Source: Xanthobacteraceae bacterium (GTDB lineage Bacteria; Pseudomonadota; Alphaproteobacteria; Rhizobiales; Xanthobacteraceae). Taken from it: a stretch of DNA of 47,463 nt. The notes beneath the pieces were generated by a model. It searched no databases and was not told the origin of the DNA. It saw only the letters and a list, made by a program, of their open reading frames with translations. Positions 1-47,463 of the stretch are shown here, piece after piece; position 1 is the first letter of the stretch, and every line of letters starts with the position of its first letter. The stretch is from NCBI GenBank assembly GCA_022841625.1, contig JALHRD010000037.1:1-47463 (forward strand). Direction: 5' to 3'. The translations under genes were made by a program, and so were the position numbers.

Positions 1-436
1 GCGCTACACTCTGTCGGCATCGGGGCGATCCTCGAATCGTTGGAAAGTCGTTGCGGCACAACAACTTTCGTTGATTCGACGTCCCGATGCACTCAGTTCT
101 GTGAGATATGCGGGCTAGACTCGCCAAGGTTTCGAAGGCTGCATCCCACACGCCGAGCTTGCTCCAGCGGGTGAAGCGCACATATACGGAATTCCAGTTG
201 CCGTATCGTTCTGGCATGTCGCGCCAGGGGGCGCCGGTGCGCAGCACCCAGAGAATGCCGTTGACCGTGCGCCGCTTGTCCGGAATCGGCGGACCACGTT
301 CGCCACGATCGGGCAGTAATGGATCGAAAATGCTCCATTGCAAGTCCGTTAGATCGCCCCGACTCAATGCTGCCTCCTTCAGAAAGGCAGTCTTGAATCA
401 AAACTCGATTCATCTGTCAAAAACCGTCAACACGGC
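1..436 (-). mobile_element. IS5-family insertion sequence, 5' remnant with terminal repeat
   Basis: On the minus strand a TTG at 367-365, preceded by a strong GGAGG ribosome-binding site, opens a frame beginning SRGDLTDLQWSIFDPLLPD and containing GILWVLRTGAPWRDMPERYG and NWNSVYVRFTRW. These are hallmarks of the N-terminal domain of IS5-family transposases (DDE type). Likeness to the family stops near position 113; the remaining ~110 bases stay open but no longer look like the expected catalytic domain, and a CTAG lies at 114-117, so the copy appears broken there. The outer end, 415-436, matches the end of the IS at the right edge of the window in 15 of its first 17 bases and is taken as the terminal inverted repeat. 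The element abuts a CTAG at 437-440. Confidence 0.8.
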
Positions 437-511
437 CTAGTGTCCTTCGATTCCGAAGTTCGTTACTGATCGCGCCGCAAGATGATACGAACTTCGGAAT
501 CGGGACACTAG
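437..511. repeat. 75-bp palindromic MITE-like element
   Basis: Left arm 437-463 starts CTAGTGTCC and contains GATTCCGAAGTTCGT; the right arm 486-511 is its reverse complement apart from two extra bases in the left arm. The outer CTAGTGTCCC is shared with the palindrome at the other end of the window (47278-47351), although the inner sequences differ. The IS5 remnant joins exactly at its left CTAG. It could be a small non-autonomous transposon or a strong hairpin; it encodes nothing. Confidence 0.75.
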
Positions 512-518
512 CGCGCGG

Positions 519-2573
519 CTAGGCCGCAGCCGCCGATTTACGCGCCGCGATGATCTGATCGGCGGTGCGGCCGGTCAGTTCCGCCATATGGTCGAACTTG
601 AAGGTAAAACTGCCGACCCCGGCGGTCGCCGAGCGCACCTCGATGATCAGGTTGCCGATCTCGGCTTCCGGCATCTGCACCTTCACGATATCCCAGCCGT
701 CCCAGCCTTCGCGGGTGTCGAAGCCAAGGATCTGGCCGCGGTGGCCCGACATCAGCGCGTTCATCTTGGCGGTCGCTTCCGACGGGCACACGATATCGAC
801 CTGGTAGATCGGTTCAAGCAGCACCGGCTGGCATTGCGGCAGCCCTTCATGGATCGCAAGCCGGCCAGCCAATTGGAATGCCATGTCGGAGGAATCGACG
901 GTGTGATAGGAGCCGTCGACCAGCTTCACGGCAAGATCGACCACCGGGAAACCGAGCGGGCCGTGCTTGAGCGCATCCTGCACGCCCTCCTCGACCGACG
1001 GGATGAAGTTGCGCGGCACCACGCCGCCTTTGATCGCCTCCTCGAACACAAAGCCGGCGCCGCGTGGCAGCGGCTTGATATCGACCACCACATCGCCGTA
1101 CTGACCGTGGCCGCCGGACTGCTTCTTATGGCGGCCGCGCTGCTGAATCGGCTTTTTGATGGTCTCGCGGTAGCCGACGCTGGGCTTGCCGGTGACGATG
1201 GCGACGCCAAACCGGTCGGCCAGCCGCTCGGTCGAGACCCGCAGATGCATCTCGCCCTGCCCCCACACCACGACCTCATGCGCCTCGGGGTTGTGCACCA
1301 CGCTGATCGACGGATCCTCCTCCTGGAGCTTGTGCAGCGCCTGGCCAAGTTTCACGTCGTCCTTGCGTTCCCGGGTGGCCACCGCAATGGCCAGCACCGG
1401 CGGACTGGGCGCCACCATGCGCAAGGCCGCATGCGCCTGCTTGCCGGCGGTGATGGTGTCGCCGGTCATGGCATGTTCGAGCTTGGCGAGCGCCACGGTT
1501 TCGCCGACGCCGGCGGCGCCACGCTTTTCGGTGGCCTGGCCCATCAGCTTGAACACGCCGGCGACCCGGCCAGCCTCGCGCTCGGGCGTCTGGAAGGTCA
1601 TGCCATCGCCGATCTGGCCGTTGAGCACGCGCGCAATCGACATCTTGCCGCCGTGCGCGGTGTGCAGCGTCTTGAACACATAAGCGATCGGATCGCTGCC
1701 GGCCTTGAAGCCCAGCCGTTTGACGGTTGTCGCGGCATCGGGCGCCTCGTGACGCAACGCCTTCATCAGGCGCAGCACCCCATTGGTGCGGGTCGCCGAC
1801 CCCATCAGCACCGGACACACCAAGCCGCCGCGCAACTCCTTGGACAGATCGTCAAAGACCTTGTCCTTCGGCGGCTCAATATCGCCGAGCAGTTGCTCCA
1901 TCAATTCGTCGTCATGGTCGGCGAGCGTCTCAAGCATGGAGAAGCGCGCGGTCTTTTCGCGATCGACCAGTTCGCCGGACAGCGGCACGACTTCCGACGC
2001 GGCGTGTTCCTTATAGACAAAGGCCCGCTCCAGCGCGAGATCGACAAAGCCGCTGATGATGTCGCCGTTGAAGGTCGGAATCTGGCGCAGCAGCAGCTTC
2101 GAACGCGCCGCCGGCTGCAACAGCGCGAGCACGTCGTGGATGGTGGAGTCCGCCTTATCGATCTTGTTCACGAACAGAAAGCGCGGAATCTTCTGATCCT
2201 CGAGTTCGCGCAGGATCAGCTGCAATTGCGGGATCTTTTTTTCGTCCATCTCGCAGACAATGACGGCGGCGTCGACCGCCGGCAGCGCCGCGCGCATGTC
2301 ATGGATGAACTCGACCGAACCCGGACAATCGACAAAGGTATAGCTCTCGCCCATGAAACTGGTCGTCGCGACCGCGAGTTCGACGCTCATGTGGTGGTGG
2401 CGCGCTTCCTTGCTGGCGTCGCCGACAGTGGTGCCGGCATCGACGGTGCCCTGGCGCTGAATCGCGCCGGTGCGTGCCAGGATTGCTTCGAGAAGAGTGG
2501 TCTTGCCGCTTTGGAATGGGCCCACCAGCGCGATGCACCGGGGACCCGTGGCTCGTGTGCCGTTCTGCGCCAT
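519..2573 (-). CDS. Elongation factor G-like GTPase (EF-G paralogue)
   Basis: A 684-residue translational GTPase with the EF-G domain plan, close to EF-G in length. The P-loop is GPFQSGKT at residues 18-25, the G3 motif DCPGS at 82-86, and the G4 motif NKID at 136-139. EF-G and EF-Tu carry a catalytic histidine at the last G3 position; here it is serine 86, as in the group of EF-G-like paralogues whose exact role is unclear. It is therefore unlikely to be the housekeeping fusA, which normally sits next to rpsL, rpsG and tuf. The start at 2573 is chosen because AGGAGG lies seven bases upstream; an ATG 27 bases earlier has no such site. It stands alone, transcribed towards the IS remnant. Family assignment is firm, function beyond a ribosome-linked GTPase is not. 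Confidence 0.9.
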   Translation of the reverse strand: MAQNGTRATGPRCIALVGPFQSGKTTLLEAILARTGAIQRQGTVDAGTTVGDASKEARHHHMSVELAVATTSFMGESYTFVDCPGSVEFIHDMRAALPAVDAAVIVCEMDEKKIPQLQLILRELEDQKIPRFLFVNKIDKADSTIHDVLALLQPAARSKLLLRQIPTFNGDIISGFVDLALERAFVYKEHAASEVVPLSGELVDREKTARFSMLETLADHDDELMEQLLGDIEPPKDKVFDDLSKELRGGLVCPVLMGSATRTNGVLRLMKALRHEAPDAATTVKRLGFKAGSDPIAYVFKTLHTAHGGKMSIARVLNGQIGDGMTFQTPEREAGRVAGVFKLMGQATEKRGAAGVGETVALAKLEHAMTGDTITAGKQAHAALRMVAPSPPVLAIAVATRERKDDVKLGQALHKLQEEDPSISVVHNPEAHEVVVWGQGEMHLRVSTERLADRFGVAIVTGKPSVGYRETIKKPIQQRGRHKKQSGGHGQYGDVVVDIKPLPRGAGFVFEEAIKGGVVPRNFIPSVEEGVQDALKHGPLGFPVVDLAVKLVDGSYHTVDSSDMAFQLAGRLAIHEGLPQCQPVLLEPIYQVDIVCPSEATAKMNALMSGHRGQILGFDTREGWDGWDIVKVQMPEAEIGNLIIEVRSATAGVGSFTFKFDHMAELTGRTADQIIAARKSAAAA

Positions 2574-2730
2574 CGGTCCGCCTCCTGAGATGACTGACAA
2601 TCTGGCCGGACCGCCATCGTTTCAAATCTACCGGGGGATTGGCAAGAGGCGACGCGTCGCAGCACCCACAATCATCGCCACGGGAGCATGCGCCGAGGTT
2701 GGCGCACGCGCGTCCTGTTGCGCTTCGCAA

Positions 2731-2755
2731 AACGGCCGCCCGATGGGCGGCCGTT
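2731..2755 (-). terminator. Intrinsic terminator after the DUF992 gene
   Basis: A perfect 11-bp stem (AACGGCCGCCC and its complement) with a 3-base loop, 29 bases past the stop codon of the DUF992 gene in its direction. On the minus strand the stem is followed by a short TTTG run, so the terminator is plausible though weak in its U-tract. Confidence 0.65.
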
Positions 2756-2783
2756 GCAGCAAAACCGGCGGTTTGTCGGACCG

Positions 2784-3254
2784 TCAGCGGCCCGGCCGCA
2801 GGCGCAGATCGGCAACGCCGACCGCGAGATTGAGCCCGACTTGTCCACTGACCGATAGTGGCTGCAGCGCGATCTGCCGGTTTGAACCGCCGACCAGCAC
2901 ATTGGCGCCAAGGCCGACCGCAATGGAAGCCTCGCCGGCAGCCCCGACATATTCGCCCGCCAGCACACCCGGTCGCGGACCGGTATATTGGGCAAACACC
3001 GCCCAAACCATGTGGCCGCCGGCGGTGGCGCCGATATCGAGGCCGAATCGCGAGATCGTGCCGGTATAGACTTCCGCCTGTCCGCCCTCCGGCGAAAACG
3101 TGCAGATCACCGACCGTTGCGAACCGATGATGAATCCGAAGCCCGCCGAAACATCGCAGTTCAGCACTCCAGCTCTGATGCGCTGCGCGGCGGCAGGATC
3201 GAATGCCGCGAACGCCATGAGCAGTGTCGCGGCAGCAATAACCTTGCGATACAT
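2784..3254 (-). CDS. DUF992 domain-containing exported protein
   Basis: A 156-residue protein starting MYRKVIAAATLLMAF, with a signal peptide ending near the AAAQ at about residues 21-24. The body is the DUF992 pattern: a conserved CDVSAGFGFIIGSQR block near the start of the mature protein, a second cysteine in VICTF, and glycine-rich strands (GLDIGATAGGHMVW, GVLAGEYVGAAGEASI). The family is common in Hyphomicrobiales and of unknown function; it probably lies in the periplasm or at the outer membrane. The start at 3254 is preceded by AGGAGG seven bases upstream, so a longer frame beginning at 3299 is unlikely. It is a single-gene unit with its own terminator. Confidence 0.85.
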   Translation of the reverse strand: MYRKVIAAATLLMAFAAFDPAAAQRIRAGVLNCDVSAGFGFIIGSQRSVICTFSPEGGQAEVYTGTISRFGLDIGATAGGHMVWAVFAQYTGPRPGVLAGEYVGAAGEASIAVGLGANVLVGGSNRQIALQPLSVSGQVGLNLAVGVADLRLRPGR

Positions 3255-3394
3255 GATGTCCTCCTGGAACCTGGTCCCATGCCGCGCGAGACCGAGCACG
3301 GCCCGCGCGCAGACGCAGTAAAGCTATCCTAACGGATCGCCGCCCGGGAGTCGTTAACGTATGCCGTCAACAATGGCGGCGACGCGTCGCCAAA

Positions 3395-4657
<1,263 letters not shown>

Positions 4658-4779
4658 CTAAGACCCCCAAGCGAGTCCGGCAAGGGCAAGCGGCGATACT
4701 GCCACACGGAATCGACCGAAATGACGGTTTCTCAGGCGGCCGAGCGATTTAACCGCCTGTCAATTCCACCCTGATAGCG

Positions 4780-6120
4780 ATGCACCGCCCGGAACAGCCG
4801 CGGTTTGCCGCGGCCACCGCCCCATATTGGAGCTACCGGCCGATGCGCGGCTTGCTCGAACGACTGCGAACCGGCGACTGGCTGACCCGCGAGCGGACCC
4901 GGCTGATCGCGTTCGCCATGCTGATTGGCTCGGTGATTGCGCTCACTGTGCTGGTTATAAAATCAGACAACTATCTCGATTGGCGCGGCCATCCGATCGG
5001 AACCGATTTTGCCAATGTCTACGCCGCCGGCACGTTTGTTCTCGAAGGCCGGCCGGATGCCCCGTTCGACCCGGCCCAGCACCATGGCCGGCAGCGTGCG
5101 ATCTTTGGCGACAATGCGCCATTCTATGGCTGGCACTATCCGCCGTTCTTTCTGTTTCCGGCGGCAGCGCTCGCGCTGATGCCCTATGGCCTCGCGCTGG
5201 CCGTCTGGCTCGCAACCACATTCCTGCTTTACCTCGTTTCACTCCGCGCGATCCTGGCTGGCCAATTGACGCCGTCCGGTGTTCCGGCCGAAGGCAATCT
5301 CAGCGGCTGGTGGTGGCTGCTGTTTGCAGCGGCGTTCCCGGCGGTCTTGGTCAATGTCGGCCACGGCCAGAACGGATTCCTCACCGCAGCCTTGGTCGGC
5401 AGCGCGCTGCTCATTCTCGATCGGCGTCCGAGCCTGGCCGGCATCCTATTCGGATTGCTGAGCTACAAACCCCAGTTCGGTCTTTTGATTCCGCTGGTGC
5501 TGGTCGCCACCCGACGCTGGCGCGCGTTCAGCTTTGCCGCCGTCACCGTGGCAGCGCTTGTGGGCGTCAGCACGCTGGCGTTTGGCCCGGAGGTCTGGAG
5601 CGCCTTCTTGGCCTCGACGGAATTCAGCCGCGTCGTGGTGCTCGAAGAGGGCAATACCGGCTGGCAAAAGATCCAAAGCGTGTTCTCCTGGATCCGGATG
5701 TGGGGCGGATCGATCGGCCTCGCCTACGCGCTGCATGCCGCCGTCGCGGCGGTCTTTTGCGTCGTCCTGGTTAGGCTGTGGCGAAGCGATCGCCCGTACC
5801 CGCTCAAAGCCGGCGCGCTGATCATCGCATCGATTCTGTCGACGCCTTACGCGCTCGATTACGACATGATGGTGTTGGCGCCCGCCATTGCGTTCTTGGC
5901 AATTGACGGATTGCAGCGCGGCTTTTGTCCCTGGCACAGAACCGCACTCGCCATGCTCTGGATGACGCCGGTCGTCGCACGAAGCCTGGCCGATGCCCTG
6001 CTTATCCCAGTTGGCGTATGGACGATGATCGCCGTGCTGATTCTTTCGGTGCGCGGCTCAGTCGACCGACCGATCGGAATGATCGCAGCCGCGGGCAAAA
6101 CCCACTCAGCGGCCCGGTGA
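4780..6120 (+). CDS. Glycosyltransferase family 87 (DUF2029) membrane protein
   Basis: A 446-residue integral membrane protein with about ten hydrophobic segments from residue ~42 on (for example AFAMLIGSVIALTVLVI, ALAVWLATTFLLYLVSL). The first extracytoplasmic loop carries GTDFANVYAAGTFVLEG and GWHYPPFFLFPAAALALMPY, the typical DUF2029/GT87 signature of polyprenol-phosphate-mannose-dependent mannosyltransferases, where the acidic residue in the first loop is thought to act in catalysis. It would add a sugar to an envelope lipid or glycan at the outer face of the inner membrane; acceptor unknown. No convincing ribosome-binding site precedes 4780, and an ATG at 4843 is a possible alternative start. 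No envelope-glycan neighbours lie nearby. Confidence 0.8.
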   Translation: MHRPEQPRFAAATAPYWSYRPMRGLLERLRTGDWLTRERTRLIAFAMLIGSVIALTVLVIKSDNYLDWRGHPIGTDFANVYAAGTFVLEGRPDAPFDPAQHHGRQRAIFGDNAPFYGWHYPPFFLFPAAALALMPYGLALAVWLATTFLLYLVSLRAILAGQLTPSGVPAEGNLSGWWWLLFAAAFPAVLVNVGHGQNGFLTAALVGSALLILDRRPSLAGILFGLLSYKPQFGLLIPLVLVATRRWRAFSFAAVTVAALVGVSTLAFGPEVWSAFLASTEFSRVVVLEEGNTGWQKIQSVFSWIRMWGGSIGLAYALHAAVAAVFCVVLVRLWRSDRPYPLKAGALIIASILSTPYALDYDMMVLAPAIAFLAIDGLQRGFCPWHRTALAMLWMTPVVARSLADALLIPVGVWTMIAVLILSVRGSVDRPIGMIAAAGKTHSAAR

Positions 6121-6290
6121 TCGAAGGATAAATCCACTGCGCCTTTACGCGCATCGCGAAAACTTTCCCGCGGCATCCCGTTGCTTTGACACCCCCGCAA
6201 ATTGAGACGACATGGCCGCCGACATGCCATAGTCTCACGGTGGCTCGCCGCCAATCGCCTTGCCAAATTGGTCAAGATGTCTGGGACACC

Positions 6291-6923
6291 ATGTTCACCC
6301 TCTATTCAATGCAGCGGTCTGGCAACAGTTACAAAGTGAGGCTCACCCTCGCTCAGCTCGGCTTGCCGTATCGGCTGGTGGAGGTCGACATCCTCAAGGG
6401 CGAAAGCCATACGCCGGAGTTCCTGCAGAAGAACCCCAGCGGCCAGGTGCCGCTGCTTGAAGTGGCACCCGGGCGTCACATCGCGGAATCGAACGCCATT
6501 CTTTGGTATGTCGCCGGCGGCACATCGCTCGCTCCTGAAGATCGCATCGATCGCGCCGAAGCGCTGCAATGGATGTTCTTCGAGCAGCACAGCCTCGAAC
6601 CCAATCTCGGCGCGGCCTATTTTTGGCTGGCTTTGGTGAAGGGCGGCCGCGAATTGCAGAGCCACGCAATGGACGACTGGATGGAAGAAGGCTACCGGTC
6701 GCTGCGCGTCATGGAAGATCACCTCAGGCGTAGCGACTATTTCGCCGCCGGGCGCTACACCATCGCCGACATCGCGCTCTACGCCTATACCCACCTCGCG
6801 CATCGCGCCGACTACGACCTCGACTCGTTTCCGGCGATCCGGCGCTGGCTTGACCGGGTGGCCGCCGAACCGCGGCACATCGCCATGGACTGGCAACCGA
6901 TCGCCGTTGAGACGTCGCAGTGA
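6291..6923 (+). CDS. Glutathione S-transferase family protein
   Basis: A 210-residue cytosolic protein of usual GST length. The N-terminal thioredoxin-like domain shows MFTLYSMQRSGNSYKVRLTL, NPSGQVPLLE (with the cis-proline) and ESNAILWYV, which binds the glutathione gamma-glutamyl group; the C-terminal helical domain carries GRYTIADIALYAYTH with the conserved N-capping box. The probable active residue is Ser10 or Ser7, as in beta/theta-like bacterial GSTs. The start at 6291 begins exactly at the conserved MFTLY strand; the in-frame extension to 6186 lacks family likeness. The next gene begins about 80 bases downstream. Substrate unknown. Confidence 0.88.
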   Translation: MFTLYSMQRSGNSYKVRLTLAQLGLPYRLVEVDILKGESHTPEFLQKNPSGQVPLLEVAPGRHIAESNAILWYVAGGTSLAPEDRIDRAEALQWMFFEQHSLEPNLGAAYFWLALVKGGRELQSHAMDDWMEEGYRSLRVMEDHLRRSDYFAAGRYTIADIALYAYTHLAHRADYDLDSFPAIRRWLDRVAAEPRHIAMDWQPIAVETSQ

Positions 6924-7002
6924 CGCGCGCCGCTTCGGTTTTGACCTCGTCCTGTCAATGTCTATGCTGGCGATCCACGAATTAAGACTTAGGAGTTATC
7001 GG

Positions 7003-7965
7003 ATGCGCGCCGTCGCGTTGCTTGTCGCCACGCTCGCGGCCCTGCCGTCGATCCAAACCGTGCGCGCGCAGGACTGGCCGACCAAGCCGGTACGCATTGT
7101 GGTGCCGTTCCCGGCCGGCGGCAGCACCGACCGGATGACGCGGCTGGTCGCAGAGGACCTCAGCAAGGTCTTCAAACAGCAATTCGTGGTCGAGAACCGT
7201 CCCGGCGCGGGTGGCGCCCTCGGTGCGGCGCAAGTCGCGCGCGCCGAACCCGACGGCTATACGCTGCTGGCTGGCGGCTTCGGCCCCCACATTCTCGGGC
7301 CGGCCAGCGGCGTGAAGGCCGATTACGACCCGATCGCCGACTTCAGCCATATCGTCATGATGGGTGGTGAGACCTACATCTTCGCGGCTCATGCCACGCT
7401 TGGCGTGCAATCGCTGGCCGATGTCGTGCGGCTGGCAAACGACAAGCCGATCAATTTTGGATCGCCGGGCACCGGCACGCTCGGCCAATTGATGGTCGAT
7501 CAGTTTCGCCTGAAGGTCGGCGCGAACCGGATCAACCATGTGCCCTATCGCGGCGGCGCGCCGTTGCAGACCGATTTCATCGGCAATCACGTACCGCTGG
7601 CAACGCTGCCGATCGCACCGATGCTCCCGCACATTACCGCCGGCACGATCGTACCCCTCGCAGTCAGTTCAAGCGAACGCAGTTCCGCGCTGCCGAACGT
7701 GCCCACGCTCGCGCAAAGTGGCTATCCGGAAATTGGCGGCGCCATTTGGTTCTGGCTGACGGGCCCGAAGAATCTACCGCCGCCGGTGGTGAACCGGCTG
7801 AACCAGGAAGTACGGCGTTACCTTGCGACCGCGCCAGTGAGAGACATCTTCGCGCGTGACGCCTTGATGACCATGGATGCGGGTTCCGCCGCGCTCACCC
7901 GCTTCATCGCCGACGAAATCAAACGCTGGAGCGCGATTTACCGCCAGCTCGGACCCGACAAGTAA
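7003..7965 (+). CDS. TctC/Bug family periplasmic substrate-binding protein
   Basis: A 320-residue exported receptor of the tripartite tricarboxylate transporter type. The signal peptide ends near VRAQ (about residue 22), followed by DWPTKPVRIVVPFPAGGSTD, the family's first strand and ligand loop, then VENRPGAGGALGA and PYRGGAPLQTD. Such proteins bind carboxylates or other small organic acids and normally hand them to TctAB permeases; no TctA or TctB gene is in the window, so this is an orphan receptor. The start at 7003 is supported by AGGAG at 6991-6995. The ligand cannot be told from the sequence. Confidence 0.9.
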   Translation: MRAVALLVATLAALPSIQTVRAQDWPTKPVRIVVPFPAGGSTDRMTRLVAEDLSKVFKQQFVVENRPGAGGALGAAQVARAEPDGYTLLAGGFGPHILGPASGVKADYDPIADFSHIVMMGGETYIFAAHATLGVQSLADVVRLANDKPINFGSPGTGTLGQLMVDQFRLKVGANRINHVPYRGGAPLQTDFIGNHVPLATLPIAPMLPHITAGTIVPLAVSSSERSSALPNVPTLAQSGYPEIGGAIWFWLTGPKNLPPPVVNRLNQEVRRYLATAPVRDIFARDALMTMDAGSAALTRFIADEIKRWSAIYRQLGPDK

Positions 7966-8116
7966 CGCGCGCGCCACGAAGCATTAACGCCTTCGTAACC
8001 CGATTCACGAAATCGCCGTCATTCTTCGCCGTCTCCGCCAAAATCCCGACCAAGTGGCGCCCGCATCCGTGCCAATGGTCCGCGCAAGGACGACGACTGA
8101 TTCGTTGGAGAAAGTC

Positions 8117-8311
8117 ATGACTGCCATGGAGAGGACGCACTGCGCCGCCCGCGATACGGCGGACTCGCGCCGGCGTCCCGTTGTTGTTGTTGAGCTGGTC
8201 GCGACCATTGCACTGGCGTTTTCGACACTGATCGCGGTCGCCGCAATATCGATCGGCATGGCGCGCGCGGACAGCCTGACCTGCGTGTCGCTTGTAGCGT
8301 TGTGCCAGTAG
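8117..8311 (+). CDS. Small single-pass membrane protein, hypothetical
   Basis: A 64-residue frame whose middle (VVVVELVATIALAFSTLIAV) is one long hydrophobic helix, preceded by an arginine-rich segment and followed by a short tail with two cysteines (LTCVSLVALCQ). GGAG at 8107-8110 lies a good distance before the ATG. I do not recognise a family. The charge pattern suggests an N-in membrane anchor. It is short and could be spurious. Confidence 0.45.
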   Translation: MTAMERTHCAARDTADSRRRPVVVVELVATIALAFSTLIAVAAISIGMARADSLTCVSLVALCQ

Positions 8312-8415
8312 CGTGATTTCGTCTGTGCGAATTGTCAGTCAGTGTGGTGTTGGAATCCTCCCGGGCGGTGCATAATTGTGACCGCATCCCAATGCGCCGC
8401 CCGCGGAGACCTCCC

Positions 8416-9555
8416 ATGCGATTGCCGGCAACCGTCGCGCTGCTGTTTGTTGCCATCGCGCCAGCTTCGCAGGCGCAGCCGCAATTCCGGCCGACCGGCG
8501 CCCCGCCAGCGGGCAACCTGACGGTCGAGACCGCCGCCGGCGGCCTCGCCAATCCTTGGGCCATCGCGTTCCTGCCCGACGGGCGCATGCTGGTGACCGA
8601 GCGCGCCGGCCGGCTGCGGCTGATCGCACGCGGCGGCAATCTTTCGCCGCCGGTCGCCGGCCTGCCGCCGATCTTCACGCGCAACCAGGGCGGCCTGCAT
8701 GACGTCATCCTCGACCGCGACTTTGCCAAGAACGGCGCGATCTATTTCTGTTTCGCAACGCCGGTGAATGGCGGCGGACAGACGGCGCTGGCGCGCGCCC
8801 GGCTGGTCGAAGGCGCGCCGCCGCGGCTCGACGATATGCGCGTCATCTTCCAGCAGGACGGGCCACCGTCCAACGGACTGCATTTCGGCTGCCGCATCGT
8901 ACAGGCGCGCGACGGCAATCTGTTTCTCACTACCGGCGATCACGGCGGCCATCGCGACCAGGCGCAAAATCTCGGCAATCATCTGGGCAAAGTGATCCGC
9001 GTCACGCCCGATGGCCGCGCGCCGCCGGACAATCCGTTTGTGAAACAAGCCGACGCCAAGCCGGAAGTCTGGAGCTATGGCCACCGCAATATGCAAGGCG
9101 CGGCCTTGCACCCGCAAAGCGGCAGGCTGTGGACGCACGAACACGGCGCGCGCGGCGGCGACGAGGTCAACATTGCCGAAGCCGGCAAGAATTACGGCTG
9201 GCCGATCATTACCCACGGCATCGACTATTCCGGCGCCAAGATCGGCGCCGGCACCCATCGCGACGGCATGGAGCAGCCGGTGAAATTCTGGGTGCCGTCA
9301 ATCGCACCGTCGGGCATGGCGTTCTACACCGGCAACCTGTTTCCGAGCTGGCGCAACAGCCTGTTTGTCGGCGCGCTTGCCGCCCAGCTCGTGGTCCGGC
9401 TCGAACTCAATGGCGAGAAGGTCGTCAGCGAAGAACGGCTCCTGGAAAATCTGCGCGAACGCATTCGCGACGTGCGGCAAGGCCCCGACGGCGCGCTCTA
9501 TCTCGCGACCGACAATGCCAATGGCCGGATCTTGCGGGTATCGCCGGGCAAATAG
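8416..9555 (+). CDS. PQQ-dependent sugar dehydrogenase (soluble aldose dehydrogenase type)
   Basis: A 379-residue periplasmic six-bladed beta-propeller of the glucose/sorbosone dehydrogenase family (YliI/Asd type), which oxidises aldose sugars using pyrroloquinoline quinone. The signal peptide ends near ASQAQ (about residue 21). Family motifs seen are NPWAIAFLPDGRMLVTERAGRL, GGLHDVILDRDF, LFLTTGDHGGHRDQAQ, VWSYGHRNMQGAALHP, WTHEHGARGGDEVN and KNYGWP; the His in the GHRN segment and the calcium-loop residues fit cofactor binding. GGAGA six bases ahead supports the start at 8416. No pqq biosynthesis genes are in the window. Confidence 0.88.
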   Translation: MRLPATVALLFVAIAPASQAQPQFRPTGAPPAGNLTVETAAGGLANPWAIAFLPDGRMLVTERAGRLRLIARGGNLSPPVAGLPPIFTRNQGGLHDVILDRDFAKNGAIYFCFATPVNGGGQTALARARLVEGAPPRLDDMRVIFQQDGPPSNGLHFGCRIVQARDGNLFLTTGDHGGHRDQAQNLGNHLGKVIRVTPDGRAPPDNPFVKQADAKPEVWSYGHRNMQGAALHPQSGRLWTHEHGARGGDEVNIAEAGKNYGWPIITHGIDYSGAKIGAGTHRDGMEQPVKFWVPSIAPSGMAFYTGNLFPSWRNSLFVGALAAQLVVRLELNGEKVVSEERLLENLRERIRDVRQGPDGALYLATDNANGRILRVSPGK

Positions 9556-9606
9556 CGTCGCATTGGCACTATAGCCAAGCGGCCCGAGCGCCTGTAATCA
9601 CTGGCC

Positions 9607-11487
9607 ATGTTTTCGCGCTTCGAACGTTTCCTCAAGCCGACGGCGGTTCCCGATCATCCGGAGCCGCCGGCTGGATTGCTGGCCTTCCTGTGGCATTTTG
9701 CGCGGCAGGCCAAGCCGCTGTTCATCGCATTGTTCGTGGTCGAATTCTTCGTGGCGATCACCGACGCGGCGATCCCTTATTTTATGGGGAAGATCGTCAC
9801 CTATGTGTCGCAGATCCCGCCCGACCGCTTCCTCGCCGAAACCTGGCCGTGGCTCCTTGGCATGCTGCTGATCGTTCTGGTGGCGCGGCCCGCTGTCGCG
9901 CTGGCGCGCTATCTCATTACCAATCAGGCGATCGCGGCGCCGTTCTCCAGCCTGATCCGCTGGCAGGCGCATTGGCATGTGGTGCGCCAGAGCTGGGCAT
10001 TCTTCCAGAACGACTTCGCCGGCCGCATCTCCAACCGCGTGATGCAGACCGGACCGGCGGTGCGCCAGACTTTGGTCTCGTCGGTGACCGCGGTCTGGTA
10101 CGTCCTGATCTACGGCATCACCGCACTGGTGATGACCGCGGCAGCGGATTGGTGGCTCACGGTTCCGATCCTGGGCTGGTTTGCCGGCTACATTGCGCTG
10201 CTGTGGTACTTCGTGCCGCGCATGCGCGACCGCTCCAAGGTCAATTCCGAAGCGCGTTCGGCGCTGATGGGCCGCATTGTCGACAGCTACACCAATATCC
10301 TCACAGTGAAATTATTCGCGCGCCCGCGCGACGAAGACAATTACGTGCGCGACGCGGTCGACCGCCATGTCGACGTGTTCCTGGCCGCGCAGCGGCTGCT
10401 CACCATGTTCGGCACCATTCTTAATTTTCTCAACGCGCTGTTGATCGCCGGCGCCGGCGCGATGGCGCTGCTGTTGTGGCAGAAGGGCTTGGTCGAGGTC
10501 GGCACCATTGCCATGGTGCTGCCGCTCACGCTGCAACTCACCAATATGTCGCGCCAAATCGCGGTGCAGATCACCGATTTGTTCGAGGAAGTCGGCATCG
10601 TGCAGGAAGGCATGATGACCATCGCGCGCCCTCTGCAACTCACCGATCCGCCCGACGCCAAGCCGCTGGTGGTGAAAGACGGCGCCATCGCATTCGACAA
10701 TGTGCGCTTCGGCTATGGCCGCAAGACCTCCATTCGCGACGACGGCCGGCCCTATTCGGTGCTTGACGGTTTTTCGCTCACCGTGCGGCCGGGCGAAAAG
10801 ATCGGCCTGGTCGGCCGCTCCGGCGCCGGCAAATCGACCGTGGTCAATCTGCTGCTGCGCTTCTTCGACGTCGAAGAAGGCCGCATTACCATCGACGGGC
10901 AAGACATCGCGCGCGCCACGCAGGAATCGCTGCGCGCGCAGATTTCGGTCGTCACCCAGGATACTTCGCTGCTGCATCGCTCGATCCGCGAGAACATCCG
11001 CTATGGCAAGCCGGATGCGACCGACGCTGAAATCCTGCGCGCCGCCCGCCTTGCCCATGCCGACGAATTCATCGACCTCTTGGAAGACTGGCGCGGCCGC
11101 ACCGGCTATGACGCGCAGGTCGGCGAGCGCGGCGTCAAACTGTCCGGCGGCCAGCGTCAGCGCATCGCGATTGCCCGCGTCATCCTCAAGAATGCGCCGA
11201 TCCTGGTGCTCGACGAAGCCACCTCCGCGCTCGATAGCGAGGTCGAGGCCGCGATCCAGCAGAGCCTCGACACGCTGATGGCCGGCAAGACCGTGATCGC
11301 AATCGCGCACCGGCTGTCCACCATCGCCCGCATGGACCGGCTGATCATTCTCGATCATGGCCGCATCGTGGAACAAGGCGCGCATGATGAATTGCTGCGC
11401 CTGAACGGCCATTATGCCGCGCTATGGCAACGGCAGTCCGGCGGATTCCTGCTCGACACCACCGACACGCCACAGGCGGCGGAGTAG
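9607..11487 (+). CDS. ABC exporter, fused permease and ATPase
   Basis: A 626-residue half-transporter: six transmembrane helices in residues ~35-320 (type I exporter fold), then a nucleotide-binding domain with Walker A GRSGAGKS (about 403-410), signature LSGGQRQR (about 512), Walker B ILVLDEATSALD (about 533) and the H-loop histidine in IAIAHRLSTIARMDR. It acts as a homodimer or heterodimer in the inner membrane, exporting a lipid, peptide or drug; the substrate cannot be told. A methyltransferase pseudogene starts five bases after the stop. A degenerate copy of this gene's last ~70 bases recurs at 12525-12602. Confidence 0.92.
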   Translation: MFSRFERFLKPTAVPDHPEPPAGLLAFLWHFARQAKPLFIALFVVEFFVAITDAAIPYFMGKIVTYVSQIPPDRFLAETWPWLLGMLLIVLVARPAVALARYLITNQAIAAPFSSLIRWQAHWHVVRQSWAFFQNDFAGRISNRVMQTGPAVRQTLVSSVTAVWYVLIYGITALVMTAAADWWLTVPILGWFAGYIALLWYFVPRMRDRSKVNSEARSALMGRIVDSYTNILTVKLFARPRDEDNYVRDAVDRHVDVFLAAQRLLTMFGTILNFLNALLIAGAGAMALLLWQKGLVEVGTIAMVLPLTLQLTNMSRQIAVQITDLFEEVGIVQEGMMTIARPLQLTDPPDAKPLVVKDGAIAFDNVRFGYGRKTSIRDDGRPYSVLDGFSLTVRPGEKIGLVGRSGAGKSTVVNLLLRFFDVEEGRITIDGQDIARATQESLRAQISVVTQDTSLLHRSIRENIRYGKPDATDAEILRAARLAHADEFIDLLEDWRGRTGYDAQVGERGVKLSGGQRQRIAIARVILKNAPILVLDEATSALDSEVEAAIQQSLDTLMAGKTVIAIAHRLSTIARMDRLIILDHGRIVEQGAHDELLRLNGHYAALWQRQSGGFLLDTTDTPQAAE

Positions 11488-11491
11488 TGCG

Positions 11492-11824
11492 GTGCCGGAC
11501 CAACGGTTCAGTCAATCCGAGCTGGCCGTTGTCCGTCGCGCCTTCGCTCGCCAGATAATGGCGCTTGCCGGCGTGCAGGATGAGCGCGTGGAGCGAGCGT
11601 TCGCCACCGTCCGACGCGAGGATTTTCTGGGCTCTGAACCCTGGCAATTTGTGCGACGACCGCCAGTGCCGGCTTTGCAACGGAACGACCCGGCCTGCAT
11701 CTATCAGGACGTGGTGATTGCCCTGCAGCCAGGCCGCGGTGTGAACAACGGTAGTCCTTCGTTGCACGCGCGGATGCTACACGATCTGGCGGTCGAGCCC
11801 CGGCGCGCTGCTCGTTCAGTTTGA
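11492..11824 (+). pseudogene. pcm: Truncated protein-L-isoaspartate O-methyltransferase
   Basis: A GTG at 11492 opens a frame of 110 residues whose start is the N-terminal region of the isoaspartyl methyltransferase family: VVRRAFARQIMALAGVQDER, VERAFATVRREDFLG, and the loop NNGSPSLHARMLHDLAVEP. In intact enzymes that loop leads directly into the S-adenosylmethionine-binding motif (roughly VLHIGAGTGYYT). Here the frame reads EPRRAARSV and stops, and I find no SAM-binding motif in any frame downstream. The enzyme repairs isoaspartyl residues; this remnant could not bind SAM. Its position five bases after the ABC gene suggests it was once cotranscribed. Confidence 0.75.
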
Positions 11825-11883
11825 TACGGGCCGTTGCCGTACTCGTCCAACTCATCGACGGCGACATGGAGTGAACCGCACGA

Positions 11884-12189
11884 TCAGAACTCAATCGCGT
11901 CCAGATCGCGCGCGCCGTGCAGGACTCGCACGATTTCAATGAATGTATCGTTGACGCAGTAGAATACGATCCAAGACATGACGCCAACGCTGCGTATGTT
12001 CGCCTTCAATTCAGATCGTTCGCGTCCCATTTTTGGGCGCGTCGCAATGAGTCTGCACACGCGCTCGATCTCGTCCAGAACTCGGTCCGCAGCGTTAGGA
12101 TTGCGTTCCGCGATGTAAAGCCAAATCTCGATGAGGTCGGCCCGCGCTTTCCGCGATCGGCGGATCGCAAGAGGACCGTCCGGACTCAT
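11884..12189 (-). CDS. parE: ParE-type toxin of a type II toxin-antitoxin pair
   Basis: A 101-residue RelE/ParE-superfamily protein. LAIRRSRKARADLIEIWLYI is the usual N-terminal strand-helix, followed by ERNPNAADRVLDEIERVCRLIATRP and RPKMGRERSEL, and the C-terminal strands VMSWIVFYCVNDTFIEIVRVLHGARDL. ParE members poison DNA gyrase while RelE members cleave mRNA on the ribosome; the sequence fits ParE better. Its start overlaps the antitoxin stop by four bases (ATGA), the usual translational coupling. Confidence 0.88.
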   Translation of the reverse strand: MSPDGPLAIRRSRKARADLIEIWLYIAERNPNAADRVLDEIERVCRLIATRPKMGRERSELKANIRSVGVMSWIVFYCVNDTFIEIVRVLHGARDLDAIEF

Positions 12190-12470
12190 TCAGCAGTTTT
12201 GCGGGCGGCAAGCAGCGCCCGGCCCTCGCGTTTGATCTGTTCGAATTCGTCAGAGGCCATTTCCTCGGAGCCTGATGCAAATCCTTCGCCGATTAACTCT
12301 CGAAGTCGCTCCAGTTTCGCAGCTCGGATTTTCTGCTTGACCTGCCAGTCTTGCAAAGCGTCGATAATTACGTCGCTTTCCACGGCATATCTTTCGCCAT
12401 CGACCGCGTCGCGGACCGACCTGGACAATTCGGGCGGGAGCAGAATGGACAACTTGTCGAATTCAGCCAT
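12186..12470 (-). CDS. parD: ParD-type antitoxin
   Basis: A 94-residue protein located first in the pair. The N-terminus FDKLSILLPPELSRSVRDAVDGERYAVESDVIIDALQDW fits the ribbon-helix-helix DNA-binding fold of ParD, and the charged C-terminal tail (EEMASDEFEQIKREGRALLAARK) is where ParD wraps its toxin. It would neutralise the ParE downstream and repress its own promoter. GGAG lies eight bases before the ATG. The pair sits between two degraded gene remnants. Confidence 0.87.
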   Translation of the reverse strand: MAEFDKLSILLPPELSRSVRDAVDGERYAVESDVIIDALQDWQVKQKIRAAKLERLRELIGEGFASGSEEMASDEFEQIKREGRALLAARKTAE

Positions 12471-12834
12471 CAGCGACTCCGTCGTCGGTAGCCGCGCAGG
12501 TTAGCATGGGATCGACGGTAGGTCTCGCGTCCGTTCGATACGCCCCGCTTTGGCCGTCCGGCGGATCTCGACCCCGGCGAACCGGCACAGGCGGCGGAGT
12601 AGCGCCCATTAGCCGCTCCAGACGCCGAATAGGCGCCGATCGGCAGAGAATTCCGTGCTGGCGCCGCGACCGCCACTAGCACGTTCGTTTCGACCGCCTT
12701 TTCAAAAACAGAACGAGATTTTTAATTGCGGCAACCACCCTTCAACACATTGCGTTGACACGACAAATGGCACAGTTACAGGCGTCGGAACGGTCTCAAT
12801 CGTCCCCCGACCGATCCATTGACGTGAGGGTGTT
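12471..12834. other. Non-coding gap with degraded exporter 3' end
   Basis: About 360 bases without an intact gene. It holds the parD promoter side, a degenerate echo of the ABC exporter's 3' end (12525-12602) and, at 12755-12760, a TTGACA that could be a -35 box for the YeeE/YedE gene; no good -10 follows it at the usual distance. Confidence 0.5.
12525..12602 (+). pseudogene. Degenerate copy of the ABC exporter C-terminus
   Basis: CACAGGCGGCGGAGTAG occurs at 11471-11487 (the exporter's last codons and stop) and identically at 12586-12602. Alignment extends upstream with gaps: TACGCCCCGCTTTGG against TATGCCGCGCTATGG, then TCCGGCGGAT and CTCGAC in the same order. This is a remnant of a second, tandem copy or paralogue of the exporter, now reduced to about 75 bases with small deletions. 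It is non-functional. Confidence 0.6.
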
Positions 12835-13917
12835 ATGGCGGCAGCGGTTCCGGAAATCGTGCTCTATGCAGGGTTCCTGATCGGCGCGGCGTTCGGCGCG
12901 GTCGGCCTATTGAGCGGATTTTGCCTGCTGAGCGGCCTGCGCAATTGGTGGACCGAAGGCGACGGCCGCGGCATCCGCGCCTTCGCGCTGGCGCTGGCGG
13001 TCGCGATTGTCGGCACTCAGATTCTGAGCGCCAGCGGCCTCGTCGATCTCGGCAAGTCGCTTTATCTGCAACCGTCGTTCTCCCCGAGCTTGCTACTGAT
13101 CGGTGGTTTGCTGTTCGGCTATGGCATGGTGCTGGCCAATGGCTGCGCCTCGCGCGCGCTGGTTCTGCTCGGGCGCGGTAATCTGCGCTCGCTGGTGGTG
13201 ATCCTGGTCATTGGCGTCGCCGCGCAAGCGACCCTCAAGGGCGTGCTCGCGCCGGCGCGCGTTGCGTTCCTGAACTGGTCGGCGCAATCGTCGTCGACCA
13301 TTTCGCTGCCCGCCGCGCTGGCGACGCTTGGCCTGGATGCCGGCATTGCCCAGGCGCTTGCGGTTGTCGCGGTGAGCGGCGCGCTTTTGGTGTTTGCGCT
13401 GACGCACGCGGGATTTAAGCAAGCACCGGGACAGATCGCGGCCGGCGTCGCGGTCGGCCTGCTGGTCTGCTTGGGCTGGTTTGCGACCGGCTATCTCGGC
13501 GCCGACGACTTCAATCCGGCGCCGGTCACGACGCTGACTTTCATCTCGCCGATCGGCGATACCGTGCAATACGCGATGCTGCCGACCGCTCTATCGTTGA
13601 ACTTTGGCATCGCGCTGGCGATCGGCACCCTCGCCGGCAGTTTCCTGGCTGCCTTGTTCGCGCGCCGCTTCCAGCCCGAAGGCTTTAGTTCGCGACAGCA
13701 AATGCTGCGCTCGATCGGCGGCGCGGCGCTGATGGGCATTGGCGGCGCATTGGCCTATGGCTGCTCGATCGGGCAAGGATTGACCGGGCTCTCGACCCTC
13801 GCATTGCCCTCGCTTATCGCGGTGACCGGGATAATCCTCGGCGCCGCGGCCGGCTTGCGCGGCCCGATCCGCGTGCCGGCGCTGCCGCGCACCACCACTG
13901 CCAAGGCCGACGTATAA
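12835..13917 (+). CDS. YeeE/YedE family (DUF395) membrane transporter
   Basis: A 360-residue inner-membrane protein with about nine to ten hydrophobic segments. It carries the two signature half-repeats of the family, each with a cysteine: FGYGMVLANGCASRALVLLG near residue 105 and ALAYGCSIGQGLTGLS near residue 305. YeeE from other bacteria takes up thiosulfate through such cysteines, and relatives handle selenium or other sulfur species. GAGG six bases ahead supports this ATG. The nearby SfnG-like monooxygenase hints at sulfur metabolism, but that link is inference. Confidence 0.85.
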   Translation: MAAAVPEIVLYAGFLIGAAFGAVGLLSGFCLLSGLRNWWTEGDGRGIRAFALALAVAIVGTQILSASGLVDLGKSLYLQPSFSPSLLLIGGLLFGYGMVLANGCASRALVLLGRGNLRSLVVILVIGVAAQATLKGVLAPARVAFLNWSAQSSSTISLPAALATLGLDAGIAQALAVVAVSGALLVFALTHAGFKQAPGQIAAGVAVGLLVCLGWFATGYLGADDFNPAPVTTLTFISPIGDTVQYAMLPTALSLNFGIALAIGTLAGSFLAALFARRFQPEGFSSRQQMLRSIGGAALMGIGGALAYGCSIGQGLTGLSTLALPSLIAVTGIILGAAAGLRGPIRVPALPRTTTAKADV

Positions 13918-14170
13918 AGTCGCGTCAGGCGCCCGCGGCCCCGCGCGAACCGCGCCATCGCCCGGGCTTTCGCCTTTTCGGCCTCGACATCGCGATTCCG
14001 CGGCGGAGCGGTCGTCTGCAACGACGCCTACAGGCGTGCGGCGGCGGACTGGACAAGCGCGTCATACCTCACCGGCACGTTGGCCGGCGTCAAATAGTCC
14101 AATGAGACAAACCCGACCGGCGATGCTAACATTTCATTCGAAGGCCGCGACTTCATTTAGGATAGAAATC

Positions 14171-15202
14171 ATGCGCAATGTCGTGCGAACAACCTCCATC
14201 ATCGCAGCCGCAGCGCTGTTTGCGGGCGTCGTTGCCGCGCACGCCCAAACGCCCGAGGAATTCTACAGAGGCCGCCAATTGACCATGATCGTCTATTCGC
14301 CGGCCGGCTCCGCCTACGACATTTATGCGCGTGTGCTGACCCGCCACATGGGCAAGCACATTCCCGGCAATCCGACTTTCGTTCATCAATATGTGGTCGG
14401 CGCCGGCGGGCTCAAAGCCATCGAGACGCTGTATCGGATCGCGCCGAAGGACGGCAGCGTGATGGGCACGGTCGGACGCGGCCTGCCGTTCGAGCCGTTC
14501 CTGGGCCGCAACGAACTTAAATACGATCCGCTCAAGCTCACCTGGATCGGCAGCATGAACCGCGAGGCCACGCTCGCGATGTCATGGCATACCGTCAAGG
14601 TAAAGACCTTCGAGGATCTCAAAACCACCGAGCTCTTGGTTCCCGGCACCGGCGCCGGCGCGGATTCCGAAATCATTCCGCATGCCTTCAACAATCTGGC
14701 CGGCACCAAATTCAAGATCATTTCCGGCTATCGCAACACCACCGACGCAGCGCTTGCCATGGAGCGCGGCGAGATCGAAGGCCTCGCCTACTGGTCGTGG
14801 AGCGCGCTCAAATCGGTACAGCCGACCTGGGTGCGTGATAAGAAGGTTAACCTCTTGTTCCACACCGGCGCCAAACCGGTACCCGAGCTTCCCGATGTGC
14901 GGATGATCCGCAGACTGGTCGACAATCCGATCGACCGGCAAGCGCTGGAGTTCCTGCTGGCGCGAGAAATTCTCGGCCGCCCGTTCCTCGCGCCGCCGGA
15001 CCTGCCGCCCGAACGCGCCGCGGTCCTGCGATCGGCCTTTGCCGCAACCTTGCGTGATCCTGAATTTCTGAAGGACGTCGAGAAAGCCAAGCTCGACGTC
15101 GATCTGGTGACCGGCGCCGAAGTCGACACCGTTCTCAAGACCGCCGCCTCAGCGCCGATCGACGTCGTCAACCGGCTCAAAGACGCGCTCGCGCGCAAGT
15201 AA
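14171..15202 (+). CDS. TctC/Bug-like periplasmic substrate-binding protein
   Basis: A 343-residue exported protein with signal peptide MRNVVRTTSIIAAAALFAGVVAAHAQ (in two hydrophobic stretches, cleavage near residue 25). FYRGRQLTMIVYSPAGSAYD matches the first strand and ligand loop of the divergent TctC branch, and GAGGLKAIETLYRIAPKDGSVMG the second. AGGA lies nine bases before the ATG. The stop is seven bases from the start of the flavin monooxygenase gene, whose ribosome-binding site overlaps this stop, so the two are probably cotranslated. The ligand may therefore be the monooxygenase substrate. Confidence 0.83.
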   Translation: MRNVVRTTSIIAAAALFAGVVAAHAQTPEEFYRGRQLTMIVYSPAGSAYDIYARVLTRHMGKHIPGNPTFVHQYVVGAGGLKAIETLYRIAPKDGSVMGTVGRGLPFEPFLGRNELKYDPLKLTWIGSMNREATLAMSWHTVKVKTFEDLKTTELLVPGTGAGADSEIIPHAFNNLAGTKFKIISGYRNTTDAALAMERGEIEGLAYWSWSALKSVQPTWVRDKKVNLLFHTGAKPVPELPDVRMIRRLVDNPIDRQALEFLLAREILGRPFLAPPDLPPERAAVLRSAFAATLRDPEFLKDVEKAKLDVDLVTGAEVDTVLKTAASAPIDVVNRLKDALARK

Positions 15203-15209
15203 GGCTGCG

Positions 15210-16253
15210 ATGCAATTCGGTCTTTATGCCCCAATTCCAATGGCGACGGTCGGCTCGCCGGAAGTCGCCCAAGCCGTCACCGAGGCACTCGCACCACTGC
15301 CGCCGGGACGGCTCGATGCGCAATTCGACCTCGGCGTCGAGCTGCTGCAAGCGGCCGACGATGTCGGCTTTGAACTGGTGCTGTTCGCCGAACGGCATCT
15401 CGGTTACGACCTCTCCGCCTGGATCATGGCGAGCGCGATTGCCTCGCGGCTCAAGCGCATTCGGGCGCTGGTCGCGGTGCATCCCGGGCTGTGGGATCCG
15501 GTGATGATCGGCAAGCTTGCGGTTTCGCTCGACCGCATCTGCCGCGGGCGCATGGCGATCAACGTCGTCAACGGCTGGTTCGATGAGGAGTTCCGCATGT
15601 TCGGCGGAACGGTTCTGCAGGGCGAGGAGCGCTATCGGCGCACCACCGAATTCATCGACATTCTGCGCGGACTATGGGCGAACGAGACATTTTCTTACGA
15701 CGGCCAGTTCTACAAGATCGACAAGGGCCAACTCCTGCTTAAGCCGGCGTCGCCGGCGCTGCCGGAAATCTATTCGGTCAGCCGCAGCGACCGCGGCCGC
15801 GATTTCATCGCCGCGCATTGCGACTGGTGGTTTGTCGATTTTCCCAAGACCGCCGAAACCACCGACGACACCGTGCGCGGCATCGAAGACGCCATCGCCG
15901 ACATGAACCGCCGCACCGCCGCTCTCGGCCGTAAGGTGCGTTACGCACTCAACCCGTTTGTCGCGCTGGGCAAGAACCAACAGGAAGCCTTCGACAAGAC
16001 CCTCCAGCAAATCTTCGCCTTCGATCCCGATCCGGACACCCGCAAGATCGAAAGCCGAATGCTGCCGGCGACCAAAGCCGGCCTCATCGGCGCGCCGGAT
16101 GCGGTGCTGCGGCAATTGCGACGGTTTGAAAATCTCGGGATCGAACTGATCCTCTGCAAGATGATCCCGAATGTCGACAACATCCGACACATTGCCGGCG
16201 AGATCATCGCACCGATGCACGCCGGCGCATCGGCGCTGTCGAAGGCCGGCTGA
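15210..16253 (+). CDS. LLM-class flavin-dependent monooxygenase, SfnG-like
   Basis: A 347-residue TIM-barrel of the luciferase-like family that uses reduced FMN and oxygen. The segment INVVNGWFDEEFRMFGG, then ERYRRTTEFIDILRGLW and FYKI, follows closely the pattern of dimethyl-sulfone monooxygenase SfnG and its relatives (alkanesulfonate monooxygenases are more distant). It would cleave a C-S bond in an organosulfur compound, with reduced flavin supplied by a separate reductase that is not seen here. It lies directly behind a substrate-binding protein gene and near a YeeE/YedE transporter. Family is secure; the organosulfur substrate is inference. Confidence 0.85.
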   Translation: MQFGLYAPIPMATVGSPEVAQAVTEALAPLPPGRLDAQFDLGVELLQAADDVGFELVLFAERHLGYDLSAWIMASAIASRLKRIRALVAVHPGLWDPVMIGKLAVSLDRICRGRMAINVVNGWFDEEFRMFGGTVLQGEERYRRTTEFIDILRGLWANETFSYDGQFYKIDKGQLLLKPASPALPEIYSVSRSDRGRDFIAAHCDWWFVDFPKTAETTDDTVRGIEDAIADMNRRTAALGRKVRYALNPFVALGKNQQEAFDKTLQQIFAFDPDPDTRKIESRMLPATKAGLIGAPDAVLRQLRRFENLGIELILCKMIPNVDNIRHIAGEIIAPMHAGASALSKAG

Positions 16254-16292
16254 TCGCGCCGTGCCACGCAAGAGAGCACCCAAGAGCCGCCG

Positions 16293-16970
16293 GTGAGCGA
16301 ACCCATCACCATTGCCATCGCCGACGACGTGCGTGTGTCCGGCCTGTTGCAGGCGCCACGCGACGCACGCGCCGGCTATGTGCTGGCGCATGGCGCCGGC
16401 GCGGGCATGAATCACGCCGTCATGGCGGCGGTCGCCGACGAACTGAGCGCGCGAAACATCGCCACCCTGCGTTATCAGTTTCCTTACATGGAAAAGGGAA
16501 GCAAGCGGCCCGATCCGCCCAAACGCGCGCATGCCGCGGTACGCGCCGCGGTCGACGAAGCGGCGCGGCGTCTGCCGCGGCTTGCGTTGATCGCCGGCGG
16601 CAAATCGTTCGGCGGCCGCATGACCTCGCAGGCGCAAGCCGCCGCGGCGCTGCCAAACGTCCGCGGCCTGGCGTTCCTCGGCTTTCCGCTGCATCCGGCT
16701 GGCCGACCCGCCCAGGAGCGCGGCCGCCATCTGTTCGACGTTCACGTTCCGATGCTGTTCCTGCAAGGCACGCGCGACCCGCTGGCGGCGCTCGACCAGT
16801 TCAAGCCGATGTGCAAAGCGCTCGGCGCGCGCGCCACGCTTGCGGTTTTGGCCGACGCCGACCATTCGTTCCACGTGCCGGCGCGGACCGGCCGCACGGA
16901 CGCCGATGTCCGCCACGACCTGCTCGATCGGCTTGCCGTCTGGATTGACGCGGTTCTGGCGGCGCAGTAA
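16293..16970 (+). CDS. Alpha/beta hydrolase (KANL3/Tex30-like)
   Basis: A 225-residue small alpha/beta hydrolase starting with GTG. Signatures are LAHGAGAGMNH (oxyanion region), the nucleophile elbow GGKSFGGRM near residue 109, the acid in LQGTRDPL near 162 and the histidine in DADHSFHVP near 190. This layout matches the KANL3/Tex30 group of dienelactone-hydrolase-like proteins, often of unknown substrate. It lies 39 bases after the LLM monooxygenase and could share its transcript. Confidence 0.85.
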   Translation: MSEPITIAIADDVRVSGLLQAPRDARAGYVLAHGAGAGMNHAVMAAVADELSARNIATLRYQFPYMEKGSKRPDPPKRAHAAVRAAVDEAARRLPRLALIAGGKSFGGRMTSQAQAAAALPNVRGLAFLGFPLHPAGRPAQERGRHLFDVHVPMLFLQGTRDPLAALDQFKPMCKALGARATLAVLADADHSFHVPARTGRTDADVRHDLLDRLAVWIDAVLAAQ

Positions 16971-16980
16971 TCGACCCTGC

Positions 16981-17352
16981 ATGCCCAACCCCGTCCTGCA
17001 TAAATATTTCGACCTCGGCGACCGCGCGCTCGCCAATGTCAGCTTGCCATCCGGAGACCGCGTGCTTTTGACAATCCTGCCGGCCGGCTTCGCGGTGCAT
17101 CGCCTGCATTTTTTCGGTATCATTCCGGGCATCTGCCTGTTTGGCGCCAACAAGCCCGGCTACGAGCAGATGACCACCGTTCTGCTGCATGACCTCGCGC
17201 TCCTGCCGCCGCTGCCGCGCGCCAAGGGCCAGCACAAGGACGATCAACCGCCCAACCAACCGCTGTCTCTGTTCACGCGGCTCGCCTTGACCGCGCACGA
17301 TGCCAACGATCTTGTCCGCCTGTTCGAGCGAACCCGCAACACCGTCGGCTGA
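16981..17352 (+). CDS. Hypothetical protein, 123 residues
   Basis: A 123-residue frame starting MPNPVLHKYFDLGDRALANV, ten bases after the hydrolase stop and so probably in the same transcript. I recognise no family. The sequence has a hydrophobic middle (FGIIPGICLFGANKPGYEQM) and a polar, proline-containing loop around residues 80-95, with no signal peptide. It ends one base before the stop of the convergent binding-protein gene. Confidence 0.6.
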   Translation: MPNPVLHKYFDLGDRALANVSLPSGDRVLLTILPAGFAVHRLHFFGIIPGICLFGANKPGYEQMTTVLLHDLALLPPLPRAKGQHKDDQPPNQPLSLFTRLALTAHDANDLVRLFERTRNTVG

Positions 17353-18108
17353 TCAACGCTGCGGCGGCTCCATCGCACTCTTGCGCAAATGCACGGCATT
17401 CTCCGGCGCCGCCATGAACGCGATGAAGCCACGCGCCAGTTCCGGCTGTTTGGAGATGCTCAAGATTCCGACCGAAAAGTACAGATACTCCTGCAAGTCG
17501 CCCGGCAACGGCCCGATATATTCGGCGCCCGCCACCGGCACGATCGCATTCGACTGCTGCATGCCGATCTCGACCTCGCCCTTGGCAATGAACACCGCGA
17601 CCGGCGTGCCTTCGAGATAACGCACTTTGTCTTTGATCTGGTCAAAAATGCCAAGCCGCTGCAAGCCGCGTTCGGCAATCAACCCGCTGCCGCTTTTGGA
17701 ATAGCCGATCGATTTAGCTTTGAGCATGGTCGCCTTGAACGCTTCGACCGTGCCGATGTCAGGTTTCGGCGCGCCCTGCTTGATGGCGACGCCAACTCCG
17801 GCGCGGGTAAATTCGACAACGCTGCCGGCCACGACCTTGCCCTGCTTGATCAGCCCGTCGAAGGCGTCGGAAAAATTCGCAACGATGTCGCCGGGCTCAT
17901 TGCTATTGAGCGCCTTCGGCAGCGCCGGCCCGATCCGCGCCGCCACCACCACTTTATGCCCGCTGGCCTTCTCATAGGCGGCGGCAAGATCGGTCACCCC
18001 CGACAGCGAACCCATCGAGGTGAAGATGGTGATTTCAGCGGCTTGCGGCATGGTTGCTACCGAGAGACTCAAGAATGTTCCAATCACTGCGCCCGACAAC
18101 GCTCGCAT
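17353..18108 (-). CDS. ModA-like extracellular solute-binding protein (copy 2)
   Basis: A 251-residue exported protein with signal peptide ending at PQAAE (about residue 24), then ITIFTSMGSLSGVTDLAAAYEKASGHKV, the opening of the molybdate-binding-protein-like family. GYSKSGSGLIAERGLQRLGI and the EIGMQQSNAIVPVAGAEYIGPLP region complete the fold. It is clearly paralogous to the gene just upstream. Neither has a ModBC permease nearby, so it is unlikely to be a molybdate transporter component. The start at 18108 is preceded by GGGGGAG. Confidence 0.85.
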   Translation of the reverse strand: MRALSGAVIGTFLSLSVATMPQAAEITIFTSMGSLSGVTDLAAAYEKASGHKVVVAARIGPALPKALNSNEPGDIVANFSDAFDGLIKQGKVVAGSVVEFTRAGVGVAIKQGAPKPDIGTVEAFKATMLKAKSIGYSKSGSGLIAERGLQRLGIFDQIKDKVRYLEGTPVAVFIAKGEVEIGMQQSNAIVPVAGAEYIGPLPGDLQEYLYFSVGILSISKQPELARGFIAFMAAPENAVHLRKSAMEPPQR

Positions 18109-18151
18109 AAAACTCCCCCAAATATCTTTCGTCCGCAATCCAACCCAGGCG

Positions 18152-18904
18152 CTATTTCTTCGCCGGCTCCTCATGGACCTTGCGCAGCACCGGCGCGGCG
18201 TCCGCCGACACCATGAAGCGAAGCATCGCGCGCGCTGCCTGCTGCTGCTTGGACACCGCCAAGATCGCCACGCTGTTAGGGCACGGCTTGTTCAGAAAGC
18301 CCGGCACCGGCCCGACATAATCGGTGCCCGGTGCGCCGACCATGATGTTGGTCTGCTGAATGCCCAATTCGAAATCGCCGCGCGCCAAAAAGAAAGTAAC
18401 CGGGCCGGAGCCGCCACCGGTGAGCTGAATCTTCGGCTTCAATTGCGGCGCGAGTCCAAGCTCCGCGATCCCTTGGGCGGCGTGCTGACCGCTGCAACCG
18501 CGCGAATAGCCGATCGACTTCGCATCCATCAGCGTCTTGATATAGGCGTCGACCGTGCTGATATCGGGTTTCGGCGCACCGGCGCGCACCGACACGCCGA
18601 GGCCGGCGAGCATGTAGGGCGTCGCAGTGCCGGCAACGATCCGGCCTTGCTTGGCAAAGCCCTCGATCGCCTCGGGGCCGCCGGCAACCAGATCGGCGGG
18701 CCCATTGGCGAGCCGCAGCTCCAATTCCTTGCCGGTATCCTGAACGACCGTGACCTTGTGGCCGCTCACCTGCGCAAACGCCACCGCCAGCGCATTGATC
18801 CCCGGCAGATTGCCCTGGCTCGCGACCACAGTGAGTTCGGCGGCTTGCGCCATGGCGCCCCACGACATGCAGGCAAGCATAATGCCGACCGCGCGCAGCT
18901 TCAT
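18152..18904 (-). CDS. ModA-like extracellular solute-binding protein (copy 1)
   Basis: A 250-residue exported protein, signal peptide ending near AQAAE (about residue 22), then LTVVASQGNLPGINALAVAFAQVSGHKV. It matches copy 2 over its whole length: SIGYSRGCSG against SIGYSKSGSG, FELGIQQTNIMVGAPGTDYVGPVPG against EIGMQQSNAIVPVAGAEYIGPLPG, and a shared C-terminus with P-x-L-R/H-L-R-K. It carries one cysteine in the ligand-loop position where copy 2 has serine. It follows the tartrate-dehydratase-like gene in the same direction (50 bases). Confidence 0.85.
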   Translation of the reverse strand: MKLRAVGIMLACMSWGAMAQAAELTVVASQGNLPGINALAVAFAQVSGHKVTVVQDTGKELELRLANGPADLVAGGPEAIEGFAKQGRIVAGTATPYMLAGLGVSVRAGAPKPDISTVDAYIKTLMDAKSIGYSRGCSGQHAAQGIAELGLAPQLKPKIQLTGGGSGPVTFFLARGDFELGIQQTNIMVGAPGTDYVGPVPGFLNKPCPNSVAILAVSKQQQAARAMLRFMVSADAAPVLRKVHEEPAKK

Positions 18905-18954
18905 GGCAACCTCCCCGATCGATCATTTTCGTTGCCGCAACTCTAATCGCTTTC

Positions 18955-20124
18955 CTAGCCCGCCACCAGTTCGCGCATGATGCGATAAAGCGCGGCCTGC
19001 CCTTCGAACCCGATGCCGGGCCGTTCCGACAAAGTGATAAAGCCGTCGGCGATGCGCGCATCGTCGGCAAAGCCGCCAAAATCGCCGAACACGCCGGGAT
19101 AGGATTCCGCGCCGCCGAGCCCGAAGCCGGCGGCGATCGCCAGCGACATTTGATTGCCGCCATGCGGAAACAACAGGCTGCGCGGCCAATCGTGCCGCGC
19201 CAGCATCGCCAGCGTGCGGGCATATTGCGCAATGCCATAGGCCTGCGGCGGATCGACCTGGATCACATCGCGCCGCGCCGGCGTGAGCCCGCCGAACCGC
19301 ACCAGGTTTTCAACATCCGGCGTCGAGAACAGATTCTCGCCGGTCGAGAGCGGACCGCCATAGACGCTGGCGATCTCGGCGAGCAGCGCAAAATCCAATG
19401 GATCGCACGGCTCCTCGAACCAGCGCAGCTTGAACGGCGCCAGCGCCTTGGCGTAGGCCAGCGCGTCGTCGCGGCCGAATTTGCAATTGGCATCGACCGC
19501 CAATTCGGCCTGCGGCGGCAGAATGCTCTTCACCGCCGCGACGCGCTTCACATCGTCGGCGAGCGGCAGGCCGCCGACTTTCATTTTCACCATGGTATAG
19601 CCGGCGTCGAGATGGCGGCGCATTTCGTCTTGCAGATCGCTAATGGTCTGGCCCGGCCAGTACCAGCCGCCGCCGACATAACAGAACACCTTGTCGACCG
19701 TGCGCCCGCCATTGAAGCGCTCCGCCAACAGGCGATGCAGCGGCTTGCCAGCGATCTTGGCCAGCGCGTCCCATACCGCGACCTCGATGGTGCCGATTGC
19801 AATCGAACGCTCGCTGTGGCCGCCGGCCTTCTCGCGCTGCATCATGCAGGCGAGAATTTTCTCGGGATCGAGCAGCCCGGCACCATCGAGCAGCGCCTCC
19901 GGCTTGGCGGCGCGGATGCGCGGAATGAAGCGTTCGCGCATTTGCGCGCCGCAGGCATAGCGGCCGGTGGAATTGAACGCGAAACCCGCGATCGGTTTGC
20001 CGTCGCGCACCACATCGGTAATGACCGCCACCACCGAGGTCGTCATTTCCGAAAAATCGAAACTGGAATTGGCGAGCTGCGATTTCAAGGGAATCGCAGT
20101 CTCGCGAATATCGACAATACGCAT
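18955..20124 (-). CDS. Enolase-superfamily dehydratase, D-tartrate dehydratase-like
   Basis: A 389-residue mandelate-racemase/muconate-lactonising-enzyme family protein. Compared with D-tartrate dehydratase of Bradyrhizobium, the opening MRIVDIRETAIPL, the strand FSEMTTSVVAVITDVVR, GGHSERSIAIGTIEVAVWDA and the C-terminal GIGFEGQAALY agree closely. The catalytic set is present: Lys182 in VKMKVGG, metal ligands Asp211 (DAN), Glu237 (FEEP) and Glu263 (TGENLFS), and His321 in FPHGGNQMS. It would dehydrate D-tartrate or a related hydroxyacid to an oxoacid (oxaloacetate from tartrate). Its gene begins three bases after the stop of a TctC receptor gene, which probably supplies the substrate. Confidence 0.88.
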   Translation of the reverse strand: MRIVDIRETAIPLKSQLANSSFDFSEMTTSVVAVITDVVRDGKPIAGFAFNSTGRYACGAQMRERFIPRIRAAKPEALLDGAGLLDPEKILACMMQREKAGGHSERSIAIGTIEVAVWDALAKIAGKPLHRLLAERFNGGRTVDKVFCYVGGGWYWPGQTISDLQDEMRRHLDAGYTMVKMKVGGLPLADDVKRVAAVKSILPPQAELAVDANCKFGRDDALAYAKALAPFKLRWFEEPCDPLDFALLAEIASVYGGPLSTGENLFSTPDVENLVRFGGLTPARRDVIQVDPPQAYGIAQYARTLAMLARHDWPRSLLFPHGGNQMSLAIAAGFGLGGAESYPGVFGDFGGFADDARIADGFITLSERPGIGFEGQAALYRIMRELVAG

Positions 20125-20127
20125 GGC

Positions 20128-21111
20128 CTATTGGGTCTTCTGAATTTTTGCGTCTTCGATCACTTTCGACCAGCGCGGCAGCTCCGTCTTGATCCAACCG
20201 CCGAATTCCGCCGGCGTGTTGGCGACGCGGCTGAAGCCAAGGAACGTCAACCGCTCGGCGACCTCGGGGGTCGCGGTGATCTTGGCGATTTCCTGTTGCA
20301 GCCGGTCGATCATCGGCTGCGGCGTGCCGGCGCGCATCAGCAGGCCGACCATGATCTCGACCTCCTGGCCGCCAACGCCGCCTTCGGCCATGGTCGGCAC
20401 GTCCGGGAACGATGGATGTCGCGTCGCCGCGGTCACCGCCAGCGCGCGCAGCTTGCCGGCCTTGACGTGCGGCGCGCCGGTCGGCAGCGCGTTGAAACTG
20501 ACCTGCACATGGCCGGCGACGGTTGCCTGGATCGCGGGGCCGCCGCCATTGAACGGCACATGCACGATGTCGAGCCCGAGCGGCAGACGGAACAATTCGC
20601 CGGCCAGATGTCCGGGCGTGCCGCGGCCCGACGAGGCGTAACTCAATTTGCCGGGATTGGCGCGCGCCATCGCGATGAATTCCTTGAGGTCCTGCGCCGG
20701 CACCGATGGCGTGACGGTCAAAAGATAGGGCGATGTCGCGATCCCGGTCACCGGCGCGAAATCCTTGATCGGGTCATAGGGGATCTTGGTGTAGAGCGAC
20801 GGATTGAAAATGAAACTGTTGCTGATGATCAGCGCCGTATAGCCATCCGCCGGTGCGCTGGCCGCCAGGGCGATGCCGATATTGCCGCCGGCGCCGCCGT
20901 GGTTCTCGATATAGAACTGCTGGCCGAGATTGTTGGTGAGATGCTGCGCGATCAAGCGCGCCACCACGTCGGTCGAGCCGCCCGGCGTGAACGGCACAAT
21001 CACCCGCACCGGCTTGTTCGGATAAGACTGCGCATTGGCGGCGCAGGGCACGAGCGCGACCCACAACACGGCAATCGCGGCCGCCAAGCCGCTACGGCAA
21101 GACCGACCCAT
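20128..21111 (-). CDS. TctC/Bug family periplasmic substrate-binding protein
   Basis: A 327-residue exported receptor beginning MGRSCRSGLAAAIAVLWVAL, signal peptide ending near ANAQ (about residue 27). SYPNKPVRVIVPFTPGGSTD, ENHGGAGGNIGIALAA, GRGTPGHLAGELF and VPFNGGGPAIQA are classic Bug motifs. The start at 21111 is preceded by GGAGGA. It leads the operon with the tartrate-dehydratase-like gene, only three bases apart, so a tartrate-like dicarboxylate is the best-guess ligand. No TctAB permease is present. The upstream region carries repeated octamers (21180-21331). Confidence 0.9.
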   Translation of the reverse strand: MGRSCRSGLAAAIAVLWVALVPCAANAQSYPNKPVRVIVPFTPGGSTDVVARLIAQHLTNNLGQQFYIENHGGAGGNIGIALAASAPADGYTALIISNSFIFNPSLYTKIPYDPIKDFAPVTGIATSPYLLTVTPSVPAQDLKEFIAMARANPGKLSYASSGRGTPGHLAGELFRLPLGLDIVHVPFNGGGPAIQATVAGHVQVSFNALPTGAPHVKAGKLRALAVTAATRHPSFPDVPTMAEGGVGGQEVEIMVGLLMRAGTPQPMIDRLQQEIAKITATPEVAERLTFLGFSRVANTPAEFGGWIKTELPRWSKVIEDAKIQKTQ

Positions 21112-21179
21112 GACCGTCCTCCCCTGCCGCCGATCGCGGCTTGTTGCGGCCATCATAACGCGGATGCCGGTCGTCATCA

Positions 21180-21331
21180 TCTTACACTCTTACACCGTCA
21201 AAACCGCACTGTAAGACCACCTTTCGGGAATAATCCATTCGCTTTATCAAAGACTTGGTCGATTTTTCTTACAGTCTTACAGCGAATCGCAGCATCATTT
21301 GCAGGATGCGATCTTGCTGCGGGCTGTAAGA
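21180..21331 (-). promoter_or_regulatory. Cluster of TCTTACAS octamers upstream of the TctC operon
   Basis: TCTTACAC occurs twice back to back at 21180-21195 and TCTTACAG twice back to back at 21267-21282. The reverse complement CTGTAAGA occurs at 21209-21216 and 21324-21331. Each tandem pair is thus followed at some distance by one inverted copy. The first group lies about 70 bases from the start codon of the operon, where a regulator would act. The regulator is unknown. Confidence 0.6.
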
Positions 21332-21767
21332 TCGAAAAACATGGAATTCACTTTCATCTTCAGATGCTTGGATCGGCGATCTTACTGAAAGAACGTTTTT
21401 TCTGCGCAGGGCGCGGAACGCGCCGTAGTCATTGCCGGGCGCCGCGAAGCGGCGCACCCTTGGCGGACAGAACGCGGAAACCCTTGCACAACAATGCGGT
21501 GAGTCAATGAAACGGTGCGCCATGCTGTGGACGTGCAAGCACCGGCTCGGTGCATAACCTTCCGCTGCGGACGTCACTGATGCATGAGAACCGCCGATGG
21601 CAAGCGGCTAACGTTGACGTCGTGCGCTATCAACAAAAATCGCACGGCGGAACGAGCAGCGAAGGCAACGGCAGCCGGCGGGGACAATCATTTTGGGCCG
21701 TGCACTCATAAATTGGCTTGATCGATCCGGCCGACGCCCGCTTATCCCCCAAGAGCGGCGCAAGAGC

Positions 21768-21807
21768 GGACATCGCGCCACCGCCGCTTTGGGCCAGGAA
21801 CGGACTC
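21768..21807 (+). repeat. 40-bp direct repeat, copy 1
   Basis: GGACATCGCGCCACCGC at the start and GGGCCAGGAACGGACTC at the end; identical to 24276-24315 except for one base (C here, A there). The two copies, in the same orientation, enclose the LysR-TctC module and the LysR remnant. Similar sequence is, from memory, dispersed widely in Bradyrhizobium-like genomes. Confidence 0.85.
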
Positions 21808-21836
21808 CCACGGAATCTGACCTCGGTTTTAATCAG

Positions 21837-22772
21837 CTAGGGTTTCGCCAGCGGCTTCGTGAGGGCGCGCACGCGTTCGATGAAGAGCTGCGCGAGCGGG
21901 CTTAGCTCGCGATTTTTCAAAGTGATGATCGCGACCGGGTGTCGTGTATTGAGCAGTTCGACCGGCAGCGGCCGGAGAAAGGGGTGCCGGCGAGGCAGCC
22001 TGAGCGAGAACCTGGGGACCGCCGTGAGATAGCGCCCGGTCGCGAGCAGCTCGCTGCGGAGCGTAGGTGAGGCGGACGACACCGTCAGTCGTGGCGGCAC
22101 AAGCCCGCTCGCTTGAAAAGCGTTCGTCACAAGCGAACCGAAATAATTTTCGAGTGGCTGCTGAACCCAGCGCTCGGCCACCAGTTCCGCAAGGTCAATC
22201 TTGCGCCGACGAAGCAACGGATTCGTCGCTCCAGTGGCCACGACCAAAGAATCATGGAATAGAATTTCAGTCGAATGATCCTCGGCAACCGGGCTGGTTA
22301 CTCGCGAGATCGTAAGCTCGATGTTGCGATCGGTGACTTTGCGGCACAAGTCAAATGTGTCGCCGGTAACTACATGAAAGACCATCCGTGAATATTGCCG
22401 CGAAAGCCGGTCGACGACCGGCGCAACAATGGCGGCGGAAATAGGCTCGGTCGCACCGATCCGCAGCTCCCCCGCGGTAGGATCGGCGAGAAACTCGATG
22501 TCCTGCACGCCCTGGCGCAATTCGTTGAACAGCACGACGCCGCGCTTGGCGAGAGCGAGGCCATAGGCCGTCGGCTCGACTCCCCGATGCGAGCGGTCGA
22601 GCAGGTGCACGCCGAGCGTATGTTCCAAATCGGCGACGGCCTTTGAGACGGCCGGCTGGGACATGTTGAGACGGCTGGCCGCCCTCCCCATGCTCTTTGC
22701 GGCAATCACGGCCATCAGAATATCAAGGTCACGCAATTTGAGCCGGCGTTTGACGCGATCGTCCCACGGCAT
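21837..22772 (-). CDS. LysR-family transcriptional regulator
   Basis: A 311-residue LysR-type regulator. The winged helix-turn-helix is in residues ~12-70 (LRDLDILMAVIAAKSMGRAASRLNMSQPAVSKAVADLE), followed by the effector domain starting around GELRIGATEPISAAIVAPVV. It is divergent from a TctC receptor gene 120 bases away and probably controls it in response to the receptor's ligand. The ATG at 22772 is chosen; a GTG nine bases earlier is possible and neither has a clear ribosome-binding site. Its C-terminus is echoed by a remnant at 24029-24135. Confidence 0.9.
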   Translation of the reverse strand: MPWDDRVKRRLKLRDLDILMAVIAAKSMGRAASRLNMSQPAVSKAVADLEHTLGVHLLDRSHRGVEPTAYGLALAKRGVVLFNELRQGVQDIEFLADPTAGELRIGATEPISAAIVAPVVDRLSRQYSRMVFHVVTGDTFDLCRKVTDRNIELTISRVTSPVAEDHSTEILFHDSLVVATGATNPLLRRRKIDLAELVAERWVQQPLENYFGSLVTNAFQASGLVPPRLTVSSASPTLRSELLATGRYLTAVPRFSLRLPRRHPFLRPLPVELLNTRHPVAIITLKNRELSPLAQLFIERVRALTKPLAKP

Positions 22773-22895
22773 GGCGAGCACCCATTCGGAATCACTATGA
22801 CCTTATCCGATGTTGTTATTATCCAGTTATGATTGGTCGGGATAGGTTCGATTTGAGCTGGTTCGCAGCGATAATCAGGGATGGAGCTTTGAGCC
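22773..22895. promoter_or_regulatory. Divergent LysR/TctC promoter region
   Basis: An AT-richer 120-base gap between divergent genes. TATCCGA near 22805 and TCGGGATA near 22838 form an imperfect inverted pair around TTGTTATTATCCAGTTATG, the right place and style for LysR binding. Not a proven site. Confidence 0.4.
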
Positions 22896-23876
22896 ATGAA
22901 CAGACGCAGTTTTCTAGCGACGGCGACGGCGATGGCGTTCGCCGGCAGCCTCGGCGCTTCGATCTCGGCCTTTGCGCAATCAAACCCGTCGCGGCCGATC
23001 CGCATGATCGTCCCATTGGCGCCGGGCGGAGCGACCGACCCCTACGCGCGTCTGATCTCGGATCAAATGATGAAAACGCTCGGCCGCGTCATCATTGTCG
23101 AGCACAAACCGGGTGGGAACGGAAACATAGGGAGCCAGTTCGTCGTCAACGCACCGGCGGACGGCGAGTTGATCCTGGTCGCCACTCAATCGATCACTGA
23201 GATCAATCCTAGCGCGTTCAGAGATCCGAAATGGACGTTGAACGATTTCATCCCACTCATCCGGGGCGTTACGGCCCCGCTGGTGCTGGTCACGCATCCC
23301 AGCGTGCCAGCGAAGACGCTCACCGAACTCGTGGCCTGGATCAAGAAAAATCCCGGCAAGCTAAGTTACTCGTCTTTCTCCGCCGGAACGCCGTCTCACT
23401 TCTTTGGCTTCCAGTTGAACCAACGCTTCGATCTCGATCTCGTTCACGTGCCGTCCCGCGGGGCCGGCGCGCAGGTAACCGACCTGATGGCCGGACACGT
23501 CCTCTTCGGCTTTACCCAAATGCAGGCAGCGCTGCCGCTTATCGCAGACGGAAAGCTCAACGCCATCGCCGTCACCAGCGCGGCACGGTCGCGTTTCCTG
23601 CCGAACGTCCCGACCTTCGCGGAATTGGACCATCCCGAATTCACGGCCACCATCTGGTTCGGCCTCATGGTACGGGCCGGGACGCCACCTGCGGTGCTGA
23701 CGAGCCTCTTGAACGCAGCCAAAGCTGCCAATGCCGATCCGGGCGTGAAGGCAAAGCTCGAAGCGCAGGGCTTCGATATGTCGGGCCAGACCGGCCCGGA
23801 ATTCGCCGCCGATATCAAGGCGCAGGCCGAGCGGTGGGCGCGGCTGGTCAAGGCCGCCGGCTTCAAAGCTGATTGA
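22896..23876 (+). CDS. TctC/Bug family periplasmic substrate-binding protein
   Basis: A 326-residue exported receptor. The N-terminus MNRRSFLATATAMAFAGSLG carries a twin-arginine-like motif (NRRSFL), so it may be exported folded by the Tat route, unlike the other TctC proteins here. SRPIRMIVPLAPGGATDPYA, EHKPGGNGNIGSQFV, SAGTPSHFFGFQL and VPSRGAGAQVTDL are family motifs. It is divergent from a LysR gene that probably regulates it. The ligand is unknown and no TctAB genes are present. Confidence 0.9.
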   Translation: MNRRSFLATATAMAFAGSLGASISAFAQSNPSRPIRMIVPLAPGGATDPYARLISDQMMKTLGRVIIVEHKPGGNGNIGSQFVVNAPADGELILVATQSITEINPSAFRDPKWTLNDFIPLIRGVTAPLVLVTHPSVPAKTLTELVAWIKKNPGKLSYSSFSAGTPSHFFGFQLNQRFDLDLVHVPSRGAGAQVTDLMAGHVLFGFTQMQAALPLIADGKLNAIAVTSAARSRFLPNVPTFAELDHPEFTATIWFGLMVRAGTPPAVLTSLLNAAKAANADPGVKAKLEAQGFDMSGQTGPEFAADIKAQAERWARLVKAAGFKAD

Positions 23877-23921
23877 GCCTGCAGCGCTTACCGGTGTGTG
23901 AGGACCGCTCCGGGTCAGGCT

Positions 23922-23940
23922 CAACAAAACTCAAAGTGAG
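23922..23940 (+). repeat. 19-bp direct repeat, copy 1
   Basis: CAACAAAACTCAAAGTGAG, identical to 25706-25724. Likeness extends 10 bases upstream (GGGTCA in both). With copy 2 it encloses the LysR remnant and the lower-GC metallophosphoesterase gene. Confidence 0.85.
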
Positions 23941-24028
23941 TATTTGTCGTCGGCTTGACCCCCGTTAGCGACAGGATCGCAGACATTCTGGTTTCGTCGG
24001 TCCGGCACATGACCTGACGTCTTCAGCG

Positions 24029-24135
24029 TCAGACTACGGTTCTTGCCAGCGGTTTGATAATGGTGCGCACCCGCTCGCAAAACATCTCCGCGAGGGGACT
24101 AAGTTGGCGGTTCTTCAAGGTTCGGATCGCAACCG
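24029..24135 (-). pseudogene. Remnant of a LysR regulator C-terminus
   Basis: The minus-strand frame ending at 24029 reads VAIRTLKNRQLSPLAEMF and on to ERVRTIIKPLART. It matches the last residues of the intact LysR at 21837 (VAIITLKNRELSPLAQLF, ERVRALTKPLAKP) at 22 of 32 positions. Upstream of the valine the frame runs into an inverted-repeat element, so the rest of the gene is gone. The divergence suggests an old paralogue, not a fresh duplication. Confidence 0.75.
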
Positions 24136-24271
24136 TAACGGTGACAGTGCACTCAATTGCTTGCTTCCCGCCTTGGGTGTCGATGCGCGCATGGCCACGC
24201 ACCACCCGAATGCGGGTCACCAGCGATCACGACGGAGGTAGACAGGGATTAAGTGCACCGTCACCGTAATT
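24133..24271. repeat. Inverted-repeat element (palindromic mobile-like unit)
   Basis: The left arm GTAACGGTGACAGTGCACT (24135-24153) and the right arm AGTGCACCGTCACCGTAA (24254-24271) are inverted copies with about two differences, around 100 bases of spacer. The end sequence is reminiscent of elements tied to IS200-like (RAYT) transposases, but no transposase lies here. It truncates the LysR remnant. Confidence 0.6.
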
Positions 24272-24275
24272 CCGG

Positions 24276-24315
24276 ACATCGCGCCACCGCAGCTTTGGGC
24301 CAGGAACGGACTCTT
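24276..24315 (+). repeat. 40-bp direct repeat, copy 2
   Basis: Same as 21768-21807 with one base different and in the same orientation. It begins only four bases past the inverted-repeat element. Confidence 0.85.
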
Positions 24316-24396
24316 GCACCGCAGCAAGTAGCTTTGTTATTCAATCCCCCCATCGGCGCTGGACTGCAAGGTCAATGACACAGCCCAGAAAGAAAG

Positions 24397-24416
24397 ACCG
24401 CCGCGAGGCGGTCTCT
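24397..24416 (-). terminator. Intrinsic terminator of the metallophosphoesterase gene
   Basis: An 8-bp stem (AGACCGCC with GGCGGTCT) and GCGA loop, followed on the minus strand by a T-rich TTTCTTTC run. It sits 53 bases past the stop codon of the metallophosphoesterase gene. Confidence 0.7.
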
Positions 24417-24469
24417 CCGAAATCCGATCAGGCGTTTCGATCAGGCGGCTGCGAAAAGCGGTCGCAGCA

Positions 24470-25495
24470 CTACTGTCGCTTAGGTACATTTGCCGTCACG
24501 ATCCGGGGGCTAAATGCGAATACGTTTGGATTAGTCGGGTCCACAGTTACATGCAGCCAATGATGGTTTGGGGTGCCGATGGTCTCGACGCGCAAAAAGT
24601 TCTCGATAGCTGGCTCGCCGGGCGTTCCTTGCTTTGGTCGCTGATGAAATGGGTTATCTATCCGAAAATAGTGCGTATCGCCGTGAACAAGGACCACAGG
24701 TTTACCGAACGCCCTAACTTCCTTCTCCACTGATCCGCGTATTTCCGCAAAGCCGCTTGGATTCTGTTCTGGTGCAGACGGCGGATAAGCAGGAAAGATA
24801 TTTGCCTGCGTAATGATCATAACGGCGCGACTGCTATTGCTTGATGCGTGTGCAAAGCCTTCTCGCAACCACGTCAAGTTTGCTTTGGTTCGCTCTACAT
24901 ATTCTTCGTCGGCTTCGGGGGTGCGTCCAAGGCCGTTGTTGCTGCCAACCACGTGTATGGTGATGAATGTCACTCCCGCAATATCCCATCGCGCGTTCTC
25001 TCGATATTTAGCAAAAATCGGATCGGTACTTCGGCTCTGGCGCACAAGCGACATTTTCTTTTTGCCAAGGCTTTGCTCGTCAGCGAAAAACACAGAGCGC
25101 AACTTCGCGAGCCGCTCAAAGGGATTGCCTCCTTTGATGCCTTGTTTGTCATGGCAGTCCGTCCATTCGTTATCGCCTGGCGTATAGATCATCGGATGGA
25201 TTGAAGCATTGAACTGCGAAAGCCGCTTAGCGACCATTTCATCTGTGCATCCGAAAATTGGTCGCGAAAGATCGCCGACGTGTGCCACAAATGAGAGTGA
25301 CGGATCTCTGTTCAGATCAGCGAAGACGTTGTCCACCCAAGGCTCGTGCTCTGAAAAATAACCTAGGTCTCCGATGAGGCCGAACGTGAACCGCTGCTCT
25401 TGAGCAGTCGGGCGTTGGGCCACACACAATGCGGTGAAAAAAACCGCGATCACAGCGATGATCGTGCTGCCTCGAATACGACAAAACTTTTCCAT
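24470..25495 (-). CDS. Exported calcineurin-like metallophosphoesterase
   Basis: A 341-residue exported protein starting MEKFCRIRGSTIIAVIAVFF, with a signal peptide to about residue 30. The metallophosphoesterase metal-binding motifs are seen in order: GLIGDLGYF, FVAHVGDLSRP, YTPGDNEWTDC and, near the C-terminus, VLVHGDTHYF. It would hydrolyse a phosphoester in the periplasm or outside; substrate unknown. GGGGGAG before 25495 fixes the start. GC content near 50% is clearly lower than its neighbours, and 19-bp direct repeats lie on both sides, so it is probably acquired by transfer. Confidence 0.85.
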   Translation of the reverse strand: MEKFCRIRGSTIIAVIAVFFTALCVAQRPTAQEQRFTFGLIGDLGYFSEHEPWVDNVFADLNRDPSLSFVAHVGDLSRPIFGCTDEMVAKRLSQFNASIHPMIYTPGDNEWTDCHDKQGIKGGNPFERLAKLRSVFFADEQSLGKKKMSLVRQSRSTDPIFAKYRENARWDIAGVTFITIHVVGSNNGLGRTPEADEEYVERTKANLTWLREGFAHASSNSSRAVMIITQANIFPAYPPSAPEQNPSGFAEIRGSVEKEVRAFGKPVVLVHGDTHYFRIDNPFHQRPKQGTPGEPAIENFLRVETIGTPNHHWLHVTVDPTNPNVFAFSPRIVTANVPKRQ

Positions 25496-25705
25496 TCGTC
25501 TCCCCCTAGCGATAACGGGCCTCCCGGGGGATACCCCAGACGGCGTCTGCTCGTGAAATACTCGCCTTTTGCCGGCCTTCTCGCAAGATAGCCACGAGGT
25601 TCGGCGAACGTCGTCTGTTCGACAAGTCACCCAGTTTGCAAGGCTGGCCGAACGAGTTTTTGCAGTGCAGCAATTGGCATCTTGAGAGTCGGTGTGGGTC
25701 ACGAC

Positions 25706-25724
25706 CAACAAAACTCAAAGTGAG
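25706..25724 (+). repeat. 19-bp direct repeat, copy 2
   Basis: Identical to 23922-23940. It is followed by CATAGCAGGTCCGCTTTCGG, which resembles, from memory, a repeat family scattered in Bradyrhizobium-like genomes. Confidence 0.85.
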
Positions 25725-25899
25725 CATAGCAGGTCCGCTTTCGGGTGCATCGCGACCCGTTGAGCCTGGCTGCCGAGCCGTGAAACAAGACCCTCACTGA
25801 AGGGTTCATTCTGCTGACGTCCGATGCCGACGGCTTGCGGCGAAGCGCGCGCCGGGCGGGATCCACGACCTGTATCATCCGCAAACGACGCTGGATTTA

Positions 25900-25918
25900 T
25901 GTACCATTGGGTGGTACA
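25900..25918 (+). promoter_or_regulatory. Palindromic operator of higBA
   Basis: TGTACCA and TGGTACA form a perfect 7-bp inverted repeat around TTGGG, 26 bases before the higB start codon. HigA-type antitoxins repress their own promoter by binding such palindromes. No other palindrome of this quality lies in the gap. Confidence 0.65.
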
Positions 25919-25944
25919 ATAGTTCATCTGGCACGGATGCTGGT

Positions 25945-26241
25945 ATGATCGCCTCGTTTCGCGATACCTGGCTGCGGGATTTCTTCCTGGAGGATGTTCG
26001 TTCCAAGAGGATTCCCGCCGATTTGGAGACCAGACTGTTCAGAAAGCTGCAAATGCTGGACGACGCCACCGCCGACGCCGATCTTCGCGTGCCGCCCAGC
26101 AACCACTTTGAGAAGCTCAAGGGTGCGCTTGCCAATTGGCATTCGATCCGTGTGAACCAACAATGGCGGCTGATTTTTCGATGGAACAACGGCACCGGAA
26201 AGGCCGACGACGTATACCTCGACAACCACCGTTATCGATGA
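25945..26241 (+). CDS. higB: HigB-type toxin (RelE superfamily)
   Basis: A 98-residue protein with the HigB pattern: MIASFRDTWLRDFF, ADLETRLFRKLQMLDDA, RVPPSNHFEKLKGALANWHSIRVNQQWRLIFRW and the ending DVYLDNHRY. HigB cleaves mRNA on the translating ribosome; the basic residues in the RVNQQWRLIFRW strand and the C-terminal H-R-Y fit that. The toxin comes first, as usual for higBA, and overlaps higA by four bases (ATGA). Confidence 0.92.
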   Translation: MIASFRDTWLRDFFLEDVRSKRIPADLETRLFRKLQMLDDATADADLRVPPSNHFEKLKGALANWHSIRVNQQWRLIFRWNNGTGKADDVYLDNHRYR

Positions 26242-26561
26242 GGCGCACGATGCGCATGACCAAGCGTAAGCCGGCAGGCATTGGTGAAATCCTGGTTGAG
26301 GAGTTCTTGCAGCCGCTCCGACTGACCCAAGGCGACCTTGCGAATGCCATGGGTGTCCCGCGCAAGCATGTCAACGAACTCTGCAACGACCGCCGCGCGA
26401 TAACCGCGGACACCGCGCTGATGCTGGCGCGCGCGTTCGGTAACAGCGCCGACTTCTGGCTGAACTTGCAGCGCCGGATTGACCTATGGGAGGCGCTGCA
26501 CTCACCGGAGCGCCGCCGCCGCATCCGACGGGCCAAGCCCGTGCGCCCGGTTGCGGCGTAG
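26238..26561 (+). CDS. higA: HigA-type antitoxin
   Basis: A 107-residue antitoxin. GIGEILVEEFLQPLRLTQGDLANAMGVPRKHVNELCNDRRAITADTALMLARAFGNSADFWLNLQ is the XRE-like helix-turn-helix of HigA. It neutralises HigB and probably binds the palindrome upstream of the operon. The start is chosen for the ATGA overlap with higB; MRMTKRKPAG, five codons in, is a possible alternative. It converges with the DUF1501 gene with a one-base gap. Confidence 0.92.
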   Translation: MRRTMRMTKRKPAGIGEILVEEFLQPLRLTQGDLANAMGVPRKHVNELCNDRRAITADTALMLARAFGNSADFWLNLQRRIDLWEALHSPERRRRIRRAKPVRPVAA

Positions 26562-26562
26562 C

Positions 26563-27798
26563 CTACCCCACCAACCCCGCCATCGGCTTCACCGCGGCGC
26601 TATCGGGGAACACCCGCTCCGCCAAGGCCTGCTCATCGACCCGCACATGATCGTGCAACAAGCCCTTGAGCACCGCGCGCAGATCGGCGGTCGGCTTGAG
26701 GTCGCGCTTGTCATGCAGGTCGGCGTCGCGCAGGCCCGGCCAATCGGCGATCACCCGGCCGCCCTTGAGCGCGCCGCCGGCGAGGATCGCGACCGTGCCG
26801 GTGCCGTGATCGGTGCCTTCGGTGCCGTTGATGCGGGCGGTGCGGCCGAATTCGGTGACAATCGCCACCATGGTTTCGCGCCAGGCCGCGGCCATATTGG
26901 TTTCGATCGCCGCGATCGCGCCGTCGAGCGCGCCCAATAGCGCCGCCAGCCGTCCGTCGAGCGCGCCGTCATTGGCGTGGGTATCCCAGCCGTCGAACGC
27001 CAGCGCGCCGATCCGCGGGCCGTCGGGCCGCGCCAGAAAGCGCGCCGCGGCGGCGGCCGACTGCTCGAAATAGGCGCGCACTTGCGCGACCGCGCCGCGC
27101 GGCTGCGCATTCGCCGCGCCCGGCGTGCCACCGGCGCCGGCAATCGCGGCGAGCCCCATGCGTTCCTCCAGCACGCGCGCCAAAGCCGGATCGGTGTGGC
27201 GATAGAGATCGAGCAGGCGCATGACGGTGTCGTCGCCGGCCGATGGCAGCCGCGGCGGCGTCCAGGCCAGCACCGGCGCGGCGCCACGCACCACCAAGGG
27301 CGCAATCGGCCCGACCGCGAAGGCATTGCGCGCGCGCGGATTGGCGCGGCCGGCGGGCGCCAAAGTCGCCAGCGCGCGGTTGAGCCAGCCGCTCGACACC
27401 GCGCCCGGACGGGTCAGGCCGCTTTCGAGCACATCCTGGCCGTCGAAATGCGAGCGCTCGCGATACGGCGTCGCCACCGCATGCACGATGGTGGCCGCGC
27501 CGGCATGATAGAGGCGATGCAGATTTGGCATCGCGGGGTTGAGCGCGAACATGGCGTCGAGCGGCAGCGCCGGCGTTTGGCCGGCGAGACTCAGCGCCTT
27601 GTCGCCGCGCAACGGCGTCCAGTTCGGATCGCCGACCGGCGCGACCGTCGCCAAGCCGTCGAGCGCGCCGCGCAGCACGATGCAAAGCAATCGCGGATCG
27701 CGGCCTTCGGCCAGCGCGCGCTTGGGCAGATAGGCCCAGGCGAACAAGGCGCCGGAGGCCAGCAGAAGTTCGCGGCGGGTCGGGGCGTGGATCGTCAT
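26563..27798 (-). CDS. DUF1501 domain-containing exported protein
   Basis: A 411-residue protein with a Tat-type signal (TRRELLLASGALFAWAY). Family motifs include VLRGALDGLATVAPVGDPN, RSHFDGQDVLESG, ALAFDGWDTHANDG and IVTEFGRTARINGTEGTDHGTG, all in the DUF1501/sulfatase-like alkaline-phosphatase fold with metal-binding-type residues. It lies downstream of a DUF1800 gene, its usual partner. Their joint role is unknown. An ATG at 27864 is possible but lacks signal-peptide context. Confidence 0.9.
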   Translation of the reverse strand: MTIHAPTRRELLLASGALFAWAYLPKRALAEGRDPRLLCIVLRGALDGLATVAPVGDPNWTPLRGDKALSLAGQTPALPLDAMFALNPAMPNLHRLYHAGAATIVHAVATPYRERSHFDGQDVLESGLTRPGAVSSGWLNRALATLAPAGRANPRARNAFAVGPIAPLVVRGAAPVLAWTPPRLPSAGDDTVMRLLDLYRHTDPALARVLEERMGLAAIAGAGGTPGAANAQPRGAVAQVRAYFEQSAAAAARFLARPDGPRIGALAFDGWDTHANDGALDGRLAALLGALDGAIAAIETNMAAAWRETMVAIVTEFGRTARINGTEGTDHGTGTVAILAGGALKGGRVIADWPGLRDADLHDKRDLKPTADLRAVLKGLLHDHVRVDEQALAERVFPDSAAVKPMAGLVG

Positions 27799-27941
27799 CG
27801 GCTGTCTCTCGTGTTTGAACCCGGCGCGCGCGGAGCTTGCGGCCATGCCTCGAGACGCGCCCACACAGCCAAGTTTATGCAGGCTGCGCTTGCTATGAGG
27901 CGCTCCTCAGCATGAGGTCCAGAAAAATGCACCATGGCGCG

Positions 27942-29363
27942 TCATCTCCGCTGAAATTCGGGCGACATCAGCAACAACACCAGCGCCTGCGAACGGCTTT
28001 CGGCGCGCGCAATGGCGCGGCGCGTGTCGTCGGTGGCGAGCGGCGCGATGGTCTGTTCGAACACCGCCTTCGGATCGGCGTCGGCATTGCGGCGCGCGAT
28101 CTGGTTGGCGATATCGAGCCGCTGCGACAAACCGTCGAGCCAGGTCGCATTGTCGTCGGCGAAACCATTGGGCGCCGGCGGCCGCCACAGCGGTTCGCCG
28201 AGCAGATTGAGCGCCTGGACCGTCGGGCGAACGTCGGACGGTTTGGCGCCGACGGCGCGCAGCGCGCCGACCAGCCACTCGCCCGGACGCTTGATCCGCT
28301 GCCGTGGCGCCTGCCATGCCTCGTCCGACCCGATCAGCGCCTTGGCCAGCGCCTTGAGATCGCCGCCGGTGTCGAGAAATTGCTTGCTCAACAGCGCGAC
28401 CAGCGCCGGCGCGGGCTCCTCGGCAATGAAGTGGCGCGCAAATTTGCGCGCGATATGGGCGGCGGTCGCCGGGTGGCCCGCCAGCGTGGCGAGGACGCGG
28501 CGGCCCTGCTCGACCCCGTCATCGCCATAGCGCTGGCCGATCACCATGCGCGCGCCGGGCTCATGCATGCGCGGATTAAACACAAACGCGCCGCCGCGTT
28601 CGGCGTCCTGCCGCGGCGGCACAAACGTCCAGCCGGTGATGATCTTGGCGAAATTGGTGACGTCATCCTGCGAATAGACGCTGCGCACGCCAAGCGTATG
28701 CAGTTCGAGGATTTCGCGCGCCAGATTCTCATTGAGACCACGCCGCTGCCGTTGGCCGGCGGGAGAATTCGGGCCAATCGAGCGCGCATTGTCGAGATAG
28801 ATCAGCATCGCCGGATGGCTCTCGACCGCGAGCAGCATGTCGCCAAACCGGCCCAGCACATGGGCGCGGATCGCTTCGCGCTCGAACGCGCCGGCGATCG
28901 GCCGCACCAGCGCCTTGTCGGCGGACACGCAAAAATGGTTCGACCAGAACCAGACCAGCCGCTCGACCAAGCCGATGTCGGCGGCGAGCGCCGCATCGAG
29001 CCGCGCCTTGGCCTCGCTGAGGTAGATTTCCTGCGGCGCAATCGCCGCCACCGGGCGCGGCGATGCTTGCTGGTTGCCATCGGCGTTTTTGGGCTGCGCG
29101 TCTTTTGGCTGCGCGTTGTTTGTTTGCCCCTTGGCGTCGCGGCGGGCTTGCGTCTGCGCTTCCTGGAATGCCGCGGCGGCACGCGCCGCCGCCGGTCCGC
29201 TCATGAGATCGGCCGCCGCGATCCGTCCGGCGCCGTCGCGATCGAGTTCGGCGATCAACGCGCCGCGCGGATCGGCGGCGAGCGCGGCGACCGATCCGGC
29301 GCGCGGCCCCAATCCGAACCGGTGCAGCGCCAGCGCCGCCTGTGATTTGGAATCTAGTGCCAT
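27942..29363 (-). CDS. DUF1800 domain-containing protein
   Basis: A 473-residue protein beginning ALDSKSQAALALHRFGLGP, the typical DUF1800 opening. WFWSNHFCVS, RPIAGAFEREAIRAHVLGRF, NENLAREILELHTLGV, YSQDDVTNFAKIITGWTF and HIARKFARHFI are family motifs; the histidines and acidic residues suggest metal or substrate binding. Residues ~70-105 are a low-complexity Gln/Ala/Lys linker (around QPKDAQPKNADGNQQ). It pairs with the DUF1501 gene 143 bases downstream, a conserved pairing of unknown role. Confidence 0.9.
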   Translation of the reverse strand: MALDSKSQAALALHRFGLGPRAGSVAALAADPRGALIAELDRDGAGRIAAADLMSGPAAARAAAAFQEAQTQARRDAKGQTNNAQPKDAQPKNADGNQQASPRPVAAIAPQEIYLSEAKARLDAALAADIGLVERLVWFWSNHFCVSADKALVRPIAGAFEREAIRAHVLGRFGDMLLAVESHPAMLIYLDNARSIGPNSPAGQRQRRGLNENLAREILELHTLGVRSVYSQDDVTNFAKIITGWTFVPPRQDAERGGAFVFNPRMHEPGARMVIGQRYGDDGVEQGRRVLATLAGHPATAAHIARKFARHFIAEEPAPALVALLSKQFLDTGGDLKALAKALIGSDEAWQAPRQRIKRPGEWLVGALRAVGAKPSDVRPTVQALNLLGEPLWRPPAPNGFADDNATWLDGLSQRLDIANQIARRNADADPKAVFEQTIAPLATDDTRRAIARAESRSQALVLLLMSPEFQRR

Positions 29364-29751
29364 ATGTCACCGTCCGACGCCGTCCGATCGAACCTATCGC
29401 ACCCGCGTGTAGCTATATCATGAGTCGTGGCGACACTGCGGCGCCCGTGCTTGGCGTTGCGATTCTTTCCTGAACGGGCCGACAGATTCAACCGCCCGCG
29501 GATGCGCGCCGAACGACGGCACGGCAACACCGATTAACGCCGCTCTGCCGCGCGTTTGCGCGCGTTATCGGCATTGACCGCCCAGCCGCCGCAACGATAA
29601 TGACGGTCAATGCTGGGTTAACCCTGTGGGCTTTTGCCGCCCCGCATTCGAACCCGACCGCCGCGCGCAACGACAAAGTAATGCCGGCGCAGTTGCCGGC
29701 AGCCGACGGGATGGGCGTTGGACATTAACCTCCAAGAAGAAAGTACCCGCC
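29364..29751. other. Intergenic gap, no gene seen
   Basis: About 390 bases between divergent genes. It must hold the promoters for the DUF1800 gene and the repeat-protein gene, but I can point to no clear boxes. Short open frames have no family likeness. Confidence 0.5.
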
Positions 29752-32154
29752 ATGTCCGCCATCGGCTCCAACACCGCAACCTCCCGCTCGAATTCACAGC
29801 GACCGTTTCGCAAACGCCGCGCCGAACTTTTTGGCGCCACCGCGCTGTTGCTCGCGCTCATGGCAAGTCCAGGCGCGGCGCAGGGCCTACAACCCGGCGA
29901 GGCCTTTGCCACGCGCTTTTCCGGCATCACCCAAGGCCCCGATGGCGGCCCCTGGATCAATCCGCGGGGCACGGTCGGCAGTATTCTCGATCTGCGCGCG
30001 CCACTGCAACCGCCGCAAGGCCAGCATTGGATCAATGAGCCACAACGCGCGCCGATCACGGCTGCGCAAGTCGGCCAGGTGTTCGGCGTCGCCTTCGACG
30101 ACGCAACGCCTCCGAACATCTACGTCACCGCCACCGCGGCGTTCGGCCTGCATCGCACGTCGAACAATGCGCAATGGATGCCCGGCATGTTCGGCGAGGG
30201 CGGCCCCGGCGCGATCTACCGGCTCGACGCATCGAACGGCTACCAGCCGCGGCTGTTTGCCGTGATCGCGCTCAATGGGCGGCCGAACTCCGGCGCGGCG
30301 CTTGGTAATATTGCCTACGACCGCTGGAACCGGCAGTTCCTGGTTTCCGATCTGGAGACCGGCATGATCCACCGGATCGGCCTCGATGGCCGCGACCGCG
30401 GCAGCTACGACCATGGTGTGCAAGGCCGCACCCGCTTTGTCGACGCGCAGTCCGGCCAACCGCGAAGCCTGCCACCGATCCTGTTCAACCCGACCGCGCA
30501 AGCCCGCATCGCGAATTGCGAAAGCCGGTTCGACACCACGCCGGAATGCTGGAACGTCGCCGAATCCAATCGGCGCGTGTGGGGACTCGGCGTCTGGCGC
30601 GGTCCCAACGGCGAAACACGCCTGTATTATTCGGTGGCGAGCAGCCCCGACCTCGGCGGCGCCGACTGGAACAGCCTGCCGGAAGACGAGAAGCGCAATT
30701 CGCTGTGGTCGGCGCGGCTCGGTCCGGACGGATCGTTCGATCCGGACGGCGTGCGGCGCGAAGCCACTCTGCCGGATTTCTTCGCCAATCCGGCTGACAT
30801 TGCGCGCGCCGGCTACAGCCGACCGGTCAGCGACATCACCTTCCCGGCGTGTTCGGGCCGGCCGATCATGCTGGTCGCCGAACGCGGCGGTCTGCGCAAT
30901 CTCGGCCTCGGCCAAGAGAACGCCTTCGCCACGCCGCATGAAGCGCGCACCATCCGTTACGAACTCGACCAAGGCGGCACTTGGCGCGCCGTCGGCCGCT
31001 ACGACATCGGCATGTATGACCGCTCGCAGGAAGGCGCGCCGAACATCAACGCCAATTGCGCCGGTGGCGCTGCCTTCGGTCCCGGTTACACGCTCGACGG
31101 CCGCGCTGCGCCCGGTCAAGCCGACCAGTTTGTCTGGCTGTCGGGCGACCGGCTGTGCTCACCGGAAGGCCCATGCAATGTACCGGGCGGTCAAGCGCCG
31201 GTGCAACAAGTCGCCGCCCGCGGCGGCCCCGACAACATGCCGGCGGACGATTCGCAGGTGCATGGCTTGCATGGCCAGTCGGAGGACGCCTTCAACGCCG
31301 TGCAGCCCACGGGCCAACCAACACCGATCGGTCCCGATCTGGCCTACATGATCGACCTCGACCTCAATCTCGATCAAGCGGGCCGGCCGATCCCCGCGGA
31401 AGCGACGCGCAACGACGCGACCATGATCGGCGACATCAGTGTCTACCAGATCTGTCCGGTCGCAAGCGCCGCCTACTCCGTGGCCTATCCATTGATGGCG
31501 GTCGGGTTTGTCTATGACCACCATCACCGGTACTGGTCCGGCGGCCATTGGCGCTACCTCAGCCCGATCCACCGGCGGCACCTGAGCCCGATCCATCACC
31601 GGCACATGAGCCCGATCCATCAGCGGCAACTGAGCCCGGTCCACCGCCGGCAGATGAGCCCGACCCACCAGCGGCACCTGAGCCCAATCCATCAGCGGCA
31701 GTTGAGCCCAGTCCACCGCCGGCACATGAGCCCGACCCACAGCACGCAGATGAGTCCGGGTCACAGCCGCAGCCTGAGCCCGACGCATAAGCGTGGCATG
31801 AGCCCGACGCATCTCACCCATGTGAGCCAGCAGCACAGCACGGTGATGAGCAACAGCACGCCGGTACCCAACACCCATCTGCGCGCGCTGAGTATGAATC
31901 AGGTGCCGAAAAGCAACCTGACAACCCATCAGCGCGGCCTCAGCCCCGCACAACACAACCCCGCGATGAGCAATCGCAGGCCCACCGGTGGTGGTATGGG
32001 CGGCACCGGCGGAATGGGGATGGGCGGCGTGGGCACAGGTGGAATGGGCGGCATGGGCAATCCCAAGGCCCTGAACCAGCGGATCACGCCGATCCAACAA
32101 CAGCAGCGGATCGGACCGCAACAGTTCCGCGGCGGTCCCGGTTTCAACCGTTGA
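29752..32154 (+). CDS. Large exported protein with His-containing octapeptide repeats
   Basis: An 800-residue protein. A basic N-terminus and hydrophobic stretch (FGATALLLALMASPGAAQG) form a signal peptide ending near residue 44. Residues ~45-590 look like a propeller-type ectodomain, with regularly spaced strands such as QVFGVAFDDATPPNIYVT, GNIAYDRWNRQFLVSDLETG and VWGLGVWRGPNGETRLYYSV, plus several cysteines; I recognise no named family. Residues 603-698 are twelve contiguous octapeptides of form [LM]SP[IVT]Hx[RT]x, followed by a degenerate tail and a Gly/Met-rich stretch (about 744-771), ending FRGGPGFNR. AAGAAGAAAG precedes the chosen ATG. It is followed by a hairpin and a second exported protein gene. 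Function unknown; metal binding or cell-wall interaction through the tail is a guess. Confidence 0.8.
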   Translation: MSAIGSNTATSRSNSQRPFRKRRAELFGATALLLALMASPGAAQGLQPGEAFATRFSGITQGPDGGPWINPRGTVGSILDLRAPLQPPQGQHWINEPQRAPITAAQVGQVFGVAFDDATPPNIYVTATAAFGLHRTSNNAQWMPGMFGEGGPGAIYRLDASNGYQPRLFAVIALNGRPNSGAALGNIAYDRWNRQFLVSDLETGMIHRIGLDGRDRGSYDHGVQGRTRFVDAQSGQPRSLPPILFNPTAQARIANCESRFDTTPECWNVAESNRRVWGLGVWRGPNGETRLYYSVASSPDLGGADWNSLPEDEKRNSLWSARLGPDGSFDPDGVRREATLPDFFANPADIARAGYSRPVSDITFPACSGRPIMLVAERGGLRNLGLGQENAFATPHEARTIRYELDQGGTWRAVGRYDIGMYDRSQEGAPNINANCAGGAAFGPGYTLDGRAAPGQADQFVWLSGDRLCSPEGPCNVPGGQAPVQQVAARGGPDNMPADDSQVHGLHGQSEDAFNAVQPTGQPTPIGPDLAYMIDLDLNLDQAGRPIPAEATRNDATMIGDISVYQICPVASAAYSVAYPLMAVGFVYDHHHRYWSGGHWRYLSPIHRRHLSPIHHRHMSPIHQRQLSPVHRRQMSPTHQRHLSPIHQRQLSPVHRRHMSPTHSTQMSPGHSRSLSPTHKRGMSPTHLTHVSQQHSTVMSNSTPVPNTHLRALSMNQVPKSNLTTHQRGLSPAQHNPAMSNRRPTGGGMGGTGGMGMGGVGTGGMGGMGNPKALNQRITPIQQQQRIGPQQFRGGPGFNR
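31558..31845 (+). repeat. Twelve 24-bp units coding octapeptide repeats
   Basis: In-frame units of 24 bases: LSPIHRRH, LSPIHHRH, MSPIHQRQ, LSPVHRRQ, MSPTHQRH, LSPIHQRQ, LSPVHRRH, MSPTHSTQ, MSPGHSRS, LSPTHKRG, MSPTHLTH and the degenerate VSQQHSTV. Ser-Pro and the fifth-position His are invariant in the first eleven. Units are not identical at DNA level, so the repeat is under coding constraint, not recently expanded. Confidence 0.92.
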
Positions 32155-32169
32155 CGATCGCAGCCCCGG

Positions 32170-32197
32170 CCGGTTCCCTGCCCACGCAGGGAACCGG
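32170..32197 (+). terminator. Hairpin between the repeat protein and the next gene
   Basis: A perfect 12-bp stem (CCGGTTCCCTGC with its complement) and CCAC loop, 15 bases after the stop, followed by TTCTTCCC. It may end or attenuate transcription between the two genes. Confidence 0.65.
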
Positions 32198-32232
32198 TTC
32201 TTCCCAATTAGACGAACACCGGAGCACCGAAC

Positions 32233-33387
32233 ATGACACCACCGCTTCGTACCGCCGGGCGCATGGCGCGACGCTTGCTGGCTGGAACCGTGATCGCCAC
32301 CGCTTTGGTGATGTCCGCCGCCGCGACCGAAGCCAATCGGCCACGCCTTCACACCAATCAGCAGTTCGTGGAGGATCTCGCGCGCAACAACACACTCAAT
32401 ATCACCGATGCGGTGTCGGTATTTCAATTCGTGCTCAACAGCCTGCCCGACCGGGTCATGGTCTATCCGACGGAGAATTATTACTATTTCAAATTCAACT
32501 ATGGCGGGGTGAACTACTCCGGCAATATCCGGCTTGAGAACGAACGCCGCGACCAGGGCCAGCTGCATTTCGCATTTGCGCCGGAATTCGTCGAATGGCG
32601 CGAACATGACCAAGCGGTGTTCAAGATCCTCACCCAAGCCGACGGCGTCGCCGTCGAACGGCTCGGCGCATTGTCTTATCGCGTGACGCTGGGCGCCAAA
32701 TCGGTGGTGTTCGATCTCAACGATCTTTCGCAGGTCAGGCCGCCGCAGGGCACGATGAGTCGCGACGAGCGATTCATCGGGCCGATTTTCGATGAATCCG
32801 GCGTGCGTTTCCTCTTGGTCTATAATCAAAGGCTGCGGGCGTTCCACTATCTCCTGGACGAGACCGTGACGCCGAACGAGACGTTCATTCCGGCGCAGGC
32901 GACCGATCGCATCCTGATCGGCAAGCGCACCGGCTTTGCGTTCTACCGCGACCACAAGCTTAATCGCAAAATCCTGATCGGCGTGTTCGACGGCAATGCG
33001 CGGGTGAACAATTACTATGACGGCCCGTTCGACCAGTTGCCCGATAACTTCATCGATGGCGATTCGCTGCGCAACGCCATTCTCGACGTGGCGCCCTATC
33101 TGCGCGGCCGCATCGATCGCTATGGCAGTTCGTTCGACGGCGAGACCCGCTATATGATCGCGCCCTACACGCATTATACGGTGGAAGACGACTTGCTGAT
33201 GTTCCACCGCTGCGCCGAAAGCAGGGACGTGCCGGCGAGCCAATACCACCTGTGCTTTGTCTACGACGAAAACGATGACACGGCGCAGAACTCACCGCCG
33301 GCCGCGCCAGCGCCCAAGAGCGCGCCAAAAAGCGCACCCAAGAACACGCTTAAGAACGTGCCCAAACATGTAAACGTCAAGAAATAG
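32233..33387 (+). CDS. Exported protein of unknown function
   Basis: A 384-residue protein with signal peptide MTPPLRTAGRMARRLLAG and on to SAAATEA (cleavage near residue 33). The body has aromatic-rich strands (VYPTENYYYFKFNYGGVNYSG, HFAFAPEFVEWREHDQAV) and two cysteines near the end (FHRCAESRD, YHLCFVYDEND) that could pair. The C-terminal ~35 residues are Pro/Lys low-complexity (SAPKSAPKNTLKNVPK), a cell-wall-type tail. I recognise no family. It lies 78 bases after the octapeptide-repeat gene in the same direction, so the two may act together. GGAG lies eight bases before the ATG. Confidence 0.75.
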   Translation: MTPPLRTAGRMARRLLAGTVIATALVMSAAATEANRPRLHTNQQFVEDLARNNTLNITDAVSVFQFVLNSLPDRVMVYPTENYYYFKFNYGGVNYSGNIRLENERRDQGQLHFAFAPEFVEWREHDQAVFKILTQADGVAVERLGALSYRVTLGAKSVVFDLNDLSQVRPPQGTMSRDERFIGPIFDESGVRFLLVYNQRLRAFHYLLDETVTPNETFIPAQATDRILIGKRTGFAFYRDHKLNRKILIGVFDGNARVNNYYDGPFDQLPDNFIDGDSLRNAILDVAPYLRGRIDRYGSSFDGETRYMIAPYTHYTVEDDLLMFHRCAESRDVPASQYHLCFVYDENDDTAQNSPPAAPAPKSAPKSAPKNTLKNVPKHVNVKK

Positions 33388-33566
33388 CGCCCGATCGGCC
33401 CCGGCGGCCGCGCACGGCGCCGCCCGACACATTCCTCCCGATCCCCGGATTACAGGTCCCGAATCGGTGTTATTGTAGAATGCGTGCCGCCACCCGCGGT
33501 GCGCACGGATCGCCGGACGGCCGCCCATCGGCGCGCCGTCCGCGGCAGCAGGGAGGAGACTTAAGA

Positions 33567-34469
33567 ATGTCGATTATTCGTTTGGGGGCAACGGCCATTG
33601 CGTTGGGCACGCTCGGCCTGGCCGCAGCATATGCACCGGCCACCGCCCAGGACGCCAAGCGTCCGCAAATCCAGACCACCAAGGTCGAGGGCACCGACAA
33701 CGTCTACATCTTCCGCAACGGCAACCATCAGTCGATGTTTGTCGTGACCAAGCAAGGCGTGATCGCCACCGATCCGGTGGCCTATGGCCGCCCGACCGGC
33801 GGACAGGACTACATCAACGAAATCCGCAAGATCACGCAGGCGCCGATCCGCCACCTGGTCTATAGCCACCATCACCTCGACCACATCGCCGGCGGCCAGG
33901 CGTTCAAGGACGCCGGTGCGGTCATCACCGCGCATCGCAACGCCCGCAAGCGGCTGGCCGCGATCAAAGACCCGAACACGCCGATGCCCGATCGCGTGGT
34001 CGGCGACAAAGGCGCCATTTCGCTCGGCGGCACGACACTCGAACTGAGTTATCTCGGCCTCAACCACTCGGACTCGACGCTGGTGATGCGGCTGCCGAAG
34101 GAGAAGATTCTCTTCATCGTCGACACCATCCCGGTCGGCACCATCCCCGGCCGCGGCATGATCGACATGTACCCGATCGAGACCGAAACCTTCATGAAGC
34201 GCGTGCTGGCGATGGACTGGGAGCGGCTGATCCCCGGCCACCCCGGACAGCCGAACGACCGGCTCGGCACCAAGAAGGACGTCGAGGACCAGCTCAAGAT
34301 CCTGCAGGTCGCCTCGGCTGAGGGCAAGCGGCTCGGCCAGGCCGGCCGTTGCTGGGAGCCGGGCGAGAAGGAATTCAAGCTCGACGGCTACGAAAAGTGG
34401 CCGGGCTATGCCAACGGCCTGCCGTTCATTGCCCGCCGCTATTGCGGGCTGTGGGGCCGCGGCACCTGA
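33567..34469 (+). CDS. Exported MBL-fold metallo-hydrolase
   Basis: A 300-residue protein with a signal peptide to about residue 28 (ATAQ). The zinc-binding signature HHHLDH is at residues 101-106, followed by the later ligands in NHSDSTLV, FIVDTIPVG and LIPGHPGQP. It belongs to the broad metallo-beta-lactamase fold group with periplasmic quinoprotein-relay-like relatives; substrate cannot be told. GGGAGGAG before the ATG fixes the start. It is followed by a CWC cysteine-rich gene. Confidence 0.88.
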   Translation: MSIIRLGATAIALGTLGLAAAYAPATAQDAKRPQIQTTKVEGTDNVYIFRNGNHQSMFVVTKQGVIATDPVAYGRPTGGQDYINEIRKITQAPIRHLVYSHHHLDHIAGGQAFKDAGAVITAHRNARKRLAAIKDPNTPMPDRVVGDKGAISLGGTTLELSYLGLNHSDSTLVMRLPKEKILFIVDTIPVGTIPGRGMIDMYPIETETFMKRVLAMDWERLIPGHPGQPNDRLGTKKDVEDQLKILQVASAEGKRLGQAGRCWEPGEKEFKLDGYEKWPGYANGLPFIARRYCGLWGRGT

Positions 34470-34480
34470 CGCGATCGACG

Positions 34481-34684
34481 ATGGCGCCCACGCCATCCGA
34501 AACCGCCGCACCGCGCCGGCTTAGCTGCGCGCGGTGCGGCGCGCATTTTGAATGCAGCCTCGATGGCAATTGCTGGTGCGCCGCCGAGCCCTATCGGCTG
34601 CGGACGCCAAACCCAGCGATTGCAGATTGCCTGTGCCCGCCCTGCTTGCGCGCCAAGGCCGGCGCGGCGGGCCTGCACAGCTGA
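34481..34684 (+). CDS. Cysteine-rich CWC family protein
   Basis: A 67-residue protein with LSCARCGAHFECSLDGNCWCAAEP, the CWC pattern (CxxC, C, CWC), and a second CLCPPCLRAK knuckle, consistent with a small zinc-binding protein of unknown role. It starts 11 bases after the MBL hydrolase stop without a clear ribosome-binding site, so translation may be coupled. Confidence 0.75.
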   Translation: MAPTPSETAAPRRLSCARCGAHFECSLDGNCWCAAEPYRLRTPNPAIADCLCPPCLRAKAGAAGLHS

Positions 34685-34783
34685 GCCGGGCAGTTTTTTT
34701 CTCGCCCAGCTCCCGGACCCAGCACAACCACCCGACCGCGGGCCGGCCTCCCCATAACGTATCGGCCGTGCTATATTTTCAAC

Positions 34784-35011
34784 ATGACGAGGGACCAAGT
34801 GAAAGCGGTTCTTGACCGAGTGCTGGGTTGGCCGCCCGAGCGCCAGCAAGAGGCGGCGGACATCCTGATGAGCATCGAGGCGCAGGACCGCAGCGGCTAC
34901 CGTCTGAGCGACGAACAGCTCGCCGAATTGCGCCGGCGGCGGGCAGAGCGTGATCCAGAAGTCCTCAGCCTGGCCGAATTCGACGAACGCCTGCGCCGCT
35001 TCGGTGTATGA
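34784..35011 (+). CDS. Antitoxin of a type II toxin-antitoxin pair
   Basis: A 75-residue acidic protein (DQVKAVLDRVLGWPPERQQEAADILMSIEAQD, then LSDEQLAELRRRRAERDPEVLSLAEFDERLRRFGV), placed first in the pair and overlapping the toxin by four bases. The length, helix pattern and C-terminal acidic/basic mix match addiction-module antitoxins that partner RelE/ParE toxins. A TATATT box at 34772-34777 lies only six bases before the ATG. Confidence 0.75.
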   Translation: MTRDQVKAVLDRVLGWPPERQQEAADILMSIEAQDRSGYRLSDEQLAELRRRRAERDPEVLSLAEFDERLRRFGV

Positions 35012-35307
35012 AGATTGTCGTCCGCGCGAAGGCCGACGAAGACCTCGACGGCATCTTTGCCTGGATCGTGAAAGACAATCCACGTGCCGCGGCGGAAATC
35101 ATCCGACGAATTCGTCGGCGTATCGGATTGCTTGCAACGCCCGGACTTGAGCACATCGGGCGGCCCGGTATCGAGCCGGGCACACGCGAGCTGGTCGAGC
35201 CGCCGTATATTGTTGTCTATGAAGTGCACGACACGCGTGGCGAGATCGAGGTGCTTACCATCGTGGATGGGGCGCAAGATCGCGAAGGCACGACTGAGAC
35301 CCCATAA
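35008..35307 (+). CDS. RelE/ParE-family toxin
   Basis: A 99-residue protein: MKIVVRAKADEDLDGIFAWIVKDNPRAAAEIIRRIRRRIGLLATPGLEHIGRPG, then GTRELVEPPYIVVYEVHD and VLTIVDGAQDRE, the usual RelE/ParE strands and helices. The ATGA overlap with the antitoxin supports a real pair. It is the third such module in this window and unlike the other two. Confidence 0.88.
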   Translation: MKIVVRAKADEDLDGIFAWIVKDNPRAAAEIIRRIRRRIGLLATPGLEHIGRPGIEPGTRELVEPPYIVVYEVHDTRGEIEVLTIVDGAQDREGTTETP

Positions 35308-35424
35308 CCAGGCTCAGATTACTTCAAAGTCCGGCCTTGCGCCGGGCATCGCCGTCTTATTACCTTGCAAATGACTCTGCACGGCCGGGACAAGACCGCC
35401 CGGCCCTGACGATTGGAATCGCCC

Positions 35425-36357
35425 ATGATCATCGAATCCGAGAAAGACGTCACCAAAGCCGTGCTGGCGGAACTCGCGCGCGCCCCCAATCCGCGCTTCC
35501 GCGAGATCATGACGGCGTTCGTGCGCCATTTGCACGACTTCGCCCGCGAGGTGAAATTGACCGAGGAGGAATTCCGCGAGGCGATGAATTATATCGTCAG
35601 AATCGGCCAGGCCTCGAACCCGACCCACAACGAAGCGGTGCTGATCTCCGGCTCGCTCGGCTTCTCGCAATTGATCGTCATGCTCAACCATGGCGACGGC
35701 TATTCGGAAACCGACGCCAGCCTGCTCGGTCCGTTCTGGCGCATGCATTCGCCGCCGACCGAAAACGGCGGATCGATCGTGCGTTCGCCGACGCCGGGCG
35801 AAGCGATGTTCGTCAATGCCCGATTCGTCGATGCCGACGGCAAGCCGGTCAGCGGCGCCGAGGTCGACATCTGGCATTCCTCGACCGAGGGCTTCTACGA
35901 AAACCAGGACCCGGCGCAGGCCGACATGAACCTGCGCGGCAAGTTCACCACCGACCGGGACGGCCGGATTGCGTTCCGCAGCATCAAGCCGGCCGGCTAC
36001 CCGATCCCGATCGACGGGCCGACCGGCGACCTGCTGCGCGCGCAAGGCCGCCACAATATGCGGCCGGCGCATCTGCATTTTCTGGCCAGCAAGGACGGCT
36101 TCAAGACGCTGATCTCGCAAATCTATGTGCAGGACGACAAGTTCATCGACTCCGATGTGCAGTTCGGCGTCACGCGACGGCTGATCGGCAATTATGTGCG
36201 GCATGAGAATGAGCCCGCACCGGCGCCGGACGTGACAGGGCCGTGGTATTCGCTCGACTACACTTTCACCATGGAGCCCGGCGCGACCAAACTGCCGCGC
36301 CCGCCGATCACCGGCAAGGCCAAGGGCGAACGGCCGCAGATCCCGCATCTGGCGTGA
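35425..36357 (+). CDS. Intradiol ring-cleavage dioxygenase (catechol/hydroxyquinol type)
   Basis: A 310-residue non-haem iron(III) dioxygenase that opens a catechol or hydroxyquinol ring between the hydroxyls. The four iron ligands are present: Tyr158 (in STEGFYEN), Tyr192 (in KPAGYPIP), His216 and His218 (in RPAHLHF). The N-terminal helical domain (residues ~1-95) is the dimerisation region of catechol 1,2-dioxygenase and hydroxyquinol 1,2-dioxygenase. No muconate-cycloisomerase or maleylacetate reductase gene is nearby, so it is a solitary ring-cleavage gene. The ATG at 35425 is chosen; a TTG 12 bases earlier is possible. Confidence 0.92.
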   Translation: MIIESEKDVTKAVLAELARAPNPRFREIMTAFVRHLHDFAREVKLTEEEFREAMNYIVRIGQASNPTHNEAVLISGSLGFSQLIVMLNHGDGYSETDASLLGPFWRMHSPPTENGGSIVRSPTPGEAMFVNARFVDADGKPVSGAEVDIWHSSTEGFYENQDPAQADMNLRGKFTTDRDGRIAFRSIKPAGYPIPIDGPTGDLLRAQGRHNMRPAHLHFLASKDGFKTLISQIYVQDDKFIDSDVQFGVTRRLIGNYVRHENEPAPAPDVTGPWYSLDYTFTMEPGATKLPRPPITGKAKGERPQIPHLA

Positions 36358-36363
36358 ACCGCC

Positions 36364-36482
36364 CGTGTCCCGGGCGAGCGCAGCGAGACCCGGGACCCCG
36401 GTTTCTTTAACATTGACAAAAAACAACCGGGGTCCCGGATCTGCGATGCACCGCTAACGCGCTGCATCGCGTCCGGGACACG
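36364..36482. repeat. Palindromic intergenic repeat, copy 1 (119 bp)
   Basis: Starts CGTGTCCCGGGCGAGCG and ends GTCCGGGACACG, its own inverted end; internal CCCGGGAC and GGTCCCGG add further pairing. Same family as 36819-36913, with a longer middle. Confidence 0.85.
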
Positions 36483-36573
36483 AAGCCGCGCCTCTCGCAC
36501 CGGCGCGAAATTGCGAAACCGCCAGGGAAGAATAGCGTAAAGTATCGCGCTGCTATCGCACCATGGAGGTGAC

Positions 36574-36795
36574 ATGATCGCACAATCCGTTATCAAGTGC
36601 CCCGGCTGCGGCACCGCCAAGACCGAGCCAATGCCGTCGGACGCATGCCAGATCGTCTATGAATGCACGCATTGCGGCATGAGGTTGCGGCCCAAGCCCG
36701 GCGACTGCTGCGTGTTCTGCTCCTACGGCTCGGTGCCATGCCCGCCGATCCAAGCCGAACGCGCCGGCGGCGGTGCCGCCTGTTGTCGTGGCTAG
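36574..36795 (+). CDS. Small Cys-rich protein (GDCCVFCSYG type)
   Basis: A 73-residue protein with KCPGCGTAKTEPMP, ECTHCGMRLRP and GDCCVFCSYGSVPCPPIQ, ten cysteines in all. It is a recognisable type of small zinc-binding-like protein in proteobacteria; function unknown, sometimes near metal-resistance genes. GGAGGTGAC before the ATG is a strong ribosome-binding site. The gene is bracketed by two copies of one palindromic repeat. Confidence 0.8.
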   Translation: MIAQSVIKCPGCGTAKTEPMPSDACQIVYECTHCGMRLRPKPGDCCVFCSYGSVPCPPIQAERAGGGAACCRG

Positions 36796-36818
36796 GCAGG
36801 CGATCGGCGTGAACCATC

Positions 36819-36913
36819 CGTGTCCCGGGCGAGCGGAGCGAGACCCGGGACTCAGTTCAACTCTCTTAAAGGAAGCCGGGGTCCCGGCTCGTGCTGCGCA
36901 GGTCCGGGACACG
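36819..36913. repeat. Palindromic intergenic repeat, copy 2 (95 bp)
   Basis: Starts CGTGTCCCGGGCGAGCG like copy 1 and ends GTCCGGGACACG. It follows the small Cys-rich gene by 23 bases. Confidence 0.85.
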
Positions 36914-36922
36914 AGACGGTGC

Positions 36923-37636
36923 CTACCGCACCGCCGCCTGCACCGATGCCGCGGTCTGGCCGAACAGAATGGCGCGCTCTTCCGCGGTGCGGATGCCGCC
37001 GGCGTTCGGATTGACCGCCTTGGCCTTGTCATAGGCGCGCACCACCGCCGGCCGCGCCTTGATCGCGTCGAGCCAGCGCTTGATATGCCGGAAGTCGTCG
37101 ATGGTCTGGTGTTGGCGCTCGTGGATCGTCACCCACGGATAGCTCGCCATGTCGGCGATCGAATAGTCGCCGGCGATATAGGCACGATCCGCCAGCCGTC
37201 TGTCGAGCACGCCATACAGCCGGTTCACCTCGTTGCGGTAGCGGTCCATCGCGTAGGGCAACTTCTCCACCGCGTAACTGCTGAAATGATTGTTCTGCCC
37301 CGACATCGGTCCGAGATTGCCCATCTGCCAGAACAGCCATTGAATGCAATCGGTGCGGCCGCGGATATCCTGGGCGATGAATTTTTTGGTCTTGTCGGCG
37401 AGATAAAGCAGCATTGCGCCGGATTCGAACACCGCGATCGGCGCGCCACCACCCGACGGATCGTGATCGACCATGGCCGGAATGCGGTTGTTCGGCGAGA
37501 TCGCCAGGAATTCCTTGGTGAACTGCTCGCCCTTGCCGATGTTCACCGGGAAAATCTTGTAGGGCAGCCCGGTCTCCTCAAGAAAAATTGTAAGCTTGTG
37601 ACCGTTGGGCGTGGTCCAATAGTGTAGATCGATCAT
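36923..37636 (-). CDS. Glutathione S-transferase, YghU/Ure2p-like
   Basis: A 237-residue cytosolic GST. MIDLHYWTTPNGHKLTIFLEE is the N-terminal strand and helix of the Nu/Ure2p-like branch (TPNGxK), followed by SPNNRIPAMVDHD, FESGAMLLYLADKT and, in the helical domain, AGDYSIADMASYPW. Such enzymes act on organic hydroperoxides or disulfides via Thr/Asn residues of the TPNG motif. Its start at 37636 is preceded by AGGAAA; the upstream frame extension has no family likeness and overlaps the divergent promoter. Confidence 0.88.
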   Translation of the reverse strand: MIDLHYWTTPNGHKLTIFLEETGLPYKIFPVNIGKGEQFTKEFLAISPNNRIPAMVDHDPSGGGAPIAVFESGAMLLYLADKTKKFIAQDIRGRTDCIQWLFWQMGNLGPMSGQNNHFSSYAVEKLPYAMDRYRNEVNRLYGVLDRRLADRAYIAGDYSIADMASYPWVTIHERQHQTIDDFRHIKRWLDAIKARPAVVRAYDKAKAVNPNAGGIRTAEERAILFGQTAASVQAAVR

Positions 37637-37914
37637 GATCGGTTTCCTTGGCGTATGGTCGGGCGGCCCCGCGCCATTGACATAGCATATTGGCAACGCC
37701 GGTCGGCAATAAGGTGACTGCCGCCGACACAACAGCGCGACCCGCAGCGGCCTGGCGGCGCGCTGAGCAAGGCTGCTACGCGGGAATTGCATCCCGCGCC
37801 TTTCCGGCAGCGCAATACCGGGCGCTTACCGCAGCCGCGCTTGCGCTCGATGAAGCGCCGCGCGAGAATGCATCGTTGCCGTCTAGGCGCGCACGCTCCA
37901 TCGGCAGGATCGAC

Positions 37915-38556
37915 GTGAAACCAAGAACCGTGGCGTTGAACGACGTGCTCACATATTTTCGAGTTGTACTGCCTGCGGCGGTGGCGGCTTTCGGCCTGAC
38001 GATTGCGGCCACACATGCCCAATTCGGCGCACCGGCGGAATTGCGCCGCATGGGGCCGACCGTCGAGGATTCCGATCCCGGCGTCGCGCCCGACCCCGCC
38101 GCCGACTTGCCCGACATCTACCGCCGCGCGCCCGTGCGTTATCGCAGCGACGAGGCGCCCGGCACCATCATTATCGATACGCCGCGCCGGTTTCTCTACC
38201 TCGTGCAGCACAACGGCAATGCGCTGCGCTATGGCATCGGCGTCGGGCGCGACGGCTTTCAGTGGAACGGCCTGTTGCGTGTAACCCGCAAGGCGGAGTG
38301 GCCGGACTGGACGCCACCGCCGGAAATGATTCAGCGGCAACCCTATCTGCCGCGCTTCATGGCCGGCGGTCCCGGCAATCCGATGGGTGCGCGCGCGCTT
38401 TATCTCGGCCAGACCATCTACCGCATCCACGGCACCAATGCGCCGCACACCATCGGGCACGCGGTCTCTTCCGGTTGCTTCCGCCTGGTCAATAGCGAGA
38501 TCGAAGACCTGTATGAACGGGTCGCGGTCGGCGCCAAAGTGATCGTGCAGCAATAG
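37915..38556 (+). CDS. L,D-transpeptidase (YkuD family)
   Basis: A 213-residue exported protein starting with GTG after AGGA; signal peptide VLPAAVAAFGLTIAATHAQ (about residues 18-36). The YkuD catalytic box is HGTNAPHTIGHAVSSGCFRLVN, with the nucleophilic cysteine in SSGCFR. It forms 3-3 peptide cross-links in peptidoglycan or links outer-membrane proteins to it. An earlier ATG at 37690 would add a low-likeness stretch and is less credible. Confidence 0.88.
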   Translation: MKPRTVALNDVLTYFRVVLPAAVAAFGLTIAATHAQFGAPAELRRMGPTVEDSDPGVAPDPAADLPDIYRRAPVRYRSDEAPGTIIIDTPRRFLYLVQHNGNALRYGIGVGRDGFQWNGLLRVTRKAEWPDWTPPPEMIQRQPYLPRFMAGGPGNPMGARALYLGQTIYRIHGTNAPHTIGHAVSSGCFRLVNSEIEDLYERVAVGAKVIVQQ

Positions 38557-38676
38557 CTCCCGGCATTCAACAATCCAGGTGACTGGTGTTCGGGCTCGCG
38601 CTAGCCTAACGCACGCACGCCCGCAACGGCGGCGCAATGAAGTAGCGTCCAGCAAGGACGCTCGTCGGGAGGAAGC

Positions 38677-39240
38677 ATGGAAACGGTCAGGCGTCGCGCC
38701 TTTATGAAAGGCGCCGCAGCGGGTGCATTGGCATTCACCGTTGGCGGCACCGAAGTTTTGATGCTGCCGCGCGAAGCGCGGGCGCAGAAAGTCCCACTCA
38801 AGGTCTTGAGCGCGGAGGAGGCCGGTCGGCTTGAAGCCGTCAGCGAGGCGCTGGTCCCCGGCGCGCGCGACGCCGGCGTCGCGCATTTCGTCGATCAGCA
38901 ATGCTCGGTGCCGCCGCACGAGGCGCTGCTCGGCATCCGCATCGCGAATGTGCGACCGCCATTCGTAAACTTCTACCGTGCGGCGTTGAACGAGATCGAT
39001 CGCCAGTGCCAGGCGAGCCACGGCAAACCGTTCGCGCAATTGACCGCCGCCGAACAGCACGCCTTCATCGGCACCATGCGCGTCGGCAAGCATCCCGATT
39101 GGAAGGGCCCGCCGGCGCAACAGGCAATCTACGGCGCGTTCCGCACCGACGGCGTGGATGTCGTCTACGGCACCGTCGAGGGCAGCGAGAAGCTCGGCGT
39201 CCCCTATATGGCCCACATCCTGCCGCCGACGAGGTGGTGA
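38677..39240 (+). CDS. Gluconate 2-dehydrogenase subunit 3-like Tat protein
   Basis: A 187-residue protein with a twin-arginine signal (RRRAFMKGAAAGALAFTVGG). LSAEEAGRLEAVSEALVPGARDAGVAHFVDQQ and RAALNEIDRQCQASHGKPFAQLTAAEQ match the gamma (small) subunit of membrane-bound gluconate or related dehydrogenases. It ends one base before the GMC oxidoreductase ATG, so the pair is a two-gene operon. Confidence 0.87.
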   Translation: METVRRRAFMKGAAAGALAFTVGGTEVLMLPREARAQKVPLKVLSAEEAGRLEAVSEALVPGARDAGVAHFVDQQCSVPPHEALLGIRIANVRPPFVNFYRAALNEIDRQCQASHGKPFAQLTAAEQHAFIGTMRVGKHPDWKGPPAQQAIYGAFRTDGVDVVYGTVEGSEKLGVPYMAHILPPTRW

Positions 39241-39241
39241 C

Positions 39242-40816
39242 ATGGCAATTCAGGAAAAAGTCGACGTTGCCATTGTCGGTGCCGGCCCGGCCGGGGCGAT
39301 CTTTGCCGATGTGCTGACGCGCGCCGGCAAGAAGGTCGTGGTGCTCGAATACGGGCCCGACTGGGATGACAATCAGCTCATCAGTTCGGAAATCTGGGGC
39401 CGCCGCATCAAGCATGCGCCGCGCTTCCAGCTCGCCGGCCGGAACAATCCCGGCCATGGCTCGAATGCCGGCTGGGGCACCGGCGGTTCGATGCTGCATT
39501 GGTTCGCGAATTTCCCGCGATTGATGCCGAACGACTTCAAGGTCAAATCGCTCTATGGCAAAGGACTCGACTGGCCGATCTCCTACGAGGACCTGTCGCC
39601 CTATTTCGACCGGATCGCCGACGACATCGGCGTTGCCGGCGACGCGGCCGCCGAACGGCGCTGGCACCCGGTAGCGAAAAACTATCCGATGCCGCCGCTG
39701 AAGTCGTTCCGGCACGGCGACATCTTTGTCGACGCCTTCAAAAAGCATGACATTCCGCTGGCGCCGATGCCGACCGGCATCAACAGCACCGAATATAAGG
39801 GCCGGCCGGCTTGTATCTATGACGGCTGGTGCCATGTCGGCTGCCCGACTGGCGCACACGCGACGCCGCAATGGACCCATCTGAAAGAGGCGCGCGCCAA
39901 GGGCACGACCCTGCGCCCGTACAGCTATGTGACGCGCGTGCTGACCAACCCGGCCGGCGACCGCGTCACCGGCGTCGAATATTACGACGCCAAAAAAGAG
40001 CAGCATGTGCAGCCGGCCGGCGTGGTGGTGATTGCCGCCTACTCCGCCGAAACGCCGCGCATCATGCTCAATTCGGTCTCCGACAAGCACCCGAACGGCG
40101 TCGCCAACCGCAACAAGCTGGTCGGCAAATATCTGATGTGCCACTCCGGCGCGAATGTGTGGGCGCTGTTCGACGAAGACGTCCAGAACTATATGGGCAC
40201 GACCGCGACCTCGTGGATGTCCTACGAACACTACGACAAACGCCATCCCAAAAAGGGCTTCGGCAGCGCCTGGTATCTGTTCGGCGCGGCGATGAAGCTC
40301 AACGTCAACATCGCCGGCGCGCGGCCCGACCTTTATGGCTCCGCGCTGACCGACTTCATGAAGCGCGCCGCGCGCGGCCTGGCGCGCGTCAATGTCTATG
40401 GCGAGGTCATGCCCAACGCGGAGAACCGGGTCGAACTTGGCTCCGACAAGGACGAATTCGGCCTGCCGATCGCCCGCATCATCCACGCCTACGATCAGGA
40501 CGCGATCGATCTTTACAACGACTCACAGGATCGGGCGCTGGCGATCGTTAAATCCGCCAATCCGCGGGAAGCCTGGAAGGGCGGCGGGCCGGTGCCGGGC
40601 ACCATTCACCTGCTCGGCGGCACCATCATGGGGACCGATGCGAGCAACTCGGTCACCAACAGCTACGGACAGACCCACGAAGTCGGCAATCTCTATCTCG
40701 CCGGCGGCGGCCTGTTCCCGACCGAAGGCTCGGTCAACCCGACCAACACATTGATGGCGGTGTCGCTGCGCGGCGCCGAGCACATGGCCAAGAACTTCAG
40801 CGCGATCGCGAGTTGA
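39242..40816 (+). CDS. GMC-family FAD oxidoreductase (dehydrogenase large subunit)
   Basis: A 524-residue flavoprotein. VDVAIVGAGPAGAIFADVLTRAGKKVVVLEYG is the FAD-binding Rossmann motif, GTGGSMLHWFANFPR the second GMC motif, and HLLGGTIMGTD with ... GSVNPTNTLMAVSLRG the C-terminal active-site region including a conserved histidine and asparagine. With the upstream small subunit it resembles gluconate/2-ketogluconate-type dehydrogenases, which oxidise sugars or sugar acids in the periplasm; it lacks its own signal and would be carried by the Tat partner. No cytochrome c subunit is visible. Confidence 0.9.
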   Translation: MAIQEKVDVAIVGAGPAGAIFADVLTRAGKKVVVLEYGPDWDDNQLISSEIWGRRIKHAPRFQLAGRNNPGHGSNAGWGTGGSMLHWFANFPRLMPNDFKVKSLYGKGLDWPISYEDLSPYFDRIADDIGVAGDAAAERRWHPVAKNYPMPPLKSFRHGDIFVDAFKKHDIPLAPMPTGINSTEYKGRPACIYDGWCHVGCPTGAHATPQWTHLKEARAKGTTLRPYSYVTRVLTNPAGDRVTGVEYYDAKKEQHVQPAGVVVIAAYSAETPRIMLNSVSDKHPNGVANRNKLVGKYLMCHSGANVWALFDEDVQNYMGTTATSWMSYEHYDKRHPKKGFGSAWYLFGAAMKLNVNIAGARPDLYGSALTDFMKRAARGLARVNVYGEVMPNAENRVELGSDKDEFGLPIARIIHAYDQDAIDLYNDSQDRALAIVKSANPREAWKGGGPVPGTIHLLGGTIMGTDASNSVTNSYGQTHEVGNLYLAGGGLFPTEGSVNPTNTLMAVSLRGAEHMAKNFSAIAS

Positions 40817-40850
40817 TCGCGCTGCCGCTGCGCATTGCAGCGGATGTTAA

Positions 40851-41022
40851 TGTGCCCTCGCCCCGCTTCGCGGGGAGAGGGCAAGGCGATCTTGCAACGA
40901 GTCGCGATGGGGTGAGGGGCTCTATCGTCCGAATCGCAGCCGTGAACAAAGCCCCTCACCCAATCTCCTTTGTTGAGAGAGCATCTTGTCCTCTCCCCGC
41001 TATCGCAGGGAGAGGACACAAT
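40851..41022. repeat. Large palindromic intergenic repeat upstream of uvrB
   Basis: Three nested hairpins: TGCCCTCGCCCCG with CGGGGAGAGGGCA (40853-40883), GGGTGAGGGGCT (40910-40921) with AGCCCCTCACCC (40950-40961), and TGTCCTCTCCCC with GGGAGAGGACA (40988-41019). Same family as the segment inside uvrB (43650-43736). Confidence 0.8.
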
Positions 41023-41096
41023 AAAGCCCACCGTATTTGCGGCTCTGCTCAATACCGACCCTTCCCTCGCCGCGTCGCGGGTCCCATATTGCCGGA

Positions 41097-43970
<2,874 letters not shown>

Positions 43971-44006
43971 TAAGCATTCTCGGTGGAATCGATTAGATTA
44001 GGTCAC

Positions 44007-44831
44007 ATGGACAAGGAGCCCTCCCAGATTTTTGCGTCGTTGACAGCGCTTGGCTATCAGATCGAATTTCATTCTCATTCCAAGGCAATACTTTCAATTG
44101 ATTTCCCCGACGCGCTCATAGAATTGGAGCGCGCGTTGGGCGGCCTTACCATTCCAATCGAGGAAATCATTGCTGGCGGCGGGGGCGAGGCAAAAGGCAC
44201 CCAGCGCTTGCGGCGGGCATTGACAGCCCTGCAATGGGCGAAAACTACCTTCGAGATAAAAAAGACGATTAACGGTCGCGAACGAGAGGCAGTCTCACAC
44301 GAAATCGATCACGTTCGAGAATTTACCACTGGCGTGGTGGCACTTGAGATTGAATGGAACAACAAGGATCCTTTTTTCGATCGCGACCTGGAAAATTTTA
44401 AACGCCTACACAGCGACGGCGGAATATCAGTCGGCATTATCGTGACAAGAGGAAAGTCACTTCACGACAACATGAGAGCGCTCGTCGGTCGCTTCTATGA
44501 TGAGAGGCAGATTCAGAGCTTTGAAAGCCTCAAGCCATGGGGATACGAACCGACAGCGAAGCAACGACGAGCGATCGATTCGCGCATCAGTCGAAAGAGA
44601 AACCCGCTAACCTTTCGCGAAGCTTTCGTGGACAAGTTTGTCTCCGACAAATTCGGTGAGGCGACGACTCATTGGCGGAAATTGAACGATCGCGTTCATC
44701 GGGGAGTTGGTAACCCATGTCCACTGGTCCTCATTGGATTGCCCGATAGCATCGTCACTTTCCACGAAGGCCAGGACGCCTTGGCGGAAGTACTGAAAAA
44801 CGAACGTGAAGATGATGCCGGCGATGAATAA
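44007..44831 (+). CDS. BglII/BstYI-type restriction endonuclease 1
   Basis: A 274-residue type II nuclease. The active-site block VALEIEWNNKDPFFDRDL is at residues 111-128, with Asp101 ahead and Glu114 and Glu116 in the E-x-E position, the BamHI/BglII/BstYI arrangement of the PD-(D/E)XK fold. FGEATTHWRKLNDRVHRG and CPLVLIGLP complete the family core near the C-terminus. Relative to the second nuclease it has about 60 extra residues between the strand VGIIVTRG (142-149) and FGEATTH (216-222). GC content (~50%) is well under uvrB. Its stop touches that of the convergent methyltransferase gene. The start at 44007 is preferred over an upstream GTG (43983) for its AGG-type site. A cognate methyl mark is made by the adjacent gene. 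Confidence 0.88.
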   Translation: MDKEPSQIFASLTALGYQIEFHSHSKAILSIDFPDALIELERALGGLTIPIEEIIAGGGGEAKGTQRLRRALTALQWAKTTFEIKKTINGREREAVSHEIDHVREFTTGVVALEIEWNNKDPFFDRDLENFKRLHSDGGISVGIIVTRGKSLHDNMRALVGRFYDERQIQSFESLKPWGYEPTAKQRRAIDSRISRKRNPLTFREAFVDKFVSDKFGEATTHWRKLNDRVHRGVGNPCPLVLIGLPDSIVTFHEGQDALAEVLKNEREDDAGDE

Positions 44832-45605
44832 CTATTCGGCGGGAATTAAGCCAGTTTGCGAATGGTGTGCGTAAGTTTTCCAGGTTGGCCGGTAATCATC
44901 CAATGCCTGATGACCCCAAGCGGCCCAGCCTTCCCGCATACCTCGCGCAAAAAGCTCAAGATACGGCCCAGCGCTGCAAGCCTCGATGATCTCGTATTGC
45001 TCATCCGGCTTGCGCGAGTGCTCGCGTTTTCGCGTCGCGAGTAGGTTCACCTGACGTCGCCCCGGCGCGAGTGTGCGCGCATTCTTGCCGCGTACACCAA
45101 ACAGAATCAATTCAGTGACATTGCGGAAATAGAAGCCGACCCCGCGCCCGTCCGAGCCGCCGTCCTTGCGCACCTTATGCCAGACGATATTGGACTTGTA
45201 GGTGAAACCCCAAGCCTTCATGACAGCAAGGCCGTCCGGCAACATGGCGTTCGGACACCAGAGATACAGATGCGCCGTCGGCGCAATGAGTTCAGAGATC
45301 GGCAGTGCCATGATCTCGTCGAGCTTCATCGTAGAGTAGCGCGACAGCCGACGATGCTCGGGCGCAACCTTGCCGGTCTTGTTGGTGAACTGCCACGGCG
45401 GATCGGCAAGGATGGTGGCGAAGCGGCGACCTTGCGCGAATCCCAGAAGGTCCGTGGCGGCGTCGCGGCCCAGCCCTACAGTCGGAGTTGCGCTCTTGGG
45501 AGCTGGAGAAATATCGAACAACTTTGCTTGGCGGGCATCCTCGCGCTTCCGCCCTTTGCGCGCGGCGTTCGCGCGACGACCGTTGCGCTCCTTAGTCTTC
45601 GACAT
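44832..45605 (-). CDS. MT-A70 family DNA adenine methyltransferase
   Basis: A 257-residue N6-adenine methyltransferase of the MT-A70 class. The catalytic DPPW is at residues 68-71 in FATILADPPWQF, followed by the SAM-region strand LYLWCPNAMLPDGLAVMKAWGF and NIVWHKVRK, and ELFARGMREGWAAWG at the C-terminus. The first ~60 residues are basic and low-complexity (RRANAARKGRKRED). It would protect host DNA against the flanking nucleases. The start at 45605 has GTGGAG seven bases ahead and overlaps the second nuclease gene by 14 bases, so the two are translationally coupled. Confidence 0.9.
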   Translation of the reverse strand: MSKTKERNGRRANAARKGRKREDARQAKLFDISPAPKSATPTVGLGRDAATDLLGFAQGRRFATILADPPWQFTNKTGKVAPEHRRLSRYSTMKLDEIMALPISELIAPTAHLYLWCPNAMLPDGLAVMKAWGFTYKSNIVWHKVRKDGGSDGRGVGFYFRNVTELILFGVRGKNARTLAPGRRQVNLLATRKREHSRKPDEQYEIIEACSAGPYLELFARGMREGWAAWGHQALDDYRPTWKTYAHHSQTGLIPAE

Positions 45606-46200
45606 AGGCGGCTCCACTGATGCCGAAGACAACAACGGGACATCCGCCGCCGCTTCCGCCGTCAAGCCTCGGACGTAGCTTCGCCATGTGAGTCGTGGAG
45701 TTGCCAAAGCTAGGCCCTCGACCGAGCTTGTTGAATATCTTCTGCAACTCCGTGCACCGCGTGATGATGACCCCAGCGTCGATGGCTCGCAGCTCGAACA
45801 GCAACCGAAAATTGTTCAGGTCGCGATCGAAGAGAGGATCCTTGTTGTTCCACTCGACTTCGAGCGCCACGCGATTCTTGTAGCAGTCCACCTTGTGGGT
45901 CGGGGTGACGTACTCGCTGTTGTCCACGACGATCTTTGTGTCGAACTTCTTTTCCACCCAGCCAAGCCTGGTGAAATGGGAGTCGAGCTTGCTGGAAATG
46001 AAGCCTTTCGAGCCGCCCGGCTTCAATACGTCGCTGCGGAGCAGCGAGAAACCGCGCAACACTTCCAGAATGTTTTCCCATTCGCTGGGGTGCGCAGCCG
46101 CTAAGATCGCCAAGCCATTGCGCCATTCGTTCACCTCATAGCGCGCTGATATGTCGGCCGGGACGATGCTTTGATTCGCCATCGCCGCATTCTGGTCCAT
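45592..46200 (-). CDS. BglII/BstYI-type restriction endonuclease 2
   Basis: A 202-residue nuclease, close to BstYI's length. VALEVEWNNKDPLFDRDL lies at residues 111-128, the same numbering as nuclease 1, with 16 of 18 residues identical; Asp105, Glu114 and Glu116 are the likely catalytic set. GVIITRCTELQKIF, FGNSTTHMAKLRPRLDGG and CPVVVFGIS follow. The N-terminal half differs greatly from nuclease 1. It is the first gene of a two-gene unit with the methyltransferase. The start at 46200 is uncertain; an ATG at 46182 is an alternative. Confidence 0.88.
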   Translation of the reverse strand: MDQNAAMANQSIVPADISARYEVNEWRNGLAILAAAHPSEWENILEVLRGFSLLRSDVLKPGGSKGFISSKLDSHFTRLGWVEKKFDTKIVVDNSEYVTPTHKVDCYKNRVALEVEWNNKDPLFDRDLNNFRLLFELRAIDAGVIITRCTELQKIFNKLGRGPSFGNSTTHMAKLRPRLDGGSGGGCPVVVFGISGAAYVED

Positions 46201-46531
46201 CGGAACGCGCTGAACACTTGCCTTTTTATTGCGTTCCCGTTACGTTCTCAAGCTAATTCTTCAGGCGGATTTGCCCGGATAGTGATGGGCAGCACCGTGC
46301 TATGGGAAGCGCGACGCAAGCTCCCAAGCTGTTACGAGATCTTGACGTCAATCCCGTGCTCGTCGACGACACCGTTTACGTTGATCGAATATCACCGCAT
46401 CCGTTGCGCTGCGGCTTGCAGAGGCGACTACGACCTGCGCCGCGGATCGAGAAACGGGGGGCAGGTCCTGCCGGCAGAACCGGCCGCCCACCACGCAGTG
46501 ACCGCCCGCCCACCCGCCACTTGGAGACCGC
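46201..46531. other. Intergenic gap, no gene seen
   Basis: About 330 bases upstream of nuclease 2 and of the small zinc-ribbon gene. It should hold their divergent promoters; I see no clear boxes or recognisable repeats. Confidence 0.45.
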
Positions 46532-46756
46532 ATGGCCACCTACTTCATATTCGGCGCAATCGGGCAGTGCCCGCATTGCGCCGATCACCGCTTTTCGGGT
46601 CCGCCGCTATTGGCGCCGGACAAGACCGTGACCTGTCACAAATGTGGGCAGGAATGCACGGTCGCGACCGCGGTCGCCGCCGGGCTTGAAGCCGGCGCGG
46701 TAAAAAAACTCAGCGACCACCGCGTGGTGCAAGGCAACCGCGACAAAATAGGCTAA
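46532..46756 (+). CDS. Small zinc-ribbon-like protein
   Basis: A 74-residue protein with QCPHCADHRFSGPPLL and VTCHKCGQECTV, two CxxC knuckles fit for one zinc. GGAGACCGC before the ATG is a good ribosome-binding site. No family name known to me. A 48-residue basic protein gene follows after 37 bases. Confidence 0.65.
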   Translation: MATYFIFGAIGQCPHCADHRFSGPPLLAPDKTVTCHKCGQECTVATAVAAGLEAGAVKKLSDHRVVQGNRDKIG

Positions 46757-46793
46757 GCTGTGCCGCGCAAATCGCCATCAGCAGGAGGACATC

Positions 46794-46940
46794 ATGGCAA
46801 AAGGTCAGATGCGATCGAACAAAGAAAAGAAAAAGCCGAAGCAGGACAAGAACAAGAAGAAGGGCTCGGCCACGCCGTCCTCGCCATTCGCGTCGGGGCA
46901 AAGCCAGGCTCCGGGGCAGAACCCCTACGGCAAGAAATAG
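46794..46940 (+). CDS. Very small Lys-rich protein, 48 residues
   Basis: AGGAGG at 46783-46788 precedes an ATG opening a 48-residue frame: MAKGQMRSNKEKKKPKQDKN, then KKKGSATPSSPFASGQSQ and APGQNPYGKK. Half is strongly basic and half low-complexity; similar tiny proteins are seen, from memory, in other alphaproteobacteria. Binding to nucleic acid is a guess. It is too short for most gene callers. Confidence 0.6.
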   Translation: MAKGQMRSNKEKKKPKQDKNKKKGSATPSSPFASGQSQAPGQNPYGKK

Positions 46941-47277
46941 CGGTCCCGCTGCACCGGACGCAGGCGAGGCGTCTGCCGAAGCGCGCGGCAGGCCCGTTGG
47001 AAACCAACGGGACGGCGGCCGGACGCTGCGCGGCAGCTTGCGTGAATGATTCGCGCGCGATGCGAATGCGCGTCGGCCATGGCGCGATGACACAGTCATG
47101 ACGCAAACCCGTTCCGTCACACATACCCCGGTGTGGAAAACTTCGCTTTCATCGCCATTTGCCCCAACCATCCCCCGCATTTGCGCGACTTGCGCCCAAG
47201 GCGCGACACAGATCAGCCGGGATTAAACGCCACCATTAAAGAATCGCTTGCAGAGCGTTTCGGGGGCGACCTGACTG
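46941..47277. other. Intergenic gap with a hairpin
   Basis: About 340 bases. CCCGTTGG (46993-47000) and CCAACGGG (47004-47011) make an 8-bp stem with AAA loop, 53 bases past the Lys-rich gene; no T-run follows, so it is at best a weak terminator. Nothing else recognised. Confidence 0.45.
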
Positions 47278-47351
47278 AGTGTCCCGGTTCTAACATTCGC
47301 ATCCCATTGCGGAGAGCTCATTTGCGAATGTTAGAACCAAAGGGACACTAG
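47278..47351. repeat. 74-bp palindromic MITE-like element next to IS5
   Basis: The left arm AGTGTCCCGGTTCTAACAT continuing to 47300 pairs with the right arm 47324-47351, which ends GGGACACTAG. Outer bases match the palindrome at 437-511; inner bases do not. The IS5 element begins directly after the CTAG at 47348-47351. Confidence 0.75.
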
Positions 47352-47463
47352 GCCGTGTTGACAGTTTTAATCCAGAGCATTGCTGCGGCGATGCTTAGCA
47401 TCGACAGGTAAGCTCTGGCAGTTTTCTCGTATCGGGTAGCAACGCGGCGGAACTGCTTGATGC
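47349..47463 (-). mobile_element. IS5-family transposase, C-terminal part, running off the window
   Basis: On the minus strand the frame entering from the window edge reads IKQFRRVATRYEKTARAYLS and ends in WIKTVNTA, the usual C-terminus of IS5-family transposases. The terminal repeat GCCGTGTTGACAGTTTT (47352-47368) matches the one at 420-436. The stop codon TAG lies in the CTAG target at 47348-47351, outside the element's own repeat. This copy lies in the same orientation as the left remnant. Confidence 0.85.

Follow-up and report, generated by a model that had tools for sequence, protein, structure and literature searches.

The question raised by this locus is how two nucleases of one family come to stand beside a single methyltransferase gene. 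The window, i.e. the whole stretch of 47,463 nucleotides of Xanthobacteraceae DNA that was analyzed, carries three intact open reading frames at its right end. R1 (44007..44831, plus strand) encodes a BglII/BstYI-family nuclease of the long subfamily with 274 residues, M (44832..45605, minus strand) an MT-A70 family DNA methyltransferase with 257 residues, and R2 (45592..46200, minus strand) a BglII/BstYI-family nuclease of the short subfamily with 202 residues. M is convergent with R1 and lies downstream of R2; R1 and M meet at their stop codons, and R2 and M share 14 bases on their common strand. The starts taken for R1 and M are internal ATG codons within slightly longer listed ORFs. The M start at 45605 is our choice, and an internal start is possible because the homology of relatives mostly begins at residue 40-50. 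The neighbor beside which the M family recurs is uvrB (41037..43970, plus strand, ORF as listed; its start may differ). In the genome of the window, R1 and R2 were the only PF09195 genes, and M was single-copy. With two intact PF09195 genes and one M, the locus departs from the simple type II arrangement of a single nuclease per methylase. ORFs and profile matches bore out the preliminary description, which had seen two intact BglII/BstYI-type nucleases around one MT-A70 methylase. Its statement of a GC content near 50% held for R1 (51.5%) and not for M (59.9%) or R2 (57.0%); the values for the window and uvrB were 63.0% and 66.3%.

Both nucleases passed the cut-off of 26 bits for PF09195 (Endonuc-BglII), R1 with 76.4 and R2 with 141 bits. 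They were 26% identical over 229 columns in BLASTP, and the E value of 5e-24 showed that this likeness is not due to chance. The alignment spans most of both proteins, the length gap arising mainly from an R1-specific insert of ~50 residues after residue ~160 that is missing from R2 (44490..44651, plus strand, limits approximate, from the R1-R2 alignment gap). The nucleases had been described as differing in length and in their N-terminal halves; the former was confirmed (274 versus 202 residues), and the latter was not, since the alignment covers most of the length. The common block VALE[IV]EWNNKDP[FL]FDRDL was found, as claimed, at residues 111-128 of both sequences. According to sequence and subfamily alignment this catalytic block reads VALEIEWNNKDPFFDRDL in R1 (44337..44390, plus strand) and VALEVEWNNKDPLFDRDL in R2 (45817..45870, minus strand). 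A catalytic D...ExQ/E motif of the PD-(D/E)xK kind is present as D101/E114/E116 in R1 and as D105/E114/E116 in R2, with a D-to-E spacing four residues longer in R1. Asp101, Glu114, Glu116, and Lys120 were invariant in 45 rows of the R1 subfamily, and Asp105 and Glu116 in 30 rows of the R2 subfamily, where Glu114 was kept in at least 90%. The acidic motif was retained as ExEWNN in 101/101 R1 sequences and as D-x8/9-ExEWN in 39/41 R2 sequences. The other classes have DxE (three R3 and seven R4 sequences) or ExQ (15/16 R5 and 7/7 R6). A quick nuclease tree of 61 rows placed R1 and R2 in separate subfamilies; R1, R3, and R6 formed starred one-sided groups, R4 and R5 had a support of 94, and R2 needed two changes, neither forced by a starred branch. 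A local duplication as the origin of R1 and R2 was ruled out, given their separate subfamilies and 26% identity.

Structure prediction of each nuclease alone had been proposed, and it gave the same best match for both, BstYI. The R1 model (pLDDT 89.4) was matched in Foldseek with an E value of 8.5e-06 and a modest TM score by query of 0.46, and all three of its PDB matches at E ≤ 0.001 were BstYI. For the R2 model (pLDDT 89.6) the values were 1.8e-07 and 0.69, and BamHI and OkrAI followed. The structural matches of the two models were 12-20% identical in sequence. R1 and R2 are thus predicted by these models to share the BstYI/BglII fold. A profile of R2 retrieved a single PDB match at E values up to 1, which was a weak one to BstYI (E 0.0016, best stretch 0.066); Asp119, Glu128, and Gln130 of BstYI align opposite Asp105, Glu114, and Glu116 of R2. 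A profile of R1 retrieved no restriction enzyme from the PDB, only five unrelated chains with E values of at least 0.42, and searches of the PDB with the single R1 or R2 sequence also returned no restriction enzyme. In NCBIfam none of the three proteins had a match.

M scored 107.6 bits with the MT-A70 profile PF05063 (cut-off 23.9), contains a DPPW motif, and was also matched by PADLOC MTase_II with 297 bits. In the GTDB family, 44/296 genomes carry a single member of the M family at a threshold of E 1e-40, and the PF09195 taxon searches gave no match in 24 of these 44. In the comparisons in which it was computable, dN/dS was 0.065-0.133 for R2 and 0.039-0.115 for M. Synonymous sites were saturated in 3/3 R1, 1/4 R2, and 1/5 M comparisons; selection on R1 was therefore judged on its low dN alone. 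The low dN versus relatives shows past selection on each gene, not on the pair.

Comparison with congeners located the insertion. Homology to the congeners breaks off with uvrB at 43970/43971 and is found again in the flank from 46517/46523 on. In the congeners G001 and G003 uvrB stands almost directly before the right-hand flank, with 12 bases between them in one genome and 115 in the other. The three genes are thus an insert of ~2.5 kb, an island (43972..46516, no strand assigned, from the empty-site comparison) absent from both genomes. Four further congeners (G004, G005, G006, and G007) encode an MT-A70 methylase with 76-84% identity to M near the same flank, in G007 also near uvrB; a PF09195 gene was not found in these assemblies, which are 69-93% complete and in hundreds of contigs. 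Altogether uvrB was present at 21 distinct methylase loci, within 2 kb at 20 and at 5.3 kb at one, and was downstream of and antiparallel to M in 21/21. The nuclease at these loci was R1 in seven, R2 in eight (broken in L279), absent in four, and double in two. Some nucleases are flanked by uvrB and M, namely R1 of L290, L017, and the window and R3 of L198, and the others stand beyond M. The arrangement of R1 and M in the window matches that of L290 (one DNA match, 1379 columns, 71.5%), and that of M and R2 matches L279. Many other methylases lie away from uvrB or on contigs too short to tell.

The partners of the methylase were surveyed in 166 distinct methylases with neighbors (the window copy L133, which is cut, was dropped from 167). 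These were gathered partly via R1, R2, and M queries, and the counts are not frequencies. R1 alone stood beside 83 methylases, R2 alone beside 43, R4 beside six, R3 beside two, and a double beside two; for the remaining 30 none was recorded, which may hide a farther nuclease, as loci from the genome searches have flanks of ~1.5 kb unless extended. Nine of the 30, including L120, have less than 1.2 kb on one side, and L120 has a BstYI-like nuclease instead. Some of the R2 partners counted are broken (L279 and L185), in pieces (L131), or cut by contig ends. The partners of the M family thereby come from no fewer than five PF09195 subfamilies, namely R1-R4 and BstYI-like R5. On a quick methylase tree of 164 rows (short L317 and L185 left out; 84/161 inner branches open), classes R1-R4 needed 29 changes, and the R1 label needed 33 versus 55 with shuffled labels. 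Starred branches alone forced at least nine changes for R1 and at least seven for R2, counted versus all rows including nuclease-less ones. The labels so point to some clustering and much exchange. Four pairs of 90-94% identical methylases (L184/L195, 90.4%; L182/L189, 92.7%; L314/L312, 93.0%; L280/L287, 94.5%) have nucleases of different classes, each pair contrasting R1 with either R2 or R4. L312 and L314, the clearest of these and both from one other genus of the family, have R1 in one case and R2 in the other in the same nuclease slot. Their common parts are uvrB (89%), M plus the M-R spacer (78%, DNA), and the far flank, which matches in five blocks at 81-94% and resumes ~0.8 and 0.15 kb past the nuclease. 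Judged from these alignments, R1 and R2 replace each other in place beside the same methylase. A sliding comparison with 22 methylases, the alleles being too diverged for a decision, revealed no clear crossover point between R1-M and M-R2 within M. According to the preliminary description, a nuclease never conserved with the methylase, or without its catalytic residues in relatives, would be a decaying duplicate. Instead, both classes recur with the methylase and keep the motif.

Double occupancy was then sought in other genomes. Taxon-wide PF09195 searches, not aimed at R1, yielded 87 positive genomes (6 + 28 + 27 + 19 + 7 new), counting G1300 though it is under the cut-off. An adjacent pair occurred in 2/87, one being the genome of the window, and the earlier remark that two nucleases per adenine methylase are unusual was borne out. 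G125, G429, and G360 have PF09195 matches at separate places. The second MT-A70 double, L198 of G779, has the order uvrB> R3> <M R1>, and its R3 has DxE instead of ExE in the motif. Its R1 lies in a starred group of ten rows; the R1 of the window lies outside, nearest to L008, L009, and L176. Its M is 95% identical to that of L079, and the M of the window is nearest to those of L291 and L280, although a single 15-row group (support 83) contains both methylases. On the R1 tree, a quick one, two changes are required for the two double states. Because the second nuclease and the R1 slot differ, as do the relatives of R1 and M, we read the two doubles from their sequences as having separate origins.

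R1 queries of genome contigs confirmed at least 569 relatives. Among the best 80, which were examined, 62 had an MT-A70 methylase in the locus, ten a cytosine-5 methylase, and eight neither. Where no methylase adjoined R1, an MT-A70 gene was present elsewhere in 6/8 genomes and absent in 2/8. A second PF09195 nuclease was present in 8/10 cytosine-5 loci (eight of the best 80) in the fixed order C5-methylase> <R5 or R6, R1>, with BstYI-like R5 in L010, L012, L033, and L040 and R6 in L016, L019, L020, and L030. The hosts are Rhizobium, Pseudochrobactrum, Sphingomonas (two), and Phenylobacterium, as well as metagenome-assembled genomes of Brevundimonas, Rhodobiaceae, and Rhodobacteraceae. These doubles were found via R1, and the constancy of R1 in them is partly by design. 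Their R1 genes mostly cluster (three changes), and one origin is possible. The cytosine-5 methylases compared are 50-81% identical, which speaks for a long-lived three-gene layout, as far as sequences tell. An MT-A70 methylase at E 1e-20 was found in 0/10 genomes with a cytosine-5 methylase and R1; the cytosine-5 enzyme therefore presumably protects against both nucleases of its locus. The proposed search for the R1-M-R2 layout in other genomes gave a two-nuclease R3/M/R1 locus in G779, and R2 was seen in the examined stretches of neither the loci of the best 80 R1 relatives nor nine R1-class viral loci.

The target site can be approached through BstYI, which cuts RGATCY. Its full-length relatives accompany a cytosine-5 methylase in L010 (E 8e-74) and an MT-A70 methylase in L120 (E 1e-79); the BstYI-like nucleases in L116, L117, and L168 accompany N6_N4 methylases. 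RGATCY with m6A was reported in the methylome of Azospirillum thiophilum (PMC4706337) and, in the available parts of the respective accounts, in Zymomonas CP3 (PMC8088579), at low frequency in some strains of Sinorhizobium meliloti (PMC11711589), and for M.CsaI of Chromohalobacter salexigens (PMC3526280). The accessible text describes M.CsaI as a putative GATC methylase, and an RGATCY m6A motif alone therefore does not point to MT-A70. Excerpts of two further accounts list RGATCY for a 651-bp methylase gene of Methylococcus capsulatus with no nuclease nearby (PMC13390346) and RGATCY with m4C for Rhodobacter blasticus (PMC6256690). The available portions of these accounts do not name MT-A70. 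The methylase ORF of L145 measures 651 bp, the size of the published RGATCY methylase gene, and the link of M.Ath2165II (A. thiophilum) and MCA0246 (M. capsulatus) to the M family consists of size and target only. Since cytosine-5 as well as MT-A70 methylases have BstYI relatives as partners and methylomes report RGATCY with m6A and m4C, it is somewhat probable that RGATCY is the target common to R1, R2, and M. The m6A chemistry of M and the cutting of RGATCY or AGATCT by R1 and R2 are predicted from sequence.

We consider it quite probable that nucleases with the same or nested specificity can be exchanged beside this methylase and that the window shows a doubly occupied state. One MT-A70 adenine methylase would serve two nucleases from different BglII/BstYI subfamilies. 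M would mark the target in the host DNA, and R1 and R2, each acting alone, presumably as a homodimer, would cut unmarked DNA at the sites methylated by M, most likely RGATCY. Where the methylase adjoins the 3' end of uvrB, as it often does in this bacterial family, nucleases on either side of it would be gained, lost, and swapped. The window would then carry R2 and M as a unit whose gene order relatives also show next to uvrB, together with an R1 that lies, in the manner of R1-M cassettes, on the uvrB side of M. At a site already protected, a new nuclease might establish itself without bringing a methylase along, and the old one could be lost; this one scheme of a pre-protecting methylase would explain swaps, double occupancy, and methylases that stand alone. 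The exchange of partners argues strongly, if indirectly, for a putative isoschizomer pair, both of whose members would read one site, and we infer an identical or nested target. Of the two specificities under one methylase that had been suggested, unrelated sites found no support, and identical or nested ones are favored by partner exchange. In the nested case the site methylated by M would be degenerate, e.g., RGATCY; one nuclease would cut all of its forms and the other a subset, for instance AGATCT or GGATCC. This rather unlikely variant fits every partner exchange seen and accords with nuclease classes that are only 22-35% identical (alignments of more than 130 columns) and with the placement of BglII (AGATCT in the part of PMC4882945 available) and BstYI in one Pfam family; the same-slot swap is simplest with an identical target, though both readings fit it.

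Compatible with exchangeable nucleases under one methylase is a passing state, in which R1 arrived recently beside an intact R2-M and one nuclease is about to be lost. MT-A70 double occupancy is as rare as 2/87 PF09195-positive genomes including that of the window, PF09195-less methylases are as common as 24/44 methylase-positive family genomes, R1 has the lowest GC content (51.5%), and R2 is broken in the relative L279. We still hold this state unlikely: R1 and R2 are both intact with low dN, and the cytosine-5 three-gene layout recurs in eight of the best 80 R1 loci with some methylases only 50% identical. An obligate R1-R2 heterodimer for an asymmetric site in the manner of BbvCI, as had been proposed from two homologous intact subunits at one locus, is very improbable and was not borne out. 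R1 occurs without R2 at 83/166 methylases and R2 without R1 at 43/166, the second nuclease varies among double loci (R2, R3, R5, and R6), and there is a single methylase gene here; asymmetric sites usually need two methylases. That the window is an entire contig of a 71-contig assembly might suggest an artefact fusing two cassettes, but this is hardly credible, as R1, M, and R2 overlap or abut, uvrB and the conserved far-side sequence match the empty site of congeners, and G779 has a similar layout.

A broader proposal is put forward tentatively, as we regard it as doubtful. A class of type II loci might combine a single methylase with two non-orthologous nucleases directed at the same target and keep both nucleases because both are useful, with R1 as a general second nuclease in MT-A70 or cytosine-5 systems beside the first nucleases R2, R3, R5, and R6, and pairs arising by crossover or capture at a two-slot methylase. 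If so, phage DNA modification or an anti-restriction protein directed against one nuclease would give no escape.

The family of each gene is ordinary. What appears to be new is that a layout of two nucleases and one methylase recurs, that nucleases are swapped in place, and that the methylase is found repeatedly at uvrB. Two nucleases under one methylase or partner exchange were not described in the portions available of the open-access literature, mostly without subscription journals. The nuclease and methylase of a type II system are mostly viewed as partners that evolved together; in the present case a single methylase family goes with many nucleases. The locus makes it testable how the toxic half of a system is replaced without death of the host, the protecting methylase accepting any same-site nuclease, by what route solitary methylases come about, and whether phage protection is widened by two nucleases for the same target. 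RGATCY provides a testable target for a widespread family.

Of the known enzymes, BstYI (PDB 1sdo, 1vrr, and 2p0j) resembles R1 and R2 most, being the top structure match of both predicted models and the sole PDB sequence match of the R2 profile, with catalytic residues aligned. Its relatives occur beside R1 with a cytosine-5 methylase (L010) and with MT-A70 (L120). It differs in having ExQ, where R1 and R2 have ExE, and R1 has the extra insert. The nuclease of the BglII system belongs to the same Pfam family; the accessible part of PMC4882945 gives AGATCT as target, AGAT4mCT as the product of M.BglII, and a system of an N4-cytosine methylase and a C gene, in contrast to the MT-A70 methylase and two nucleases found here. 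Clostridium cellulovorans Clocel_4005-4008, a type II locus likened to LlaJI in the available text of PMC11779793, also has two nuclease genes, but with two methylase genes rather than one. Single-nuclease counterparts are found in Mesorhizobium phage Lo5R7ANS, where an R2-class nuclease overlaps an MT-A70 methylase, and on plasmid pXfc37, where an R1-class nuclease is convergent with one. BbvCI is a heterodimeric type II enzyme of two homologous chains that act together; the window likewise encodes two homologous nuclease chains, but R1 and R2 are mostly found apart.

MT-A70 methylases related to that of the window, M, also occur in loci that lack a nuclease of the PF09195 (Endonuc-BglII) family. 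Two of these, L296 and L293, contain mutually related genes 3' of M. The L296 gene (6113-7393) is convergent with M and encodes an HNH_2 domain. Its relative in L293 (4810-5898), 32% identical to it, lies on the same strand as M and yielded no HNH match. The gene following M in L296 and L293 possibly represents a further nuclease type using the same MT-A70 methylase. At L306, the methylase adjoins a convergent DndB/DpdB-like gene (L306:6666-7826), and a PF09195 nuclease is absent there as well.

Among loci related to R1, the long-subfamily PF09195 nuclease, Vsr-like mismatch endonuclease genes were seen in L010, L019, and L028, adjoining either the cytosine-5 methylase or R1 itself. The cytosine-5 methylase of L010 appears as two ORFs even though the source record is a complete chromosome.

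The one-contig genome G360 (G360:C1) contains four PF09195 matches of equal score and length at dispersed positions, namely L118, L132, and two more places. The nucleases of L118 and L132, the two of the four that were retrieved, are BstYI-like. These matches are possibly carried by a mobile element. The terminal stretch of the window (47340-47463, in the numbering 1 to 47463 of contig C37) looks by eye like a piece of an insertion element. In Mesorhizobium phage Lo5R7ANS (L319), the nuclease-methylase pair has a phage integrase on one side and a tRNA-Leu gene on the other, a possible vehicle for transfer.
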